The position numbers and the translations under genes are program-made. A stretch of 64,000 nucleotides of DNA, taken from Actinocatenispora thailandica. GTDB lineage: Bacteria > Actinomycetota > Actinomycetes > Mycobacteriales > Micromonosporaceae. Shown here piece by piece: positions 1-64,000 of the stretch; position 1 is the stretch's first letter; every line of letters starts with the position of its first letter. The notes beneath the pieces were generated by a model. It did no database searches. It was given only the letters and a program-made list of their open reading frames with translations, and was not told the DNA's origin. The stretch covers positions 4,772,198 through 4,836,197 of the forward strand of contig NZ_AP023355.1 of the NCBI RefSeq assembly GCF_016865425.1, given 5' to 3'.

Positions 1-99
1 CTGCGCAGTCGCGTCCGGACGGTCCGTCAAAGTGCTGTGGGGATGGTCACCGCGCCGATCGCGACGGCGTTGACCGCGGCGCCGGAACGGCTACCGTAA
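1..99 (+). CDS. possible C-terminal fragment of an upstream gene
   Basis: Reading from base 1 there is an open frame of 32 codons ending in TAA at 97-99, with Ala/Thr/Val-rich, mildly hydrophobic residues near its end. It would be the tail of a gene that starts before the window. The composition fits, but the stretch is too short to recognise a family and an opposite-strand frame also covers it, so this may be chance. Confidence 0.25.
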   Translation: MRSRVRTVRQSAVGMVTAPIATALTAAPERLP

Positions 100-140
100 C
101 GGGGTCGTTCGGCCCCCTGCCGCCCCGTCGGGCAGCTCCG

Positions 141-282
141 GACGGCACCGCCGAGTCGCCGCCAGGCGAGCCGAGGACCCACCCGTACCACGGGGTGAAT
201 CCGGGGCCATGGACAGGCCACAGTCCCGGTAGGGCGCTCTTCCCGCCCGAACCCGTCAGCTAACCCGGTAGGCGGTCTGAGG
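141..282 (+). promoter_or_regulatory. c-di-AMP riboswitch (ydaO/yuaA class)
   Basis: The leader before the NlpC/P60 gene carries the conserved blocks of the actinobacterial ydaO-type element in order: a GCCGCCAGGCGAGCCGAGG stem-loop, CCACGGGGTGAATCCGG, GGTAGGGCGCTCTTCCCG, and GAACCCGTCAGCTAACC followed by GGTAGGCGGTC. These match the consensus known from the leaders of resuscitation-promoting factors and NlpC/P60 hydrolases in actinobacteria, where c-di-AMP binding lowers expression of wall hydrolases. The element ends just before the ribosome site GAGGAAGAAGG. Exact boundaries are estimated by eye. Confidence 0.85.
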
Positions 283-300
283 AAGAAGGGCGCAGACCCG

Positions 301-1284
301 ATGGACACAGCACACCCGAGGTGGGCGTCGCTGCGCACGATCGGACTGGCCGCGGTCGCGGCCGCTGCGGTGGCCGCCGCAGCCCTCGTCGGTACCACGC
401 CGGCACACGGCGCGCCGTCGCAGGCCGATCTGGAGCAGCAGATCAAGCAGCAGTCGACCCAGTTCGACAAGGTGGTCGAGCAGTACAACAAGATCACCGA
501 AGAGCAGAAGAAGACGAAGAAGCGCATCGCCGCGGTGGACAAGCAGCTCAAACCGCTGTCCGGCAAGGTCGCCACCGCGCAGAAGCAGGTCGACGCGATC
601 GCCGCCGCCGCGTACAAGGGTGGCCCGGCCACCGCCTGGAACGCGGTGCTCAACGGCAGTTCCAGCGACACGCTGAACAACATCGCCACGCTCAACCGGC
701 TCAGCGCGCAGCAGTCCGGCGAGATCCGCTCGCTGATCACCGCGAAGCGCAAGCTCGACGGGCAGCACAAGGAGCTCGCCGCGCTCTACGCCAAGCAGAG
801 CAAGCAGATCAAGGACCTGAAGAAGAAGAAGGCGTCGATCTCGGCCAAGGTCGACAAGCTCAAGAAACTGCGCGAGCAGGCGTACGGCAGCGCCACCGAG
901 ACCGCCGGCACCGGCTCCGGGCAGACCCCGCCGAACGTGTCCGGGCGCGCCGGCGCGGTCGTCGACTTCGCGTACGCGCAGCTCGGCAAGCCGTACGCGT
1001 GGGCCGCGGCCGGGCCCAACTCGTACGACTGCTCCGGGCTGACGCTCGCCGCCTGGGCGCAGGCCGGGGTGAGCCTGCCGCACGTCGCGGCCGACCAGTA
1101 CAACCAGATCACGCACATCAGCCGGAGCCAGATCGCACCGGGTGACCTGGTGTTCTACGAGAACCTCGGGCACGTGGCGATCTACGTCGGCAACGACAAG
1201 GTGATCCACGCGCCGACGTTCGGCGAGGTGGTCAAGGTGTCGTCGATCGACATGATGCCGGTCTACGGCATCGGTCGCCCCTGA
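301..1284 (+). CDS. secreted NlpC/P60 peptidoglycan endopeptidase with coiled-coil N-domain
   Basis: A 327-residue exported cell-wall hydrolase. Residues 1-37 form a signal peptide (basic start, Ala-rich core, cleavage near AHG-A). Residues 40-200 are Lys/Gln/Leu-rich and predicted coiled coil, as in RipA-like hydrolases. The C-terminal third is an NlpC/P60 domain with the catalytic Cys244 in YDCSGL, His291 in GHVAIYVG and the third polar residue probably His303 in VIHAP. The family cleaves the D-Glu to diaminopimelate bond of stem peptides. The ATG at 301 follows a ribosome site in the riboswitch leader, so synthesis is probably c-di-AMP controlled. A strong hairpin follows the stop. Function is clear at family level; the exact cell-division or growth role is not. 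Confidence 0.92.
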   Translation: MDTAHPRWASLRTIGLAAVAAAAVAAAALVGTTPAHGAPSQADLEQQIKQQSTQFDKVVEQYNKITEEQKKTKKRIAAVDKQLKPLSGKVATAQKQVDAIAAAAYKGGPATAWNAVLNGSSSDTLNNIATLNRLSAQQSGEIRSLITAKRKLDGQHKELAALYAKQSKQIKDLKKKKASISAKVDKLKKLREQAYGSATETAGTGSGQTPPNVSGRAGAVVDFAYAQLGKPYAWAAAGPNSYDCSGLTLAAWAQAGVSLPHVAADQYNQITHISRSQIAPGDLVFYENLGHVAIYVGNDKVIHAPTFGEVVKVSSIDMMPVYGIGRP

Positions 1285-1296
1285 TCGCAGCACCCC

Positions 1297-1331
1297 GACG
1301 GCCGGTCCCCCGCGACGGGGTACCGGCCGTC
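1297..1331 (+). terminator. hairpin terminator after the NlpC/P60 gene
   Basis: Arms 1297-1312 and 1316-1331 pair at 15 of 16 positions around a 3-base loop, 13 bases after the stop codon. No T tract follows, as is common in GC-rich actinobacteria. Confidence 0.6.
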
Positions 1332-1383
1332 CTGCGTCCGGGCTGCCGGCCAGCCGGCGACCTCCGGCCGGCCGCACGCGGCC

Positions 1384-4872
<3,489 letters not shown>

Positions 4873-5232
4873 CCCGACGGACGCCACGGCCCGGCCGGGC
4901 GCGGATCGGACACCGGGTGATCAGCGCCACTCCGGTGCCCGGAGGCCGGGCCGGCCGCCGATCGCCGATCGCCGCGGTCCCCCCGGGGTCGATCGACACG
5001 GCCGCCTCGCGCCCGTGGTTCGGTGGCCTGGCCGGTGCGCAGTCGCCGGGCGCGGCGGTGGCCGACCCGCCGCGCCTCGCTCTCGATCCGGTGCGGCCGG
5101 GGACGTACCGGGAGCTGGTCCGGTTCGGCAAGGTCCCGACCTGGATCCGAGCCCGAACGCCCCAACGACCGTGTCCCGGTGATCGGTCGGATACGCTTCT
5201 GATCGCAGCGGGAGGCGAGCAAGGAGGCGGCC
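4873..5232. other. intergenic region before the DUF3107 gene, no gene seen
   Basis: 360 bases with short open frames on both strands but no frame that resembles a protein family and none with a good start. A promoter for the DUF3107 gene is probable near GGATACGCTTCTGATC (about 5188-5203). A very strong ribosome site AAGGAGG sits at its end. Confidence 0.4.
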
Positions 5233-5460
5233 GTGGAGGTCAAGGTCGGTGTGCAATATGCACCGCGGGAGCTCGTGCTGGAGAGCAAGCAGACTCCGGC
5301 CGAGGTGGAACAGGCCGTCACCGAGGCGCTGGCCGGCAAGTCCGGCGTGCTGGCGCTGGAGGACGAGAAGGGCCGGCGGGTGATCGTCCCGGTCGACAAG
5401 ATCGGTTACGTCGAGATCGCCGAGTCCAGCCCGCGGCCGATCGGTTTCTCCGCCGGCTGA
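5233..5460 (+). CDS. DUF3107 family protein
   Basis: A 75-residue cytoplasmic protein matching the DUF3107 family, which is widespread in actinobacteria and of unknown function. The sequence starts MEVKVGVQYAPRELVLES and ends RRVIVPVDKIGYVEIAES, typical of the family's small alpha/beta fold that resembles an ATP-synthase-epsilon-like or BMC-like strand pattern. Start GTG 5233 is fixed by the ideal AAGGAGG at 5221-5227. In related genomes it lies between a TetR gene and ferritin-like and helicase genes, as here. It likely has its own promoter. Confidence 0.88.
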   Translation: MEVKVGVQYAPRELVLESKQTPAEVEQAVTEALAGKSGVLALEDEKGRRVIVPVDKIGYVEIAESSPRPIGFSAG

Positions 5461-5545
5461 GTCGGCGGACCCCGCAGGGGCTGTCGGAGGTCGCGAAAGC
5501 GATCGTCGGCGGCCCCTCGGTCGTTCCGGGTTGCCGCCGCGTCGC

Positions 5546-5680
5546 CGGTCCTCCCGGCGGATCGGTCCTCCCGGCGGATCGGCTCAACCCGCGCCCCGGC
5601 TCAGCCGGCGCTTCGGTTCACCGGCGCTTCGGCTCACCCGGCGCTCGACTCCCGGCGGCTCGACTCGCCCGGCGGCTCAG
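5546..5680. repeat. degenerate tandem array, unit 16-17 bp, about 8 copies
   Basis: Two exact 17-bp copies (5546-5562, 5563-5579; CGGTCCTCCCGGCGGAT) are followed by about six diverged units with a CGGCTCACCCGGCGCTT-like core that run up to the stop codon of the ferritin-like gene on the other strand. It lies in a convergent gap. Confidence 0.75.
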
Positions 5681-6366
5681 TTGTTGAGGCCGAGGCTGGT
5701 CATCCGGTCGGTGTGCGCGGCGGTCAGCCGCTTGATCAGGTCCATCACGCCGGCGATGTCGCCGGAGCCGTGCAGCACCAGCATGGTCAGCTCGTCCCGC
5801 TCGGCGGCGACGTGCTGGGCCTGGCTGAGCGCCTCCCCCATCAGCCGCCGGGCCCACAGGGCGAGCCGGTTGGCCACCTTCGGGTCGGCCGCGATCGCGG
5901 CCCGGATCTCGGCCGAGGCGAAGTCCTCGTACCGGGTGTCGTGCAGCACGTCGAGCACCAGCTCGCGGTCGCGCGGGGCGAGCACCCGGGCCACCTCGCG
6001 GTAGAAGTCGTCCGCGATGCCGTCCCCCACGTACGCCTTGACCAGGCCCTCCAGCCAGTCTCGCGGCTGGGTGGAGTCGTGGTAGGCGTCCAGCGGGCCG
6101 GCGAACGGGGCCATCGCGGCGTCCGGGTCGGCCCCGAGTTCGGTGAGCCGGTCGGCGAGCCGCTGGTAGTTGCCGATCTCCACCGCGGCCATCGCCGAGT
6201 GCATGGCCCGTCGTCGCAGGTCAGGCGCCATTCGGGCGTCGGCGGCGATCCGGTCGAACGCCACCAGCGTGCCGTACGCCAGGACGCCGAGCAGCGCGAC
6301 CACCGCCGCCGTCGGCGGCACGTACCCACCGTCGGTCGCCGGCTCGTCCTGCGTGTCCTCTGCCAC
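5677..6366 (-). CDS. ferritin-like fold protein
   Basis: A 229-residue, largely helical protein of the ferritin-like superfamily found next to DEAD-box helicase and DUF3107 genes in many actinobacteria. The Ala/Asp/Glu-rich helices (residues 40-215, for example AMHSAMAAVEIGNYQRLADR and FASAEIRAAIAADPKVANR) resemble the MiaE-like branch of tRNA hydroxylases, but I cannot place a full diiron ligand set, so enzymatic activity is uncertain. A hydrophobic stretch PPTAAVVALLGVLAYGTLVAF near residue 20-40 is probably the first helix. The start GTG 6366 has GGAGGGGG eight bases upstream; GTG 6384 lacks one. Convergent with DUF3107, divergent from the helicase. Confidence 0.8.
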   Translation of the reverse strand: MAEDTQDEPATDGGYVPPTAAVVALLGVLAYGTLVAFDRIAADARMAPDLRRRAMHSAMAAVEIGNYQRLADRLTELGADPDAAMAPFAGPLDAYHDSTQPRDWLEGLVKAYVGDGIADDFYREVARVLAPRDRELVLDVLHDTRYEDFASAEIRAAIAADPKVANRLALWARRLMGEALSQAQHVAAERDELTMLVLHGSGDIAGVMDLIKRLTAAHTDRMTSLGLNN

Positions 6367-6743
6367 CTCGCCAGCCCCCTCCACGCCCCGGCCGTTCCGC
6401 GCGCACCCGGTCCGGCCGGTACGCGTGTCGACGGCAGGTTACCGCTCGGGACGCCGGACGGACGTCGCCCGGTCACCGCCGGTTCGGCAGATCATCCGAT
6501 CAGCACGTACCATGGCGCGTGAGGTGGGGACAACGGACCCACACAGAAGACGCCACGGATACCCGCGACGCCGCCCCGCACGCCGGCGCACCGCCCATGG
6601 TGGCACCGGCGGCGGGTCTGGCCCCCCGGCCGCGACGCCGAACGCACGCCGAGCCTTTCGGCGTGGCGGCGAGAGTCGGTGGTTGATGGTGGCCGACGCA
6701 TCGGTCGGCCGCGGCGCGCCGCGAAGGCCGCGCCGTCAGCGCC
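6367..6743. other. divergent intergenic region and long helicase leader, no gene seen
   Basis: 377 bases between the ferritin-like and helicase genes. Short open frames exist but none looks like a protein. The length suggests a long 5' leader for the helicase, as is known for cold-regulated RNA helicases; I see no recognised RNA element. Confidence 0.35.
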
Positions 6744-8543
6744 GTGGCGGGAGAGGGACACACACTGCAGACACACACCGAGAGCGACCAGCGTCCGGAC
6801 CGGGACGAGGCCGCCGGCGACATGCCGGGCGCGGCCCCCGCGGAGGCGGTCGCCGCACCGACCGGGTCGGTCACCGATCCGAACAATTCAGACGATTCCG
6901 CCGCAGAGGCGGTGCGCGAGCTTGCCGCGAGCGCGCCGGTGCGGCCCGACAGCCCCTCCTTCCGCGCGCTGGGCGTGCGGGACGAGACGGTGCAGGCGCT
7001 GGCGAACGTCGGCATCCAGCACGCGTTCGCCATCCAGCAGGATGCGATCCCGATCGCGCTGCGCGGCTCCGACGTGATCGGCCAGGCGCCGACCGGTACC
7101 GGTAAGACGCTCGGGTTCGGGGTGCCGATCCTGCAGCGCATCGTCGGCCCCGCCGAAGGCGCCGACGGCCGCCCGCAGGCGCTGGTCGTGCTGCCGACCC
7201 GGGAGCTCGGCCTGCAGGTCGCCCGGGACATCGAGACCGCCGGCAAGCTGCGCGGCATCCGGGTGCTGCCGGTCTACGGCGGCCGGGCGTACGAACCGCA
7301 GATCGAGGCGCTGGCCACCGGCGTCGACGTGGTGGTCGGCACCCCGGGCCGGCTGCTGGACCTGGCGAAGTCCAAGCACCTGGTGTTCACCGGGATCAGG
7401 ATCCTGGTGCTCGACGAGGCCGACCGGATGCTCGACCTGGGCTTCCAGGAGGACATCGAGAAGCTGGTCAAGATGCTGCCGACGAAGCGGCAGACGATGC
7501 TGTTCTCGGCCACCATGCCGGATCCGATCGTCGCGCTGTCGCGCAACTACCTGCACCGGCCGATCACGATCCACGCCACGCACACCGCCGAGACCGGCCC
7601 GAACCCGCTCACCGAGCAGTACGTGTACCGCACCCACTCGCTGAACAAGGCGGAGGTGGTGGCACGCATCCTGCAGGCGCGTGGCCGCGGGTTGACGATG
7701 GTGTTCTGCCGGACCAAGCGGGCCGCCCAGAAGCTCGCCGACGACCTCGACTTCCGCGGGTACGCGGCGGCCGCGGTGCACGGTGACCTCGGGCAGGGCG
7801 CGCGCGAGCAGGCGTTGCGCGCGTTTCGTACCGGCAAGATCGACGTGCTGGTCGCCACCGACGTCGCGGCCCGCGGGCTGGACGTGACCGGCGTCACGCA
7901 CGTGATCAACTACGACTGCCCGGAGGACCCGGACACGTACACCCACCGCATCGGTCGTACCGGCCGGGCCGGCGCGCACGGCGTCGCGGTGACGTTCGTG
8001 GACTGGGAGGACCTGCCCCGCTGGAAGCTGATCCACAAGGCGCTGGGCGCCGGGGTCGCGGACCCGCCGGAGACCTACCACACCTCCGAGCACCTCTACG
8101 CCGACCTGGACATCCCGGCCGGCGCGCCCGGCACCCTGGCGCCGGAGCGGCGCACCCGAGCCGGCCTCGCCGCCGAGCAGGAAGAGGACATCGAGCCACA
8201 CCACCGTCCGGCGGGTGGCCGCCGCCGTTCCAGCGGCCGTCGCGGCCGTGGCCGGGGCGAGCGCCCGGACACCCCGGCGCGCGCCGAGGGTCCCGGGCAC
8301 CGGGCCGAGCCGGCCGCAGGTGAGACGTCCGGTGGTCGCCGCCGGCGCCGCCGGCGGTTGGACGACGGCGCCGTGGTCGAGCGGTCCGCGGACACCGCGC
8401 AGCCGGCCGAGAAGGACGCGGCGGACAACGCGGCGACCACCGAGGGCGGTTCGGCCGCCCGGCGCAACCGGCGGCGCCGGCGCCGGCCGGCACAGGCGCG
8501 TGGCGGCAACGCCGATCCGTCGATCGATCCCGGCACCGACTGA
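6744..8543 (+). CDS. DEAD-box ATP-dependent RNA helicase
   Basis: A 599-residue RNA helicase of the RhlE/CshA type. Motifs in order: Q motif (IQHAFAIQQDAIPIAL), Walker A APTGTGKT near residue 115-122, PTRELGLQV (Ia), GTPGRLLDL (Ib), VLDEADRML (II) near 225, FSATMP (III), then the second RecA domain with ATDVAARGLD (V) and HRIGRTGRAG (VI). The C-terminal 120 residues are Arg/Gly-rich (RRRSSGRRGRGRG), a typical nonspecific RNA-binding tail. Such enzymes remodel RNA in ribosome assembly and degradation, often in the cold. GTG 6744 lies near GGCGGGAGAGGG; an internal ATG is possible. A hairpin follows the stop. Confidence 0.93.
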   Translation: MAGEGHTLQTHTESDQRPDRDEAAGDMPGAAPAEAVAAPTGSVTDPNNSDDSAAEAVRELAASAPVRPDSPSFRALGVRDETVQALANVGIQHAFAIQQDAIPIALRGSDVIGQAPTGTGKTLGFGVPILQRIVGPAEGADGRPQALVVLPTRELGLQVARDIETAGKLRGIRVLPVYGGRAYEPQIEALATGVDVVVGTPGRLLDLAKSKHLVFTGIRILVLDEADRMLDLGFQEDIEKLVKMLPTKRQTMLFSATMPDPIVALSRNYLHRPITIHATHTAETGPNPLTEQYVYRTHSLNKAEVVARILQARGRGLTMVFCRTKRAAQKLADDLDFRGYAAAAVHGDLGQGAREQALRAFRTGKIDVLVATDVAARGLDVTGVTHVINYDCPEDPDTYTHRIGRTGRAGAHGVAVTFVDWEDLPRWKLIHKALGAGVADPPETYHTSEHLYADLDIPAGAPGTLAPERRTRAGLAAEQEEDIEPHHRPAGGRRRSSGRRGRGRGERPDTPARAEGPGHRAEPAAGETSGGRRRRRRRLDDGAVVERSADTAQPAEKDAADNAATTEGGSAARRNRRRRRRPAQARGGNADPSIDPGTD

Positions 8544-8551
8544 TGCCGAAC

Positions 8552-8580
8552 GCCCGCGCTCGTCGGACCGGCGCGGGCGC
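8552..8580 (+). terminator. hairpin terminator after the helicase
   Basis: Perfect 9-base arms 8552-8560 and 8572-8580 (CGCCCGCGC and its complement) with an 11-base loop, 8 bases after the stop. Confidence 0.5.
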
Positions 8581-8612
8581 CCGGCCGGCCCGCGGTTGGT
8601 AGCGTCGTTGCC

Positions 8613-8930
8613 GTGACGAACGCGGACCGCGCCGACGACGCGTACTGGCGGCGGCCACCGGACGGTGCCGCCGCGCCCCGGCGCGATCCGGTCGCCGCGG
8701 CACCGGAACCCGGGTACGAACCGCCGCCGCCGAGCACCCCGCCGCCGGCCGGCTGGCGACCACCGGTCGTGGTGCCGACCGCGCCACCGCGCGACATGCC
8801 GGCGCAGCAGCACGCCCGGATCGACGAGGAGGAGCGCGCGGCGCGCACCATCACCTACGGGGTGGGTCTGGTGGCCGGCGCCGTGGTGCTGGTGTTGATC
8901 ATCATGGTCTGCGCCCGGTTGGTGGGCTGA
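8613..8930 (+). CDS. small Pro-rich single-pass membrane protein
   Basis: A 105-residue protein of unknown function. Residues 1-75 are Pro/Ala/Arg-rich and disordered (RRPPDGAAAPRRDP, PPPPSTPPPAGWRPP); residues 80-102 form one transmembrane segment (ITYGVGLVAGAVVLVLIIMV), leaving the long tail in the cytoplasm by charge. Proteins with this layout follow helicase genes in other actinobacteria. GTG 8613 is the first start after the terminator; no strong ribosome site is visible, so it may be leaderless. Confidence 0.7.
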   Translation: MTNADRADDAYWRRPPDGAAAPRRDPVAAAPEPGYEPPPPSTPPPAGWRPPVVVPTAPPRDMPAQQHARIDEEERAARTITYGVGLVAGAVVLVLIIMVCARLVG

Positions 8931-8954
8931 CCGCGGGCGATGCGCCGAGCGTGG

Positions 8955-9314
8955 TCAGCTCAGGTCGACCGCCACCGTCAGGCATTCGCTGCCCCAGCCG
9001 CTCGGCGCGTGCGGGGCGTACTTGCAGGCCACCAGACGGCGGGCCCGGTTGGCCTCGTCCGGGTCGGCGATCACGCGTCCCTTCCCGGTCCGGGTGTAGC
9101 GGCCGATCCGTAGCTCCACGTCCGGGTCGCGGCTGATGTTGCGGACCCACTCGGGCCGGTCTCCGCTCGACGAGAGCAGGTACACGGTGTCGCGATATGC
9201 CGCGAACCACAGCTCGACGGTCTGCGAACGTCCCTCACCGCGACCGTGCGTGGTCAGGAAGACGTGCGGAGCCGTCGCCAGATCACCATGTGCGAGATCC
9301 GTGAGCATCTGCAT
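8955..9314 (-). CDS. F420-dependent nitroreductase/quinone reductase family protein
   Basis: A 119-residue split-barrel protein of the deazaflavin-dependent nitroreductase family (DUF385, Ddn-like). Family signatures: TTHGRGEGRSQTVELWF, DTVYLLSSSGDRPEWVRNI, DPDVELRIG and a C-terminal CLTVAVDL strand. Members bind F420 and reduce quinones or nitro compounds, or only bind F420 or FMN. This copy is near the shortest end of the family, with no N-terminal helix. It is convergent with the small membrane protein gene and divergent from the MpaB-type gene. Substrate unknown. Confidence 0.82.
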   Translation of the reverse strand: MQMLTDLAHGDLATAPHVFLTTHGRGEGRSQTVELWFAAYRDTVYLLSSSGDRPEWVRNISRDPDVELRIGRYTRTGKGRVIADPDEANRARRLVACKYAPHAPSGWGSECLTVAVDLS

Positions 9315-9703
9315 CGTGCCCTTCGTCCAAGGGCTCTCGGCCGTGCCGAGGGCTCACTACCACCGCCAACACACCCAAAGCTACCTCCCGGAACGCCCGG
9401 CATCAGGTCGCCGGCGCGCTGCTCGGAGGGTTTTTACGGACGTCTAACCGCAAACGGTTCAGCACGAAGTGTCACCGTTCGAGTGAGGCCGTGACGTGGT
9501 CCCATCCGGCCCGCGCCGGGCACGACGCGAGCCGGTGGCCGGCGACGGGCGGCGGACGGCGAGCGGTGGACGGCGGACGGCGGACGGCGAGCGGTGGACG
9601 GCGGACGGCGAGCGACGGGCGACCGTGGCCGGGCGGGGTGGCAGACCGGCGCCAGGGGCGGGGCCGGCCCGGCCCGGCGGAGGGTCGGTGGCAGGCTTGC
9701 GGA
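9315..9703. other. divergent intergenic region with tandem repeat, no gene seen
   Basis: 389 bases between the nitroreductase-family gene and the MpaB-type gene. The part 9420-9480 is less GC-rich (GGGTTTTTACGGACG, CCGCAAACGGTTCAGCACG) and likely holds promoters. The part 9551-9614 is a tandem repeat, listed separately. Confidence 0.45.
9551..9614. repeat. tandem repeat, 21-bp unit
   Basis: Copies at 9551-9571 and 9579-9599 are identical over 21 bases, with a third, 15-base partial copy at 9600-9614; the units consist of GGCGGAC heptamers alternating with a GGCGAGCGGTGGAC segment. It lies about 90 bases before the MpaB-type gene start, inside a longer open frame that therefore reads as spacer. 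Confidence 0.8.
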
Positions 9704-10567
9704 GTGAACGTAGCGAAGCCGGTCGATGCCTCGACGCGTCCGGACCTCGGTCTGTTCGGGCCGGACAGCGTCAGCTGGCGGGTGCACGGCAACCTGCTGC
9801 TCGCCGTCGGTGGCCTGCGCGCGCTGTTCCTGCAGGCGCTGCACCCGCGGGCGATGGCCGGCGTCGCCCAGAACTCCGACTTTCGCACCGACCCGTGGGG
9901 CCGGCTGTACCGCACCGGCGACTACGTGGCGACGGTGACGTTCGGGACCAGCGAGGAAGCGCGGCGGGCCGGCGCGAAGGTCCGCGGCGTGCATCGGCGG
10001 CTGCGCGGGCACGACCCGTACACCGGGGCGGAGTTTCGGATCGACGAGCCGGAGCTGCTGCGCTGGACGCACGTCTGCGAGGTCGAGTCGTTCGTCTCCA
10101 CCGCCCGGCGCGGCGGCATCCGGCTCACCGACGCCGAGGTCGACCGGTACTACACCGAGCAACTGCGCGCGGCCGAACTGGTCGGCCTGGATCCGGCCAC
10201 CGTGCCGGCCACCGCGACCGCGATCGCCGAGTACTACGCGGCCATGCAGCCGCGGCTGGCGATCACCCGGGACGCGGCCGCCGCGGCGGCGTTCCTGTTC
10301 TGGCCGACGATGCCGCGCGGTCTCGGGTACACGCCGGCCCGCGGCGGGTGGATGGGCGTCGCCGCGGTGGCGTTCGGGCTGCTGCCGGGCTGGGCGCGGC
10401 GCCGGTACGGCGGGCTCGGCCTGCCGGTCGGCGATCTCGGCGCCAGCCTCGCCGCCCGGTCGCTGCGGCTCGCGACCGGTGCGTTGCCGGAACGGTTCCG
10501 GCACTCCCCCCGGGTCCGCGACGGCCTGCACCGAGCCCGCCTCGCAGGCCGGGACCCGGGTCTGTGA
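9704..10567 (+). CDS. oxygenase MpaB family protein (DUF2236)
   Basis: A 287-residue member of the MpaB/DUF2236 family, relatives of the latex-clearing protein Lcp, which bind heme b. Family features: FGPDSVSWRVHGNLLL, ALHPRAMAGVAQNS with the conserved His-Pro, FGTSEEARRAGAKVR and HRRLRGHDPYTG, and LLRWTHVCEVESF with a second conserved His. Many annotated members are uncharacterised. The start GTG 9704 follows CTTGCGGA and begins where family similarity begins; the open frame extends to 9491 but that part covers the tandem repeat. The 45-bp repeat array starts at its stop codon. Confidence 0.85.
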   Translation: MNVAKPVDASTRPDLGLFGPDSVSWRVHGNLLLAVGGLRALFLQALHPRAMAGVAQNSDFRTDPWGRLYRTGDYVATVTFGTSEEARRAGAKVRGVHRRLRGHDPYTGAEFRIDEPELLRWTHVCEVESFVSTARRGGIRLTDAEVDRYYTEQLRAAELVGLDPATVPATATAIAEYYAAMQPRLAITRDAAAAAAFLFWPTMPRGLGYTPARGGWMGVAAVAFGLLPGWARRRYGGLGLPVGDLGASLAARSLRLATGALPERFRHSPRVRDGLHRARLAGRDPGL

Positions 10568-10720
10568 CCGGGCCGCAGGCCCGGCGCTTCGCCCCGGGAT
10601 CCTGACCGGCGCCTACGACCGGGCCGCGGGCCCGGCGCTTCGCCCTGGGACCGGCGCCGCCGACCGGGCCGCGGGCCCGGCGCTTCGCCCCGGGACCGGC
10701 GCCGCCGACCGGGCCCCCGG
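10566..10720. repeat. tandem repeat, 45-bp unit, 3 copies plus partial
   Basis: Units at 10566-10616 (51 bp, slightly expanded), 10617-10661 and 10662-10706 (45 bp, nearly identical) and a partial copy from 10707. Each begins GACCGGGCCGCGGGCCCGG, itself nearly self-complementary, so each copy can fold. The first unit begins within the TGA stop of the preceding gene. The rest of the 305-base gap to 10872 holds nothing I recognise. Read on the minus strand the array gives a 15-residue repeat (GAKRRARGPV core), but there is no credible gene. Confidence 0.85.
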
Positions 10721-10872
10721 ATGCGCGCCGGCAGCCGCGGTGTCCGCCGAGGTGGTCCGGCCGAATCCGACGGCCGGCCGGCAGAGCGCGGCGGAATCCG
10801 GCGACGCGGGCCTCGCCGGCCACCGGACGGCGTCGACGAGGCGCGGAGGAGCCCGGCGACGGGCCTCGCCGG

Positions 10873-11697
10873 TCAGCGGAAGTCGTCGACGTGGTCGGCG
10901 ACCCAGTCGGCGAAGGTCCGGGCCGGCCGGCCGACGATGCGCTCGACCGTGTCCACCACGTACGAGGGCTGGCCGACCATGGCGGCCTGGATCTCCAGCC
11001 GGCCGCGGGCGAAGCGTTCCGGGATCGACCGGGCCAGCACGGCGATCTCGGTCTCCGGGTCGACCTGCTCCACCCGCAGCGGCACGCCCAGCGCCGCGCC
11101 GATGATCCGGACCTCGTCGGCCTGGGTGAGCCACTCCGGCCCGGTCAGCCGGTGGGCCCGGCCGGCGTGGCCGTCCTCGGTCAGGGCGTGCGCCGCCACC
11201 GCGGCGATGTCGGCCGGGTCGATCGGTACGGTACCCACCTGCGGGTGGGCCAGCCGCACGACCCCGTCCCGTACCTGCGGGGCGAACCATCGCGCGTTGC
11301 TCGCGAACCCACCGGGCCGCAGGTGCGTCCAGGCCAGCCCGGACGCCTCGACCGCCTGCTCGACCGCGCGGTGGTGCCGGGCGATCCGGTCACCGGCGCC
11401 GTCCCGGACGGCGGCCGAGGACAGCAGCACGATCCGCTCGATGCCGGCGGCCCGGGCGGCGGCGACGGGCAGGTCCGGGTCGCCGAACGTCGCGTACAGG
11501 AACAGTGCGGTACCGCCGGCGAATGCGGCGGCGAGCGAGTCGCCGTCGGCGAGGTCGGCGCCCCGGACCTCGACCCCGTCGGGTACGTCGAGCGACTCGG
11601 GGTGGCGGGACAGGGCGCGGACGGGACGGCCTGCGGCGGTGAGCTGTCGGACGACGTCGCCGCCGACGCCGCCGGTCGCTCCGGTCACGACGATCAT
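10873..11697 (-). CDS. NmrA-like NAD(P)-binding protein (atypical SDR)
   Basis: A 274-residue Rossmann-fold protein with the nucleotide-binding motif TGATGGVGGDV at residues 5-15 and the atypical-SDR pattern IERIVLLSSAAV then LAWTHLRPGGFASN. The family includes NAD(P)H:quinone oxidoreductases and redox-sensing NmrA-like proteins; no catalytic Tyr-x-x-x-Lys is evident in the normal place, so it may sense instead of catalyse. ATG 11697 has GGGGAG six bases upstream. It is divergent from a TetR gene across 90 AT-richer bases, a layout typical of a regulator and its target. Confidence 0.85.
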   Translation of the reverse strand: MIVVTGATGGVGGDVVRQLTAAGRPVRALSRHPESLDVPDGVEVRGADLADGDSLAAAFAGGTALFLYATFGDPDLPVAAARAAGIERIVLLSSAAVRDGAGDRIARHHRAVEQAVEASGLAWTHLRPGGFASNARWFAPQVRDGVVRLAHPQVGTVPIDPADIAAVAAHALTEDGHAGRAHRLTGPEWLTQADEVRIIGAALGVPLRVEQVDPETEIAVLARSIPERFARGRLEIQAAMVGQPSYVVDTVERIVGRPARTFADWVADHVDDFR

Positions 11698-11711
11698 GGT
11701 GACTCCCCTCG

Positions 11712-11756
11712 TTAATCAATCTCGAAGACAGCATAATCATCTTCTTGGATGACTAA
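11712..11756. promoter_or_regulatory. probable TetR operator and divergent promoters
   Basis: Imperfect inverted repeat: arms 11712-11728 and 11740-11756 match at 12 of 17 positions, in a distinctly AT-rich island between the divergent NmrA-like and TetR genes. TATGCT on the minus strand could be the -10 box for the NmrA-like gene and would sit inside the repeat. Operator function is inferred from position. Confidence 0.5.
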
Positions 11757-11787
11757 CTGACCCGGGTGGCGGATTAGGATGGCGGGC

Positions 11788-12435
11788 ATGCCCGCAGGTC
11801 CCCGTCGCGCCCCGAACCCCGACGAGCGGCAACGCGACGCCGAGCGGTCCCGGCGGCTGCTGCTCGACGCCGCGCTGCGCGAGTTCGCCGCGCACGGGTA
11901 CGCCGGCACCAAGGTCGCCGACATCGCCGCCCGCGCCGGCGTCAACAAGCAGCTGATCAGCTACTACTTCGGCGGCAAGGAAGGCATCTACCGCGCGCTG
12001 CACGAACGGTGGCGAGAGCGCGAGAACGAGTTCGCCGGCCCGGACACGTCGCTGGAACAGGCGGTGCTCAGCTACCTCGCCTCCGGGCTGACCGAGCCGT
12101 GCCCGGCCAGGCTGATCGCCTGGAGCGGGCTCGGCGACGACGGCTCACCCGACGTGCTCGCCGACGAGGACGACGAGGCGCGCGCCCGGGCGTGGCAGCA
12201 GCGCGGCGACCTCGCCGGCGACGTCGACCCCGCCGCCGTCCTGCTCGCGATCCGCGGCATGGTCATGGCGCCGGTGATCATGCCGCACCTGGCCCGCCGG
12301 CTGCTCGGCACCGACCCGAGCGATCCGGAGTTCCGCTGGCGCTACGGCGAGACGCTGGCCGGTGTCATTCGCCGACTGGCACAGCCGTTGCCGACGGCCG
12401 CCGAGCCGGCCGAAACGCCGTCGCGAGCGGAATGA
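11788..12435 (+). CDS. TetR/AcrR family regulator
   Basis: A 215-residue repressor with a standard N-terminal helix-turn-helix (RRLLLDAALREFAAHGY, TKVADIAARAGVNKQLISYYF) and a helical C-terminal ligand domain ending in a family-like MAPVIMPHLARRLLG segment. It probably represses the divergent NmrA-like gene and itself through the inverted repeat in the shared promoter region. ATG 11788 is preferred because AGGA lies eight bases upstream; ATG 11779 would overlap that site. Its last 71 bases overlap the end of the convergent MFS gene. Confidence 0.9.
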   Translation: MPAGPRRAPNPDERQRDAERSRRLLLDAALREFAAHGYAGTKVADIAARAGVNKQLISYYFGGKEGIYRALHERWRERENEFAGPDTSLEQAVLSYLASGLTEPCPARLIAWSGLGDDGSPDVLADEDDEARARAWQQRGDLAGDVDPAAVLLAIRGMVMAPVIMPHLARRLLGTDPSDPEFRWRYGETLAGVIRRLAQPLPTAAEPAETPSRAE

Positions 12436-13579
12436 TCAGCGCGATCAACACCAGCGGGACCGCGAAGCCGATCCGCCAGGTGGTCAGCTGCTCGGCCGCG
12501 CCGACCAGCGGCGCGCCGACCAGAAACCCCACGTAGTTGAACAGGTTGACCCGGGCGATGGCCAAGCCGGTGCCGGCCGGGTCGTACTGCCCGGCGGCCG
12601 AGAACGACTGCGGCACCACGACGCTGAGCCCGAAGCCGAGGATGCCGAACCCGATGATGCCCACCGCCGGGTCCGGCGCGGCGACCACCACCGCCAGGCC
12701 GAGCACACCGACCGCGACCCCGACGCGTACCGCGGCGACCGGGCCCCAGCGGCGGGCCGCCTGGTCGGCACCGAGCCGGCCGAGCACCATGCACGCCTGG
12801 TAGACCGCGTAACCCCAGGCGGCGAACTCGGCCGGCGAGGACAGCCCGCGGCGCAGGTACTCCGCGCTCCAGTTGGACGTCGCCGAATCCGCCACGTACA
12901 TCAGGGCGACCCCGATGCCGATCAGCACGATCGGCCGCCACGGCACGGCCGGCCCCGCGGCCGGGTTGACCGCGAGCGCCCGCTCGGCGTCCCGGCGGAT
13001 CAGTCGCCGGCCGGTCACCGCGGAGGCGGCGATGCCGACCGCCGCGACCACCCCGAACCCGACCCACAGCGGTTGGTGCCAGTGCTCGTTGGCCGACGAG
13101 CTGAGCGCGCCGAGGATGCCGGCCGCGCTCCACACCGCGTAGAACGAGGCGAGGATGCTCCGCCCGTACCGCCGTTCCAGGCTCACGCCCTGCATGTTCA
13201 TGGTCGCGTCGACCGCGCCGACCGACAACCCGAACACCGCGAGCACCAGGTACAGCGGGAGACGGTCGCCGACCGCGCCGGCGCCGAGAACCGACAGGCA
13301 GACCAGCGGTTGGGCGACGCGCAGCACCAGCGCGCTCCCGTACCGTTCGGCGGCGAAGCCGGCCAGCACGCTGCCCAGGCCGGCCACCACCGGAACCGCG
13401 AGCAGCAGCAGGGTCAGCGCACCGTCGGAGAAGGCGAACTTGTCCTGCAGCACCGGAACCTGGGTGAGCAGCGCGGCGAAGCACAACCCCTGCACCGCGT
13501 ACGCCGCGCCGACCGCGCGGCGCGTCACCGGGTCCCGGTACGCGCCGGCGCCCGCCGGTGACTGGAACGACTGCCGCAT
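12365..13579 (-). CDS. MFS transporter
   Basis: A 404-residue, 12-span major facilitator. Membrane helices are visible from residue 20 onward (YAVQGLCFAALLTQVPVL; LTLLLLAVPVVAGLGSVLAGF). The family loop between helices 2 and 3 is degenerate (AERYGSALVLR). It resembles the FucP/YbjJ-like group annotated as inner-membrane transporters in actinobacteria; substrate unknown. ATG 13579 has GGAGG seven bases upstream and is preferred over the longer open frame to 13666. Its 3' end overlaps the convergent TetR gene by 71 bases. Confidence 0.87.
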   Translation of the reverse strand: MRQSFQSPAGAGAYRDPVTRRAVGAAYAVQGLCFAALLTQVPVLQDKFAFSDGALTLLLLAVPVVAGLGSVLAGFAAERYGSALVLRVAQPLVCLSVLGAGAVGDRLPLYLVLAVFGLSVGAVDATMNMQGVSLERRYGRSILASFYAVWSAAGILGALSSSANEHWHQPLWVGFGVVAAVGIAASAVTGRRLIRRDAERALAVNPAAGPAVPWRPIVLIGIGVALMYVADSATSNWSAEYLRRGLSSPAEFAAWGYAVYQACMVLGRLGADQAARRWGPVAAVRVGVAVGVLGLAVVVAAPDPAVGIIGFGILGFGLSVVVPQSFSAAGQYDPAGTGLAIARVNLFNYVGFLVGAPLVGAAEQLTTWRIGFAVPLVLIALIIPLATAFRPARRPSATAVPVGE

Positions 13580-13702
13580 CGCCGCCTCCGTTTCGCCACC
13601 GCCCGGCCGAGGCACGGACGATCGCCGATCGGGCTCACCGGTGGCGGGGCGGGTCGCACCCGACACCGGTGCCGCGCAGCGTATCCGAAAGTTCCTCGCT
13701 TT

Positions 13703-14611
13703 TCAGCCGGCCGCGGGTCCAGTCTCGCTCGCCGCGTCGGCCGGTTCGAGCGCACGCTGCACCGACGACCACGGTTCCCGCTCCACCACCTCCCGCCCGG
13801 CCGGGCAGACCCGCCGCCAGTCGCACCAGGAGCACCGGTTCGACGGGGTGGTCGGGAACGCGGTGTCCGCGTCCTCGCCGTCCGCGAGGCGCTGCTCAGC
13901 CGCGACGATGTCCCGGGCGGTGTCCTCGGCCCGGCTCAGGTGCCGGCGCAGCGACTCCTCGGTGTGCTCGTGCGCGGCCACCGAGCCGGTCGGCAGGTGA
14001 TGCAGCTCGACGCTGCGGCAGCGCCGGTGCATGGTGCGCTCGGCGGCGAACGCGTACAGCGCGAGCGCGCGCGAGCCCCGGGCGTCGTCACTGGTCAACG
14101 GCGCGCGGCCGGTCTTGTAATCGACGATCACCAGTTCGTCACCGCGGCGGTCGATGCGGTCGACCCGGCCGTTGAAGGCGAGCACCCCGGTGCGGGTGGC
14201 GACCACCCGCTCCACCCCGACCGGCTCGTCGGCCGGGTCGAGGGTTTCGACGTACTCCTCCAGCCAGCGCAGCGCCACGTCGAACGCGGCGCGCTCCTGG
14301 CTGCCGTCCCGGTAGCCCTCGGAAACCCAGGTGGCCCGCAGCAGCCGGGGCAACGCCTCGACGGTGCGCGCCTCGGCGGCCAGCGCGTACCAGTTCTTCA
14401 GCGCGGTGTGCACGCTGGCGCCGAGCGAGTTGTGCGCCCACGGCGGCCCCTTCTGCGGCTGCGGCCGTTCCACGTACTGGTAGCGGTAGCGGCGCGGACA
14501 GTCCTCGTACGCACCGAGCTTGCTCGGCGTGCACACGAACAGCTTCGCCGGCATCCCGCCGAGCGCCAGCTGCTCCGGCACCGCCGGCCGGCGTCGCACC
14601 TGCTCTGCCAT
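13703..14611 (-). CDS. RecB-family PD-(D/E)XK exonuclease with Fe-S cluster cysteines
   Basis: A 302-residue nuclease of the RecB/Cas4/AddB C-terminal type. It starts with the family motif CTPSKLGAYEDCPRRYRY carrying the first cluster Cys, has VDRIDRRGDELVIVDYKTG, the nuclease core with Asp and the D-Y-K active-site strand, and ends with CSWCDWRRVCPAG giving the other three Cys of a 4Fe-4S cluster. Stand-alone versions are common in actinobacteria, where they are annotated as RecB family exonucleases; the role is DNA processing, pathway unknown. ATG 14611 follows GAGGGG. There are no cas genes nearby, so it is not a Cas4 locus. Confidence 0.9.
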   Translation of the reverse strand: MAEQVRRRPAVPEQLALGGMPAKLFVCTPSKLGAYEDCPRRYRYQYVERPQPQKGPPWAHNSLGASVHTALKNWYALAAEARTVEALPRLLRATWVSEGYRDGSQERAAFDVALRWLEEYVETLDPADEPVGVERVVATRTGVLAFNGRVDRIDRRGDELVIVDYKTGRAPLTSDDARGSRALALYAFAAERTMHRRCRSVELHHLPTGSVAAHEHTEESLRRHLSRAEDTARDIVAAEQRLADGEDADTAFPTTPSNRCSWCDWRRVCPAGREVVEREPWSSVQRALEPADAASETGPAAG

Positions 14612-14809
14612 CAGCACCCCTCACCACCGGCCGGCCGCCTGCCGGCCGGCACAAACCAGGACAGCTGTGATCCTGCCAGCAGGGTGCGACGATACGACGC
14701 GGGCCGCCCGGGTACCCCGGTGGCGCCGGTGTGCCCGGCCACCGACGCTGACGGGGCGGATCGGGGTCCGGTTGGAGTAGGGTGGCGGCGATCCCCTCCG
14801 GAGGTGTCC

Positions 14810-15154
14810 ATGGGTCTGTTGAAGTGGATGCGCGGCGACAGCGACTCGCCCTCGGCCGCGATGGCTGCGGCCGGTCTCGGTGAGCTCGCTGGCCTGTTGC
14901 AGCCGGGCAAACGCAAGCAGACCGAGCTGATCCAGGAGCTCAAGAGCAAACGGCAGGACATCGGCAACGATGCGCCGGGCGGTGTCGATCTGGACCGCGG
15001 CGTGGCCGTGATCAGGTCCCGCGGCGCGGACGCCGGCGCCGGCGAGCCGAGTGCCACCGGCCGCGGCACGGCCCGGCTGGGCCGGCGCAGCTCCGAGGCG
15101 ATCGCGGCGGCCCGGGCCGCCGCTGCCGAACGTGCCGCCGAAGGCACCGTCTGA
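14810..15154 (+). CDS. DUF6191-like small protein
   Basis: A 114-residue charged, soluble protein. Its core (KRKQTELIQELKSKRQDIG, then GGVDLDRGVAVIR) resembles the DUF6191 family of actinobacteria, which has no known function. The N-terminus has a short amphipathic start (MGLLKWMRG) and the C-terminus is Ala/Arg-rich and probably helical. ATG 14810 has GGAGGTG six bases upstream, which fixes the start even though the open frame runs back to 13940. Divergent from the nuclease gene. Confidence 0.75.
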   Translation: MGLLKWMRGDSDSPSAAMAAAGLGELAGLLQPGKRKQTELIQELKSKRQDIGNDAPGGVDLDRGVAVIRSRGADAGAGEPSATGRGTARLGRRSSEAIAAARAAAAERAAEGTV

Positions 15155-15320
15155 CCTCGACCGCGAGGCTGAACGAACGACACGGCGCCCGCCGGCCCGA
15201 CCGCCTCGGCGCCGACTCGGCCCAGCACGACACCGGCATGACCGCCGACCCGCCTGGCACGGCACCGCCGTGACCCGGCTCGGCGGCGACTCGGCCGGCG
15301 CGGCACCGGCTTGGCCCGGT

Positions 15321-15587
15321 TCAGCGGCGTGCGCCCCGGCGACCGACCGCGGCGTCGAGCCGTAGCAACCGCGGGACCAGGACGTACACCACCAGCGGCA
15401 CCACCAGTCCGGTCAGGATCAGGGTGCGCAGCGGTAGCGGCAGCGCCCCGATCAGGTCACCCAGCAGGAACTGCGCGGTGGTGATGGCGCCGTAGACGGC
15501 GATCCAGGTCAGCGCCGCCCGCCGGTGCACCGACGGAACACTCGGTGCCGGACGCGGTGCGGAGCAGGCGGCGGGCGACTCGATCAT
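15321..15587 (-). CDS. two-span membrane protein
   Basis: An 88-residue protein with two predicted membrane helices (LTWIAVYGAITTAQFLLG and LRTLILTGLVVPLVVYVLV) ending in PRLLRLDAAVGRRGARR. The pattern TW-AVY-x(n)-LPLPLRTL-x(n)-VYVLVPRL resembles the membrane tail found in some antibiotic-biosynthesis-monooxygenase-like proteins and DUF2798-like small proteins; here it stands alone. ATG 15587 follows GAGGAAACGTG. Divergent from a TetR gene, with two operator-like palindromes between, so it is very probably that regulator's target. Confidence 0.75.
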   Translation of the reverse strand: MIESPAACSAPRPAPSVPSVHRRAALTWIAVYGAITTAQFLLGDLIGALPLPLRTLILTGLVVPLVVYVLVPRLLRLDAAVGRRGARR

Positions 15588-15613
15588 CACGTTTCCTCTT
15601 CGTCGACACAATC

Positions 15614-15631
15614 TCCAACTGGCTGGTTGGA
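15614..15631. promoter_or_regulatory. TetR operator candidate 1
   Basis: Near-perfect 18-bp palindrome TCCAACTGGCTGGTTGGA, 27 bases upstream of the two-span membrane protein gene. It matches the second site in reverse orientation at 15 of 18 positions; the two centres are 42 bp apart, four helical turns. Confidence 0.72.
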
Positions 15632-15655
15632 TTTTGCCACGACGCCTCCCGCAAA

Positions 15656-15673
15656 TGCAACTGGCCAGTTGGA
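15656..15673. promoter_or_regulatory. TetR operator candidate 2
   Basis: TGCAACTGGCCAGTTGGA, with a perfect 14-bp palindromic core at 15658-15671, centred about 28 bases before the TetR start codon. Paired with candidate 1 it would let the repressor shut both divergent promoters. Confidence 0.74.
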
Positions 15674-15692
15674 GTTGCCGTATGCTCGGCGC

Positions 15693-16277
15693 ATGGCTTG
15701 GGACACCGCACGCACCCGACAGCTCCTGCTCGACGCCGCGGTCCAGGAGTACGCGCAGTACGGTCCGGTCGGCGCCCGGATGGACCGCATCGCGAGTTCG
15801 GCCGGCGTCAACAAGGAACGCATCTACCAGTACTTCGGCAACAAGGAGCAGTTCTTCGGCGTGGTGCTGGACCAGGAACTCGGCCGCCTCGCCGCCGCGG
15901 TACCGCTGACCGCCGAACTCGCCGACGACCTCGGCGAGTACGCCGGGCGCGTCTACGACTACCACGCCGAGCATCCGCACCTGGTCCGGCTGATGCAGTG
16001 GGAGGGGCTGCAGACCGGCGACGAGCCGGTGCCCGCCGAGGCCGACCGCACCCGGTACTACGCGGGCAAGGTGACGGCGCTGGCACAGGCGCAGGCGCGC
16101 GGCACCATCGCCGCCGGCGAGGACCCGGCATACCTGCTCTACGCGGTGGTCGCGCTCACCGTGTGGTGGTTCTCGGTGCCGCAGATCGTGCGGATGATGA
16201 CCGCCGGTTCCGACACCGACAGCCCGGCGGACCGGCGCGCCGCGCTCACCGCCCTGGTGCGCCGGATCGCCGGGTGA
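15693..16277 (+). CDS. TetR/AcrR family regulator
   Basis: A 194-residue repressor. Helix-turn-helix: RTRQLLLDAAVQEYAQYG, MDRIASSAGVNKERIYQYFGNKEQ. The C-terminal domain (EYAGRVYDYHAEHPHLVRLM, then the Trp-rich VVALTVWWFSVPQIVRMM) is that of the TetR_C_33/YbiH-like actinobacterial group with a hydrophobic ligand pocket. ATG 15693 begins similarity; no strong ribosome site precedes it, so it may be nearly leaderless. The two palindromes upstream make autoregulation and control of the divergent membrane gene likely. Confidence 0.9.
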   Translation: MAWDTARTRQLLLDAAVQEYAQYGPVGARMDRIASSAGVNKERIYQYFGNKEQFFGVVLDQELGRLAAAVPLTAELADDLGEYAGRVYDYHAEHPHLVRLMQWEGLQTGDEPVPAEADRTRYYAGKVTALAQAQARGTIAAGEDPAYLLYAVVALTVWWFSVPQIVRMMTAGSDTDSPADRRAALTALVRRIAG

Positions 16278-16328
16278 CCGCGGAGCCCACCGGAAGCGAA
16301 CCCGGTCGGGTACCGGAGCGCGGCCGGC

Positions 16329-16937
16329 TCAGCCGCCGTACTGGCGGACGAAGCTCGCGATCGCATCGGCGATCAGCTGCACCGCGATCGCGGCGACCAG
16401 CAGACCGGAGATCCTGGTCAGTACCTCGATGCCGCCCTGCTTGAGCACCCGGACGATGACGTTCGAGAAGCGCAGGAAGCCGAGGATGATCGCGTGCACC
16501 GCGACGATCGCGGCGGCGATCGCCACGTAGTCGGTGATGCCGCTGCCCTGCCGGACGAACACGATCGACGCCACGATCGCGCCCGGCCCGGCGAGCAGCG
16601 GCGTGCCCAGCGGTACCAGCGCCACGTTCGAGGTGGCGGTCGAGTCCGGGTCGTCCTGCTTGCCGGTCAGCAGCTCCAACGCCACCAGCAGCAACAGCAG
16701 GCCGCCGGCGGCCTGCATCGCCGGCAGCGAGATGCCGAGGTACTTGAGGATCTGGCCGCCGGCGACCGCGAACGCCACGATCACCCCGAACGACAGCCAC
16801 ACCGCCTGCCAGGCGGCCCGGTTGCGGGCCCGGAAGTCCATGCTGCGGGTCAGCGCGAGGAAGATCGGCACCGAGCCGGGTGGGTCGACGATGACGAACA
16901 GCGTCACCACCGCCGTGCCGAACAGCTGCAGATCCAT
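16329..16937 (-). CDS. MarC family membrane protein
   Basis: A 202-residue integral membrane protein with six predicted spans, matching the MarC/UPF0056 family. Signatures: FVIVDPPGSVPIFLALT near the N-terminus, ALELLTGKQDD after span 3, VPLGTPLLAGPGAI in the middle, and ISGLLVAAIAVQLIADAI at the end. The family was once linked to multidrug resistance but its transport role is unproven. ATG 16937 follows GGAGGGGCGGGG. It is the last gene of a minus-strand group with PHP and PH-domain genes; MarC-PHP-DUF6758 neighbourhoods are common in actinomycetes. Confidence 0.93.
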   Translation of the reverse strand: MDLQLFGTAVVTLFVIVDPPGSVPIFLALTRSMDFRARNRAAWQAVWLSFGVIVAFAVAGGQILKYLGISLPAMQAAGGLLLLLVALELLTGKQDDPDSTATSNVALVPLGTPLLAGPGAIVASIVFVRQGSGITDYVAIAAAIVAVHAIILGFLRFSNVIVRVLKQGGIEVLTRISGLLVAAIAVQLIADAIASFVRQYGG

Positions 16938-16987
16938 CCCCGCCCCTCCTCCGACCCCCACGGATACCAGCCCGGACGCCGGCGTGC

Positions 16988-17866
16988 TCAGCCGGTTCGG
17001 TCCGGGGTGACCGGGCTCGCCACCGGTGTGGTGCCGGTCGCCTGGGCGAGGATCTGCTGGTACGAGGCGGGGCTGGTCAGCTCGACCGCGATCCCGGTCG
17101 GCTTGTTGCTGCCGTGGTAGTCGCTGGAGCCGGTGACGAACAGCCCGAGGTCGGCGGCCAGCCGGCGGGCGTGGTCCCGCTCCGCCGGGCCGTGGTCGGG
17201 GTGGTCGGCCTCCAGCCCGGCCAGCCCCGCCGCGGCCATCTGCCCGATGACCGCATCCGGGACCACCCGGCCGCGACGATGCGCGAGCGGGTGCGCGAAC
17301 ACCGGCACCCCGCCGGCGCCGCGGATCAGCCGCAGCGCCTCGAACACCTCCAGGTCGTCCTTCGGCAGCCGGAACTGCTGGCCCAGCCACTGCGGGGCGA
17401 ACGCCTCGCTGACCGTGTCGACCAGGCCGCGCCGGATCAGCGCCTGCGCCAGGTGCGGCCGGCCGACCGGCGCGCCGGCCGCGTCGGACAGCACCTCGTC
17501 CCAGGTGACGTCGATGCCACCGGCACGCAGCAGGTCGACCATCCGTTGCGCCCGGGTACTGCGGTTGCGCCGGACCCCGGCGAGCGCCTCGGCCAGCTCC
17601 GGTTCGTCCGGGTCGGGCAGATAGGCGAGCAGGTGCAGGCCGATCGGCGAGTCCGGCCCTTCCCACCAGCGGGCGGAGATCTCGATGCCCGGCACCAGCG
17701 TCGTCCCCGCCGGGACCGCGGCGGCGGCCTCGGCCCAGCCGGCCGTCGAGTCGTGGTCGGTCAGCGCGACCACGTCGAGCCCGACCTGCCCGGCGAGCCT
17801 CATCAACCCCGCCGGTGAATCGGTACCGTCGCTGGCCGAGGAGTGCACGTGCAGGTCGATGCGCAT
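16988..17866 (-). CDS. PHP-domain phosphoesterase, RNase AM/TrpH-like
   Basis: A 292-residue metal-dependent phosphoesterase. PHP metal motifs: DLHVHSSASDGT at the N-terminus, VALTDHDST at about residue 33-41, GIEIS near 60, FAHP near 197 and SSDYHGSNKP near 260. This set matches the YciV/RNase AM group, which removes 5'-terminal nucleotides from RNA and dephosphorylates 3',5'-nucleoside bisphosphates. ATG 17866 is used; ATG 17875 three codons upstream is equally possible. It sits 50 bases before MarC and 72 after the PH-domain gene, consistent with an operon. Confidence 0.9.
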   Translation of the reverse strand: MRIDLHVHSSASDGTDSPAGLMRLAGQVGLDVVALTDHDSTAGWAEAAAAVPAGTTLVPGIEISARWWEGPDSPIGLHLLAYLPDPDEPELAEALAGVRRNRSTRAQRMVDLLRAGGIDVTWDEVLSDAAGAPVGRPHLAQALIRRGLVDTVSEAFAPQWLGQQFRLPKDDLEVFEALRLIRGAGGVPVFAHPLAHRRGRVVPDAVIGQMAAAGLAGLEADHPDHGPAERDHARRLAADLGLFVTGSSDYHGSNKPTGIAVELTSPASYQQILAQATGTTPVASPVTPDRTG

Positions 17867-17938
17867 GCCGCTCATTCTGCCGGTGCGCCGAGCGCCGGTC
17901 GGCACCGATCGGCGCGCCGGCACCCACGGCGCGCCGGC

Positions 17939-18730
17939 TCAGGCGTCGTTGCCGTCCGCTTCGGACTCCCCCAGCCTCGCCTCGACCGCCTCCGGCTCGT
18001 ACATCTCCTCGACGACGCGCAGGTAGAGCTCGTTCGGGTTGGGCAGGTGCGGCACCTCGCGCAGCGCCTGGTCCTGCCCCGCCGACTCGAGCACGAAGGT
18101 GCCGTAGTTGAGCATCCGGCCCAGCGGGGACTGCTGGTATTTCATGTCGGTGACCCGCAGCAGCGGCATCATCGCCACCTTGCGGGTGATCAGCCCGTTG
18201 ATCAGCATGACCCGCTTGTTGGTCAGGATGAACCTGTCCTGGAACCAGTCGAAGGCCCGCCAGCCGACCCAGATCAGCGACAGCACCCACAGCAGCACCA
18301 CGACCGTCACTGCGATGTCGGCCTTGTAATGGGCCAGCAGGCTGCTGACGAAACCCATCAGGAAGGTGGCGACGATCAGCACGATGATCGGGACGATGAT
18401 GTGGATCCAGTGCCGGCGCCACTCCCCGCGGTATTTCTCCGTCGGGAACAGGTAACGCGCCACGTAGGCGCTGGGCTCCGGCTCGACCGAGGTGACGCGG
18501 CGCGGGCCGTCGTTGGGCAGCCCGGTGGCCGAGTCGAAGTCGTCGGTGTCGGAGTAGCCGCCGGTCGGTTCGATCGGCGGTGGAATGTCGGCCGGACCGC
18601 TGGGTGGCGGCGAATCGCCGTCGCCCAGCAGGTCGTCGGCCCGGTTTCGTGGGGGATGCGCCATTCCGGGGATGGGCTCGGTATCGCGCCGGGCGTCATC
18701 CGCCGACCGGTCGGCCTCGTCGCGGTGCAT
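17939..18730 (-). CDS. PH-domain (bPH2) membrane protein
   Basis: A 263-residue protein. Residues 1-95 are acidic and disordered. Two membrane spans follow (WIHIIVPIIVLIVATFLMGF; ITVVVLLWVLSLIWVGW region near 140-160), then a bacterial PH domain (DRFILTNKRVMLINGLITRKVAMMPLLRVTDM), the DUF304/bPH2 signature, and an acidic tail. Function is unknown; such proteins tether a PH-like domain to the inner face of the membrane. ATG 18730 lies 8 bases after the stop of a 52-residue membrane peptide gene, so the two are surely co-translated. Confidence 0.87.
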   Translation of the reverse strand: MHRDEADRSADDARRDTEPIPGMAHPPRNRADDLLGDGDSPPPSGPADIPPPIEPTGGYSDTDDFDSATGLPNDGPRRVTSVEPEPSAYVARYLFPTEKYRGEWRRHWIHIIVPIIVLIVATFLMGFVSSLLAHYKADIAVTVVVLLWVLSLIWVGWRAFDWFQDRFILTNKRVMLINGLITRKVAMMPLLRVTDMKYQQSPLGRMLNYGTFVLESAGQDQALREVPHLPNPNELYLRVVEEMYEPEAVEARLGESEADGNDA

Positions 18731-18738
18731 CCCTCAAA

Positions 18739-18897
18739 TTAACCCACGAGGCTGGAGAAGAAGTTACCCACGCCGGTCAGAATGTCGACAATGCCGCCGC
18801 CGATGGTCTTGGCGACCGTCGCGGCCGAAGTGGGCTTGTAGGCGATGAAGAAAATCAGGAAGGCCAGGCCACCCCAGGTGAGGATCTTCTTGATCAT
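18739..18897 (-). CDS. 52-residue membrane peptide upstream of the PH-domain gene
   Basis: A short gene starting ATG 18897 (ribosome site GGAGGG close upstream) and ending TAA at 18739. The product begins MIKKILTWGGLAFLIFFIAY, a positively charged start followed by one membrane helix, then KPTSAATVAKTIGGG and an amphipathic end (DILTGVGNFFSSLVG). Its codons keep the high third-position GC of the region, and its end is 8 bases before the PH-domain start, so both likely act together at the membrane. Small proteins of this pattern precede PH-domain genes in other actinomycetes, as far as I recall. Confidence 0.82.
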   Translation of the reverse strand: MIKKILTWGGLAFLIFFIAYKPTSAATVAKTIGGGIVDILTGVGNFFSSLVG

Positions 18898-19134
18898 TGT
18901 CCCTCCCCGACGTCACTTATCGCTACTGAGCGTATCAGCTAGACGCCATACTGTGAATCTCCAGCGCTGAATTCACCAGGGTAATCAGCCACGATTCCGG
19001 CACCGTGTGACGTCACCCTCCAACACGGTACCCGACGATCCGGCCATGGTCCGCCGCCACGTACCACGCCGGTACGCACAGTGTTCGGGCATCCTCGGCG
19101 ATTCGGCCGACGCCGCTGGTCGGGGCGGATCTGC

Positions 19135-19785
19135 TCAGCGGAGCGCGGACAGGTACGGCGACAACGCTCCGTACACGAGTTCCGCGGGTCGGGAATCGGT
19201 GAGATCGTGCAGCACGATGTGCTCGGCCAGCACGTAGCCGGCCGACGCCGGATGGGCGATCGCGTACAGCCAGAGGCCCTTCGCCTCGCCGACGTAGACG
19301 CTGCGGTCGTCGACCGACGGCACCGACCACAGCGGCGTCGGATGGCCGCCGGCGACGATCTTCGCGTGCGCGACGCCCGCGGACACCGCCGCGGCCAGCA
19401 CCGGGCCCGGATCGGTACCCCCGATGCCGGCGAACCAGCAGCCCAGCCCGACACCCGGCTCCTCGGCCACCAGGACGACGTCGGCGGGGCCGCCCAGCGG
19501 CGCCGGGCCCGAGCAGGCCGTCACCGTGGCCACCGCGTCGGCGGGCGCGCCACCGGCCCAGCCGACGCCGGTGAGCACCCAGTCCGGCAGCGGCGGCCAC
19601 GGGCACCACAGCGGCACCCGGCCGCCGGCACGCACCGCGTCCACCTCGGCCGGGCCGACCCGGTCCGGGATCTGCAACGGCGGCACCGGGCCGTGCCGCG
19701 AACAGACCCACTCGCCGTGCCCGGCGTCCGACCGGTGGACCGGCCGTCCGCATCGTGGGCACCTCGCCGCACTCACCCCACTCAC
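19135..19785 (-). CDS. DUF6758 family protein
   Basis: A 216-residue cytoplasmic protein of unknown function. It opens with a zinc-ribbon-like element (CPRCGRPV, then CSRHG 19 residues on) and contains the family segments VPLWCPWPPLPDWVLTGVGW, DVVLVAEEPGVGLGCWFAG and GLWLYAIAHPASAGYVLAEH. This matches the actinobacterial DUF6758 group, usually encoded near MarC and PHP genes, as here. GTG 19785 is 23 bases after the TrmH-type gene, suggesting one transcript. Confidence 0.82.
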   Translation of the reverse strand: MSGVSAARCPRCGRPVHRSDAGHGEWVCSRHGPVPPLQIPDRVGPAEVDAVRAGGRVPLWCPWPPLPDWVLTGVGWAGGAPADAVATVTACSGPAPLGGPADVVLVAEEPGVGLGCWFAGIGGTDPGPVLAAAVSAGVAHAKIVAGGHPTPLWSVPSVDDRSVYVGEAKGLWLYAIAHPASAGYVLAEHIVLHDLTDSRPAELVYGALSPYLSALR

Positions 19786-19808
19786 GGTGATCGACTACCC
19801 CGGCCGCG

Positions 19809-20456
19809 TCAAGTCGACACCACCGGAGCCGGCTCGGCGGGCCGGGCCGCGTGCTGCCGGATCCAGGCATGCATGGCGATGCCGCTCGCCACGCCGGCGT
19901 TGATCGACCTGGTCGAGCCGTACTGGGCGATCGAGCAGACCAGGCTCGCCGACCGCCGGGCCGGCTCGGACAACCCGGGGCCCTCCTGCCCGAACAGCAG
20001 CAGGCTGCGCCGCGGCAACGCCACCGACTCCAGCGCCACCGACCCGGGCAGGTTGTCGATCCCGACCAGGGTCAGGCCGGTGTCCGCCGCATACGCCAGC
20101 AACTCGTCGATGCCCGGGTGGTAACGCACGTGCTGGTACCGGTCGGTCACCATGGCGCCGCGCCGGTTCCACCGGCGCCGACCGACGATGTGCACCTCGC
20201 GGGCCAGGAACGCGTTCGCGGTGCGCACCACGGTGCCGATGTTGAAGTCGTGCTGCCAGTTCTCCACCGCCACGTGGAAGTCGTGCCGGTGGGTGTCCAG
20301 ATCGGCCACGATCGCCTCGCGCCGCCAGTAGCGATAGCGGTCGACCACGTTGCGGCGGTCACCGCCGGCCAGCAGCTCCGGATCGAGCCGCGGGTCGTCC
20401 GGCCACGGGCCCGCCCACGGGCCCACCCCGACGCCGCTGTCCTGTTCGTCGTGCAC
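19809..20456 (-). CDS. SpoU/TrmH-family RNA 2'-O-methyltransferase
   Basis: A 215-residue trefoil-knot methyltransferase. The three SpoU motifs are present: motif 1 NIGTVVRTANAFLAREV, motif 2 LLLFGQEGPGLSE and motif 3 QYGSTRSINAGVASGIAMHAW. The catalytic Arg is in VRTANAF. The family methylates ribose 2'-O in tRNA or rRNA; this short actinobacterial form lacks an N-terminal L30e-like substrate domain, so the target RNA is unclear. GTG 20456 is used. It is followed by the DUF6758 gene. Confidence 0.9.
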   Translation of the reverse strand: MHDEQDSGVGVGPWAGPWPDDPRLDPELLAGGDRRNVVDRYRYWRREAIVADLDTHRHDFHVAVENWQHDFNIGTVVRTANAFLAREVHIVGRRRWNRRGAMVTDRYQHVRYHPGIDELLAYAADTGLTLVGIDNLPGSVALESVALPRRSLLLFGQEGPGLSEPARRSASLVCSIAQYGSTRSINAGVASGIAMHAWIRQHAARPAEPAPVVST

Positions 20457-20502
20457 GATCCGACGATACGGCGCCGCCGATGCCGCGACGCCGTGCGCCG
20501 GG

Positions 20503-21021
20503 TCAGCGGGGCGGCTCGAACGGATCGCCGAAGGCGGCGCTCAGGTCGGCCAGGAACCGCCGCTCGGCCGCCGAGACCGCCTCCCCGCCGAAGCCGAGGA
20601 ACCCACCGGACCGCGCCGCGGCACAGACCCGGTCGGCGATCGCGACGACCCAGTCCCGGTATGCCGCGGCGTCGGCCGGCGCGGCCTTGGCGGCGAGCAC
20701 CCCGGCCGCCCGGCGGCAGGCGGCGAGCACGTCGGCGACGCCACGGGCCCGGTCGTTGAACTCGACCGCGGCCGGCTGGGGCGCCTCGGTGTCGTCGTCG
20801 GTCCACAGTTCGGCGGCGACCCGGCGCACCAGCGGGCTGTCCGAGTGCCGGCCCGACTCGATGGCGCGGTCGCCGGCGAGTCCCTCGTCGATCGTGCGGC
20901 GCATCCCGTCCGCCTCGGCGGAGGTCGCCGCGATCACCACCCGCTCCGGCAGCTCGACGAGCAGCTGCCACTCGTGCGGGTTGAAGTCGGTGACGTCACG
21001 GTGCTGCGTCTGACTGGTCAT
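20503..21021 (-). CDS. conserved actinobacterial hypothetical protein
   Basis: A 172-residue helical, acidic protein that I recognise only as a recurring actinobacterial family. It begins MTSQTQHRDVTDFNPHEWQL and contains VELPERVVIAATSAEADG and a Gly-rich SGGFLGFGGEAVSAAERRFL segment near the end. No signal peptide, membrane span or catalytic motif. ATG 21021 has GGAGG six bases upstream. It lies 46 bases before the TrmH-type gene and may be cotranscribed. Confidence 0.7.
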   Translation of the reverse strand: MTSQTQHRDVTDFNPHEWQLLVELPERVVIAATSAEADGMRRTIDEGLAGDRAIESGRHSDSPLVRRVAAELWTDDDTEAPQPAAVEFNDRARGVADVLAACRRAAGVLAAKAAPADAAAYRDWVVAIADRVCAAARSGGFLGFGGEAVSAAERRFLADLSAAFGDPFEPPR

Positions 21022-21208
21022 GCTGCCTCCGCACCCTCGGCTCCTGCTGAGAGACCGTCGGGGAGCCTCGTGGCCGGCTGCGCCGCCGAGGTCCGCCAAC
21101 AACCTCCCAGGATAGAGCCGGAATGTCCGGTGACGGGGCCGTCTGGGCCGGATGCCGCCACGTCGAGTGTCGGATCGGCGACGGTACGTCGGACGTTCCT
21201 GCGGTAGG

Positions 21209-21988
21209 TCAGCGGACCAGGTCGCTGCCCCAACCGTCGTAGTCCCCGCCGTGCGCCAGCACGACCGCCTGCACCTGCACCGACACCTCGTCGATGGCGG
21301 TGAGCGGGGCGGCCCGTACCGCGGTGAGGGTGACACCGCCCTCCGGGTCGGTGCTCGCCGTGACGCGGTAGCCGAGCGCACCCAGCTCCTTGCCGGTCGC
21401 ACCGGCACCGGCCTGGTCGGCGAAGTGCGCCGAGTGCTCGATCGGCCGCGGCACCTCGACCCGGTCGCCGCGTGCCACCAGCGCCGCCACCAGCGGACGG
21501 TTGTAGCTGCGCTGCTCGGCCGCCGGGTCCTTGCTGAACACGGCCCGCACGTAGCTCCAGTCCGGGTCCGCCTCGGCGTGCTGCACCGGTACCGCCGGAC
21601 CGGTCGGCAGTTCGGGACCGGCCGGCAGCCTCAACTCCCCCGGTTCGGCCGGCAGCTGGAACACGAACGTGCACTCGCCGTCGCTGATCACCCGGCCCAC
21701 GTACTGCCCGTCCGCCCGCTTGGCCACCTCGGCGGCCAGCTTGTCCTCGAACACGTACAGCTGGTGCGCGGCACCGGCCGCCGGCGAGCCGTCCGGGCGG
21801 GTGGCGCCGAACGCGACCCGCACGGTCAGCCGGACCGGCAGCTCCGCGACCGGCGCGGCGGCCACCGCGGCGAGGTCGGCGTGCAGCATCGCGTCGGCCT
21901 CCGGCCGGTCCGCGGACGCCGGCACCCGGCCCGGGAAGGTCTGCCAGTCCGGCTCCCAGCTCGGCTTGTTGCGGCGGAACAGCGGCAC
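21209..21988 (-). CDS. RraB/DUF695-like protein
   Basis: A 259-residue soluble protein. The C-terminal half (RPIEHSAHFADQAGAGATGK, LGALGYRVTAS, VSVQVQAVVLAHGGDYDGWG) has the pattern of the RNase E inhibitor RraB fold, with the conserved His/Phe segment and the final D-Y-DGWG. The N-terminal half (RNKPSWEPDWQTFPGRVPAS) resembles DUF695. In proteobacteria RraB binds RNase E; in actinobacteria the partner is untested. GTG 21988 has GAGGGAG eight bases upstream. It heads the minus-strand gene group that runs to MarC. Confidence 0.68.
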   Translation of the reverse strand: MPLFRRNKPSWEPDWQTFPGRVPASADRPEADAMLHADLAAVAAAPVAELPVRLTVRVAFGATRPDGSPAAGAAHQLYVFEDKLAAEVAKRADGQYVGRVISDGECTFVFQLPAEPGELRLPAGPELPTGPAVPVQHAEADPDWSYVRAVFSKDPAAEQRSYNRPLVAALVARGDRVEVPRPIEHSAHFADQAGAGATGKELGALGYRVTASTDPEGGVTLTAVRAAPLTAIDEVSVQVQAVVLAHGGDYDGWGSDLVR

Positions 21989-22249
21989 GGCGGCGACTCC
22001 CTCGGGCTCACGGTTCGGTACCCGGGCCCGGAACCATCGTGGTCCTGGCCCGCCGACGCGGCGACCGGTTCCCGGCCACCGCCGGCAAGTCTGCCGTACC
22101 GGCCGGCCACCCGCCCGGCCGGCACGACACCCGTCCGACCTGGCGGGACCGCGGGCGGTGGTGCTCCGGTCGAGACCCGGCGGGTACCAGCACCGGACCG
22201 CGCACCAGGGGCATCCCACCGGAGCCGGGCGGCATGCCAGACTCTGCGC

Positions 22250-22747
22250 ATGCAGGGGCAGACCATCACTCGGGCCGGCGCCGACGACGAGGTACCGGAC
22301 GATCCCCCGGTCCGGCGGCTGGCCCCGCGCGGCCGCTGGATCCGGGTGGCGGTCGCGCTCGCCGGCGCGGCGCTGCTGCTGGTCGGCACGCTCGCCGGGC
22401 AGGACGACGACTTCCCGTTCGGCCCGTTCCGGATGTACGCGACGGCCGACAAGCTGAACGCGCCGGTGCACGACACCCGGCTGCACGCGGTCGACGCGGC
22501 CGGCCGGCAGCTGCGCCTCACCGACGAGCAGACCGGGTTCCGCCGAGCCGAGCTGGAAGGGCAGCTGCCCCGCATCCGGCGGCACCCGGAGCTGCTCGGC
22601 GCGATCGCCACCGCGTACCACCGGCGGCAGCCGGGCGCGCCGCGGCTGGTCCGCATCGACGTGGTGGTGCGGCTGCTCGCGTTGCGTGACGGCCGGCCCA
22701 CCGGCTCCTACACCGAACGCACCGAGGCCACCTGGCGGGCCCGGTGA
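22250..22747 (+). CDS. single-span membrane protein paired with HTTM protein
   Basis: A 165-residue protein. After a polar N-terminus (1-33) there is one membrane helix (IRVAVALAGAALLLVGTLAG) and a 110-residue outer domain beginning DDDFPFGPFRMYATADKLN. Its stop overlaps the start of the HTTM gene by four bases (GTGA), so they are translationally coupled and probably form a complex. No known catalytic motif. ATG 22250 is the first start near the membrane segment; the longer open frame back to 21152 runs through the opposite gene. Confidence 0.75.
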   Translation: MQGQTITRAGADDEVPDDPPVRRLAPRGRWIRVAVALAGAALLLVGTLAGQDDDFPFGPFRMYATADKLNAPVHDTRLHAVDAAGRQLRLTDEQTGFRRAELEGQLPRIRRHPELLGAIATAYHRRQPGAPRLVRIDVVVRLLALRDGRPTGSYTERTEATWRAR

Positions 22748-23646
22748 CCGCATCGCTCCGGGCGCTCGGGCGCTGGTTCACCAGCCCGGTACCGCTCGGC
22801 CGGATCGCTGCGTTCCGCACCGTCGTGTACCTGTTCGTGGCCGCCGACCTGGTGCTCTTCACGCCGTGGGTGCGGCTGCACGCCGACGTGCCCGGCACGC
22901 TCTACCAACCGCTGCTGATCGGCCGGCTGCTGCCGCTGCCGACGCCCGGCCACCTGCTCGTCACGGTGCTGTTCTGGGTGCTGCTCGGCACCACCCTGGT
23001 GGCCGCCACCGGCCGCGCGCCGCGGCTGCTCGGCTGGCTGGTCTTCGCCCTCTACCTGGAGTGGATGCTCATCGCGATGAGCTACGGCAAGGTCGACCAC
23101 GACCGGTTCGACCTGCTGGTGGCGCTCGCCGTACTGCCCACGGTCGGCGCGGCACGGCACGGCGACCCGACCCGGTCGGAGAAGGCCGGCTGGGCCCTGC
23201 GGTGCACCCAGCTCGCCGTGGTCGCCACCTACTTCCTGTCGTCCTGGGCGAAGTTCCGGTTCGGCGGGCTGGAGTGGCTCACCGGGGCCACCATGGCCCG
23301 GGCGGTGCTGCGCCGCGGCACCGAACTCGTCGAGTGGTCCACGCACGTACCGCACCTGCTGGTCGTGGTGCAGTTCCTGATCGTCGCGTTCGAGCTGACC
23401 ACGCCGATCGTGTTCCTGCTCCGCGGCCGCTGGTACCACCTGCAGGTCGCGCTGATGTACGCGTTCCACCTGATGGTGTTCGCCGCGGTGACGATCAGCT
23501 TCGTGCCGCACCTGATCGCGATGACGAGCTTCCTGCCGCTGGAGCGGGTACGGCCGGTGCGCTGGGTGCGGCGGCTGGCCGACCGGCGACCGGACCCGGC
23601 GAGCACCGAGCCGGCCGAGCCGTCGCCCGTCGGCGACACGATCTAG
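22744..23646 (+). CDS. HTTM (vitamin K-carboxylase-like) membrane protein
   Basis: A 300-residue protein with about eight predicted membrane spans, matching the HTTM domain found in horizontally transferred homologues of vitamin K-dependent gamma-carboxylase. Family hallmarks: GRIAAFRTVVYLFVAADLV at the start, SSWAKFRFGGLEWLTG and MYAFHLMVFAAVTISFVPH. The true carboxylase catalytic Lys environment is not recognisable, so activity is unknown. It is coupled to the upstream single-span gene and convergent with a DCC-family gene; HTTM and DCC proteins are frequent neighbours or fusions. Confidence 0.86.
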   Translation: MTASLRALGRWFTSPVPLGRIAAFRTVVYLFVAADLVLFTPWVRLHADVPGTLYQPLLIGRLLPLPTPGHLLVTVLFWVLLGTTLVAATGRAPRLLGWLVFALYLEWMLIAMSYGKVDHDRFDLLVALAVLPTVGAARHGDPTRSEKAGWALRCTQLAVVATYFLSSWAKFRFGGLEWLTGATMARAVLRRGTELVEWSTHVPHLLVVVQFLIVAFELTTPIVFLLRGRWYHLQVALMYAFHLMVFAAVTISFVPHLIAMTSFLPLERVRPVRWVRRLADRRPDPASTEPAEPSPVGDTI

Positions 23647-23647
23647 G

Positions 23648-23735
23648 CCGGCAGCAAGCCCGCTGACAGTGCCGGTCGGCTGGACCGGCAGCAAGCCCGC
23701 TGACAGTGCCGGTCGGCTGGGCCGGCAGCTCGCCG
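23648..23735. repeat. tandem repeat, 37-bp unit
   Basis: Two almost identical 37-bp units (23648-23684 and 23685-23721, differing at the last position) are followed by a diverged third copy that runs to the stop codon of the DCC gene. The units hold CCGGCAGCAAGCCCGCTGAC and CAGTGCCGGTCGGCTGG. The array fills the gap between convergent genes. Confidence 0.85.
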
Positions 23736-23737
23736 GG

Positions 23738-24121
23738 TCAGTGCCGGTCGGCGGCGGGGAGCGCGCAGGCCGCGGTACCGCCGGGCATCAGGTCACGGTG
23801 CCGGGCGACCCACCGGTACGCCGGCCAGGCCAGCCAGCGCACCGGCGGCGCGCCGAGCGCCACACCCAGCGGCCGCCAGAACGATCCGGCATCGCGCAGC
23901 AGCCGGGCGATCGCGTCCGGTCCGGCCGCGACGCCGGCCGGGTCGATCCACTGGACGGCCGCGTCGGCCTGCTGCTGGCTGACGCCGAGCGCGTCGAGGT
24001 CGGCCCGCTGCCAGGGCAGCACCGCGGCCCGGGTCGGGATGTGCCGCTCGACGAAGCCCGCGCAGCGCGAGCAGAACGCGCAGTCACCGTCGAACAGGAA
24101 CGTGGGGCGCTCGCCGGTCAT
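23738..24121 (-). CDS. DCC-family thiol-disulfide oxidoreductase
   Basis: A 127-residue thioredoxin-like protein with the family-defining FDGDCAFCSRCAGFVE at residues 10-25, containing the redox CxxC, and the C-terminal FWRPLGVALGAPPVRWLAWP and YRWVARHRDLM. Members (for example YuxK) often pair with HTTM proteins, one of which is encoded convergently next door. ATG 24121 has AGGA upstream. Its end is reached by the third copy of the 37-bp repeat. Confidence 0.9.
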   Translation of the reverse strand: MTGERPTFLFDGDCAFCSRCAGFVERHIPTRAAVLPWQRADLDALGVSQQQADAAVQWIDPAGVAAGPDAIARLLRDAGSFWRPLGVALGAPPVRWLAWPAYRWVARHRDLMPGGTAACALPAADRH

Positions 24122-24156
24122 ACCGCCATCCTGCCCCTGGCCGGTACCACCGGCCA

Positions 24157-24194
24157 GCGTCCGGGCCGGTGTCCCCCGACACCGGCCCGGACGC
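24157..24194 (-). terminator. hairpin terminator after the class A hydrolase gene
   Basis: A perfect 17-base stem (arms 24157-24173 and 24178-24194) with a 4-base loop, 80 bases beyond the stop of the serine hydrolase and just before the DCC start. It is the strongest hairpin in the window. Confidence 0.7.
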
Positions 24195-24276
24195 AGGTCG
24201 CAGCGGCGGTCGACTCGTCGTGGGCAGCGACTCCGCCGCGGCGGCTCGACCTCGGCGGCCCGACCGGCGGCGGAGT

Positions 24277-25182
24277 TCAGTGGCCGGCGGCGCGCAGCGA
24301 CTCGACCGCGGCGGCGGCCGCGGCAGCGATCGCCGCGTTCATCGGCCGCTCCTGCCCGCTCCGGTCGGTACGGGTGAAGGCGGCGACGGCGTAGCCTCGG
24401 CCGTCCGGACAGGAGACGACACCGATCTCGTTGCGGATCACCCCGGCGAGACCGCCGGACTTCGCGGCCACCCGTACCGGCGGGGCGAAACCGGCGGCGA
24501 TCCGGTTCCGGGTCAGCTGGCGACCCATCAGCTCGCGGACCCGGGCGCAGGCCGCTGCCGGGGCCGCCGCATCGGACCAGATCAGCCGCAGCAACTCGAC
24601 CTGCTGGCGGGCGGTGCTGCGGGTGCCGGTGGCCGGCGTCAACTCGCGCGCGGCCCGCACCAGTCCGTCGACCCGGCGTACCTGGTCGGCCGGCGGGTCG
24701 GTGTCGAACCAGCGGGCCAGCTCGTCCCAGCCGGCGAACCCGGCGTCGCGGCCGATCGAGTCGACCACCTCGCGCTCGTTCCCGGTCACCACCGTGTCGG
24801 TCAGCCCCAGCGTGGCCAGCGCCGCGTTGAGTTCGTCGACGCCGATCATCGCCAGCAGCGCGTCGGTCGCCACGTTGTCGCTGATCGTCAGCGTCGGCGC
24901 GACCAGGTCGCGGGCCGAGACCGTCACGTCGTCGCGAAACAGCGAGAACCCGACCGGGCCGGGTGATCGGTCCGCGGCCGGCAGCGTGACCCGCCGCTGC
25001 GGGTCGAGCCGGCCGTCGGCGAACCGGCGCTCGGCCTCCAGCGCGATCGGGACCTTCACCACCGACGCGAGTACCACCGGCTCGTCCCCGTGCAGCCCGA
25101 CCGATGCGCCGTCGGTCAGCGACGACACCAAGATCGCGCCCCGGCACTCCGCCCGCTCGAAGATCTCCCGCAGCTCGTCCAC
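24277..25182 (-). CDS. class A beta-lactamase-like serine hydrolase without signal peptide
   Basis: A 301-residue penicillin-binding/beta-lactamase-fold protein. Class A motifs: SxxK at residues 40-43 (ASVVKVPIAL), SDN at 101-103 (ISDNVATDAL) and KSG (AAKSGGLAG) in the last quarter. The omega-loop Glu of true beta-lactamases is not clear; there is an EREVVD near residue 145. It has no export signal: only 12 residues precede the first strand. Actinobacteria carry such cytoplasmic-looking copies, sometimes annotated as serine hydrolases. GTG 25182 follows GGGAG; GTG 25203 is the alternative. Confidence 0.83.
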   Translation of the reverse strand: MDELREIFERAECRGAILVSSLTDGASVGLHGDEPVVLASVVKVPIALEAERRFADGRLDPQRRVTLPAADRSPGPVGFSLFRDDVTVSARDLVAPTLTISDNVATDALLAMIGVDELNAALATLGLTDTVVTGNEREVVDSIGRDAGFAGWDELARWFDTDPPADQVRRVDGLVRAARELTPATGTRSTARQQVELLRLIWSDAAAPAAACARVRELMGRQLTRNRIAAGFAPPVRVAAKSGGLAGVIRNEIGVVSCPDGRGYAVAAFTRTDRSGQERPMNAAIAAAAAAAVESLRAAGH

Positions 25183-25256
25183 GCCCCGAGTCTCCCAGCG
25201 CACTCCGCACCCGCCCGCCGGGTCCGGGCGTTCGGTTCATCCGCCGCCGCGCGCCG

Positions 25257-25425
25257 CTAGGGCGTGTCTTCGTGGCTCCGCCCGGGCGAGCCGGAGTCCG
25301 TTTGTTCGCTCGCAAGGCGCAGGTGCGGGTGCATGCCGGTGTCGTATAGGCCCGTGCCGACCACGCCGCGAGCGGGCGAACGGGCCCGGCGCAGCCGGGT
25401 GGCTGGCCATGAAGACACGCCCTAG
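25257..25425. mobile_element. MITE-like insertion, about 165 bp, with 19-bp terminal inverted repeats
   Basis: Left end 25257-25275 CTAGGGCGTGTCTTCGTGG and right end 25407-25425 are inverted copies at 18 of 19 positions. The termini GGGCGTGTC resemble ends of IS5-type elements of actinomycetes, and both ends are flanked by CTAG, which fits a TA or CTAG target duplication. A second, inner inverted repeat (GTTCGCTCGC near 25304, GCGAGCGGGCGAAC near 25368-25381) suggests a folded transcript. No transposase is encoded. It sits 75 bases upstream of the class A hydrolase gene and 47 before the next plus-strand gene. Confidence 0.75.
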
Positions 25426-25471
25426 GCTCGGCGCCCCCGGCGCCATCGGAGCGGCGGGCACGAGGAGGCCG

Positions 25472-25837
25472 ATGATGCCGTTCGGATCGCCGAGCCGGGA
25501 CAGGGCGCGAAGCAACGGCGCGGGCCCGGTTCGGGCGGGCGGCGTCATCGCACGCGGAGCCGTCGGGTACCTGATCTCGGCGGTCACGTTCGGCTGCCTG
25601 AAGTTGTTCGTGGCGAACGGCTGCAACTGGGGGGACGACACCGCGCTCTCCGTCCTGCTGGCCGCAACGCTGCTTGCGGTGCTGCTCACGGTGCTCGGCG
25701 GCTGGGCACTGCGGTCCCGCCGCCGGCTGTCCCGGGCGGCGAGGTTCGCCGTTCTGCTGATGGTGCTGATCGGGCTCGCCGCGATCTGGCTGATCGGCTG
25801 GTACGCCTCGACCTTGCCGTCCGGCTGCCCGGTGTGA
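25472..25837 (+). CDS. two- to three-span membrane protein of unknown function
   Basis: A 121-residue protein (120 if the second ATG at 25475 is used; that one has better spacing from AGGAGG at 25463-25468). Residues 1-27 are basic; membrane segments follow at about 30-50 (VIARGAVGYLISAVTFGCL), 60-80 (ALSVLLAATLLAVLLTVLGG) and 92-115 (FAVLLMVLIGLAAIWLIGW). One Cys pair (GCLKLFVANGCNWG) lies between spans 1 and 2, on the outer face by charge. No family recognised. The MITE-like element ends 47 bases upstream and may influence its promoter. Confidence 0.72.
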   Translation: MMPFGSPSRDRARSNGAGPVRAGGVIARGAVGYLISAVTFGCLKLFVANGCNWGDDTALSVLLAATLLAVLLTVLGGWALRSRRRLSRAARFAVLLMVLIGLAAIWLIGWYASTLPSGCPV

Positions 25838-25921
25838 GGCCCGAACCGCCGGAACGACGGCCTGCGGACGTGCGGCCGGCAGGGTGGTACGACCGGATCC
25901 GCGGTTTCGGTGGACGATCGA

Positions 25922-25937
25922 TCGAACGTGTGTTCGA
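25922..25937. promoter_or_regulatory. LexA-binding SOS box
   Basis: TCGAACGTGTGTTCGA is a perfect 6-4-6 palindrome of the mycobacterial/actinobacterial LexA consensus TCGAAC-N4-GTTCGA. It ends 8 bases before the start codon of the radical SAM gene, so LexA would block its promoter or early elongation. Orthologues of Rv2578c belong to the LexA regulon in mycobacteria, as I recall, which supports the call. Confidence 0.9.
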
Positions 25938-25945
25938 ATGGATGC

Positions 25946-27637
25946 ATGCGTTGGGAACAGCAGCGGGCCGATCACCTGGCCGAACAGGCGTTGCCGCTCG
26001 GGCTGCCCGATCCGGTGGCGCAGCGGCGCGGGTCGGGCCGGGCCGGCCTGCAACTCGCCCCGACCGGCCCGGTCATCGCCGGCACCGAGGACGCGATGGC
26101 CATCGAGATCCAGGCCAAGTCGCTGATCAACCGGGTGCCGGGCGAGTCGGCGATGCCGTTTCGCTGGACCATCAATCCCTACCGGGGCTGCACCCATGCC
26201 TGCGTGTACTGCCTGGACGGCGCGACCCAGGTGCTGCTCGCGGACGGGCGCTCGCGTCCGATCGCCGAGCTGCAGGTCGGTGACGAGATCTACGGAACCC
26301 GTCCCGACGGCGTCCACCGGCGATACGTCCCGACCCAGGTGCTGGCGCACTGGCGAACCGTCAAACACGCGTACCGGGTCGCCCTCGCGGACGGCACGAC
26401 CATCGTGGCCAGCGGCGATCACCGTTTCCTGACCGAGCGGGGCTGGAAGCACGTGCGCGGTGCGACGAACGGCGCCGCACGACGGCCGTTCCTCACCACC
26501 GGCGACACGCTGCTGGGCACCGGTTGGCTCCCGGTCCCGGCCGATGCGGAACCCGACCGCAGCCGCGGGCGCCGGTCCGGGTTCGGTCGAGGCAGCGGCA
26601 CCCTCGGCACCGACACCTCTGTTCACAGCACCGTCGATCGCTTTCGGTTGGCACCGGCTGGCGGCCAGACGATCGACCGCGAGCGCACGCCGAGCGGCAC
26701 CGCGGTCCGGTGCGCGGCGGGCCTGCGGGTCGTCTCGATCGAGGATCTCGGTGAGGAACGCGAGATGTACGACATCACGACCGGCACCGGGGATTTCGTC
26801 GCCAACGGCGTGATCAGCCACAACTGCTTTGCGCGGAACACGCACACCTATCTCGATCTGGACGCCGGGCACGACTTCGATTCGAAGATCATCGTGAAGG
26901 TCAACGCCGGGCCGCTGCTGCGGCGCGAGCTGGCCTCGCCCCGGTGGTGCGGCGAGCCGATCGCGATGGGTACCAACGTCGACCCGTACCAGCGGGTCGA
27001 GGGGCGCTACCGGCTGATGCGCGAGATCCTGAGCGCGCTGCGCGATCACGCCAACCCGTTCTCGATCCTGACCAAGGGCACCCTGATCCAACGCGACCAG
27101 GACCTGCTGACCCAGGCCGCGGCGAGCACCGACGTCTCGGTCGCGTTCTCGATCGGGTTCCTGGACGAGACGCTGTGGCGGCTGGTCGAGCCGGGCACCC
27201 CGGCACCGTCACGCCGGCTCGACCTGGTCCGCCGGTTCACCGATGCCGGCATCGGCTGCTCGGTGCTGATGGCACCGATCCTGCCCGGCCTCACCGATCA
27301 GGAAGCCGAGCTGGATCGCACGGTCGCGGCCCTGGTCGGCGCTGGCGCCACCAGCATCACGCCGATCGTGCTGCACCTGCGGCCCGGGGCCCGCGAGTGG
27401 TACCAGGCGTTCCTCGCCCAGCACTTCCCTCGGCTGGTCCAGCCATACCGGCGGCTCTACCGCAACGGCAGCTACGCGCCGGCCGCCTACCAGCGCACGG
27501 TCGTGGCGCGGGTGCGGGCCGCCTGCCGGCGACACGGCCTGCCGGACCGCTCGCCGGACAACTTCCGCGAGGTCGGCGACGGGGCTCCGGCTGGGCCGGC
27601 GTCGCGCCGGCCGGCCGAGCAACTGCGACTGGTCTGA
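25946..27637 (+). CDS. intein-containing Rv2578c-family radical SAM protein
   Basis: A 563-residue precursor; removal of the 205-residue intein leaves 358 residues. N-extein 1-88 contains NPYRGCTHACVY with cluster Cys82 and Cys86. Residue 89, intein Cys1, occupies the place of the third cluster Cys. After splicing the real third ligand is Cys294, giving C-x3-C-x2-C followed by FARNTHTYLDLDAG. The C-extein carries family features (MGTNVDPYQRVEGRYRL, FSILTKGTLIQRDQDLL, LRPGAREWYQAF) shared with SplB-like radical SAM enzymes. A DNA-repair role is inferred from SOS control and SplB similarity. ATG 25946 starts similarity and lies just after the SOS box; no strong ribosome site. Confidence 0.93.
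   Translation: MRWEQQRADHLAEQALPLGLPDPVAQRRGSGRAGLQLAPTGPVIAGTEDAMAIEIQAKSLINRVPGESAMPFRWTINPYRGCTHACVYCLDGATQVLLADGRSRPIAELQVGDEIYGTRPDGVHRRYVPTQVLAHWRTVKHAYRVALADGTTIVASGDHRFLTERGWKHVRGATNGAARRPFLTTGDTLLGTGWLPVPADAEPDRSRGRRSGFGRGSGTLGTDTSVHSTVDRFRLAPAGGQTIDRERTPSGTAVRCAAGLRVVSIEDLGEEREMYDITTGTGDFVANGVISHNCFARNTHTYLDLDAGHDFDSKIIVKVNAGPLLRRELASPRWCGEPIAMGTNVDPYQRVEGRYRLMREILSALRDHANPFSILTKGTLIQRDQDLLTQAAASTDVSVAFSIGFLDETLWRLVEPGTPAPSRRLDLVRRFTDAGIGCSVLMAPILPGLTDQEAELDRTVAALVGAGATSITPIVLHLRPGAREWYQAFLAQHFPRLVQPYRRLYRNGSYAPAAYQRTVVARVRAACRRHGLPDRSPDNFREVGDGAPAGPASRRPAEQLRLV
26210..26824 (+). other. mini-intein inserted in the radical SAM cysteine motif
   Basis: 205 residues. Block A: Cys1 then LDGATQVLLADGRSRPIAEL; block B: GTTIVASGDHRFLT with SxxH; block F: EREMYDITTGTGDFVANG; block G: VISHN, with penultimate His and terminal Asn, followed by Cys+1 of the C-extein. 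Blocks C-E and LAGLIDADG are absent: a 90-residue Arg/Gly/Thr-rich linker stands in their place, so no homing endonuclease remains. All splicing residues appear intact. Boundaries follow from restoring the host motif CTHACVYCFARN. Confidence 0.94.
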
Positions 27638-27791
27638 TGCCGGATGCCCGGTCTGGGGTGAAACATCCGTGCCGCGACCGGCTGCGTGCGTGCGACAGGT
27701 AGCCTCGGGGCACACCGCCCCGGACTCGCGTCTGCCGTTGGGCGGCACGCTGGTCACGCTCCGAACGGGGCGGTCAGGGAAGGAAACACCG

Positions 27792-28312
27792 ATGAGCTGG
27801 CCAACGCCCCGGGCGAGCCACCGGGCGGCCCCTACTACGACGAGCAGCCCTACTCGCCGTACGCATTGCCCGCCGGCAGCGATTCCCCGCCGTACGGGCC
27901 GCCCCCGCCCTACGGGCAGCCGCAGTACGGCCAGGCCCCGCCGTACGGGCCGCCCCCGTCGTACGGGTATCCGGTGCAGCAGCAGCGCACCAACGCGATG
28001 GCCATCGCGTCGCTGGTCTGCTCGCTGTGCGGCATCTTCGTCGTGCCGCTGGCCGCGTCGATCGCCGGCATCATCTTCGGGCACGTGGCGAAGAAGCAGC
28101 TGAAGACCTCCGGCGAGGAGGGCGACGGTCTGGCCACGGCCGGGCTGATCGTCGGGTACATCTTCGGCGGGCTCTACCTGCTGGGCTGCCTCGGCTACAT
28201 CGGTTTCGTGGTGCTGGCCATCGGCGCGGTGGGCGCCAGCGGCGGCTACGACAGCGGTTCCGGCGACTACAGCTTCGTGCTGCCCGTGCTCACCGGCCTG
28301 TTCGGCGGCTGA
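27792..28312 (+). CDS. DUF4190 membrane protein, probable one-base error near 27807
   Basis: A protein of about 173 residues with a Pro/Tyr/Gly-rich N-terminal tail (SPPYGPPPPYGQPQYGQ), then a DUF4190 domain: MAIASLVCSLCGIFVVPLAA, IIFGHVAKKQLKTSGEEGDG and LATAGLIVGYIFGGLYLLG, giving two membrane spans plus a third at 145-160. The ATG at 27792 has AAGGAAA seven bases upstream but is out of frame; adding one C to the run 27807-27810 gives MSWPTPPGEPPGGPYYDEQP and joins the frames. Otherwise translation would need a GTG at 27686. Function unknown; DUF4190 proteins are common in actinomycetes. Confidence 0.8.
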
Positions 28313-28370
28313 CGGCCGGTCGGCCGGCGCGGCGGCACGCGCAACGCCACCGCCCGACCGATACCGGCCC

Positions 28371-28395
28371 GGCCGGCGCCCTGCCGGCGCCGGCC
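28371..28395. terminator. bidirectional hairpin in a convergent gap
   Basis: Perfect 10-base arms 28371-28380 and 28386-28395 (GGCCGGCGCC and its complement) around a 5-base loop, between the ends of the DUF4190 and SDR genes. Confidence 0.55.
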
Positions 28396-28409
28396 CTGCC
28401 CGGTGCCGG

Positions 28410-29210
28410 TCAGCTGCGGTAGTGCGCTTCCCGGATGCTGTTGCCGCCGTCCACCACGATCAGCTGCCCGGTGACGTACGAGGCGGACGGGGTGCACAGG
28501 AACGCGATCACCGCCGCGACCTCGTCCGCGGTGCCCGGCCGCCCCATCGGGGTGTCCAGTCCCTGCCGCAGTTCGGTCAGGGTGGACGCATCGGTGTGCA
28601 CCAGCCCGGGGGCCACGGCGTTGACGGTGACGTTGTCGGCGACGAGTTCCATCGACAGCGCCCGGGTGAGGCCGAGCACGCCGGCCTTGGCCGCGGCGTA
28701 CGCGCCCTCGGTGGGCATCGCGTTGATCGGCCCCTCGGTGGCGGACACGCTGACCACCCGGCCCCAGCCGCGCTCGGCCATCGCGCCGACCACGGCGCGG
28801 CTCATCAGGAACGCGCTGGTCAGGTTGCGGTCCAGCTCGGCTCGCCACTCCTGGTGGCTGAGCTGGGTGACCGGCCGGAACACCTCCGGGCTGGTCTTGG
28901 AGGCGAGGCCGGCGTTGTTGACGAGTACGTCCACGTCGCCGAGCTGGTCGGTGACGGCGTCGGCGAGCGCGCCGACCTCGGACTCGTCGGTGAGGTCGGC
29001 GACGAATCCGGTGGCGCCGAGTTCCTTGGCCCGGTCGTGGATGCGGCCGGTGGTGGACACGATCGCCACGTTGGCACCCATCGCCGCCAGCCGTCGCGCG
29101 GTGGCGAAGCCGATGCCGTTGGGGCTGCCGGCGCCGGTCACCAGGGCGGTGCGCCCGGTCAGGTCGTCGGTCAGCGGAGCCGGGAGATCCTGCCTCGTCT
29201 GGTCGGTCAT
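28410..29210 (-). CDS. SDR family oxidoreductase
   Basis: A 266-residue classical short-chain dehydrogenase. NAD(P)-binding TGAGSPNGIGFATA at about residue 25-38, NNAG at about 105-108, catalytic Ser in SVSATEGP and Tyr-x-x-x-Lys in AYAAAKAGVLGLTR, then the family VNAVAPGLVHTD and the C-terminal YVTGQLIVVDGGNS. It resembles FabG-like 3-oxoacyl reductases; substrate unknown. ATG 29210 follows GGGAGG at a good spacing; the long open frame upstream is an antisense shadow of AMMECR1. Confidence 0.9.
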   Translation of the reverse strand: MTDQTRQDLPAPLTDDLTGRTALVTGAGSPNGIGFATARRLAAMGANVAIVSTTGRIHDRAKELGATGFVADLTDESEVGALADAVTDQLGDVDVLVNNAGLASKTSPEVFRPVTQLSHQEWRAELDRNLTSAFLMSRAVVGAMAERGWGRVVSVSATEGPINAMPTEGAYAAAKAGVLGLTRALSMELVADNVTVNAVAPGLVHTDASTLTELRQGLDTPMGRPGTADEVAAVIAFLCTPSASYVTGQLIVVDGGNSIREAHYRS

Positions 29211-29469
29211 GCCGTGATCCTCCCTTTTCCGCGCGCGGCTGCGCAACGATCCACGCGGCCGGTCTCCGGCGGTACTGCGAAGGTACGGTCCTCGGCGTCG
29301 TTCGGTACGGTGTTTCGCCGCGCCGGCGGCACCCGGTGCCGGGCCGGCCGCCCGGTACCACGGTGGCGGGCGCGGAGCGGGTGCGGTACGACGGAGTTGT
29401 CGCGAGTCGTGGTCCCGGGTGCGGGACGCCGCGACCGCCGGCGCATCGATCCAGGACTGCGGGTGAATC

Positions 29470-30114
29470 ATGACAACCGACCCAGAAACCGAGCCGGGCG
29501 AACCAGCCGGCCGCGACGATGCGCTGACCGCCGCGCAGGGCGCGGCACTGGTCCGGCTGGCGGTGCAGACGGTCCGCCGCCGGCTGCTCGGCGCGGAGCC
29601 GGACGTGGCGCCGCCGCCGACGCCGGCGCTCGCGCAGCGGGGTGCGTCGTTCGTCACGCTGGAGCGGCGGGGCCGGCTGCTCGGCTGCATCGGTTCGCTG
29701 CAGCCGGTACGGCCGCTGTTCCTGGACGTGAGCCGCAACGCGGGCCGGGCGATGCGCGACCCGCGGCTGCCCCCGGTGTCGGCGGACGACTGGCCGGAGC
29801 TGGACGTCGAGGTGTCGGTGTTGACGCCGGCCGAGCCGATGCCGGTCGCCGGCCGGGCGGAGCTGGTCGCGGCGCTGCGGCCGCGGGTGGACGGTCTGGT
29901 ACTGACCGACGGGGTGCGGCGCTCGACGTTCCTGCCGGCGGTGTGGGCGAAGATCAGCGATCCGGCGGTGTTCCTGGACCGGCTGCTGGTCAAGGGCGGT
30001 TGGGCCCCCGGCGGCTGGCCGACCGGGCTTGCCGCCAGCCGGTACCGCACCGTCGAGTTCCACGACCGCGCGCCGCGCGGCCCGCTCGGCGGCGGGTCGG
30101 CGGCGGCCGGCTGA
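29470..30114 (+). CDS. AmmeMemoRadiSam system protein A (AMMECR1 domain)
   Basis: A 214-residue protein of the AMMECR1 family. Characteristic blocks: ASFVTLERRGRLLGCIGSL, SRNAGRAMRDPRLPPVSADD, LDVEVSVLTPAEPMPVAG and STFLPAVWAKISDPAVFLDRLLVKGG. The AmmeMemoRadiSam name reflects frequent clustering with a Memo-domain protein and a radical SAM enzyme; here neither partner is adjacent, although an unrelated radical SAM gene lies 2 kb away. Catalytic activity is not established for the family. ATG 29470 is used; it is divergent from the SDR gene. Confidence 0.9.
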   Translation: MTTDPETEPGEPAGRDDALTAAQGAALVRLAVQTVRRRLLGAEPDVAPPPTPALAQRGASFVTLERRGRLLGCIGSLQPVRPLFLDVSRNAGRAMRDPRLPPVSADDWPELDVEVSVLTPAEPMPVAGRAELVAALRPRVDGLVLTDGVRRSTFLPAVWAKISDPAVFLDRLLVKGGWAPGGWPTGLAASRYRTVEFHDRAPRGPLGGGSAAAG

Positions 30115-30145
30115 CGGACGCGCCACGATCGGTCAGGATGGTGCG

Positions 30146-30655
30146 GTGACGAACTCCCCGGAGGAACCGGTACCGCTGATCGTCGAGGCGATGCGGAAGG
30201 CATCGGTGGCCTGGCTCGCGGATCTGCCGGGCCGGCCCGCGGCACGCGCCAGCACGGTGTGGTGCGCGTGGCTGGACGGCGCGCTGTACGTGGTGTCCGG
30301 GCCGGGCGAGCAGTCGGTGCCGGGTCTGGCGGACGCCGAGGCGTGCACGGTGAGCGCACGCGGCGACACCGGCGGGCGGATCGTGACGTGGCCCGCGACG
30401 GTCGGCCGGGTCGAGCCCGGCGGCGAGGAGTGGGAGCGGGTGGTGCCGCAGCTCGCCGCGAAGCGGCTCAACCTGCCCGCCGACGAGGACACCGGCGCCC
30501 GGTGGGCAACCGAGTGCGTGGTGTCCCGGCTGGTACCGGCCGGATCGCCGGCTCCGCTGCCGGACGGTTCGCTCGCCGCGCCGGCACCGGCGACGCCCGC
30601 GGCGCGGCGCACTGCGACCCCGTTCCATCTGCATCGCACCCCGCGCCGCCGCTGA
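30146..30655 (+). CDS. conserved actinobacterial hypothetical, possible split-barrel protein
   Basis: A 169-residue protein. The middle (AWLADLPGRPAARASTVWCA, ALYVVSGPGEQSVPGL, ACTVSARGDTGGRIVTWPAT) has alternating strands like the FMN-binding split-barrel superfamily, and homologues are common in actinobacteria as unannotated proteins; I do not see an F420 or FMN motif. The last 35 residues are Pro/Ala/Arg-rich and disordered. GTG 30146 lies 31 bases after the AMMECR1 stop and may be cotranscribed. Confidence 0.65.
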   Translation: MTNSPEEPVPLIVEAMRKASVAWLADLPGRPAARASTVWCAWLDGALYVVSGPGEQSVPGLADAEACTVSARGDTGGRIVTWPATVGRVEPGGEEWERVVPQLAAKRLNLPADEDTGARWATECVVSRLVPAGSPAPLPDGSLAAPAPATPAARRTATPFHLHRTPRRR

Positions 30656-30694
30656 CGTCCGAATGCGCGGCGGCGCGCCGGCTCCACCGAAACG

Positions 30695-30890
30695 GCGCGG
30701 CACGTCGGCGCGAGCGCGGCGTCCCGGGGGTCACGCGGCGCGTCCGCGCGGCGGCGCCCCCGCGGGGCCACGCGGCACGTCGGCGCGGGCGCAGCGCCCC
30801 CGCCGGGTCACGCAGCGCGTCGGCGCAGCGCGCGCCAGGAAGGCGGCGCGGCACGTCGGTGCGGCGCTGCGCGCGCCCGGGAGGCCGGGC
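30695..30890. repeat. degenerate tandem array, about 38-bp period, 5 copies
   Basis: The core GCGGCACGTCGGCGCG or GCAGCGCGTCGGCGCA recurs near 30697, 30736, 30773, 30812 and 30848, a period of 36-40 bp with much drift. It fills the gap between the convergent split-barrel-like and PhzF genes. Confidence 0.65.
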
Positions 30891-30896
30891 GGCGGG

Positions 30897-31748
30897 TCAG
30901 CGCGGCGGTTCGCGCAGCTCGCCGGCTGCCACCGGGACCACACCGCCGGTGACCCGGCAGCAGGTGGCACGCCCGGCCACCGCGGTCACCGCGCCCGCCA
31001 GGGTGGACGGCCGCCCCATCTCGACGCCCTGCCGGACGGTGTAGCCGGAGTCACCGTCGGCCGGCAGCAGACCGACCGCCACCAGGTACGCGCCGTGCGC
31101 CAGCGCCGCCGAGCCGGTCGCCGGATCCTCCGGTACGCCGAGGTCACCGGCGAACACGCGGGCCCGCGAGGTGGCGCTCGCCGGATCCCAGGCGCTGACC
31201 GAGATGGTGTGTGCGACCGCGCGGATCCGCGCCAGGTCGGGCGCGGTGCGGGCCAGCGCGTCCGGTCGGACCAGCAGGTGTACCGAGTCGATTCCGGTGC
31301 CGGCGAGCCGCGGTGCGGGCCCGGCCAGGTCGGCGGCGCGCAGCCCGACCGCGTCGAGGTACGGGGCGGGGTCGAGCTCGGGTCCGACGGTCGGCGCACC
31401 GCCGGTGAGGGTGGCCCGCTCCGCGGTGGCCTCGACCGGAAGGTTGCCAGCGCCGCATTCCTGGATCAGCGGACCCGCCGCGAGTTGACCGAGCCGTACC
31501 AGGGTGGCGGCGGTACCGACGCTGGGATGCCCGGCGAACGGCAGTTCGGTGCGCGGGGTGCAGATCCGCACCCGGTAGCTGCCGCCGGAGGCCGGTGGCA
31601 GCACGAACGCCGTCTCGGACAGGTTGAACTCGCTGGCGATCGACAGCAGCTGGTCGGCGTCCAGCGCGTCGGCGCCGAACACCACGGCGAGCGGGTTGCC
31701 GGCGTACGGCCGGTCGGTGAACACGTCGACGATCTCGTACCGAAGCAT
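30897..31748 (-). CDS. PhzF family isomerase/epimerase
   Basis: A 283-residue protein with the double-hotdog PhzF fold: RYEIVDVFTDRPYAGNPLAV at the N-terminus, the active-site Glu in FNLSETAFVL near residue 43, PRTELPFAGHPSVGTA with the conserved Asp/Gly-His, and the second-half PATGSAALAHGAYL and RQGVEMGRPS. In phenazine pathways PhzF isomerises a dihydro-hydroxyanthranilate; most genomic homologues have unknown substrates and there is no phenazine cluster here. ATG 31748 starts family similarity. Confidence 0.92.
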   Translation of the reverse strand: MLRYEIVDVFTDRPYAGNPLAVVFGADALDADQLLSIASEFNLSETAFVLPPASGGSYRVRICTPRTELPFAGHPSVGTAATLVRLGQLAAGPLIQECGAGNLPVEATAERATLTGGAPTVGPELDPAPYLDAVGLRAADLAGPAPRLAGTGIDSVHLLVRPDALARTAPDLARIRAVAHTISVSAWDPASATSRARVFAGDLGVPEDPATGSAALAHGAYLVAVGLLPADGDSGYTVRQGVEMGRPSTLAGAVTAVAGRATCCRVTGGVVPVAAGELREPPR

Positions 31749-31951
31749 GCCGAAACCGTAGGCGCCCGTCCTGGCCCGGGACAGGGCCACCTCGATGACG
31801 GTGGATCCCGGCCGACGAGGCCGCGGCCCGACCGGTGCCGGGCCGTACTGGGGCCCCGTGCCGGGCGTTTGCGCCGGTGACGGCGTGCTGACGGCAGGGC
31901 GACCGGCGCGGCCCGCCGTGCTGACGGTCGCCGACTCGTTAGGCTGGCGGC

Positions 31952-33202
31952 GTGGCAGCGGCGACCAGGGTGTACGTGGCGCGCCTGGCCGGGATCGTGG
32001 TGTACGACCCGAACGGTGACCAGGTCGGCCGGGTGCGCGACGCGGTGGCCCGTATGCGGCCCGGCAACGCGCCGCCCCGGGTGGTCGGCCTGGTGGTCGA
32101 GATCGGGGTGCGGCGCCGGATCTTCCTGCCGATCGGCCGGGTCACCACGATCGAGGCGGATGCGGTGCTGCTGTCGACCGGCACCCTCAACCTGAAGCGG
32201 TTCGAGAAGAAGCCGGGCGAGGTGCTGGTGCTGGAGGACCTGCTGGACCGGCGGGTGACGGTGGCCGAGCCGGGCGGCGACGCGCGGCCGGGCAGCGTGG
32301 TGGACGTCGGGATGGAGCAGGAACGCTCCGGGGTGTGGGCGCTGCGCCGGCTCGCGGTCCGCGCCACGCCGACGCACCTGGGCCGCCGCGGTCATCTGCG
32401 GCAGGTCGACTGGGAGCAGGTCACCGGGCTGTCCGAGGCGGCCGGCGAGCAGGGCACCGCGAACCTGCTCGCGGTGCTGGACCAGATGCGCGCCGCGGAC
32501 CTGGCGAACACGTTGCAGGACCTGTCCGGCCGGCGCCGGATCGAGGTGGCCGGCGCGCTGCACGACGACCGGCTGGCCGACGTGCTGGTCGAGCTGCCGA
32601 ACGACGACCAGGTGGAGATCCTGGAGTCGCTCGGCGTCGAGCGCGCCGCCGACGTGCTGGAGTCGATGGATCCGGACGACGCCGCGGACGTGCTGGCCGA
32701 GCTGCCCGAGCCGGAGAAGGACGAGCTGCTCGCGCTGATGGAGCCGGCGGAGGCGGCGCCGGTGCGGCGGTTGATGGACTACGCGCCCGGTACCGCGGGG
32801 TCGATCATGACGACCAATCCGGTGATCCTGCTGCCGGACGTGACGATCGCCGAGGCGCTGGCCGCGATCCGGGAGCCGAAGCGGTCGCCGGTGGTCGCCG
32901 CGCAGGTGTTCGTCAGCCGGGCGCCGGCGGCGACCCCGAGCGGCCGGTTCCTGGGCATGGTGCACTTCCAGCGGCTGCTCCGGGAGCCGCCGTCGGACCT
33001 GGTCGGCGGCGTGGTGGTGGACGACCTGGATCCGGTCGGGCCGCAGACCCCGATCTCGGAGGTGACCCGGCAGATGGCCACCTACGACCTGGTCGCGATG
33101 CCGGTGGTCGACGAGCTGAACCGGCTGGTCGGCGTGGTGACGGTGGACGACGTGCTGGACCACCTGCTGCCCGAGGACTGGCGGGACCGGGACCGTGCCT
33201 GA
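31952..33202 (+). CDS. PRC-barrel / MgtE N-domain / CBS-pair protein lacking the channel
   Basis: A 416-residue soluble protein. Residues 1-110 have PRC-barrel character (RVYVARLAGIVVYDPNGDQV). Residues 165-290 form the MgtE intracellular N-domain (VELPNDDQVEILESLGVERA, DPDDAADVLAELPEPEKDEL). Residues 290-410 form two CBS domains (GSIMTTNPVILLPDVTIAEA, LVAMPVVDELNRLVGVVTVD). The MgtE transmembrane channel is absent, so this is a Mg- or nucleotide-sensing regulator, like Rv1232c of mycobacteria. It overlaps the DUF1003 gene by 8 bases, so the partner is probably that membrane protein. Confidence 0.9.
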   Translation: MAAATRVYVARLAGIVVYDPNGDQVGRVRDAVARMRPGNAPPRVVGLVVEIGVRRRIFLPIGRVTTIEADAVLLSTGTLNLKRFEKKPGEVLVLEDLLDRRVTVAEPGGDARPGSVVDVGMEQERSGVWALRRLAVRATPTHLGRRGHLRQVDWEQVTGLSEAAGEQGTANLLAVLDQMRAADLANTLQDLSGRRRIEVAGALHDDRLADVLVELPNDDQVEILESLGVERAADVLESMDPDDAADVLAELPEPEKDELLALMEPAEAAPVRRLMDYAPGTAGSIMTTNPVILLPDVTIAEALAAIREPKRSPVVAAQVFVSRAPAATPSGRFLGMVHFQRLLREPPSDLVGGVVVDDLDPVGPQTPISEVTRQMATYDLVAMPVVDELNRLVGVVTVDDVLDHLLPEDWRDRDRA

Positions 33203-33716
33203 CGGGGAGCGCCCGGTGCGCGGCCGGTTGGATCAGCCTCGGGTGCCGGGACGGTTCCGGCTGCCGCGCTGGGACGCGGACACGTTCGGCCGGTTCGCCG
33301 AGGCCGCCGCCCGGTTCATGGGTACCGCCCAGTTCATCGTGGTGATGACGGTGGTGGTGATCCTGTGGGTGAGCTTCAACCTGATCGGGTTGGCCGGGAT
33401 GCGGTGGGATCCGTACCCGTTCATCCTGCTCAACCTGTTCTTCTCCACCCAGGCGTCGTACGCGGCGCCGCTGATCCTGCTGGCGCAGAACCGGCAGGAC
33501 GACCGGGACCGGATCCAGGCCGACGCGGACCGTCGGCGGGCCGCCGCGCAGAAGGCGGACACCGACTACCTCGCCCGGGAGATCGCCGCGCTGCGGATCG
33601 CGCTGAGCGAGGTGGCCACCCGCGACTTCGTCCGCTCCGAACTCTCCCGGCTGATCGAGGAGATCGACCGGCGGGACCCGCCGAGCCCGGTCCCGGCGCC
33701 GACGGCGGAGCCGTGA
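33195..33716 (+). CDS. DUF1003 membrane protein
   Basis: A 173-residue protein with two membrane helices (AQFIVVMTVVVILWVSFNLI at about 42-61 and YPFILLNLFFSTQASYAAPL at about 75-95) followed by QNRQDDRDRIQADADRRR, the DUF1003 signature, and a coiled-coil tail. The GTG at 33195 overlaps the stop of the MgtE_N/CBS gene. The conserved pairing suggests a two-part membrane device: a sensor in the cytoplasm and a membrane anchor or small channel. Confidence 0.9.
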   Translation: MPDGERPVRGRLDQPRVPGRFRLPRWDADTFGRFAEAAARFMGTAQFIVVMTVVVILWVSFNLIGLAGMRWDPYPFILLNLFFSTQASYAAPLILLAQNRQDDRDRIQADADRRRAAAQKADTDYLAREIAALRIALSEVATRDFVRSELSRLIEEIDRRDPPSPVPAPTAEP

Positions 33717-33914
33717 CGGCGCACCGCGTCGGAGCCGACACGGTCCGTCGTGGTTGCAGTGGCGTGCGTAACCGGGATCCGGTGTCGTCTCCCACATCGG
33801 GCCGCAAGTACTGAACGAACCAGCAGGTCGCCGCCACTGTAGAAGGGCCACGAGGTTCCTCCGGCCGGCGACCATCGCCCGTCCGGCAGGCCTCCCGCCC
33901 CCGAGAGGACGACG

Positions 33915-35350
33915 GTGCCCCCGACGAGACCCGAGCCGCCGCCGGCGAGCCCGCGACTCGCAGCAAGCGGCGCCGCATCGAGCTGTCCGGGGTGCAACTC
34001 GTCGCGTCGGTGGCCGCGGCCGTCTCCGCCGCCGTCGCCGCGTCGGCGCTCGGGGTCGCCGGCACCATCGTCGGTACCGCGCTGTTCAGCGTCGTGGCCA
34101 CGGTGGGCAACGCGCTCTACACCGCCTCCCTCAAGCGCGGTCAGGAGACACTCAAGGGCGCGCAGGTCAAGGTGCTGCGCCGGACCGGCGCCACCCGCGC
34201 CGCGCCCGGCGACGCGCAGGCGGCGCTCGGCAGCGGCGCCGCCGCCCTCGCTGCCGGCGCCGGCTCGGCCGGTGCGGAGCCCGCCGGTCCGGGCACTCGG
34301 GCCACCGGCGTGGCGGGGCCGGACGCCGGGTCCGTTCGCGGTACCGCCTCGGCACCCGGCGCCGGGGCCGACCGGGGCGCCGCCTCGGTACCGGGGGTGG
34401 CGACCGGTCGGGGCGTCGCCGCGGTCGGCGGTGCGGGGACGACGGCGATCCGGCCGGCCGGCACGGGTTCCGCGCCGGTCGTCTCGGCGACGTCCCGGAT
34501 ACCCAGCCAACCGTTGCGGGCGGCGGTGCCGCAGCCCGGCGGCGACGACCGAACTCGCCCCCTCGGCCCGAATGACGAGCCCACCCGGCCGTCGGACCCG
34601 AACGACTCGGCCACCCGGGCGTACGGCGCGGCAGCCGAGCCGACCGCGCACGCCGGGTCCGACACCACCCGACCGTCCGGCACCGACACCACCCGACCGC
34701 TGGGCACCGGCCCGACCCGACCGCTCGGCGGCGCCGCCGACACCAGCCGACCGCTCGGAAACGCCGCCGACGCGACCCGCCCGCTCGGCACCGGCGCGGA
34801 CTCGACCGAACCGCTCGGCGCCGCCGCCGACGCGACCCGTCCGCTCGGGAGCGCGGCCGGTGCCGCCGGCGGTACCGGGCGAACCCGGTCGGGCGGTGTC
34901 TACGGAGCACCGCGCAGGCGGCCACTGCCTCGGCGGGCGGCGGTCCTGGTCGGCAGCGCGGCGCTGATCTTCGTGCTGGCACTCGGCGCGTTGACCGGGA
35001 TCGAGGCGCTGATGGGTACCTCGTTCTCGGCGCTGTGGGGGCACGGCGACAGCGGCAGCACGGCCGGCGCGATCCTGGACGGCGGCGGCCACCACGGGCG
35101 CACCACCAGCGGGTCGAACGACGGCGGTGGCAGCGGCGACAGCGGCCACGCCGCGGACCCGAGCGGCTCCGGCTCACCGAGTCCGACCGGCAGCGCGGAC
35201 CCGGGCAAGCACCCGAGCACCCGGCCGACGCACACCGGTACGCCGACCCCGACCGGCAGCGGCTCGCCGTCGCCGACCGAGGCCCCGAGCACCGGGGCGC
35301 CGACCACCCCGCCCGACAACCCTCCGGCCAGCGCCGACGCCGGCAACTGA
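33915..35350 (+). CDS. repeat-rich membrane protein, probable one-base error near 33918
   Basis: About 478 residues. The GTG at 33915 has GAGAGGA six bases upstream but is out of frame; adding one C to the run 33918-33922 gives MPPDETRAAAGEPATRSKRR and joins the main frame, which otherwise has no good start until 33992. Next comes a hydrophobic region (VASVAAAVSAAVAASALGVA; GTIVGTALFSVVATVGNALY), then a long disordered segment with about seven repeats of the form (D/G)-x-TRPLG-x-(A/G)-A, a second membrane span (AAVLVGSAALIFVLALGALTG) and a Ser/Thr/Pro/Gly-rich outer tail. Function unknown; it looks like a surface-exposed or envelope scaffold protein. Confidence 0.72.
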
Positions 35351-35398
35351 GCGCCGCCGCGCACCCGCCGAGCGTCGTCCCGCTCGGGCGGCGATCGG

Positions 35399-35968
35399 TC
35401 AGGCGGGGCGGGCGGTACCGGTGAGGGGCAGCCGGGTGCCCATCAGGGTGGCGTCGGGCAGTTCGGCCAGCGGCTGCCAGCCGCGCCGCAGGTAGAGCCG
35501 GCGAGCCGGGGTGTCGTACTGCCAGGTGGACAGCAGTGCCGCCGGGTGCGGCAGGCCGGCGAGCAGCGCGTCGTGCAGGGCGCCGCCGAGGCCCCGGCCC
35601 TGGCACTCCGGCAGTACCGCGAGCTCCACCACCTCGAAGTGCCCGCCGAGCCAGCCGCGGACCACCGCCGGTGGGGCGAGATCGGCGACCCGGTCGGTCC
35701 AGTACTGCCCGGGCGCGCCCTGGTAGCCGTAGCCGAAGCCGACGAGGTCGTCGCCGTCGAGGGCCACGACGCAGCGGAAGTCGTCACGGCCGGTGTGGGT
35801 GGGCAGCGAACGGTGCCGGAACGCGGCGGTGTCGTCGTCGGTCTCGCCGTACGCGGCGAACGCGGCCCGGTAGACCGCGGCGAGCCGGTCGGCATGCGCC
35901 GACACCTCGCCGGCCGACCACGTCACGAGCTCGCCGGGCCACAGGTTCTCGCCGCTCACCCGCACCAC
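35399..35968 (-). CDS. GNAT family N-acetyltransferase
   Basis: A 189-residue acetyltransferase. The acetyl-CoA-binding motif is VVELAVLPECQGRGLGGALH at about residue 110-130 (Q-x-x-G-x-G/A pattern as QGRGLG), followed by LLSTWQYDTPARRLYLRRGW, the usual beta-bulge and last helix. Substrate unknown. Several GTG starts are possible (35968, 35965, 35959); GGATGGGG lies upstream of the first two. The upstream part of the open frame is a shadow of the Tat-exported hydrolase. A strong hairpin separates it from that gene. Confidence 0.87.
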   Translation of the reverse strand: MVRVSGENLWPGELVTWSAGEVSAHADRLAAVYRAAFAAYGETDDDTAAFRHRSLPTHTGRDDFRCVVALDGDDLVGFGYGYQGAPGQYWTDRVADLAPPAVVRGWLGGHFEVVELAVLPECQGRGLGGALHDALLAGLPHPAALLSTWQYDTPARRLYLRRGWQPLAELPDATLMGTRLPLTGTARPA

Positions 35969-36013
35969 CCCATCCGGTACGAACCCGGCGGGACGCCGCG
36001 CGGGCCGAGACGA

Positions 36014-36052
36014 CGGTCGCGTGCCCCAAGGGGTGGAAAGGGCACGCGACCG
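36014..36052 (-). terminator. hairpin terminator after the Tat-exported serine hydrolase
   Basis: Perfect 13-base arms 36014-36026 and 36040-36052 (CGGTCGCGTGCCC and its complement) with a 13-base loop, 18 bases downstream of the hydrolase stop. Confidence 0.65.
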
Positions 36053-36069
36053 GTTGCCGTCATCTTGGC

Positions 36070-37860
36070 TCAGTCGTCGAGCCGCGTCCAGCCGTTGAGC
36101 GAAATCCGTGCCGCGTCGGTGGATCGGCGCGAGTCGAACAGCACGCCGTGCCGGCCCAGTACGGTGACGTCGTCCACGTACACGCCGCGGCCCTGCGAGT
36201 TGGTGTCGGTCGCGTACTGCCAGCGCAGCGCGGTGGTGCCGGCCGGTACCTGGGCGGTACCGGACAGCCAGCGCCGGCCGCCGTACCCGTCGACCGAGCC
36301 GTCGCCGGCGGTCCACGACCACGGCCCGCCGGCGAGCTGGCAGCTCAGCCCGGTGAAGTCGGTGCCGTTGCCGGACGCCTGCAGGGTGAGGTAGTCGCAC
36401 AGCGGTTCGGTGTCGAACCAGACCCGGAACCGCAGCGTGGTCGCCCCGTCCGGGACCGGCAGGGTCAGCGTGCTGTCCGAGTGGTCGGTGCGGCTGTAGT
36501 AGGCGTGGTGGGTGGCGTGCACCGGCAGCGCCAGCCCGACGTCGTCGGCGGCGACCCGGCGGGAGACGTTGTTGGAGCCCCAGTCGCGGCTCGGGTGCAC
36601 CCGGTTGGTGAGCAGGATGACGAACGAGTGCGACAGCGGGTCGACCACGATCGAGGTGCCGGTGTAGCCGGTGTGCCCGAAGGTGACCGGCGACCCCAGC
36701 GCACCCATGTACCAGTTGAGGCCGAGTTCCCAGCCGAGCCCGTGGGTGTCGTACGGGAACTGGGCGCCGTTGTAGTCGTGCAGCATCAGCCGCACGGTGT
36801 CCTCGTGCAGGATCCGGGCCCGGCCGTACCGCCCCCCGTTGAGGTACATCTGGGCGAAGATGGCCAGGTCGTGGGTGGTGGAGAAGACGCCGGCGTGGCC
36901 GGCGACGCCGCCGAGCGCCCAGGCGTTCTCGTCGTGCACCTGGCCCCAGACCAGCCCGCGGCCGGCCCACGGCTCGTACTCCTCGGCCGCGACGCGGTGC
37001 CGGAGCGCGGCGGGCGGGTTGTACATGGTGTCGTGCATGCCGAGCGGCTCGGTGACGTGCTCCCGGACGTACTCGTCGAGGCTCTGGCCGCTGATCGTCT
37101 CGACGATCAGGCCGAGGGTGAGGAAGTTGAGGTCCGAGTAGACGTACTGGGTGTCCGGCGGCGCCGACGGCGTGGTGTCGAGGATCGCCGCCTTGCGCTC
37201 CGGGATGGTCTGGTAGCCCTTCCACAGCGACGGCACCGGGTCCGGGATCAGGCCGCTGGTGTGGGTGAGCAGGTTGCGCACCGTGATGTCGGACTTGCCG
37301 TGCGAGGCGAACGCCGGCAGGTAGGTCACCACGGGTGCGTGCAGGTCGACCCGGCCCTGCTCGATCAGCTGTAGCACCGAGGTGGCGGTGAACAGCTTCG
37401 ACATCGAGGCGAGGTCCCAGATGGTGTCGGTGGTCGCGGCGATGCGCTGATCGGCGGGAAGTTCCACCACGGTGGTGCCGTCGAGGGTGTAGCGCACCGC
37501 GTCGCCGACCGCCGCGTGCTGCACGATCACGCCGTCCTTGACGGCGATCACGGCGGCCCCGGCGTACATCGGGTGGTTGGGGTTCTCCGGGGTGGTGGTC
37601 AGGTAGCGCGCGAGGTGGTCCGGCATCGCCTGCACGGTGTCGCCGACCAGCCCGACCTGGCCGGGCCGTCCGCTGCGCAGGGTGCGGCCGGGGCTGAACC
37701 GGATGTCGGCCGGGGTGGCGGTGGGCGGGCCGCCACGGTGCCCGCCCGGCGCGGCCTCGGCGGCGGCGCCGGGCGCGAGCGAGGCGGTACCGCCGAGCGC
37801 GATGGCGGCGGCTCCACCGGCACCGCCGAGCAGTAACGACCGTCGGGAAATCTCGGACAT
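36070..37860 (-). CDS. Tat-exported class C beta-lactamase-like serine hydrolase with C-terminal beta domain
   Basis: A 596-residue secreted enzyme. The signal peptide begins MSEISRRSLLLGGAGG, with the twin-arginine SRRSLLL, and is Ala-rich up to about residue 36. The beta-lactamase/DD-peptidase domain (about 65-430) has SxxK in LASMSKLFTAT, YxD/N in YVYSDLNFLTLG and HTG in FGHTGYTGTS. The final 160 residues are a beta-rich module with Cys pair and DYLTLQASGNGTDF, like a carbohydrate- or Ig-like domain. It probably acts on wall peptides or esters outside the cell. ATG 37860 follows GGAGG. Confidence 0.9.
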   Translation of the reverse strand: MSEISRRSLLLGGAGGAAAIALGGTASLAPGAAAEAAPGGHRGGPPTATPADIRFSPGRTLRSGRPGQVGLVGDTVQAMPDHLARYLTTTPENPNHPMYAGAAVIAVKDGVIVQHAAVGDAVRYTLDGTTVVELPADQRIAATTDTIWDLASMSKLFTATSVLQLIEQGRVDLHAPVVTYLPAFASHGKSDITVRNLLTHTSGLIPDPVPSLWKGYQTIPERKAAILDTTPSAPPDTQYVYSDLNFLTLGLIVETISGQSLDEYVREHVTEPLGMHDTMYNPPAALRHRVAAEEYEPWAGRGLVWGQVHDENAWALGGVAGHAGVFSTTHDLAIFAQMYLNGGRYGRARILHEDTVRLMLHDYNGAQFPYDTHGLGWELGLNWYMGALGSPVTFGHTGYTGTSIVVDPLSHSFVILLTNRVHPSRDWGSNNVSRRVAADDVGLALPVHATHHAYYSRTDHSDSTLTLPVPDGATTLRFRVWFDTEPLCDYLTLQASGNGTDFTGLSCQLAGGPWSWTAGDGSVDGYGGRRWLSGTAQVPAGTTALRWQYATDTNSQGRGVYVDDVTVLGRHGVLFDSRRSTDAARISLNGWTRLDD

Positions 37861-38105
37861 GCGGACCTCCATCCGTCCAGATACCGAAGGAATCCTGCAC
37901 CAGTCGAATGGGCTGGGTAAACCCTTTCCGCGGGGTTTCCGACTGTCAGCGCGGGTCGAGATCGGCGCAACCCAGCAGGGAACGGTACGACTCGGTCAGA
38001 TCGGCCGCCGTGGGGCGCGCAGCGCCATCCGTCGTGCCGGTGACGAGCCGCGAGTCACGCCGGCCGCGGCGGGCGATCCGCGATCGGCCTCGTAGCATGG
38101 GGAGC

Positions 38106-39254
38106 ATGTCCGCCCCTGCCATTGCCGAGCTCGAACCGCAGATCCGCACCGCGCTGTCGAAGGTGCAGGACCCGGAGATCCGTCGCCCGATCACCGAGCT
38201 GGACATGGTCCGCTCGATCGACATCGAGGCGGACGGCGGTGTCACCGTCGGCCTGCTGCTGACCGTGGCCGGCTGCCCGCTGCGCGACACCCTGCAGAAC
38301 GACATCAGCCGCGAGGTGGGCGCGGTACCGGGGGTCTCCTCGGTCCGGGTCGACTTCGGCGTGATGACCGAGCAGCAACGCCGTGACCTGCAGTCGAAGC
38401 TGCGCGGCGGTGCGGCGGGCGGCGAGCCGGTCATCCCGTTCGCGCAGCCCGGCTCGCGCACCAGGGTCTACGCGGTGGCCTCCGGCAAGGGTGGCGTCGG
38501 CAAGTCCAGCGTGACCGTCAACCTGGCCGCCGCGCTGGCCGCCCGTGGCCTGTCGGTCGGCGTGGTCGACGCGGACATCTACGGCCACTCGGTGCCGCGG
38601 ATGCTCGGCGTCACCGAGCGCCCGACCCGGGTCGAGGACATGATCATGCCGCCGCAGGCGGCGCACGGCCTGAAGGTCATCTCGATCGGGATGTTCACCC
38701 AGGGCAACGCGGCCGTCGTGTGGCGCGGCCCGATGCTGCACCGGGCGCTCACCCAGTTCCTCGCCGACGTGTACTGGGGCGACCTGGACGTGCTGCTGCT
38801 CGACCTGCCGCCGGGCACCGGCGACGTGGCGATCTCCATCGCCCAGCTGCTGCCCACCGCCGAGTTGCTGGTGGTGACCACGCCGCAGCTGGCCGCCGCG
38901 GAGGTGGCCGAGCGGGCCGGCGCGATCGCGCTGCAGACCCATCAGCGCCTGGTCGGCGTGGTGGAGAACATGTCCTGGCTGGAGCTGCCGTCCGGGGAGC
39001 GGATGGAGGTCTTCGGTGCCGGCGGCGGTGCCCGGGTCGCCGAGACGCTGTCCACCACGATCGGCGCCGAGGTGCCGCTGCTGGGCCAGATCCCGCTGGA
39101 CACCCGGGTACGGGAGGCCGGCGACGCCGGTGACCCGGTCGTGCTGTCCGACCCGGAGTCGCCCGCCTCGGTGGCGCTGTCCGCGGTGGCCGACCGCCTC
39201 GCGGTGCGCCGGGAGAGCCTCGCCGGCCGCTCGCTGGGCCTCTCCCCCGCCTGA
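38106..39254 (+). CDS. mrp: Mrp/NBP35-type iron-sulfur carrier ATPase
   Basis: A 382-residue P-loop ATPase. The N-terminal 85 residues form a MIP18/DUF59 domain (VQDPEIRRPITELDMV, TVAGCPLRDTLQNDI with its Cys). The ATPase domain has the deviant Walker A ASGKGGVGKSSVTVNLA near residue 123-139, DADIYGHSVPRML, and LLLDLPPGTGD. A C-terminal CxxC of typical Mrp is not seen, as is usual in actinobacteria. The family loads and transfers 4Fe-4S clusters. ATG 38106 follows GGGGAG. Neighbours match the mycobacterial mrp-tatB-htrA locus. Confidence 0.93.
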   Translation: MSAPAIAELEPQIRTALSKVQDPEIRRPITELDMVRSIDIEADGGVTVGLLLTVAGCPLRDTLQNDISREVGAVPGVSSVRVDFGVMTEQQRRDLQSKLRGGAAGGEPVIPFAQPGSRTRVYAVASGKGGVGKSSVTVNLAAALAARGLSVGVVDADIYGHSVPRMLGVTERPTRVEDMIMPPQAAHGLKVISIGMFTQGNAAVVWRGPMLHRALTQFLADVYWGDLDVLLLDLPPGTGDVAISIAQLLPTAELLVVTTPQLAAAEVAERAGAIALQTHQRLVGVVENMSWLELPSGERMEVFGAGGGARVAETLSTTIGAEVPLLGQIPLDTRVREAGDAGDPVVLSDPESPASVALSAVADRLAVRRESLAGRSLGLSPA

Positions 39255-39302
39255 CCCCGCCGTCCGGCTGACCCCGCCTTCCGCCTGACGCGCCGGTCCG
39301 GC
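39252..39302. repeat. tandem repeat, 17-bp unit, 3 copies
   Basis: Units 39252-39268, 39269-39285 and 39286-39302, consensus TGACCCCGCCGTCCGGC. The first unit starts with the TGA stop of mrp, so each copy repeats that stop. Confidence 0.75.
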
Positions 39303-39500
39303 CGGTGCGCTCGCGCCGCGTCGGCCGGCACGATGCCCTGCCCGGTCGAGCGCGCGGGGCCGGGTGCCGGCACCTCGTCCGCGGGACGTCATCGGTCATT
39401 CGGTCGGAGCTGACGCGAGGAGCCCGAAAACGTCGGGGGGCCGTCGTAGACTCGGCGCCCTGATCGGCCGAGGTGGCCGAGTCGACGCCCGGGGGGACTC

Positions 39501-40457
<957 letters not shown>

Positions 40458-40506
40458 CCGACGGGCCGGTCGACCCCGACCGCGCACAGCCGGCCCGACC
40501 AGGGGC

Positions 40507-40574
40507 GGGTGCGGTGTGGTCGAGCGGTCGGGTGCGGTGCGGTCGAGGGCGCGGCGCGGTGTGGGCGAGGGTCT
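40507..40574. repeat. tandem repeat, 23-bp unit, 3 copies
   Basis: Units 40507-40529, 40530-40552 and 40553-40574, consensus GGGTGCGGTGTGGTCGAGGG plus three bases, with a few substitutions. It fills the gap between the convergent sigma factor and tatB genes. Confidence 0.7.
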
Positions 40575-40626
40575 GGCGTGGCCTCAGCCGGGCGGGCGGC
40601 GTCGATCGAGGTCGGGCGCGGTCGGG

Positions 40627-41019
40627 TCAGGTGGCGTCGACGTCGAAGCGGGGGCGCCGGCGCGAGCCGGAGTCGACCGCTGGCGTGTCGTCGTCGTTGA
40701 GCGCCGAGTTGAGGTCGAGCGAGCCGGCCGCGTCGCTGGCGTCCGAATAGACCTCCTTGAACGGCCGGATGATCGCGTCCTGGTCGTCCTCGGAGAGGAT
40801 GTGTTTGCGCACGAACGTCTTCGGGTGCAGGTCTTCCAGCGAGATGTCGGTGCCCAGCTCGCGGGACAGGTCACCGGTGGCGTTGGTCGCCATCCGGCGC
40901 AGCTGCCGGATCATGTTGACCCCGTCGGAGATCAGCTTCGGCAGCTTGTCCGGGCCGAAGATGAACAGGCCGATGAGGACGAGCACCAAGATCTCCGGCC
41001 AGCCGAGACTGTCGAACAT
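40627..41019 (-). CDS. tatB: Sec-independent protein translocase TatB
   Basis: A 130-residue Tat translocase subunit. The N-terminal helix MFDSLGWPEILVLVLIGLFI is followed by FGPDKLPKLISDGVNMIRQL, the Tat-family hinge with its F-G-P-x-K-L-P and amphipathic helix. The rest is acidic and flexible, as in TatB. It works with TatA and TatC (not in the window) to export folded proteins such as the twin-arginine hydrolase encoded 4 kb away. ATG 41019 starts the membrane helix. It lies 168 bases after the htrA-type gene in the same direction. Confidence 0.93.
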   Translation of the reverse strand: MFDSLGWPEILVLVLIGLFIFGPDKLPKLISDGVNMIRQLRRMATNATGDLSRELGTDISLEDLHPKTFVRKHILSEDDQDAIIRPFKEVYSDASDAAGSLDLNSALNDDDTPAVDSGSRRRPRFDVDAT

Positions 41020-41187
41020 CCACGCTCCTCACCCTGCGGGCCCGGTGGCGTCACGATCACCGGGCAACGCACCCACCTTACGCACCGGTCGGCCGGGTGC
41101 GGGAGGCCGCGGTCGGTGGCAATTCGCCGACGATGCCGCGCGAACCCGGCACCGAGCGCGAAGCGGAGATATCGGATCGCCCGCCGA

Positions 41188-42513
41188 TCAGTTCGGCGTG
41201 GCGGCGCCGAGCGTGACGTTGGCGCTGTGCTTGCCGCCGTCCCGCTCGTACTCGACCGGCACGACGGTGCCCGGCGCGTCCTTGCGGACGAAGGCGATCA
41301 GATCGGTGCCGGAGCCGACGAGCTGCCCGTCGTAGCGCACGATCACGTCGCCGTCCTGCAGCCCCGCCTTGTCCGCCGGCCCGCCGCCGACGACCTTGGT
41401 GAGCCGCGCGCCGCCGGTGCTGTCGTACGAGCTGTCCACCGTGGCGCCGATCACGGTGCGGCGTGCCTTGCCGGTCTGGATGATGTCGTCGGCGACCCGC
41501 TTGGCCTGGTTGATCGGGATCGAGAAGCCGAGACCGATGTTGCCGCCGCTGTTCTCGTCCGAGCCGGACTGGTCCGCGGTACGGATGGCGGTGTTGACGC
41601 CGATGACCCGGCCGGCCCCGTCCAGCAGCGGCCCACCGGAGTTGCCGTGGTTGATGGCGGCATCGGTCTGGATCGCCGCCATGTACGCCTCGCTGTTCTT
41701 GTCCTTGCCGGTGATCACCGGCCGGTCGAGGTCGCTGACGATGCCGGTGGTGACGGTGTTGGACAGCCCGTACGGCGCGCCGATCGCGATGACCGGGTCG
41801 CCGACCGCGATCCGGTCGGAGTCGCCGAACTTGATCGGGGTCAGCCCGCTCTTGTCGACCTTGAGCACCGCCAGGTCGGACTCCGGGTCGGTGCCCTTGA
41901 CGGTGGCGTCGGCGGTGCTGCCGTCGGAGAACGCGACCTTCAGCTCGCCGCCGGAACCCGCCGCCGCGACGTGGTTGTTGGTCAGGATGTAGCCGGACGA
42001 GGAGATCACGAACCCGGACCCGTTGCCTTCCATCTTGTCGGTCCGGATCAGGATCGTGACCACGCTGGGCAGCGCCTTCTTCACCACGGCGGCGACCGAC
42101 TCGGGCGCCCGGTCGGCGGCCTTCGGCTTGTCGGTCGCGGAGGCACCCAGCACGCTGTGGCCACCACCGCCGCCGGAGGCACCCAGGTAACCGAGGGCAC
42201 CGCCGAGCGCGCCGGCCAGCAGCGCCACCACGATCGTCACCGCCAGGCCGACCGATCGGCGCGGTGCGGCGCCCGGCGCCGGCGGGTCCGGGACGGGATC
42301 GAGCGGCGGGCCAGGCTCACCGGTCGGCTGCTGCACCAGCACTGCCGGGGTCTGCGGGTTGCGCCACGGGTCGTGGCCGCCGCCGCTGGACCACCAGGCC
42401 GACGAGGACGGCGGCCTGGGCTGCGCCGCGCCACCCGGCCACGGGGTCGGCGGTTGCTGCCCGCCACTCGGCCACTGCGGGCCGGGGGAACCGGTCGTCC
42501 TGCCCTCGGTCAC
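41188..42513 (-). CDS. HtrA/DegP-type membrane-anchored serine protease
   Basis: A 441-residue S1C protease. Residues 1-105 are Pro/Gly/Trp-rich and cytoplasmic, then one membrane span (VGLAVTIVVALLAGALGGAL), a trypsin-like domain with His in LTNNHVAAAG, Asp in PESDLAVLK and Ser in HGNSGGPLL, and a C-terminal PDZ domain (GGPADKAGLQDGDVIVRYDG). It degrades or refolds damaged envelope proteins. GTG 42513 follows AGGTGGACC. In mycobacteria htrA lies in the order sigE-rseA-htrA-tatB; here htrA-tatB remains but sigE and rseA are absent. Confidence 0.93.
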   Translation of the reverse strand: MTEGRTTGSPGPQWPSGGQQPPTPWPGGAAQPRPPSSSAWWSSGGGHDPWRNPQTPAVLVQQPTGEPGPPLDPVPDPPAPGAAPRRSVGLAVTIVVALLAGALGGALGYLGASGGGGGHSVLGASATDKPKAADRAPESVAAVVKKALPSVVTILIRTDKMEGNGSGFVISSSGYILTNNHVAAAGSGGELKVAFSDGSTADATVKGTDPESDLAVLKVDKSGLTPIKFGDSDRIAVGDPVIAIGAPYGLSNTVTTGIVSDLDRPVITGKDKNSEAYMAAIQTDAAINHGNSGGPLLDGAGRVIGVNTAIRTADQSGSDENSGGNIGLGFSIPINQAKRVADDIIQTGKARRTVIGATVDSSYDSTGGARLTKVVGGGPADKAGLQDGDVIVRYDGQLVGSGTDLIAFVRKDAPGTVVPVEYERDGGKHSANVTLGAATPN

Positions 42514-42677
42514 CCTTGGTCCACCTCTCCCCAGTGTCCCGGTCTCCCGGCCGTGCACGCGGTGAGCATGCGGTCGCACCGCGTTCGCCCGCGTGGGGTG
42601 ACCCGGTGACGCCGTATTCCAGGATTACACGTCATGGCATCCCCGAGTCGCACGGATCATTCCTTAGGCTCTAGGCC

Positions 42678-43322
42678 ATGGCCACCCTGGGACCGCAGAG
42701 CCACGTTTTCGCCGAGTCGTACGTTGCCGAAGACTACGTACTGGCGGACGCACGTGCCCGTTCGACCGAGATCGGCGTCGATCCGGTCGATACCGGTACG
42801 GGCGCCGCGCTGCGCCTGCTCACCGCGGCAGCCGGCGCGCGGGCGGTGGTGGAGGTCGGTACCGGAGTGGGCGTCAGTTCGGTCTGGCTGCTGCGCGGGA
42901 TGCGCCCCGACGGCGTGCTCACCACCATCGACCTGGAGCCGGAGCACCAGCGGCAGGCGCGGCTGGCCTTCCGGGAGGGCGGGTTCAGCCCGTCCCGGAC
43001 CCGGCTGATCGCGGGCCGCGCGCTCGACGTGCTGCCACGGCTGGCCGACGGCGCGTACGACATGGTGTTCGTCGACGGCGACCGGGCCGAGTACCCGCAG
43101 TACGTGGCCGAGGCGTTCCGGCTGCTGCGGCCGGGCGGGGTGGTGGCGGTGGCCGGGGCGCTCGGCGGCGGCCGGGTGCCCGACCCCTCCGCCCGCGACC
43201 CGCAGAGCGTGACGCTGCGCGAACTCGCCAAGTCGGTACGGGACAGCGACGACTGGCTGCCCGCGCTGCTCCCGGTCGCCGACGGCCTGCTCACCGCGGT
43301 CCGCACCAACGGCGCGCGGTGA
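42678..43322 (+). CDS. O-methyltransferase (Rv1220c-like)
   Basis: A 214-residue SAM-dependent O-methyltransferase of the catechol/caffeoyl-CoA family. SAM motif I is VVEVGTGVGVSSVWLLR at about residue 56-72; the metal-binding region is MVFVDGDRAEYPQYV with the DGD pattern, and RPGGVVAVAGALGGGRV follows. It matches the gene that stands divergent to the sigE region in mycobacteria. The natural substrate is unknown. ATG 42678 is used; a promoter probably lies in the 164 bases shared with htrA. Confidence 0.9.
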   Translation: MATLGPQSHVFAESYVAEDYVLADARARSTEIGVDPVDTGTGAALRLLTAAAGARAVVEVGTGVGVSSVWLLRGMRPDGVLTTIDLEPEHQRQARLAFREGGFSPSRTRLIAGRALDVLPRLADGAYDMVFVDGDRAEYPQYVAEAFRLLRPGGVVAVAGALGGGRVPDPSARDPQSVTLRELAKSVRDSDDWLPALLPVADGLLTAVRTNGAR

Positions 43323-43431
43323 CCGAGTAGAACACCGGCAGTGACCGCGCCAGGGTGGTCCGATGTGTCAACATCTGATCAAAGTGATCTTGCGAATAGA
43401 TCAGGTTGTGGGCTTTCGGCACACTTGCCAG

Positions 43432-43755
43432 GTGCTCGACTCAACACCTCCGGCCCGAACCCGCACCGCCGTCGCCTGTCAGTACCACGGCTGCCGCCAG
43501 GCGGCGGCGATGGTGGAACTGCTGCCCGGCCCGGGCGACAACGCCACCCTGATGGTGTCCGGCTTCGGCGCCACCGACGTGGCCGAGCCGCTGGCCGACG
43601 AGCGGCTGGCGCACCGGGTCCGATCGGCCGACGACGACCTGCCCGGCGTGCTGTACGACCGGGACCCGGCCTGGGCCCCGTACTTCTGCCCGATCTGCGA
43701 GCGTTCCTACTGCGTCGACCACTGGCGCGGCTCCCGCTGCCCGTACGGCCACTGA
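43432..43755 (+). CDS. small zinc-binding protein
   Basis: A 107-residue protein with three Cys/His groups: ACQYHGCRQ at about residue 15, YFCPICERSYCVDHW near 85-98 and CPYGH at the C-terminus, consistent with one or two zinc sites. The middle (GDNATLMVSGFGATDV) is strand-rich. Homologues are common and uncharacterised in actinobacteria. GTG 43432 is chosen because it starts similarity; an upstream ATG at 43363 would add 23 residues from an AT-rich promoter region. Confidence 0.75.
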   Translation: MLDSTPPARTRTAVACQYHGCRQAAAMVELLPGPGDNATLMVSGFGATDVAEPLADERLAHRVRSADDDLPGVLYDRDPAWAPYFCPICERSYCVDHWRGSRCPYGH

Positions 43756-43777
43756 CCTGCCGCTGATCGCCTGGCAT

Positions 43778-43803
43778 CGGGGCGTCCACCGAGTGACGCC
43801 CCG
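43778..43803. terminator. bidirectional hairpin in a convergent gap
   Basis: Perfect 9-base arms 43778-43786 and 43795-43803 (CGGGGCGTC and its complement) around an 8-base loop, between the ends of the zinc protein and glycosyltransferase genes. Confidence 0.6.
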
Positions 43804-43857
43804 CCGCGGGCACCGGTGGCCGGCGGGCGGCCGGGCACCGCGCCGTGCGGCTGGGGA

Positions 43858-45351
43858 TCAGTCGAGGTGGCGGAGGCGGGGCCAGAGGGTGGGCCAGGGG
43901 GCGGTGCGGCCGGTGCAGTAGAGGATGGGCCGGCCCTGCTCCTCGTTGTCGACGCCGACGCCGTTGTCCAGCCGGTCGCGCACCTCGCAGTGTCCGAACA
44001 CGCCGGGCAGTTGCTCCGGAGCGATGCCGACGACCACCGCGGCGGTGCCGGAGTCCGGCGGCGGCCCCTGCTCCCACAGTTCGTTCTGCCCGCTGTGTAC
44101 GGCGGGCAACCCGGTGCCGTACCGGTCGATCGCGCCGGCCTCGCCGTAGTTGCCGGTCAGCAGGGCGGTGGCGGCCGGGTCGGGCACCGACCGGTACACC
44201 GCCTCGACCTGCCGCACGTACGCCGGCCAGCCGACCGCGTCCCGCATGGCCGGGTTGAGCGCCGGGATCGGGGTCCGTCCGGCCCAGCGCACCGGCAGTA
44301 CCGGCAGCGAGATGAGCGCCGCCACGACGGCGTCGACCGCCACCGCGACCGCGGCGAGTCGCAGCCAGCGCCGCCAGTGGCCCGCGGGCACGGTCGGAGG
44401 TGCGTCCAACACCGCGCAGCCGATCGCGAAGAAGGCGACGACCAGCCCGATGACGTAGTCGGCGCGGCCACCACCGACCAGCGCGATCAGCCCGGCGACC
44501 GGGTACGCGACGACCAGGCAGCGCACCGGGCGCCAGGCGGGACGGCGGGCGAGGGCGCGCAGTCCGGCCCACCAGATCGGCACCAGTAGCGGGCCGAGCA
44601 GGACGAGTTGGAACGGGACGAACTCGATCCGGTTCTCGGTACCGCCGTGCGACGACAGCGCGGACGCCATCGCGAGTTGCGGGAAGCCGTGCGTGACCTG
44701 GTAGACGATGCTCGGCGCACCGAGCACGGCGGCGAGCGCGACACCGAGCCACAGGTACCGGTCGCGCAGCGTACGGCGTGGGCCGACGGCGGCGAGCCCG
44801 GCCGCGAGCCCGATCGCGAGCAGCACGATCAGCTGCTTGTTGAGCAGCCCGACACCGGCGACGGCGCCGGCCGCGAGCCACCACCGCGGGTCGCGCAGCA
44901 GCGCCCGTACCGAGCACAGGATGGTGCCGAGCCAGATCGGCGCATCGATCGCCGAGGTGACCAGGACATGCCCGTCGACCAGCGGAAACACCCCGGTCGC
45001 GGTACCGATCGCGGCGAGCAGCTGGCCGCGGCGGCCGGCCCCGAACTCGGCGGCGAGCGCCGCGGCGAGCAGCGCCGTACCGGCGGCGGCGAGGGCGGCC
45101 GGCAGCCGCAGCGCGACGAGGTTGTCGCCGAACAGTCCGGTCGTCAGCCGGGCCAGCGCCGGGGTGCCGACCGGCTGGTCGACGTAGCCGGCGGCGAGGT
45201 GCCGGCCGAGCAGCCGGAAGTAGAGCTCGTCGCGGTGGTAGCCGTACCGGGTGGCGAGCGCGAGGAGCACGCCGACCAGTGCCAGGGCGACCGGGAGCAG
45301 GGTGCGCCAGTGCAGCGGGGTCGGCCGCGGCGGCGGCGTCGCACCGTTCAT
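43858..45351 (-). CDS. GT39/ArnT-like membrane glycosyltransferase
   Basis: A 497-residue protein with about ten membrane spans. The first outer loop contains RYGYHRDELYFRLLGRHLAAGYVDQP, the DE motif and Y-V-D-Q-P of PMT/ArnT-family transferases that use polyprenyl-phosphate sugars. Later spans include ALVARRPAW and the conserved basic loop HGFPQLAMAS. The last 110 residues are an outer soluble domain (YGTGLPAVHSGQNELWEQG). It probably mannosylates or glycosylates lipids or proteins outside. ATG 45351 has no strong ribosome site. Confidence 0.87.
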   Translation of the reverse strand: MNGATPPPRPTPLHWRTLLPVALALVGVLLALATRYGYHRDELYFRLLGRHLAAGYVDQPVGTPALARLTTGLFGDNLVALRLPAALAAAGTALLAAALAAEFGAGRRGQLLAAIGTATGVFPLVDGHVLVTSAIDAPIWLGTILCSVRALLRDPRWWLAAGAVAGVGLLNKQLIVLLAIGLAAGLAAVGPRRTLRDRYLWLGVALAAVLGAPSIVYQVTHGFPQLAMASALSSHGGTENRIEFVPFQLVLLGPLLVPIWWAGLRALARRPAWRPVRCLVVAYPVAGLIALVGGGRADYVIGLVVAFFAIGCAVLDAPPTVPAGHWRRWLRLAAVAVAVDAVVAALISLPVLPVRWAGRTPIPALNPAMRDAVGWPAYVRQVEAVYRSVPDPAATALLTGNYGEAGAIDRYGTGLPAVHSGQNELWEQGPPPDSGTAAVVVGIAPEQLPGVFGHCEVRDRLDNGVGVDNEEQGRPILYCTGRTAPWPTLWPRLRHLD

Positions 45352-45499
45352 CCGCGGATGGTAGGGCGGCCGGGTCGGCGCCGGGCGCCCCGCACCGCAG
45401 ACCGCCGCAAACCGGTACCGACCTGTGCTCCCGACCCGGCCTGGGGGCCGCCGCCGGCAGCGGCCGATCACGACCGTCGCCGACCCTCGGCCGGGGAAG

Positions 45500-45696
45500 C
45501 GGCCGGCAACCGACGCGGCGGGGCGGGCCGGCGGCGGCCGGCAACCGACGCAGCGAGCCGGCAACGGCCGGCAACCGACGCAGCGGGCCGGCGGCGGCCG
45601 GCAACCGACGCGGCGGGTCGGCACCGGTCGTCAGCCAGCGGGCCGGCAGCGGCTGACAACCGACGCAGCGGGTCGGGGACGGCTGTCAGCCGCCGG
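45500..45696. repeat. tandem repeat, 30-bp unit, 7 copies
   Basis: Units at 45500 (35 bp), 45535, 45565, 45595 (30 bp each), 45625 (25 bp), 45650 (30 bp) and a partial at 45680. Consensus begins CGGCCGGCAACCGACGCAGC and continues GGGCCGGCGG. The inner copies are 90-97 percent alike. It fills most of the 382-base gap between the divergent glycosyltransferase and hydroxylase genes; the remaining parts (45352-45499, 45697-45733) hold nothing I recognise. The units are contiguous, with no spacers. Confidence 0.9.
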
Positions 45697-45733
45697 TGCG
45701 GGTGCTGCCAGCGTTCGGCCGGACCCTTCGGTC

Positions 45734-47296
45734 ATGACGAACGCAGACGTGGTGGTGGTCGGTGGCGGCCCGGTCGGCCTGATGGTGGCCGGTGAGCTGC
45801 TGGTACGGGGCGTGTCGGTGACGGTGCTGGAGCGGCTGGCGGAGCCGAGCGAGACGATCAAGGCGGGCTCGATCAGCGGCCGTACGGTCGAGCTGCTGGA
45901 ACGGGCCGGCCTGGGAGCCGGGCTGGCCGAGCTCGAGCGGCGACTCGTGGCGGCGCTGCCGGTACGAAGCGGCGTGCGGCCGGGGCTTCGGGGCCACTTC
46001 GCGGGCATCTTCAAGCTCGGGTTCGCGCCCGACGAACTGCCGGCGGCGATGGAACTGCTGCGGCTGCGACCGCGGGGCCTGGTGGCGGCCGGCGAGGCGG
46101 GTGTCGCCTCGATCGGCCGACCGATGATGATCATGCCGCAGCTGGAGCTGGAACGGCTGCTCGGTCACTGGGTCGACGGCCTGGGCGGGACGGTCCGGCG
46201 CGGCGTCGAGGTCACCGCGGTGGTGGACGACGGCGGCGGGGTGACCGTCGAGTCGTCCGACGGCGACACCCTGCGGGCGCGGTACCTGGTGGGCTGCGAC
46301 GGCGGTCGCAGCACGGTGCGGCGACTCGCCGGCTTCGCGTTCCCCGGTACGGCGCCCACCATGACCGGGCACCAGGCCATCGTCGAGTTGGCCGGGGCGG
46401 CGGACCTACCCGGTGGCTGGACCCGCACCGACACCGGCCTGCTGGTGAACGGCCCGTTCCCCGGCCGGGTCCTCACGGTGGAGTTCGACGGGCCGCCGGC
46501 GGACCGGGACGCGCCGGTCACCGCCGCCGAGGTGCAGGCGAGCCTGCGCCGGGTCAGCGGTGTCCCGGTCACCGTCACGGCGATGCGCACGGCGACCCGG
46601 TTCACCGACAACGCCCGGCTGGCCGACGGGTACCGGCGGGGCCGGGTGCTGCTCGCCGGGGACGCGGCGCACGTGCACTCGCCGTTCGGCGGGCAGGGGC
46701 TGAACCTGGGGCTGGGCGACGCGGCGAACCTCGGCTGGAAGCTCGCCGCGGTGCTGGCCGGCGACGCCGGCGAGTCGCTGCTGGACAGCTACACCGCGGA
46801 GCGGCACCCGGTGGCGGCGCGGGTGCTCGCCAACACCCGGGCTCAGCTGGCGCTGTTGCGGCCGGATCCGCAGTCCGGGGCGCTGCGCGCGTTGTTCGCC
46901 GAGCTGATGGATCTGGAGCAGGTCAACTGGCACCTGACGTCGATGCTCGGCGGGCTGGACGTGCGGTACGCGACCGGTGGGCATCCGCTGCTCGGCCGGT
47001 TCTGCCCGGACCCGGGGCTGGTGACCGCGGACGGTCCGGTACCGCTGGCGGAGTTGACCCTCGACGGTCGCGGGCTGCTGCTGGAGATGGCCGGCGACCC
47101 GGCGGTGGTCGCGGCGGCGGCCGGGCACGCCGACCGGGTCCGGGTGATCTCCGCGCGCGCCAGCAACGTCGGTGCCGTCACCGGCCTGCTGGTCCGTCCG
47201 GACGGCCACGTCGCGTGGGTCGCCGACCGGACGGCACCGGCCGATCTGGACGCGCTGTCGACCGCGTTGACGACCTGGTTCGGCCCGGCCCGCTGA
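45734..47296 (+). CDS. FAD-dependent aromatic monooxygenase (PheA/TfdB type)
   Basis: A 520-residue flavoprotein hydroxylase. FAD motifs: VVVVGGGPVGLMVAGELL at the start, YLVGCDGGRSTVRR near residue 190-203 (DG motif) and LLAGDAAHVHSPFGGQGLNL near 310-330 (GD motif), followed by GDAANLGWKLAAVL. The C-terminal thioredoxin-like domain (LVTADGPVPLAELTLDGRGL to VAWVADRT) completes the family layout. Such enzymes hydroxylate phenols or polyketide aromatics using NAD(P)H; no biosynthetic cluster is adjacent, so the substrate is unknown. ATG 45734 directly follows the repeat array. Confidence 0.9.
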   Translation: MTNADVVVVGGGPVGLMVAGELLVRGVSVTVLERLAEPSETIKAGSISGRTVELLERAGLGAGLAELERRLVAALPVRSGVRPGLRGHFAGIFKLGFAPDELPAAMELLRLRPRGLVAAGEAGVASIGRPMMIMPQLELERLLGHWVDGLGGTVRRGVEVTAVVDDGGGVTVESSDGDTLRARYLVGCDGGRSTVRRLAGFAFPGTAPTMTGHQAIVELAGAADLPGGWTRTDTGLLVNGPFPGRVLTVEFDGPPADRDAPVTAAEVQASLRRVSGVPVTVTAMRTATRFTDNARLADGYRRGRVLLAGDAAHVHSPFGGQGLNLGLGDAANLGWKLAAVLAGDAGESLLDSYTAERHPVAARVLANTRAQLALLRPDPQSGALRALFAELMDLEQVNWHLTSMLGGLDVRYATGGHPLLGRFCPDPGLVTADGPVPLAELTLDGRGLLLEMAGDPAVVAAAAGHADRVRVISARASNVGAVTGLLVRPDGHVAWVADRTAPADLDALSTALTTWFGPAR

Positions 47297-47341
47297 CGGT
47301 GCCGGCGCTCCGGCGGGACGTGGCCGGCCCCGTCGCACCAG

Positions 47342-47364
47342 ACACCCGGAGCGACACCGGGTGT
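47342..47364. terminator. hairpin in a convergent gap
   Basis: 8-base arms 47342-47349 and 47357-47364 (ACACCCGG and its complement), extendable with one bulge by CACC/GGTG, between the hydroxylase and glgC ends. Confidence 0.4.
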
Positions 47365-47435
47365 GGTGTCCGGGTCCACGGAACCGGCCCGGCGCACCCG
47401 GGCGCCATCCCCGGGTCGGGTGGAGCGCGGCTGGC

Positions 47436-48662
47436 TCAGCGCCGCTGGTGGACCGGTTCGCCCTTGCCGAGCACGACGATGCCGGAGTCGGTGACGGTGT
47501 GGAACTCGCGGTCGCGGCTCAGGTCGGTACCGAGGTGGGCGCCGGGCGGGACGACCACGTTCTTGTCCAGGATGGCGTGCTGGACCACCGCGCCGCGGCC
47601 GATCCGGACCCCGTCGGAGAGCACCGAGTCCTCCACCCAGGCGCCGTCCTCGACCATCACGTCGGGTGACAGCACCGAGCGGGCGACCGTACCGGTGACG
47701 ATGCAGCCGGCGGAGACCAGCGACTCGTACGCCCGGCCGCCGAGCACGAACTTCGCCGGCGGCAGCGGCGGCACGTGGCCACGGATCGGCCAGTCGCTGT
47801 TGTACAGGTTGAAGACCGGGTGCAGCGAGACCAGGTCGAGGTGGGCGGCGTAGTACGCGTCGATGGTGCCGACGTCGCGCCAGTAGCCGCGGTCGCGTTC
47901 GGTGGCGCCGGGCACGTCGTTCGCGGCGAAGTCGTAGACGGCGGCGTCGCCCTTGTCGACCAGCATCGGGATGATGTTGCCGCCCATGTCGTGCGCGGAC
48001 GCCGGGTCCTCCGAGTCGGTGCGCAGCGCGTCGATCAGCGCGTCCGCGGTGAACACGTAGTTGCCCATCGAGGCGTACGCGTGGGTGTCGTCGCCGGGGA
48101 TGCCCGGCGGCTGCGCCGGCTTCTCCAGGAACCGGGTGATGGTCTTGCCGTCGTCGGCGGTCTCGATGACGCCGAACGCCCGCGCGTCGTCCCGCGGTAC
48201 CCGGATTCCGGCCACGGTCGCGGCGGCGCCGGAGGCGATGTGCGCCTCGACCATCTGGCGCGGATCCATCCGGTACACGTGATCGGCGCCGAACACGATG
48301 ATGTAGTCGGGCCCCTCGTCGTACACCAGGTTGAGCGACTGGAAGATCGCGTCCGCGGAGCCGGTGTACCACCGGGGGCCGAGCCGCTGCTGCGCCGGCA
48401 CGGGCGTGATGTACTGCCCGAGCATCGAACTCATCCGCCAGGTCTGCGAGATGTGCCGGTCCAGCGAGTGCGACTTGTACTGGGTGAGCACGCACAGCTT
48501 GAGGTAGCCGGCGTTGACCAGGTTGGACAGCACGAAGTCGATCAGCCGGTACTGCCCGCCGAACGGCACCGCGGGCTTCGCCCGATCGGCGGTCAGCGGC
48601 ATCAGCCGTTTGCCCTCGCCGCCGGCGAGAACGATGCCCAACACCCGTGCCTCGCGCGCCAT
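47436..48662 (-). CDS. glgC: glucose-1-phosphate adenylyltransferase
   Basis: A 408-residue ADP-glucose pyrophosphorylase, the committed step of glycogen synthesis (glucose-1-phosphate plus ATP to ADP-glucose). Nucleotide-binding [20 protein letters not shown] at residue 12-31, [16 protein letters not shown], the [12 protein letters not shown] region, and the catalytic [11 protein letters not shown]. The C-terminal third is the left-handed helix domain. ATG 48662 is chosen over the open frame to 48707. No glgA or other glycogen gene is adjacent, whereas glgA is often divergent in related genomes. Confidence 0.95.
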
Positions 48663-48847
48663 GTCCGAACCATAGTCGCGATTGCGGTGCGCGGCACCCT
48701 GGGACACAGCCTGTTAACGCGGTACTGATCCGTTCGCCACCCCGCCGCCCTCCGTCGGCCCGCACGCCGGCCGGTGAGGCGCCCCGCTACCGCGTCGACC
48801 AGGCAGGTGGGCCGGCCGCCGCGCCGCGCGAGCCCGGGGTCGACGGG

Positions 48848-49201
48848 TCAGGCGTCGTGCGAGCCGACGCAGAACTCGTTGCCGGCCGGGTCTGCGAGGA
48901 CGGTCCAGTGCACGCCCGGCATGGTGTGCTCGGCGATCTTGCTGGCGCCGATCGCGACCAACCGGTCGACCTCGGCCGGTACGTCGTCGGTGCGCAGGTC
49001 CACGTGCACCCGGTTCTTCCCGGCCCTGGGTTCGGGCACCTGCTGCAGCCCCAGCTCGGGTTCGCCGTCGCCGCCGGCACCGAGCAGCACGAACTCGTCG
49101 GACTCGAACACCGCGGCCACGTCCAGAGCGGCCGACCAGAACCGGGCGAGCGCGCGCGGCTCGGCGCAGTCGATGGTCACCATTCCGATGTGCAGCCCCA
49201 T
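48848..49201 (-). CDS. VOC (glyoxalase-like) family protein
   Basis: A 117-residue vicinal-oxygen-chelate protein. It has the paired beta-alpha-beta-beta-beta modules: MVTIDCAEPRALARFWSAAL at the N-terminus and KNRVHVDLRTDDVPAEVDRL to VLADPAGNEFCVG at the end, the latter with the family Glu. It fits the Glyoxalase_6-like group common in actinobacteria, with unknown substrate. ATG 49201 starts similarity. Confidence 0.88.
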   Translation of the reverse strand: MGLHIGMVTIDCAEPRALARFWSAALDVAAVFESDEFVLLGAGGDGEPELGLQQVPEPRAGKNRVHVDLRTDDVPAEVDRLVAIGASKIAEHTMPGVHWTVLADPAGNEFCVGSHDA

Positions 49202-49253
49202 ACCGGCACGGTAGGTCGGCGCCACGGGGCGGGACGGGGATATTGCGCAGCGT

Positions 49254-49592
49254 TCAACCGGCGGCGGGGACCAACTGGCGGTCGCCGTCCCAGTCGATGA
49301 CCTCGTGTCCGAACCGGGTGTCGAGGTCGCCGTCCCGGTCCCGCACCCCCATCGCCACCTCGTACCGCCCGAAGCCGTACCGGCCGGCCGCGAGGGTGGC
49401 GAGCGCCCAGCCGCGCATGCCGTGTTTGACCTGCTCGACGGTCTGCTCCTCGGCCACCACCTGCACGCTGCCGATGACGCACTCGTCCAGGTCGACCGGG
49501 TCGTCCCCGACCAGGCGGGTCAGCGTGAAGCAGTACGCGGCGCGGTCCTCGTCGTCGATGTAGTGCATCCCTCGGTCCGTCCCCACCCACAT
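49254..49592 (-). CDS. hypothetical protein
   Basis: A 112-residue acidic protein I do not recognise. It begins MWVGTDRGMHYIDDEDRAAY and is rich in Asp and Gly, with no signal peptide, membrane span or Cys pair. ATG 49592 has AGGAG nine bases upstream; starts up to 49628 are possible. It is divergent from the XRE regulator gene across about 140 AT-richer bases. Confidence 0.6.
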   Translation of the reverse strand: MWVGTDRGMHYIDDEDRAAYCFTLTRLVGDDPVDLDECVIGSVQVVAEEQTVEQVKHGMRGWALATLAAGRYGFGRYEVAMGVRDRDGDLDTRFGHEVIDWDGDRQLVPAAG

Positions 49593-49730
49593 GACTCTCA
49601 GCTCCTTCTCGCACTCGGAACGCGACACCGCGACTGTACGACATGGTTGGTAATATCACCAGACCGGCATCTCAGTTTGAGCGAGGTTCCATCGCCCGGA
49701 TAGTGTTGGCGCAGCCGAAAGGGGGCGGTC

Positions 49731-50582
49731 GTGACGGCGACTTCACCGGTCATCAAGGCCTGGGAACTCGGCATCCGCCTCCGGGAGTACCGACAGCAGG
49801 CTGGCCTGACCGCGACCGAGACCGCCAAGAACATCGGCGTCACGCAGGGCCATGTCTCCGCGGTCGAAGCGGGCCGCCCCAAGTTGACCGCCGACCGCCT
49901 CGCCCAACTCTGCACGCTCTACGACATCGGTTCCGACGAACGTGTCGAGCTGGAATCACTCCGCCTGGGCGCGAACGAGAAAGCCTGGTGGCACGAATAC
50001 GGAGGGATCTTCAGCGCCGAGCTGCAAAAGTTCTTCGGCCTCGAAGCCGGCGCCGAATGTGTGCGTAGCTACCACAGCGAACTGATCTATGGCCTCTTCC
50101 AGACCGAGGAGTACACCCGGGCGCTCATCGCCGGCGGCACGCCGCACGTGCGTTTGACCGAGGTGGAGCGAAGGGTTCAAGCACGGATGGCCCGGCGCAA
50201 TCGATTGGCCGGGACTGATCCTCTCCAGATCTCGTGCCTCCTTGCCGAGAGCACCCTCCGGCAGAACATCGGCGGCAGGGATGTCATGGCAGCACAGCTG
50301 GATCACCTCGTCATGCTCTCCAGCCAGCCCAACATCCAGCTGCGCGTGCTTCCGTTCTCGCTTGGAGTGCACCCTTCGATCGGCGCTCCTTACCAGGTTC
50401 TGTCTTTCGAGTCACCACGCCTACATGACATCGTGTGGCAGGAGATTCTCACCTCAACCGCGATCGTGGACAGCCGAGACGATGTCGCCGACTATGTCCT
50501 CACCTACCACATGACGGAGCGCCTTGCCTTGAGCGAGGACGAATCGATTACCTTCATCCAAGACATTCGCAAGGAGGTGTGA
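49731..50582 (+). CDS. XRE-family regulator with DUF5753 domain
   Basis: A 283-residue regulator. Residues 8-65 form a Cro/C1 helix-turn-helix (LGIRLREYRQQAGLTATETA, VTQGHVSAVEAGRPKLTADR). The rest is the DUF5753 domain (ELIYGLFQTEEYTRALI, MLSSQPNIQLRVLPFSLGVH, FESPRLHDIVWQEILTSTAI). Actinomycetes carry many such genes, nearly always followed by a DUF397 gene, here four bases downstream. Some pairs control development or antibiotic production, and some behave like toxin-antitoxin systems. GTG 49731 follows AAAGGGGG. Codons are less GC-biased than neighbours, hinting at transfer. Confidence 0.92.
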   Translation: MTATSPVIKAWELGIRLREYRQQAGLTATETAKNIGVTQGHVSAVEAGRPKLTADRLAQLCTLYDIGSDERVELESLRLGANEKAWWHEYGGIFSAELQKFFGLEAGAECVRSYHSELIYGLFQTEEYTRALIAGGTPHVRLTEVERRVQARMARRNRLAGTDPLQISCLLAESTLRQNIGGRDVMAAQLDHLVMLSSQPNIQLRVLPFSLGVHPSIGAPYQVLSFESPRLHDIVWQEILTSTAIVDSRDDVADYVLTYHMTERLALSEDESITFIQDIRKEV

Positions 50583-50586
50583 CCCG

Positions 50587-50775
50587 ATGACATCCCACGG
50601 TGGCGAGTGGTTCAAGTCGAGTCGTAGTGCGGACAACCAGCAGTGTGTGGAAGTGCGGTTCGCCGGGGCGGTGGGGGTGCGAGACTCCAAGGATCGCAAT
50701 GGGCCGGCGCTGGACGTCGACGCCTCGGCGTGGCGCGCGTTCGTCGCGGCGGTGCGGGCCGGCCAGTACGACTGA
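50587..50775 (+). CDS. DUF397 protein
   Basis: A 62-residue protein with the complete DUF397 pattern: GEWFKSSRSADNQQCVEVRF, then VGVRDSKDRNGPALDVDASA and WRAFVAAVRAGQYD. It starts at ATG 50587, four bases after the XRE gene, with AAGGAGG inside the end of that gene, so they are one operon. DUF397 proteins act as partners, possibly antagonists, of the DUF5753 regulators. Confidence 0.93.
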   Translation: MTSHGGEWFKSSRSADNQQCVEVRFAGAVGVRDSKDRNGPALDVDASAWRAFVAAVRAGQYD

Positions 50776-50817
50776 ATCCACTGTGGAGTGTCCATGGTGG
50801 AGTTGTGAGGGGTGGGC

Positions 50818-51693
50818 ATGAAACTCGGTTTGCACTACTGGACATACTCCGAACCGCAGGATCCCCGGTCGATCGCGCCGACGCTGGAGCGCTCCGCCTG
50901 GCTCGCCGATCAGGCCGGCTTCAGCAGCTTCACGGTGATGGACCACTACTTCCAGATGGAGCATCGGGCGCAGGCCACCGAACCGATGCTGGAGGGCTAC
51001 ACCGCCCTCGGCTACGTGGCGGGCCACACCAGCCGGGCCACCCTCGGGCTGATGGTGACCGGCGTGATGTACCGCTACCCCGGCCTGCTCGCCAAGATCG
51101 TCACCACCCTGGACGTGCTGTCCGAGGGCCGGGCGCGGCTGGGCATCGGCGCCTCCTGGTACGAGCGGGAGCAGCGCGCGCTCGGGGTGCCGGTGGTGCC
51201 GGTCGCGGAGCGGTTCGAGCGGCTGGAGGAGACGGTCCAGATCTGCCGGCAGATGTGGAGCGACGACGACGGGCCCTACCAGGGCAAGCACTACCAGCTG
51301 GCGGAGACGATCTGCTCGCCGCGGCCGATCACCCGGCCGCATCCGCCGATCCTGATCGGTGGCGGCGGCGAGCAGAAGACGCTGCGGCTGGTCGCGAAGT
51401 ACGGCGACGCCTGCAACCTGTTCGCCAGCAGCCCGGACGACATCGCGCACAAGCTCGACGTGCTGCGCACGCACTGCGCCAACGAGGGCACCGACTACGA
51501 CCGGATCGCGAAGACCGCACTGGCCACGGTCGATCCGCTGGACGACCCGGACGCGTTCGTCGCGGCGGCCGAGCAGTACGCCACGCTCGGCATCAGCGAG
51601 CTGGAGGTCATGCCCAACCCCGGCCAGAACCCGGTGGAGTTCACCGAGAAGGTCGCCCAGCGGATCCTGCCCCGGCTGTCCGCCATCGGCTGA
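50818..51693 (+). CDS. F420-dependent LLM-class oxidoreductase
   Basis: A 291-residue luciferase-like TIM-barrel enzyme. Features: LGLHYWTYSEPQDPR at the start, FSSFTVMDHYFQM, the HTSRATLGLMVTGVMYRYPG strand with its cis-peptide region, RARLGIGASWYEREQRALGV for the F420 phosphate, and RPHPPILIGGGGEQKTLRL. This is the TIGR03560/TIGR03619-like F420 branch. The substrate is unknown. ATG 50818 follows GAGGGG; GTG 50812 is possible. A hairpin follows the stop. Confidence 0.92.
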   Translation: MKLGLHYWTYSEPQDPRSIAPTLERSAWLADQAGFSSFTVMDHYFQMEHRAQATEPMLEGYTALGYVAGHTSRATLGLMVTGVMYRYPGLLAKIVTTLDVLSEGRARLGIGASWYEREQRALGVPVVPVAERFERLEETVQICRQMWSDDDGPYQGKHYQLAETICSPRPITRPHPPILIGGGGEQKTLRLVAKYGDACNLFASSPDDIAHKLDVLRTHCANEGTDYDRIAKTALATVDPLDDPDAFVAAAEQYATLGISELEVMPNPGQNPVEFTEKVAQRILPRLSAIG

Positions 51694-51725
51694 CCAGCCC
51701 GGCGGGGGCCGCCGGCACCCCAGCG

Positions 51726-51757
51726 CGCCGGCCCCGGCAAGCGTGCCGGGGCCGGCG
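51726..51757 (+). terminator. hairpin terminator after the LLM oxidoreductase gene
   Basis: Perfect 14-base arms 51726-51739 and 51744-51757 (CGCCGGCCCCGGCA and its complement) with the 4-base loop AGCG. A run of CGCCC repeats follows at 51770-51798. Confidence 0.7.
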
Positions 51758-51876
51758 ACGCCACACCGCCCCGCCCCGCCCCGCCCCGCCACGCCCCGCT
51801 TCCGCCGCATCGGCCAACGGCCGCGCGGCCCGGCTTCGACGCCCGGCACACCGAGACCGGGCGTCGAGGCGGACCC

Positions 51877-52374
51877 TCAGCTCGCCCCCGCGGACCGGAC
51901 CAGCGCCAGCACCAGGCAGCCGAACGCGGCGGTCGCGGTCACCGCGCGAACCAGGTTCCAGCGCACCCACACCGCCTCGAACGCCTCCCGTACCGCGGCC
52001 GGCTCGGCCAGCCGGGCCGGGTCGCCGGCGGCGGCCAACCGGTCGTTGAGCGGGACGTTCACCCGGCCGGTGATCAGGAACATCACCAGGTAGAGCAGCA
52101 GACCGGCGAGCACCCACGGCAGCGCCGGGCGGGCGCCGGCCGGGAGGTGCAGCGCCGCCGCCGCGACCACCGGCAGCAGCACACCGACGAACACCAGCAG
52201 GAACCAGCCGTTCAGGATCGCCCGGTTGATCCGCTGCATCACGTCGACGAACGTCCGGTCGTCGGCCCCACGCAGCGCCGGCATCACCGCCACCGCGAAC
52301 GCGTAGAACAACCCCGCCATCAGCCCGAACCCCAGCGTGGCCAGCCCCAGCGTCACTTCCCGCGCCACCAGCAT
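51877..52374 (-). CDS. DUF1772/anthrone oxygenase family membrane protein
   Basis: A 165-residue protein with four membrane helices (ATLGFGLMAGLFYAFAVAVM; WFLLVFVGVLLPVVAAAALH; LPWVLAGLLLYLVMFLITGR; AVTATAAFGCLVLALV). The motif ITGRVNVPLNDRLA before the last helix and RWNLVRAVTATAA after it define the DUF1772/anthrone oxygenase-like family. A few relatives act on polyketide anthrones; most are uncharacterised. ATG 52374 follows GGGGGAA. Convergent with the LLM gene. Confidence 0.88.
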   Translation of the reverse strand: MLVAREVTLGLATLGFGLMAGLFYAFAVAVMPALRGADDRTFVDVMQRINRAILNGWFLLVFVGVLLPVVAAAALHLPAGARPALPWVLAGLLLYLVMFLITGRVNVPLNDRLAAAGDPARLAEPAAVREAFEAVWVRWNLVRAVTATAAFGCLVLALVRSAGAS

Positions 52375-52578
52375 CAGCGTTCCCCCATCGCGTACCCGGG
52401 ATGCGCGGTCACCGCGCTCCGTCCTGCTCCAGCAAACCGGAGCCGGCGGCGTGCGGCCATCGTCGTGACGCTCATCCGCATCCGCGTGCGTCTTCGCCCG
52501 GTGGCGCCTGCCCGCCGGGTACCGCATTGGTCGGCCTCAGCGGCGCCTGGCCGGTCGAGCCGACCCGGGCCGACCCGA

Positions 52579-53022
52579 TCAGCGGTCGGTGCCGGCCCCC
52601 GGCGGGTCGGCCGGCTCACCGGCCGGCGCGGGCCGGCGGCCGACGTGAGCCGCCAGCACGAAACCCACCAGCGCCGCCAGCGTGCCGGCGGCGGCGAGAC
52701 CGAGGTGGAACGCCGGCCAGAACGACCGCTGGTACGGCGGGCCGGCGTGGCCGAGGAAGGCCACCGCCCAACCCAGCGCGTACAGCCCGAGGATCGACAC
52801 GGCCATCTGCGGCGGCCGCCCCCGCAGCGCGGCGCAGCCAGCCGCGCCGGCAACCAGCGCGGGCGGCGCCACGCACAACTGCACCGCCTCCGCGGTGTGC
52901 CACAACAGCGACCCGAGCATCCCACCGGCAGCCGCCGCGGCCACCCCGATCAGGATCGCCAGCGCGCACCGCCAGACCACGGTCCAGCGGCCGAGCACCT
53001 CGACCCGCATCACGTCGGCCAC
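52579..53022 (-). CDS. four-span membrane protein of unknown function
   Basis: A 147-residue protein with four predicted helices (WRCALAILIGVAAAAAGGML; LCVAPPALVAGAAGCAALRG; MAVSILGLYALGWAVAFLGH; FHLGLAAAGTLAALVGFVLA) and a Pro-rich end. Not recognised. GTG 53022 is used; a later ATG at 53010 is possible. It lies 48 bases after the radical SAM gene in the same direction and may be cotranscribed with it. Confidence 0.65.
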   Translation of the reverse strand: MADVMRVEVLGRWTVVWRCALAILIGVAAAAAGGMLGSLLWHTAEAVQLCVAPPALVAGAAGCAALRGRPPQMAVSILGLYALGWAVAFLGHAGPPYQRSFWPAFHLGLAAAGTLAALVGFVLAAHVGRRPAPAGEPADPPGAGTDR

Positions 53023-53070
53023 GCGCGCACCCTACCGCCGGCGCGGCCCGGGCAGCAGGTCCGGATCCGC

Positions 53071-54432
53071 TCAGGAGCCCGCGGTCGGCTCCGGCGGCAG
53101 CGTGTCCATGAACGAGCTGACCGAGAAGACCGCGTTGCCGGCGCCGGGCGGACCGTACCCGGGCGGCGCGCTGAGCTTGTTGCGCTCCATCGTCTCCCGG
53201 TAGGCGGTGAGCAGCTTCAGGTGGTACTCCAGCGGCGCGCCCTGCGGGTTCGCCCTGCCCAGCGGCGTGGTCGGTTCCGGGCACCAGGTGGTGAACCGCG
53301 GCGTGATCCCGCGGGACATGAAGTATTCCAGGCCCTCGGCGGTCGACTCGATCGCCGCGTCCACGTCGGTGAAACCGTGCGGCGCGGCCATCTCGACACC
53401 GGCCACGAAGTTCGGGATCACGTTGCGGGCGCCGAACACGTCGGCCGCGTCCAGGATGCGGCGGTGCCACTCCTCGCGACCGACGTAGCGCTCCTTGCCC
53501 GGGCAGTACAGCTCGAACAGCCGCTTGTCCCACACCTCGTAGTTGGGGTGGTAGATGCGGATGCCGTAGTCGAAGAACCGCTGCACGTCGGCCTTCGGCA
53601 GCGCCTGCGCGACCACCTTGCCGATCCACCGGCCCGGGAACCGCTCCTCGATGGCCTTCGCGTACCGCCCGTAGAAGTCGGCCTCGGCCAGCCCCTCCAC
53701 CGTCTTCGTGACGCTGCCGCCGGTCAGGGTGTACGCGGTGGACAGCTTCGCCGTGTCGTACTCGTCGATGATCGCGAGCGCCTCCAGCACCTCGTCCACC
53801 GGCTTGACCCCGGTGTACGGCCGGCCGGCCTTCTTGTGCTGGCGCCAGTTGTGGTTGATGTCGCAGTACTGGCACTCCTCCTTGGCGCCGAAGTACTGGC
53901 AGACCCGGAAGACCGTCAGGTAGATCAGGTAGCCCCACTGGATCGTCGGCGCCACCTCCATCACCTGCTTGCCGTTGCCGAGCGCGTGCCGGTAGTACTC
54001 CGGCATCGGCGGCAGCCCGACGTCCGCGATGGCCCGGCCGTCCACGTGCAGCCGCAGCAGCCCGTCGTCGCCGGCCGCCACCCGGTACGGCGAGGCGGGG
54101 TTCACCCGCACCGACACCACGGTGCGGCGCAACCCGAACGGCCCGCCGGTCAGCACGATCTCCTCCGGCGGCCGACGCAGCGCGGCACTGCCCAGCTCCG
54201 GCAGCTCCCGGTGGTCGAACGAGAAGATGAAGTAGGACTTCGGCTTGACCTCGCCGTCCTCGTTGTCGGTCAGCGCCGAGTCGTCGAACGCCATTCCGGT
54301 GCGCAGCAGGTCTTCCTTGAGGATCGCCTCCGGCGGCAGCTGGCCGAACCGCTGCATCGCGTCTTCCAGCAGTTCGCCCCGCGGCATCTGCTCCGCGCGC
54401 GTCGCGCCGAGACTCACCCCGACCTCAGCCAT
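53071..54432 (-). CDS. radical SAM protein with CX8CX2C cluster motif
   Basis: A 453-residue protein. The cysteines that would bind the 4Fe-4S cluster are Cys178, Cys187 and Cys190 (VCQYFGAKEECQYCDINH), a spacing of CX8CX2C in place of CX3CX2C. Downstream is a TIM-barrel-like half (GVKPVDEVLEALAIIDEYDT, TGGSVTKTVEGL, RIYHPNYEVW, VIPNFVAGVEM, SRGITPRFTTWCPEP) with the radical SAM pattern of strand ends. The first 160 residues are a strand-rich domain (FGLRRTVVSVRVNPASPYRV). Reaction unknown. ATG 54432 follows GGGAGGGG. It resembles a recurrent actinobacterial group without assigned role. Confidence 0.85.
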   Translation of the reverse strand: MAEVGVSLGATRAEQMPRGELLEDAMQRFGQLPPEAILKEDLLRTGMAFDDSALTDNEDGEVKPKSYFIFSFDHRELPELGSAALRRPPEEIVLTGGPFGLRRTVVSVRVNPASPYRVAAGDDGLLRLHVDGRAIADVGLPPMPEYYRHALGNGKQVMEVAPTIQWGYLIYLTVFRVCQYFGAKEECQYCDINHNWRQHKKAGRPYTGVKPVDEVLEALAIIDEYDTAKLSTAYTLTGGSVTKTVEGLAEADFYGRYAKAIEERFPGRWIGKVVAQALPKADVQRFFDYGIRIYHPNYEVWDKRLFELYCPGKERYVGREEWHRRILDAADVFGARNVIPNFVAGVEMAAPHGFTDVDAAIESTAEGLEYFMSRGITPRFTTWCPEPTTPLGRANPQGAPLEYHLKLLTAYRETMERNKLSAPPGYGPPGAGNAVFSVSSFMDTLPPEPTAGS

Positions 54433-54537
54433 CGCCACCCCTCCCGGCGTCCACTCTCCCCGCCACCGTACGCCGGTCCCCTCCCCGGCACCCGGGCCCG
54501 TCCGACCCCGGGTGACGCGCCCCATCCAACCCACCCG

Positions 54538-54606
54538 TCTGGTTGATCATGGCGTCGTCGTGAACGGCAAGCGCTTTCCACTCAGCTGGCACCATGATCG
54601 ACCAGA
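54538..54606. repeat. 69-bp palindromic intergenic element
   Basis: Arms 54538-54552 TCTGGTTGATCATGG and 54592-54606 match inversely at 14 of 15 positions around a 39-base middle with AAGCGCTTTCC. TGATCATG-ended palindromes of this size recur between genes in Micromonosporaceae, as I recall, so this is probably a REP- or MITE-like family. It sits just upstream of the radical SAM start and just past the nucleotidase stop. Confidence 0.65.
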
Positions 54607-54613
54607 GGTGGCA

Positions 54614-55954
54614 TCAGCTCCGGGCGACGAGGTGGTCGGTGAGCAGCTCCGGCATGATCCGGCTGGTGTCCAGCGTCAGGTCGGCCGGCACGAGATCCAC
54701 CAACCCGCCGTACGGCGAGAGCTCCACGTCCGACCCGGCCACCCGGTAACTGCGGGCGTCGTCCAACGGCTCCGCTCCGACCAGGATCCGGTCACCCGTC
54801 ACCGTCAACCCCACCGCATGCAGGTACCCGAAGGCCCGCCCCCGGAACGCCCGCGGCCGGCGGGCCGCCTGCTCCGGCGCCGCGCCGCGGCGCAACATCT
54901 CGCGCAGCTGCGCGCCGGTGAGCGTCGCCACCGCCGCATTGCCCGGCGAACTCGTCGCGCGCCACACGTCGCCCCGCGTCACCGCGCCCGCCGCGATTCC
55001 CGCCGCGCAGTGCACCGGGTACAGCACGGCCACGTCGACCGGGAAGACCGACCGCACCGCCTCGGTGAGCAACAGCACCATGGCCGACTCGCCACCTTCG
55101 GTCAGCTCGGCGGCGTCGCGCAACATGCCGACCGGTTCGGCGAGCCAATCCGCCAGATCGCGCTCGCACGCCGCCAGCTCGGCCAGCACCTCGGGATCGC
55201 GCGGCGCGTCGGCCGGCACCGGTTCGACCGTCGTCCGTACCACCGAGACCGTACCCTCCTGCACCGACAACCGAACCCGGCCGAGATGCTCGGCGAAGTT
55301 GCCGGCCTGCACGATCGGGATCGCGTTGCCCCGGTGCTCGCCGTCCGGCAGCAGCGTGTGGCTGTGGCCGCCGACGATGAGGTCGACCCGGCCGATCAGC
55401 TTCTGCGCGAGCGCCCGGTCGTTGTCGATGCCGGCGTGGCTGAGGACCACCACCACATCAGCGCCCTGCTCGCGAAGCTCGGCGGCGTGCCGGCAGACCT
55501 CGGTGATGCGGGGCAACTCGGTCAGGCCGAAGTCGGCGTAGGCGGTGAACCAGTCGGTGATCCCGATGATGCCGACGGTCAGGTCGCCGGCCGGGACGAG
55601 CCGCGCGGCGACCGTACCCGGCAACGCCGCGCCGTCGAGCGCCACGTCGCCCAGCAGCGGCGGCGCCCCGAAGGCGGCGGCGTACTCGGCGAGCACGCCC
55701 GGCCCGTACCGCAACAGCCCCCCGTTGCCGACCACCGCGGCGTCCACGCCCGCAGCCCGCAACAACCGCCAGGCCGCCACGCCCCGGGTCAGCGCGGACA
55801 GCTCCACCCCGCTGTCCTCGATGTCACCACCGTCCAGCGCCAGCACCGGATACGGTGCCGCGGCGCGGATCTCGCGCACCCGGCCGGCCAGCCGCGCCAA
55901 CCCGTCGAACCGGGCATGAACGTCGTTGAAATGCAGCAGCTCCAGAATCGGCAT
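54614..55954 (-). CDS. 5'-nucleotidase/metallophosphatase-like protein with altered GNH motif
   Basis: A 446-residue two-domain protein of the UshA/5'-nucleotidase family. Metallophosphatase motifs: HFNDVHARFD at 8-17, DGGDIED at 41-47, VGNGG at 75-79, VVLSHAG and GGHSHTLLPDG. In active members the third is GNHE/GNHD; here Gly replaces the catalytic His. The C-terminal substrate domain is present (EPVGMLRDAAELTEGGESAM, GNAAVATLTGAQLREMLRRG, SYRVAGSDVEL). There is no signal peptide, unlike most family members. Either activity is lost or it has a different chemistry. ATG 55954 is used. Confidence 0.85.
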   Translation of the reverse strand: MPILELLHFNDVHARFDGLARLAGRVREIRAAAPYPVLALDGGDIEDSGVELSALTRGVAAWRLLRAAGVDAAVVGNGGLLRYGPGVLAEYAAAFGAPPLLGDVALDGAALPGTVAARLVPAGDLTVGIIGITDWFTAYADFGLTELPRITEVCRHAAELREQGADVVVVLSHAGIDNDRALAQKLIGRVDLIVGGHSHTLLPDGEHRGNAIPIVQAGNFAEHLGRVRLSVQEGTVSVVRTTVEPVPADAPRDPEVLAELAACERDLADWLAEPVGMLRDAAELTEGGESAMVLLLTEAVRSVFPVDVAVLYPVHCAAGIAAGAVTRGDVWRATSSPGNAAVATLTGAQLREMLRRGAAPEQAARRPRAFRGRAFGYLHAVGLTVTGDRILVGAEPLDDARSYRVAGSDVELSPYGGLVDLVPADLTLDTSRIMPELLTDHLVARS

Positions 55955-56080
55955 GGCGCGGATCGTCCCGCCCCGGATCGACCCCGGTCAATCCGACCCG
56001 CTGGAGCCACAGCGCGACCCGGGCCACAACGGCGCCGCGGGCCGCACCCCATCGGGTGTGGCCCGCGGCGGCAGGGTGGA

Positions 56081-57757
56081 TCAGCGGTGGACGGCGACCA
56101 CCCGGTACAGCTCCGGGTCCTCGTCCTTGTACACCGACAGCCCGCGGCCCTCCTGCTCGTGCAGCAGCTCGAAGCCGTACTTGTCCTTCAGCGCCTGACC
56201 GAACGCCGGCCCGTTCTGGTAGCGGCGGAAGTGCTTGCCGTAGGTCTTCTCCAGCGCCTCGTCCTTGTCGGTCCGGAACTCGGCGGCGAACATGTCCCCG
56301 GTACGGGCGCACTCGCTGAGCACACTCATCAGCGTGTGCTGCGTCTCCTCCGGCAGCGAGTGCAGGAAGAAGCGCATGTAGAACAGCACCGGCCCGTCCG
56401 CGGCGGCCAGCGCCTCGGTCAGGTTCTTGCGCAGCGCCGGCTCGTCGGACACGTCGCAGGCGGTGAACTTGACCCGGTCACCGATGCCGAACTCCTCGGC
56501 CTTGGCGGCGGCGTGCTTGACGCCGACCTTCGACCGGTCCATGCCGAGCACGTTGCGGCCGGCCTTGCCGAACGCGTACGAGTCGCGGCCCTGGCCGCAG
56601 CCGATGTCGATGATCGTGTTCGGGGTGTCCTCGCGGGCGTTGATCGCCTCGAAGAACGTCGAGCCCTCGTCGAAGGTCGCCCGCATGTAGAAGTTCGACC
56701 AGTAGACCTCTTCGCCGTACGACAGCGGCATCAGGCCGGACTGGTCGCTCTTGACCCGGTCCCGCGCCCACTTGAAGCCCGGCTTCGGGGTACGCCAGTT
56801 CTCGCCGTACAGGTGCTCGGCCATCTGCTCGGCGTTGACCGGCAGCAGCCCGCGACCGCCGCAGAAGTCGATCTCCTTGGTGCCCGACCAGTCGCTCCTG
56901 CGCACCTCGGTGGTACCGGCGACACCGAACGGGAACTGCAGCAGGCCCTCGTCGTTGAAGTAGGTGTGGAACAGGTCGATGCGGGTCTCCGGATCGCTGG
57001 TGTCGTGGATGTGCAGCGCGGTGCGCTTGCACTCCACGTCCAGGCCGCTCTCCACCAGCCGGAACGCGATCTCCTGCAGCTCGTCGGCGGAGACCCGGCC
57101 GTCGGTGTGCCGGGACACGTACGCGCAGTCGAAGTCCACGTCGTGACCGATCACGCCACCCTCGCGGACGGCGCCGAGCAGGGTGCCGTAGACGAAGAAG
57201 ACGTCGTACCCGTACGCCTCCTTGACCAGCTCACGGACCTTCCCGTACAGGCCCATGACCTTGTCCTGCCAGTCCGTGTCGAGCTTCTTGGACAACTGGA
57301 GTCGGCCGGTCTGGCCGAAGACGTGACCGTTGGACATCCGACGCTTCAACTCTCCTAGACTGTGTTGCCCGTCATTGTTGGGGCGGAGGAACATCCCGTG
57401 CTTGGCGATGGGCAGGGCGACGTCGTCGACACTGACGGTCAGCTTGTCGCTGGTCTTCACGTACTGCCAGATGTCCTTGATCCGGAAGTGGAAGCGCCGC
57501 GCCTCGCCGTAGTTCCCCCGCTTCACCGGGTCGCTCGCCCAGGTGGCGGCGACCTCGAAGCCGCTGAGCTGAAGGCTCACCCGCACCGGGTCGGCACCTC
57601 GCGGCACCGACACCCAGCCGTTCACCTCACCACCGGTGAACTGCTCCACCAGGCCAACCATGCCCGCCTTGAGCCCGCGCAGCCGATCCACCCGCACGAA
57701 CCGGTACCCGGTCGCTCTCTCGACCAGGCCGTTGACGCGCTGCTTGAGCTGACCCAT
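56081..57757 (-). CDS. LicD-type nucleotidyltransferase fused to a SAM methyltransferase
   Basis: A 558-residue protein. Residues 1-130 form an unknown domain. Residues 180-310 match LicD: FFVYGTLLGAVREGGVIGHD, then VDFDCAY (HDVDFD at 205-210, metal-binding), which in LicD transfers phosphocholine or related groups to wall polymers. Residues 380-500 form a class I methyltransferase with IIDIGCGQGRDSYAFG at 382-397. The fusion suggests a wall or lipid polymer is decorated and then methylated by one chain. ATG 57757 follows GGGAGAG. No signal peptide or membrane span. Confidence 0.85.
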   Translation of the reverse strand: MGQLKQRVNGLVERATGYRFVRVDRLRGLKAGMVGLVEQFTGGEVNGWVSVPRGADPVRVSLQLSGFEVAATWASDPVKRGNYGEARRFHFRIKDIWQYVKTSDKLTVSVDDVALPIAKHGMFLRPNNDGQHSLGELKRRMSNGHVFGQTGRLQLSKKLDTDWQDKVMGLYGKVRELVKEAYGYDVFFVYGTLLGAVREGGVIGHDVDFDCAYVSRHTDGRVSADELQEIAFRLVESGLDVECKRTALHIHDTSDPETRIDLFHTYFNDEGLLQFPFGVAGTTEVRRSDWSGTKEIDFCGGRGLLPVNAEQMAEHLYGENWRTPKPGFKWARDRVKSDQSGLMPLSYGEEVYWSNFYMRATFDEGSTFFEAINAREDTPNTIIDIGCGQGRDSYAFGKAGRNVLGMDRSKVGVKHAAAKAEEFGIGDRVKFTACDVSDEPALRKNLTEALAAADGPVLFYMRFFLHSLPEETQHTLMSVLSECARTGDMFAAEFRTDKDEALEKTYGKHFRRYQNGPAFGQALKDKYGFELLHEQEGRGLSVYKDEDPELYRVVAVHR

Positions 57758-58200
57758 GTGCTCTCCCGATAACGTCTCTCGTTATTCGCAAGGTGACGCA
57801 GTATCGCACCACTGATGAATAACTCGATAGTCCCTGTACGGTTGCCGGACACTGCCTGTTAACTTCGCGTGCTTCCCATCCGACCGGCCGCCGCCGGCCG
57901 TCCGCGGACCTCACTGGCCGTACCCGCGCCCATCCGCACCGCGAGCACGCTGTCGCGCCCCAGTCGGTACCGCTAGACACGCGCAGGCCACCCCCGCGGT
58001 GTCGACTGATCGGCTCATTCGACGCCGGCCCCTGATGCAAACCGGCAATGAAGGGAGGGTTAAGGCCCGGCGAACCGCACCGGATGGAGTGACCTTACCG
58101 GAGAATGCGCGAGCCGCAGCGACAGGTTTGCCGGTCGGAATCGGGACGTGACGTTCCCCGGCCCGCCCCGCGCGGCCACCGTGCGTGCGCGACCGTCCGG
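57758..58200. other. intergenic region upstream of the LicD-methyltransferase gene, no gene seen
   Basis: 443 bases between the frameshifted SDR's end and the LicD-methyltransferase start, both minus strand. The part 57758-57860 is AT-rich (CGCAGTATCGCACC, TGATGAATAACTCGATAGTC) and is likely its promoter. 58040-58100 has AAGGGAGGGTTAAGG without a following start codon. No other structure. Confidence 0.45.
57768..57784 (-). promoter_or_regulatory. inverted repeat just upstream of the LicD-methyltransferase ribosome site
   Basis: ATAACG-AGAGA-CGTTAT read on the minus strand, a perfect 6-base inverted repeat whose end is next to CGGGAGAG, the ribosome site. It could be a small repressor operator or a leader hairpin. 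Position is the only support. Confidence 0.4.
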
Positions 58201-58958
58201 TCACGAACCGCCGAAGCGCCCGGCCAGCCGCCGGTACGTGGTGGGAGCCAGCGCGCGGACCGCCACCGGCAACCGCAGCCAGGACGGCGTGAAGGACTCA
58301 TCACGTTCGGTCACGATGCCGCGGACCAGGGTGTCCGCGACCCGCGCCGCCGGCAACGGCCGCGGGCGATGCCGCAGGTAGGCAACCCCGCGGCGATCGA
58401 AGAACGCGGTCCGGACCACGCCCGGCACCAGCACCCCGACCCGCACCCCGAACCGGCCAGCTCGAACCGCAGCGACTCGGCGAACGCGTCCACACCGGCC
58501 TTCGCGGCCGAGTAGACGGCCTCACCCGCCACGCCGGTACGGCCAGCGATCGACGTGACGAACGCCACGTGCCCGGTGCCGCGCGAGACCATCCCCGGCA
58601 GCAGCACCCGGGTCAGCTCGATCGGCGCCGACAGGTTCACCGCCAGCAACCGGGCCACCTGGTCGGCGCTCATCGCGGTGAACCGCCCGGCATGCCCCTC
58701 ACCGGCGTTGTTGACGAGCAGGTCGACCCGGCCCGCCGCGTCCAGCGCGGCACGGGCCAGCTGGGTCACCGCCGACGGCTCGGACAGGTCCGCCGCGAGC
58801 GGGGTACCGCCGGTCATGGTGGCGAGCATCGCCAGCCGCTCGGTGTCCCGGCCGGTCAGGATCAGCCGGGCGCCCAGCTCGGCCAACCGCAGCGCGGTGG
58901 CCCAGCCGATCCCCGAGGACGCACCGGTCACCAGCGCGACCGCGCCACGCACCCGCAT
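58201..58958 (-). pseudogene. SDR family oxidoreductase, one-base frameshift near 58447
   Basis: The N-terminal two-thirds are a classical SDR: LVTGASSGIGWATALRLAEL, LLVNNAGEGHAG, IAGRTGVAGEAVYSAAKAGV with Tyr-x-x-x-Lys. At 58446-58449 the C run is one base short: adding a base continues FELAGSGVRVGVLVPGVV and then the second frame VRTAFFDRRGVAYLRHRPRP to the stop at 58201, giving 252 residues. ATG 58958 follows GGAGGG and overlaps the DMT stop by one base, so they are one operon with the GT28-WS/DGAT gene. The frame is otherwise undamaged; sequencing error is likely. Confidence 0.85.
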
Positions 58959-59851
58959 CAGTCACCCTCCCCCACCTGCTGCCCGGCGCCGACCAGATGC
59001 GGCGCCCGGGTCGCCAGCACGGCGATCCCGAGGGCCATCACCGCCAACGCGATGATCTCACCCAGCACCTCGGCCACCCTCACCGAGATGGTGCCATCCA
59101 GCCAGAGCAGACCCACCCCGATCGAGATCAACGGATCCACCGTGGTGATGATCGCGAGCGCCGGGGAGCCCAGCCGGCCCGCCTGGAAGGTGTTCTGGTT
59201 GAGCAGCACCCCGAACGGGCCGAGCACGCAGATCGCGTACAGCTGCCAGTGGTGGAGCAGCTCCGGGAACCCCTCGGCGAACCGGTTCGACAGGCTGCGC
59301 ACCAGGCCCGCGGTCACCCCGTAGCAGATGCCGGTGGCCAGCGCCAGCGGCAGCGGCCGCCAGCGCTTCGACACCGTCGTCGCCGCGATCAGGCAGGCGG
59401 TCAGCAGCACCGCGAGCCCGATCGCGAGCGGCAGGATGGTGGCCGGCGTCAGGTCCTTGCCACCGGTGTCGGTCGGCCGCGCCACCAGCAGGAACGCCAC
59501 CAGCCCGGCGAGCGCCAGCAACGCGCCGCCGATGCGTACGGCGTCCGGACGGCGGCCGGCGAGCACCGGCGTGAGCAGCACGTAGAACAGCAGGCTGCAC
59601 ACCAGCAGCGGCTGCACCACCATCACCGGCCCGAACCGCAGCGCCGTCACCTGCAACGCGAAGCCGGTCAACGCCAGCACGATCGACCACCGCCACATCT
59701 TCGTGCCCATCAGGTCGGCCAGCAGTGCCGGATCACCGGCACGGCGGGTCGGCACCTGGTGCGTCGCGCGGTACTGCAGGTTCGACGACATGCCGAACGA
59801 CAGCGCGCCGATCACCGCCGCCGGTACGGCGATGAACAGTCCGGGTGGCAT
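58958..59851 (-). CDS. DMT/EamA-like transporter
   Basis: A 297-residue membrane protein with ten predicted helices of the drug/metabolite transporter type (PGLFIAVPAAVIGALSFGMS first; VMVVQPLLVCSLLFYVLLTP; GPFGVLLNQNTFQAG and LAIITTVDPLISIGVGLLWL in the second half). The second half repeats the first in layout, as in EamA proteins. Some DMT relatives flip lipid-linked sugars (ArnE/ArnF, UptA). ATG-type start at 59851; its stop overlaps the SDR start, and it follows the GT28-WS/DGAT gene by 42 bases, so a flippase role for that enzyme's product is plausible. Confidence 0.85.
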   Translation of the reverse strand: MPPGLFIAVPAAVIGALSFGMSSNLQYRATHQVPTRRAGDPALLADLMGTKMWRWSIVLALTGFALQVTALRFGPVMVVQPLLVCSLLFYVLLTPVLAGRRPDAVRIGGALLALAGLVAFLLVARPTDTGGKDLTPATILPLAIGLAVLLTACLIAATTVSKRWRPLPLALATGICYGVTAGLVRSLSNRFAEGFPELLHHWQLYAICVLGPFGVLLNQNTFQAGRLGSPALAIITTVDPLISIGVGLLWLDGTISVRVAEVLGEIIALAVMALGIAVLATRAPHLVGAGQQVGEGD

Positions 59852-59893
59852 CGCCTCACCGCTCCCCGGCGGCGCTCGGCGGCGGGCCGCCCA

Positions 59894-62358
59894 TCAGCGG
59901 CCCTGAGCCAGCGCGTCGGCGAACGCCGAGCGCAGCGCCGTCGCCAGCGGACCGGCGATGCCACGCAACGACTCGTCGTACAGCACGCAGACGCCGGTGA
60001 CACCGGCGTAGCGCATGATGCCGATCCCCAGCGGCACCCCTTCGGCCAGCGCCACCACCGGGTACACCGCGGTCAGCCGATGACCGGCGATGCGACGCTG
60101 CTGCAGCGGCCCCGGAATGTACGACGCGATCATGTTGAAGAACTGGCTGTTGTACACCCGCTGCGACATCCAGGCATGCACCGGCGCCGGGAACATCCCC
60201 AGCGCGCGCATCACGAACGCCGCCGCGTGCGGCTCACCCAGGTCCATCCGCCGGTGCAGGTCGCCACGGATGCGCTGGATCCGCTCGGTGACGGTCATCG
60301 GGCCGACCGGCAGGTCCACCGACACCACACCGGTCTGGTTGCCGGCGGTCCGGGCGCCACTCGCCGAGGCCATCGCGACCGGCAGCATCGTCCGCAACCG
60401 GTCCGGCGCCGCGCCGTCCGCCACGCCGGCCCGGTGCAGCGCCTCGGCGAGCACCCCGAGCAGCACCTCGCTGCTGCGCGCCCGGTGCCGGCGAGCCGCC
60501 GCCCGCACCTGCTCGGTCGGCAGCGGCACCGTCACCACGCCGCGCCGGTTCGCCGTCAGTTCCCGGTTGAGCGGGTGCCGCGGGGCGCCGGCATTGGTAC
60601 CCAGCTCCCACATCCCGCGCACCACCCGGCTGGCCTGGAACGCCATCCCCTTCAGGGTGCGCGACCGCGGCGACGGGGCACCCCGCCGGCGCGGCGTCCG
60701 CCGCCCCGGCGTCTCCAGGATGCGATCCAGGGTGCCGATCAGCGACAGCCCGTCGCCGATCGCGTGGTGCATCTTGAACGCCAGCGTGCAGCCGGCCGAC
60801 CCGGAGTCACCGGCTCGGCGGACCACCAGCAGCTGCCACGGCGGCCGGCGCAGCGAGACCGGCTCGGACCAGAACCGGTCCAGCGCCGCCGCCTGCTCCG
60901 CGTCGTCGGCCGCCACCACCTCGTGCACGTGGTCGGCCACCCGGATCGCCGGATCCACCACCCAGCCCGGCCGCAGCCAACCGCCGCGGGGCACCACCCG
61001 GCGGCGCAGCGTGGTGAGCACCGGCAGCGCCGCGGCGATCCGCTCCACCAGGACGTCCGCGGTGAGCGGTGCGGCCCCCGGCTCCGGCTCCGCGGTGATC
61101 ACCGCACCGACCTGCTGGGTGATCGACCGGGTCTGCACGTGCAGGAAGAACGAGTCCGGCGGTCGCAGCGGCCAGGCGCGCCGGACCGGGCGGATCTGCC
61201 CGGACGCGATGGCCGGGGGCGGCGCCGGCGGGGCGCTCGCCGCGAGCGCCGGCAGGTCCAGCGCAGCATCGTGACCGTCCAGGTACTCCTTCACGGCGGT
61301 GCTCTCCGCGCCACCGGACCCGCCGGCCGCGGCACGGGCCGACACCAGCGCGGTCAGCTGCGCCGCCGTCGAACACGTCTCGGACAGCCCGGACAGGCCC
61401 ATCAGCGCGGCGTTCGCCGCACCGTGCGCGGCGATCGGCCGGAACATCACCACCGGGCGGCCGGTGGCGAGCGCCTCCAGCGAGGTCGCGCCGCCCGCGT
61501 TGGTCACCACCAGGTCCGCCGCCCGGACCAGCGGCGCGGTGTCCGCCACCCAGCCCAACGGCAGCAGCCGCTCCGCCGGCAGGCCGCGGGCGCGCAGCGC
61601 GGCGCGCAGCCGCTCGTTGCGACCGCAGGCAACCACCACCTGGATCGGGCCGGCGGCGGCGAGCAGCGCGTCGACCGCCTCGGTGACCGCGCCGAAGGCG
61701 TACGCCCCGCAGGTCACCAGGACCACGAAACGGTCCGCGGGCAGGCCCAGCTCGGGCCGCTCCAACTGCGGGTCGCCCGGGTAGTACCGGCGCTCCACGG
61801 TCGGCACCGTCGCCCGCGCCGCGATGCCCGGCTCGGCCAGCTCGGCGGCCGGCAGCGCGGCCGGATGCATCACGAACGTCGCGTCCAGGTCGCGGTAGAG
61901 CCAGAACGGGTGCGGCGCGAAGTCCGACACCCAGGCCCCCACCGGGACCGGCAGCAGCCGGTGCCGGCGCAGCCAGGACAACCCGGCCGAACCGAGCGGG
62001 TAGGTGGACAGGATCAGGTCCGGATCGAACCGCTCGACCTCGGTGGCGAGCCGCCGCCCGGCCCAGGCCGCCAGCGTCGACTTGGCGGCCGTGGCGAACC
62101 AACGATGCCGCCACAGCATCGCGTAGAAGAACTCGTACAGCCAGGGCGTGGTCTGCACGTTCGCGACGTAGACACGGCGGAACAACGGACCGACCCAGCT
62201 GCCCATCGTGTCCAGCGTGTCGATCCACCGGACCTCGCTGCCCGGCCAGTGCCGTTCGACGCTCTCCTCCAGCGCCCGGCCCGTCGCGTGGTGCCCCCGC
62301 CCATGTCGGCCGAGACCACCAGCACTCGGCGCGGTGTCCCGTCAGCACCCGGGCCCAT
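59894..62358 (-). CDS. GT28 glycosyltransferase fused to WS/DGAT acyltransferase, one-base error near 62293
   Basis: About 821 residues after one base is added at 62293. N-domain: MGDG-synthase-type GT28. The start MGPGADGTPRRVLVVSADMG, then GGGHHATGRALEE once corrected, is the family nucleotide loop; VVTNAGGATSLEALATGRPV near 284-303 is the UDP-sugar site. C-domain (from about 400): wax ester synthase/diacylglycerol acyltransferase, with HHAIGDG at about 531-537 (HHxxxDG catalytic motif) and a DUF1298 tail ending LYDESLRGIAGPL. The product would be a sugar-lipid with an added acyl chain made by one chain. ATG 62358 has GGGGGACGG upstream. Without correction it splits into a short 22-residue start and a 770-residue frame starting at 62206. 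Confidence 0.87.
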
Positions 62359-62580
62359 CCACCGTCCCCCAGCGTTCGGCGATCTTCCGCCAAACGTTAC
62401 GCCGGTTTGACGCCCGCTGTGCGGCATTGTTCCGTGTCGCACAGCCGCGGCACCCGATCGCGGCGGCCACGATGGCCGGCGCACCCGTCGGCGGCCGGCC
62501 GGCACGCGGCTAGTCTGACCGCGACCCGGGGTGCCGCATGGTCCGGCACCCTTCCAGCCAGCGACGACGCGGGAGACGGC

Positions 62581-63861
62581 GTGGATGCCACCGCACTGCT
62601 CACCGACCAGTACGAGCTCACCATGGTGCGGGCCGCACTGGCCGACGGCACCGCCGACCGGCCGTGCGTGTTCGAGGTCTTCGGGCGGCGGCTGCCCAAC
62701 GGGCGGCGCTACGGGGTGGTCGCCGGCACCGGACGGCTGATCGAACTGCTCCGCGAGTTCCGCTTCACCGACGAGCAGGTGGATCTGCTGCGCCGGCAGG
62801 ACGTGCTCGACGACCGGACCGCCCGCTGGCTCGCCGACTACCGGTTCACCGGCGACATCGAGGGGTACGCCGAGGGCGAGCTCTACTTCCCCGGGTCGCC
62901 GATCCTCACCGTCACGGCTCCCTTCGCGGTCGGGGTGCTGCTGGAGACGCTGCTGCTGTCCGTGCTCAACCACGACTGCGCGATCGCATCCGGAGCGGCC
63001 CGGATGGTCACCGCCGCGCACGGCCGGCCGATCATCGAGATGGGCTCCCGCCGCACCCACGAGCGGTCCGCGGTCGCGGCCGCCCGGGCCGCCTACCTCG
63101 CCGGCTTCGCCTCCACCTCCAACGTCGCCGCGGGGGTGCGCTACGGCGTGCCGACCGCCGGCACCGCAGCACACGCGTTCACGCTGCTGCACGACTCGGA
63201 GGCGGACGCGTTCGCCTCGCAGATCGCGGCGCTCGGTCCCGGCACGACGCTGCTGGTCGACACGTACGACATCAGCCAGGGCATCCGGACCGCCATCGAG
63301 GTGGCCGGGCCACAGCTCGGCGCGATCCGGATCGATTCGGGCGACCTGTCGGTCATGGCGGTGCAGGCTCGCGAACTGCTCGATTCGCTCGGCGCCCGGG
63401 ACACCCGCATCGTGGTCTCCGGCGACCTGGACGAACACTCCATCGCCGCGCTGGCCGCGGCGCCGGTCGACGCGTACGGTGCCGGCACCGCGGTGGTGAC
63501 CGGATCCGGCGCGCCGACCGCGCAGCTGGTGTACAAGCTGGTCGAGGTGGACGGGCGGCCGGTGGTGAAGCGCTCGGAGAACAAGAAGACGGTCGGCGGA
63601 CGCAAGTACGCGGTGCGCCGGCACAAGCCGACCGGCACCGCGGTGGAGGAGGTCGTCGCGTCGCGTTGCGAGCCGGGCGCCGAACCGCACGACCGGGCGT
63701 TGCAGCGGCCCTACCTGGTCGGCGGGGAGCCGGCCGCGGACCTGCCGGACCTCGCCAGCAGCCGCGCGCACCTCGCCGAGTGCCTGGTGTCGATCCCGTG
63801 GGACGGCTTGAAGCTCTCCGCGGGCGACCCGGCCATCCCGGTCACCATGATCAGCAACTGA
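62581..63861 (+). CDS. pncB: nicotinate phosphoribosyltransferase
   Basis: A 426-residue enzyme of NAD salvage that converts nicotinate and PRPP to nicotinate mononucleotide with ATP. Family blocks: LLTDQYELTMVRAALADGTA at the N-terminus, FEVFGRRLPNGRRYGVVAG, the site around MGSRRTHERSAVAAARAAYL, GTAAHAFTLLHDSEADAFAS, VDTYDISQGI, AIRIDSGDLSVMA and VYKLVEVDGRPVVKRSENKK. GTG 62581 follows GGGAGACGG and starts similarity; the longer open frame reaches back into the promoter shared with the GT28-WS/DGAT gene. A gene for nicotinamidase may follow, since a ribosome site lies at 63996 beyond it. Confidence 0.95.
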   Translation: MDATALLTDQYELTMVRAALADGTADRPCVFEVFGRRLPNGRRYGVVAGTGRLIELLREFRFTDEQVDLLRRQDVLDDRTARWLADYRFTGDIEGYAEGELYFPGSPILTVTAPFAVGVLLETLLLSVLNHDCAIASGAARMVTAAHGRPIIEMGSRRTHERSAVAAARAAYLAGFASTSNVAAGVRYGVPTAGTAAHAFTLLHDSEADAFASQIAALGPGTTLLVDTYDISQGIRTAIEVAGPQLGAIRIDSGDLSVMAVQARELLDSLGARDTRIVVSGDLDEHSIAALAAAPVDAYGAGTAVVTGSGAPTAQLVYKLVEVDGRPVVKRSENKKTVGGRKYAVRRHKPTGTAVEEVVASRCEPGAEPHDRALQRPYLVGGEPAADLPDLASSRAHLAECLVSIPWDGLKLSAGDPAIPVTMISN

Positions 63862-64000
63862 CCGCAGCCGGCCGCAGTGCCGGTCATTCGTTACGCCGGT
63901 GGCGAAATGACGCCCCGGACCGCCGCCCGGCCGGGTATAGGTGAGGGGATCGGTTTCCACCAACGCCTGTCGGGCGGCTTCGAGACAGAACCTGGGAGGC

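Follow-up and report, generated by a model that had tools for sequence, protein, structure and literature searches.

Hopanoids are the bacterial counterparts of cholesterol, and hopanes serve as molecular fossils. A central C35 hopanoid is bacteriohopanetetrol (BHT). Among described systems, the HpnI-HpnK-HpnJ pathway to BHT N-acetylglucosamine is alike to the one proposed here in that a glycosyltransferase tailors BHT (PMC12583986). It differs in that our candidate is an MGDG-type GT28 enzyme; moreover, a fusion to an acyltransferase, an SDR oxidoreductase and a DMT partner go unmentioned for the known pathway in the available portion of that source (PMC12583986). A second point of comparison is N-acylglucosaminyl-BHT of Alicyclobacillus acidocaldarius, in which a glycosylated and acylated BHT occurs as a natural lipid, although the acyl group is there N-linked to an amino sugar, the organism is a Firmicute and the enzymes go unnamed in the excerpt available (PMC8537080). 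Because acylated glycosyl-BHT is thus known from Alicyclobacillus, a product of this type is realistic. The reaction that we propose for the SDR, an NAD(P)H-dependent carbonyl reduction, corresponds to the ribosylhopane reductase activity that yields BHT, whose enzyme has "not yet been established" and to which the accessible part of the source assigns no gene (PMC12583986). A title cited in the same source indicates that ribosylhopane reduction also occurs in Methylobacterium (PMC12583986).

We describe an operon that, in our judgment and with moderate confidence, is a module with which actinobacteria tailor C35 hopanoids, acting through the steps set out under Predicted pathway. Its main gene joins two domains that are each familiar. 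The N-terminal domain shares fold and sequence family with MGDG synthase and UgtP-type enzymes (MGD1, 4x1t; 9wde), and the C-terminal domain shares its fold with WS/DGAT enzymes (TIGR02946; 6chj). In titles and abstract beginnings of the open-licence literature, none of the matches listed concerned the GT28-WS/DGAT pair or an SDR in hopanoid clusters, and acylated glyco- or phospho-hopanoids were not found for these organisms among the matches listed.

A fused GT28-WS/DGAT gene and its operon partners

An open frame on the minus strand of the window, by which we mean the whole stretch of 64,000 nucleotides that was analysed, extends over 815 codons (62338 to 59894), and its translation comprises a GT28 and a WS/DGAT enzyme. 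In the gene as a whole (59894..62358), profile searches place four domains, all above the Pfam curated cut-offs (residue numbers are those of P0001). The GT28 enzyme consists of an N-terminal half, MGDG_synth (PF06925; 61862..62293, residues 16-159, E value 7e-15, 55.9 bits against a cut-off of 25), and a nucleotide-sugar half, Glyco_tran_28_C (PF04101; 61442..61726, residues 205-299, 6e-6, 26.8 bits against 22). These are followed by WS_DGAT_cat (PF03007; 60578..61168, residues 391-587, 8e-15), with an intact HHAIGDG acyl-transfer motif, and by WS_DGAT_C (PF06974; 59954..60343, residues 666-795, 5e-17), which the original prediction had called a DUF1298 tail. That prediction placed the motifs of both enzymes in one frame, and this holds for the two domains but not for the start it assumed. 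The ATG at 62358 (VLVVSADMGGG...) is out of frame with the protein from HHATGRALEE... onwards, the span 62358-59894 measures 2465 bases and is not divisible by three, and there is a one-base frame break near the start, with the first in-frame start codon at 62206. Genes were called here with a simple script based on codon usage, which may misplace starts.

Neither half belongs to the named families closest to it. The GT28 half scores 92 bits against the diacylglycerol glucosyltransferase equivalog NF010135 (cut-off 500), and a second equivalog, of the diglucosyl diacylglycerol synthase type, gives 51 bits (cut-off 557). The WS/DGAT half scores 177 bits against NCBIfam TIGR02946, whose cut-off is 309.95. 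The fusion differs from MGDG synthase and UgtP-type enzymes by falling far below the equivalog cut-offs, by being joined to WS/DGAT and by its hopanoid genomic context. HpnI, we assume, belongs to a GT family other than GT28.

The gene order and spacing that had been predicted, with a DMT gene 42 bases beyond the fusion and an SDR gene overlapping that by one base, were borne out by the coordinates. The DMT family transporter (58958..59851, minus strand) is an intact protein of 297 aa that scores 103 bits against NF038012 (cut-off 50), and we propose from its context that it may be a flippase. Its family assignment is therefore as predicted; the ten predicted membrane spans are not established by a hydropathy scan, which yields 8 merged blocks, some of them long enough for two spans. 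Searching by sequence, we found no solved relative of it in the PDB. The SDR oxidoreductase, our candidate ribosylhopane reductase, occupies 58201..58958 on the minus strand and is broken in frame: an ORF of 215 aa runs from 58958 to 58311, and homology to intact relatives shifts frame after about residue 175 and runs on to about 58204. The PDB sequences nearest to it are a short-chain oxidoreductase, FabG and ribitol dehydrogenases, with no clear favourite.

The frame breaks in the fusion and SDR genes may reflect either sequencing error or recent decay. The nearest named relative found is Actinocatenispora comari (90% identity), and the frames of both genes are intact in A. comari (L032) and in a second genome (G050, L137). 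One could suppose that the operon is decaying in the window's organism, i.e., that both breaks are real and the pathway has been lost there, a possibility compatible with every other reading of the locus. The two breaks are single-base changes within three adjacent genes, and each of the other matched genes in the 14 kb compared with L032 and L137 is in one frame. On the other hand, both breaks are located in G/C-rich runs, where sequencing errors are common, identity of the protein to its intact relatives is still 90-94% in the vicinity of each break, and HpnC, HpnE, Shc and HpnH of the same genome are full length and above their cut-offs. We consider such decay unlikely, and return to the operon as a hopanoid-tailoring module.

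Conservation of the fusion

A scan of genome contigs, which picks up close relatives, found relatives of the fusion at 68 loci. At 55 of these the fusion is uninterrupted, at 12 a GT28 was called alone, and at one (L099) there are only far-related acyltransferases. The 12 GT-only loci consist of 10 from Amycolatopsis, one cut by a contig end (L093) and a far relative (L098); L098 and L099 match at 25% identity and in one domain only. Among the organisms that carry the fusion are Micromonospora, Actinopolymorpha, Saccharopolyspora, Kutzneria, Amycolatopsis, Pseudonocardia, Arthrobacter and Sinomonas. The original prediction had suggested searching for the domain pair across actinobacteria and for conserved DMT and SDR neighbours, and the outcome agrees with it: at most three genes away from the fusion there is a DMT gene at 52 of the 55 loci and an SDR gene at 49. 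The recurrence of the fusion at 55 loci, in other assemblies, also rules out the artefact that it had named as a refuting outcome, namely two separate genes joined by an assembly error. Among plasmids, 9 records have one domain or the other, and none covers 80% of the fusion query. The fusion appears in only one of 76 HpnH- or SDR-positive genomes of the class (G330), where it is beside hpnH and the SDR gene.

As expected, one chain carries both domains, and key residues of the two active sites are conserved. An exact HHxxxDG motif is present in 54 of the 55 fusions. In the 44 fusions that were aligned, the histidine H12 and the donor-site residues E284 and H301 are invariant in the GT28 part, as are H537, D541 and G542 in the acyltransferase. 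An AlphaFold2 model of the A. comari fusion (pLDDT 90.2, pTM 0.85) matches both the WS/DGAT structure 6chj and MGD1 (4x1t) in Foldseek.

In trees, the fused GT domains fall together with the GT-only ones on the same side of a branch with support 100/100, and six Amycolatopsis GT-only sequences adjoin the Amycolatopsis fusions in the first GT28 tree. Because of this placement and their position next to Amycolatopsis fusions, the Amycolatopsis GT-only genes are probably losses of the acyltransferase. We also considered a single hopanoid-specific GT28 lineage. This was weakly rejected: the fusion GT does not share a single clade with the stand-alone GT28s found in hpn clusters (p-AU 0.028, in a tree without the mis-picked, long-branched genes L015_oth and L009_oth and the duplicate L008). 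The sugar or the acceptor may therefore differ between hopanoid-linked GT28s.

Association with hopanoid genes

One or more of the proteins Shc, HpnH, HpnE and HpnC/D are encoded in the flank of 48 of the 55 fusion loci, and three or more in 30. We checked these names on representatives, where Shc (TIGR01507), HpnH, HpnE, HpnC and HpnD score above the NCBIfam cut-offs; HpnG and an HpnG-IspH fusion are recognisable but score below the HpnG cut-off. A squalene-hopene cyclase that scores above the cut-off is present elsewhere in the genome in all 7 fusion genomes without flanking hpn genes and in all 10 GT-only Amycolatopsis. Overall, 20 of the 22 genomes tested have a cyclase match, the misses being those of the distant loci L098 and L099; that of L093 is a fragment under the cut-off. 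In the window's family, all 8 genomes that have the fusion or parts of it also have a cyclase, as compared with 35 of 121 overall (p about 3e-5, a value that ignores kinship; three of the 8 are also among the 20).

The converse comparison used 74 HpnH-negative genomes, in which no match spans both domains of the fusion, while 37 of these genomes have a match to either domain. Matches to a GT28 or WS/DGAT domain by itself are thus frequent where hopanoid genes are absent, and the fusion, as sampled, is restricted to genomes that have them.

The window's own genome (7.4 Mb, a single contig) is a point against the association. Its operon, near C1:4832000, is unlinked to hpn genes, the cyclase being at C1:5656998, 0.8 Mb apart, and the same is true of all 4 genomes of the window's genus. 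The window's genome encodes HpnC, HpnE, Shc and HpnH at full length and above their cut-offs, with HpnD just under its own and HpnG recognised by likeness only. Given the computed link to hopanoid genes across the relatives, we are highly confident in the assignment of the operon to hopanoid tailoring.

Distribution of the SDR relative to HpnO

We defined the SDR group as proteins matching the intact A. comari SDR with an E value of at most 1e-45, and searched 345 genomes of the class. The group is found in 62, one per genome, and HpnH in 83. Both are present in 58 genomes, the SDR only in 4, HpnH only in 25 and neither in 258. The 4 SDR genomes without HpnH are drafts of 68-91% completeness, and all of them have the aminotransferase HpnO; in other words, 62 of 62 SDR genomes have HpnH or HpnO. 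On our reading of the genome lists, the SDR co-occurs with HpnH in 12 actinobacterial families. The two genes share a contig in 38 of the 58 genomes and are on different contigs in 20; they are at most 21 kb apart in 34 of the 38, and the four far pairs are from the window's genome and three genomes of a family that we label f20. A separate search of genomes reached via the fusion and GT-only loci gave an SDR match in 27 of 29 (24 different genomes, three of which were reached twice), with L098's and L099's as the misses. In the GT-only Amycolatopsis, the SDR gene is 7-11 kb from the cyclase in 9 of 10 genomes and on a different contig in the tenth.

Two families dominate these counts: f20, which we take to be Streptomyces-like, and f19, presumably Frankia-like. 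Family f19 supplies 31 of the 58 genomes with both SDR and HpnH, and in the two f19 regions that we read the SDR gene is at the hpn operon, and neither GT28 nor DMT is present. In f20, the SDR is present in 7 of 29 HpnH genomes and absent from 22; in all 7 there is a GT28 within about 10 kb while hpnH is elsewhere, and 6 of the 7 SDR regions have a DMT gene. Next to hpnH in f20 clusters is an aminotransferase, HpnO by likeness, that was found in 42 of the 345 genomes. The labels HpnO and PucR are putative, based at most on sequence likeness, no curated model having been reached.

The SDR and HpnO are largely complementary. Among the 83 HpnH genomes, 44 have only the SDR, 23 only HpnO, 14 both and 2 neither (25 lack the SDR); the Fisher p value of 6e-9 ignores kinship and overstates certainty, as f19 and f20 make up 61 of the 83. 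The contrast is mostly that of f20, with HpnO in 29 of 29 genomes, against the rest, with the SDR in 51 of 54, and therefore reflects few independent events. HpnO and BHT formation represent alternative fates of ribosylhopane, which makes the SDR a good candidate for the BHT-forming enzyme in these bacteria. On the basis of its distribution and of this computed pattern, we think it somewhat probable that the SDR is the ribosylhopane reductase.

Published hopanoid analyses bear on this assignment. Speaking against it, a review lists BHT among the hopanoids determined in what seems to be a study of S. coelicolor (PMC10301674, available portion). If S. coelicolor is one of the 22 f20 HpnH genomes without the SDR, then another route to BHT must exist. 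The vesicle envelope of Frankia contains BHT and its derivatives, according to the excerpt available (PMC4058466). If f19 is Frankia, this genus would be expected to possess the SDR but to lack the sugar module.

The SDR had originally been viewed as an optional, late reductase. It occurs more widely than the fusion does, and its step probably precedes that of the glycosyltransferase. It might still be that the module belongs to hopanoid synthesis with its roles shifted, such that the sugar or a side-chain hydroxyl is what the SDR oxidises or epimerises, or that hydroxyls of BHT itself, and not the sugar, are acylated by the WS/DGAT domain. SDR substrates are broad, the nearest PDB sequences single out no reaction, and the f19 regions have an SDR without GT28 or DMT. 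However, the last of these implies that the SDR needs no sugar step, which speaks against a sugar-modifying SDR, and the complementarity with HpnO points to the ribosylhopane branch point. We regard shifted roles as quite unlikely, and retain the SDR as candidate ribosylhopane reductase.

Cyclase regions and PAP2-WS/DGAT proteins

We examined 33 of the 35 cyclase regions of the window's family, tallying genes by reading the rows of matches. A stand-alone GT28 occurs in 15 regions, the fusion in 1 and a WS/DGAT protein of 660-711 aa in 10 (26 in all); a DMT gene is present in 25 regions and an SDR gene in 22. Of these 10 long WS/DGAT proteins we checked three, each of which is a PAP2_3 domain fused to WS/DGAT. 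We take this PAP2_3 domain to be Aur1-like, no curated model having been reached. It would therefore appear that in a hopanoid setting a second head-group domain (PAP2) has been fused with an acyltransferase of this type.

In an unrooted quick tree, the acyltransferase domains of the fusion and the PAP2-WS proteins are apart from 15 of 18 other WS/DGATs sampled (SH-aLRT 96), and the remaining 3 fall with the PAP2-WS proteins. This grouping, together with a score under the TIGR02946 cut-off, is what distinguishes the fusion from typical WS/DGAT enzymes. The HHxxxDG motif is missing in 5 of 12 PAP2-WS proteins, all 5 from one genus (g18), and acylation is therefore dispensable somewhere.

The other 7 cyclase regions lack both GT28 and WS/DGAT. 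Two of them are cut short (L105 and L110), and in a third (L111) there is no other recognised hpn gene around the cyclase. The remaining 4 are from the window's genus, with the window's own genome among them; they have the core hpn genes and lack GT28, DMT and SDR, because in this genus the module is sited elsewhere, namely in the window's operon and its counterparts.

Predicted pathway

In the pathway that we propose, the core enzymes HpnC, HpnD, HpnE, Shc, HpnH and HpnG would make ribosylhopane, which the SDR would reduce to BHT, as an alternative branch to the aminotransferase HpnO. The GT28 domain would then transfer a sugar from a UDP-sugar to BHT, and the WS/DGAT domain of the same chain would place an acyl group from acyl-CoA on the glycosyl-BHT, either on the sugar or on a side-chain hydroxyl. 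Finally, the DMT protein would flip the product to the outer leaflet. We infer the substrates, the sequence of the reactions, which sugar is transferred, where the acyl group is placed and that the product is flipped.

It is important to emphasize that confidence varies between these steps. Action of the GT28 domain on BHT is moderately likely. For acylation of a glycosyl-hopanoid by the WS/DGAT domain, we see the chances as evenly balanced, and a flippase role for the DMT protein, suggested by its context, is somewhat doubtful.

The original prediction was of an acylated glycolipid built in one chain, with diacylglycerol as acceptor. A lipid with both a sugar and an acyl group is still our best guess; diacylglycerol, by contrast, is probably wrong, as neighbourhood, co-occurrence in genomes and the complementary distribution of HpnO favour a C35 hopanoid, i.e., BHT, as acceptor. 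That diacylglycerol is the acceptor of the GT28 domain and glycosyl-diacylglycerol that of the WS/DGAT domain, with the hopanoid link being incidental or due to joint membrane remodelling, fits the facts that the named families closest to the GT28 are diacylglycerol glucosyltransferases (NF010135; 9wde, MGD1), that WS/DGAT enzymes act on diacylglycerol and that the fusion is the sole WS_DGAT_cat match in the window's genome, which would leave it as the enzyme for any acylation of the triacylglycerol type in that organism, but this reading is very unlikely, given that the models of diacylglycerol enzymes score far below their cut-offs and that every fusion locus or genome has hopanoid genes (in the flank at 48 of 55 loci, and as a cyclase elsewhere for the other 7), with no fusion in the 74 HpnH-negative genomes.

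Conclusions

Taking hopanoid tailoring as the preferred reading, we tentatively extend it beyond the window. The SDR may be the BHT-making reductase in actinobacteria, and the fusion may glycosylate and then acylate the hopanoid. Together with the DMT protein, they might constitute a portable module with swappable head-group domains, either GT28 of more than one lineage or PAP2, that would give acylated glyco- or phospho-hopanoids.

The hopanoid link gives a setting to the otherwise puzzling pair of GT28 and WS/DGAT domains. The SDR group, which occurs with HpnH and is largely complementary to HpnO, provides a testable candidate for the BHT-forming step. If the proposal is true, the fusion adds sugar and acyl tailoring to this step, which would change the reading of actinobacterial BHT-derived biomarkers.

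Gene neighbourhood in the window, and fusion variants in Amycolatopsis

Downstream of the SDR gene, on the minus strand of the window (56081-57757), lies a gene for a 558-amino-acid protein that combines a methyltransferase domain with a LicD-like part, the latter scoring below Pfam's cut-off. Its counterparts in two relatives of the window, A. comari and G050, occupy the same position and are approximately 93% identical.

Several Amycolatopsis fusions of GT28 and WS/DGAT acyltransferase (loci L075, L076, L078, L079 and L086) seem to carry about 50-160 additional residues between the acyltransferase halves, as read from the gaps separating tblastn pieces. Ten other Amycolatopsis loci (L080, L081, L083-L085 and L087-L091) have GT28 only, and most of these genes retain the DMT neighbour. 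No hpn genes were found in their fetched flanks, and in 9 of the 10 genomes the SDR gene lies 7-11 kb from the cyclase gene.

Other proteins associated with hopanoid genes

The window's genome has a second HpnH gene (925296-926249 of contig C1, locus L163), with no other recognised hpn genes within about 9 kb; two HpnH genes also occur in most genomes of the inferred Frankia-like family f19. Some hpn clusters encode an HpnG-like part and IspH in one protein (e.g., L033:12467-14029), coupling a hopanoid nucleosidase with an MEP-pathway enzyme. Elsewhere, an hpn-cluster polyprenyl synthase (L050:15590-16597) scores 426 bits against NF041169, the model of family 2 encapsulin cargo polyprenyl transferase, and this score, below the cut-off of 450, hints at an encapsulin connection.

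Within the window's family, further genomes have hopanoid clusters in which WS/DGAT is instead fused to a PAP2_3 domain, which we take to be Aur1-like (L109:1308-3296, L108:3438-5546 and L128:16043-18097). The HHxxxDG motif is absent from 5 of the 12 PAP2-WS/DGAT proteins. Their architecture suggests that these proteins are a phospho-head-group counterpart of the GT28 fusion.
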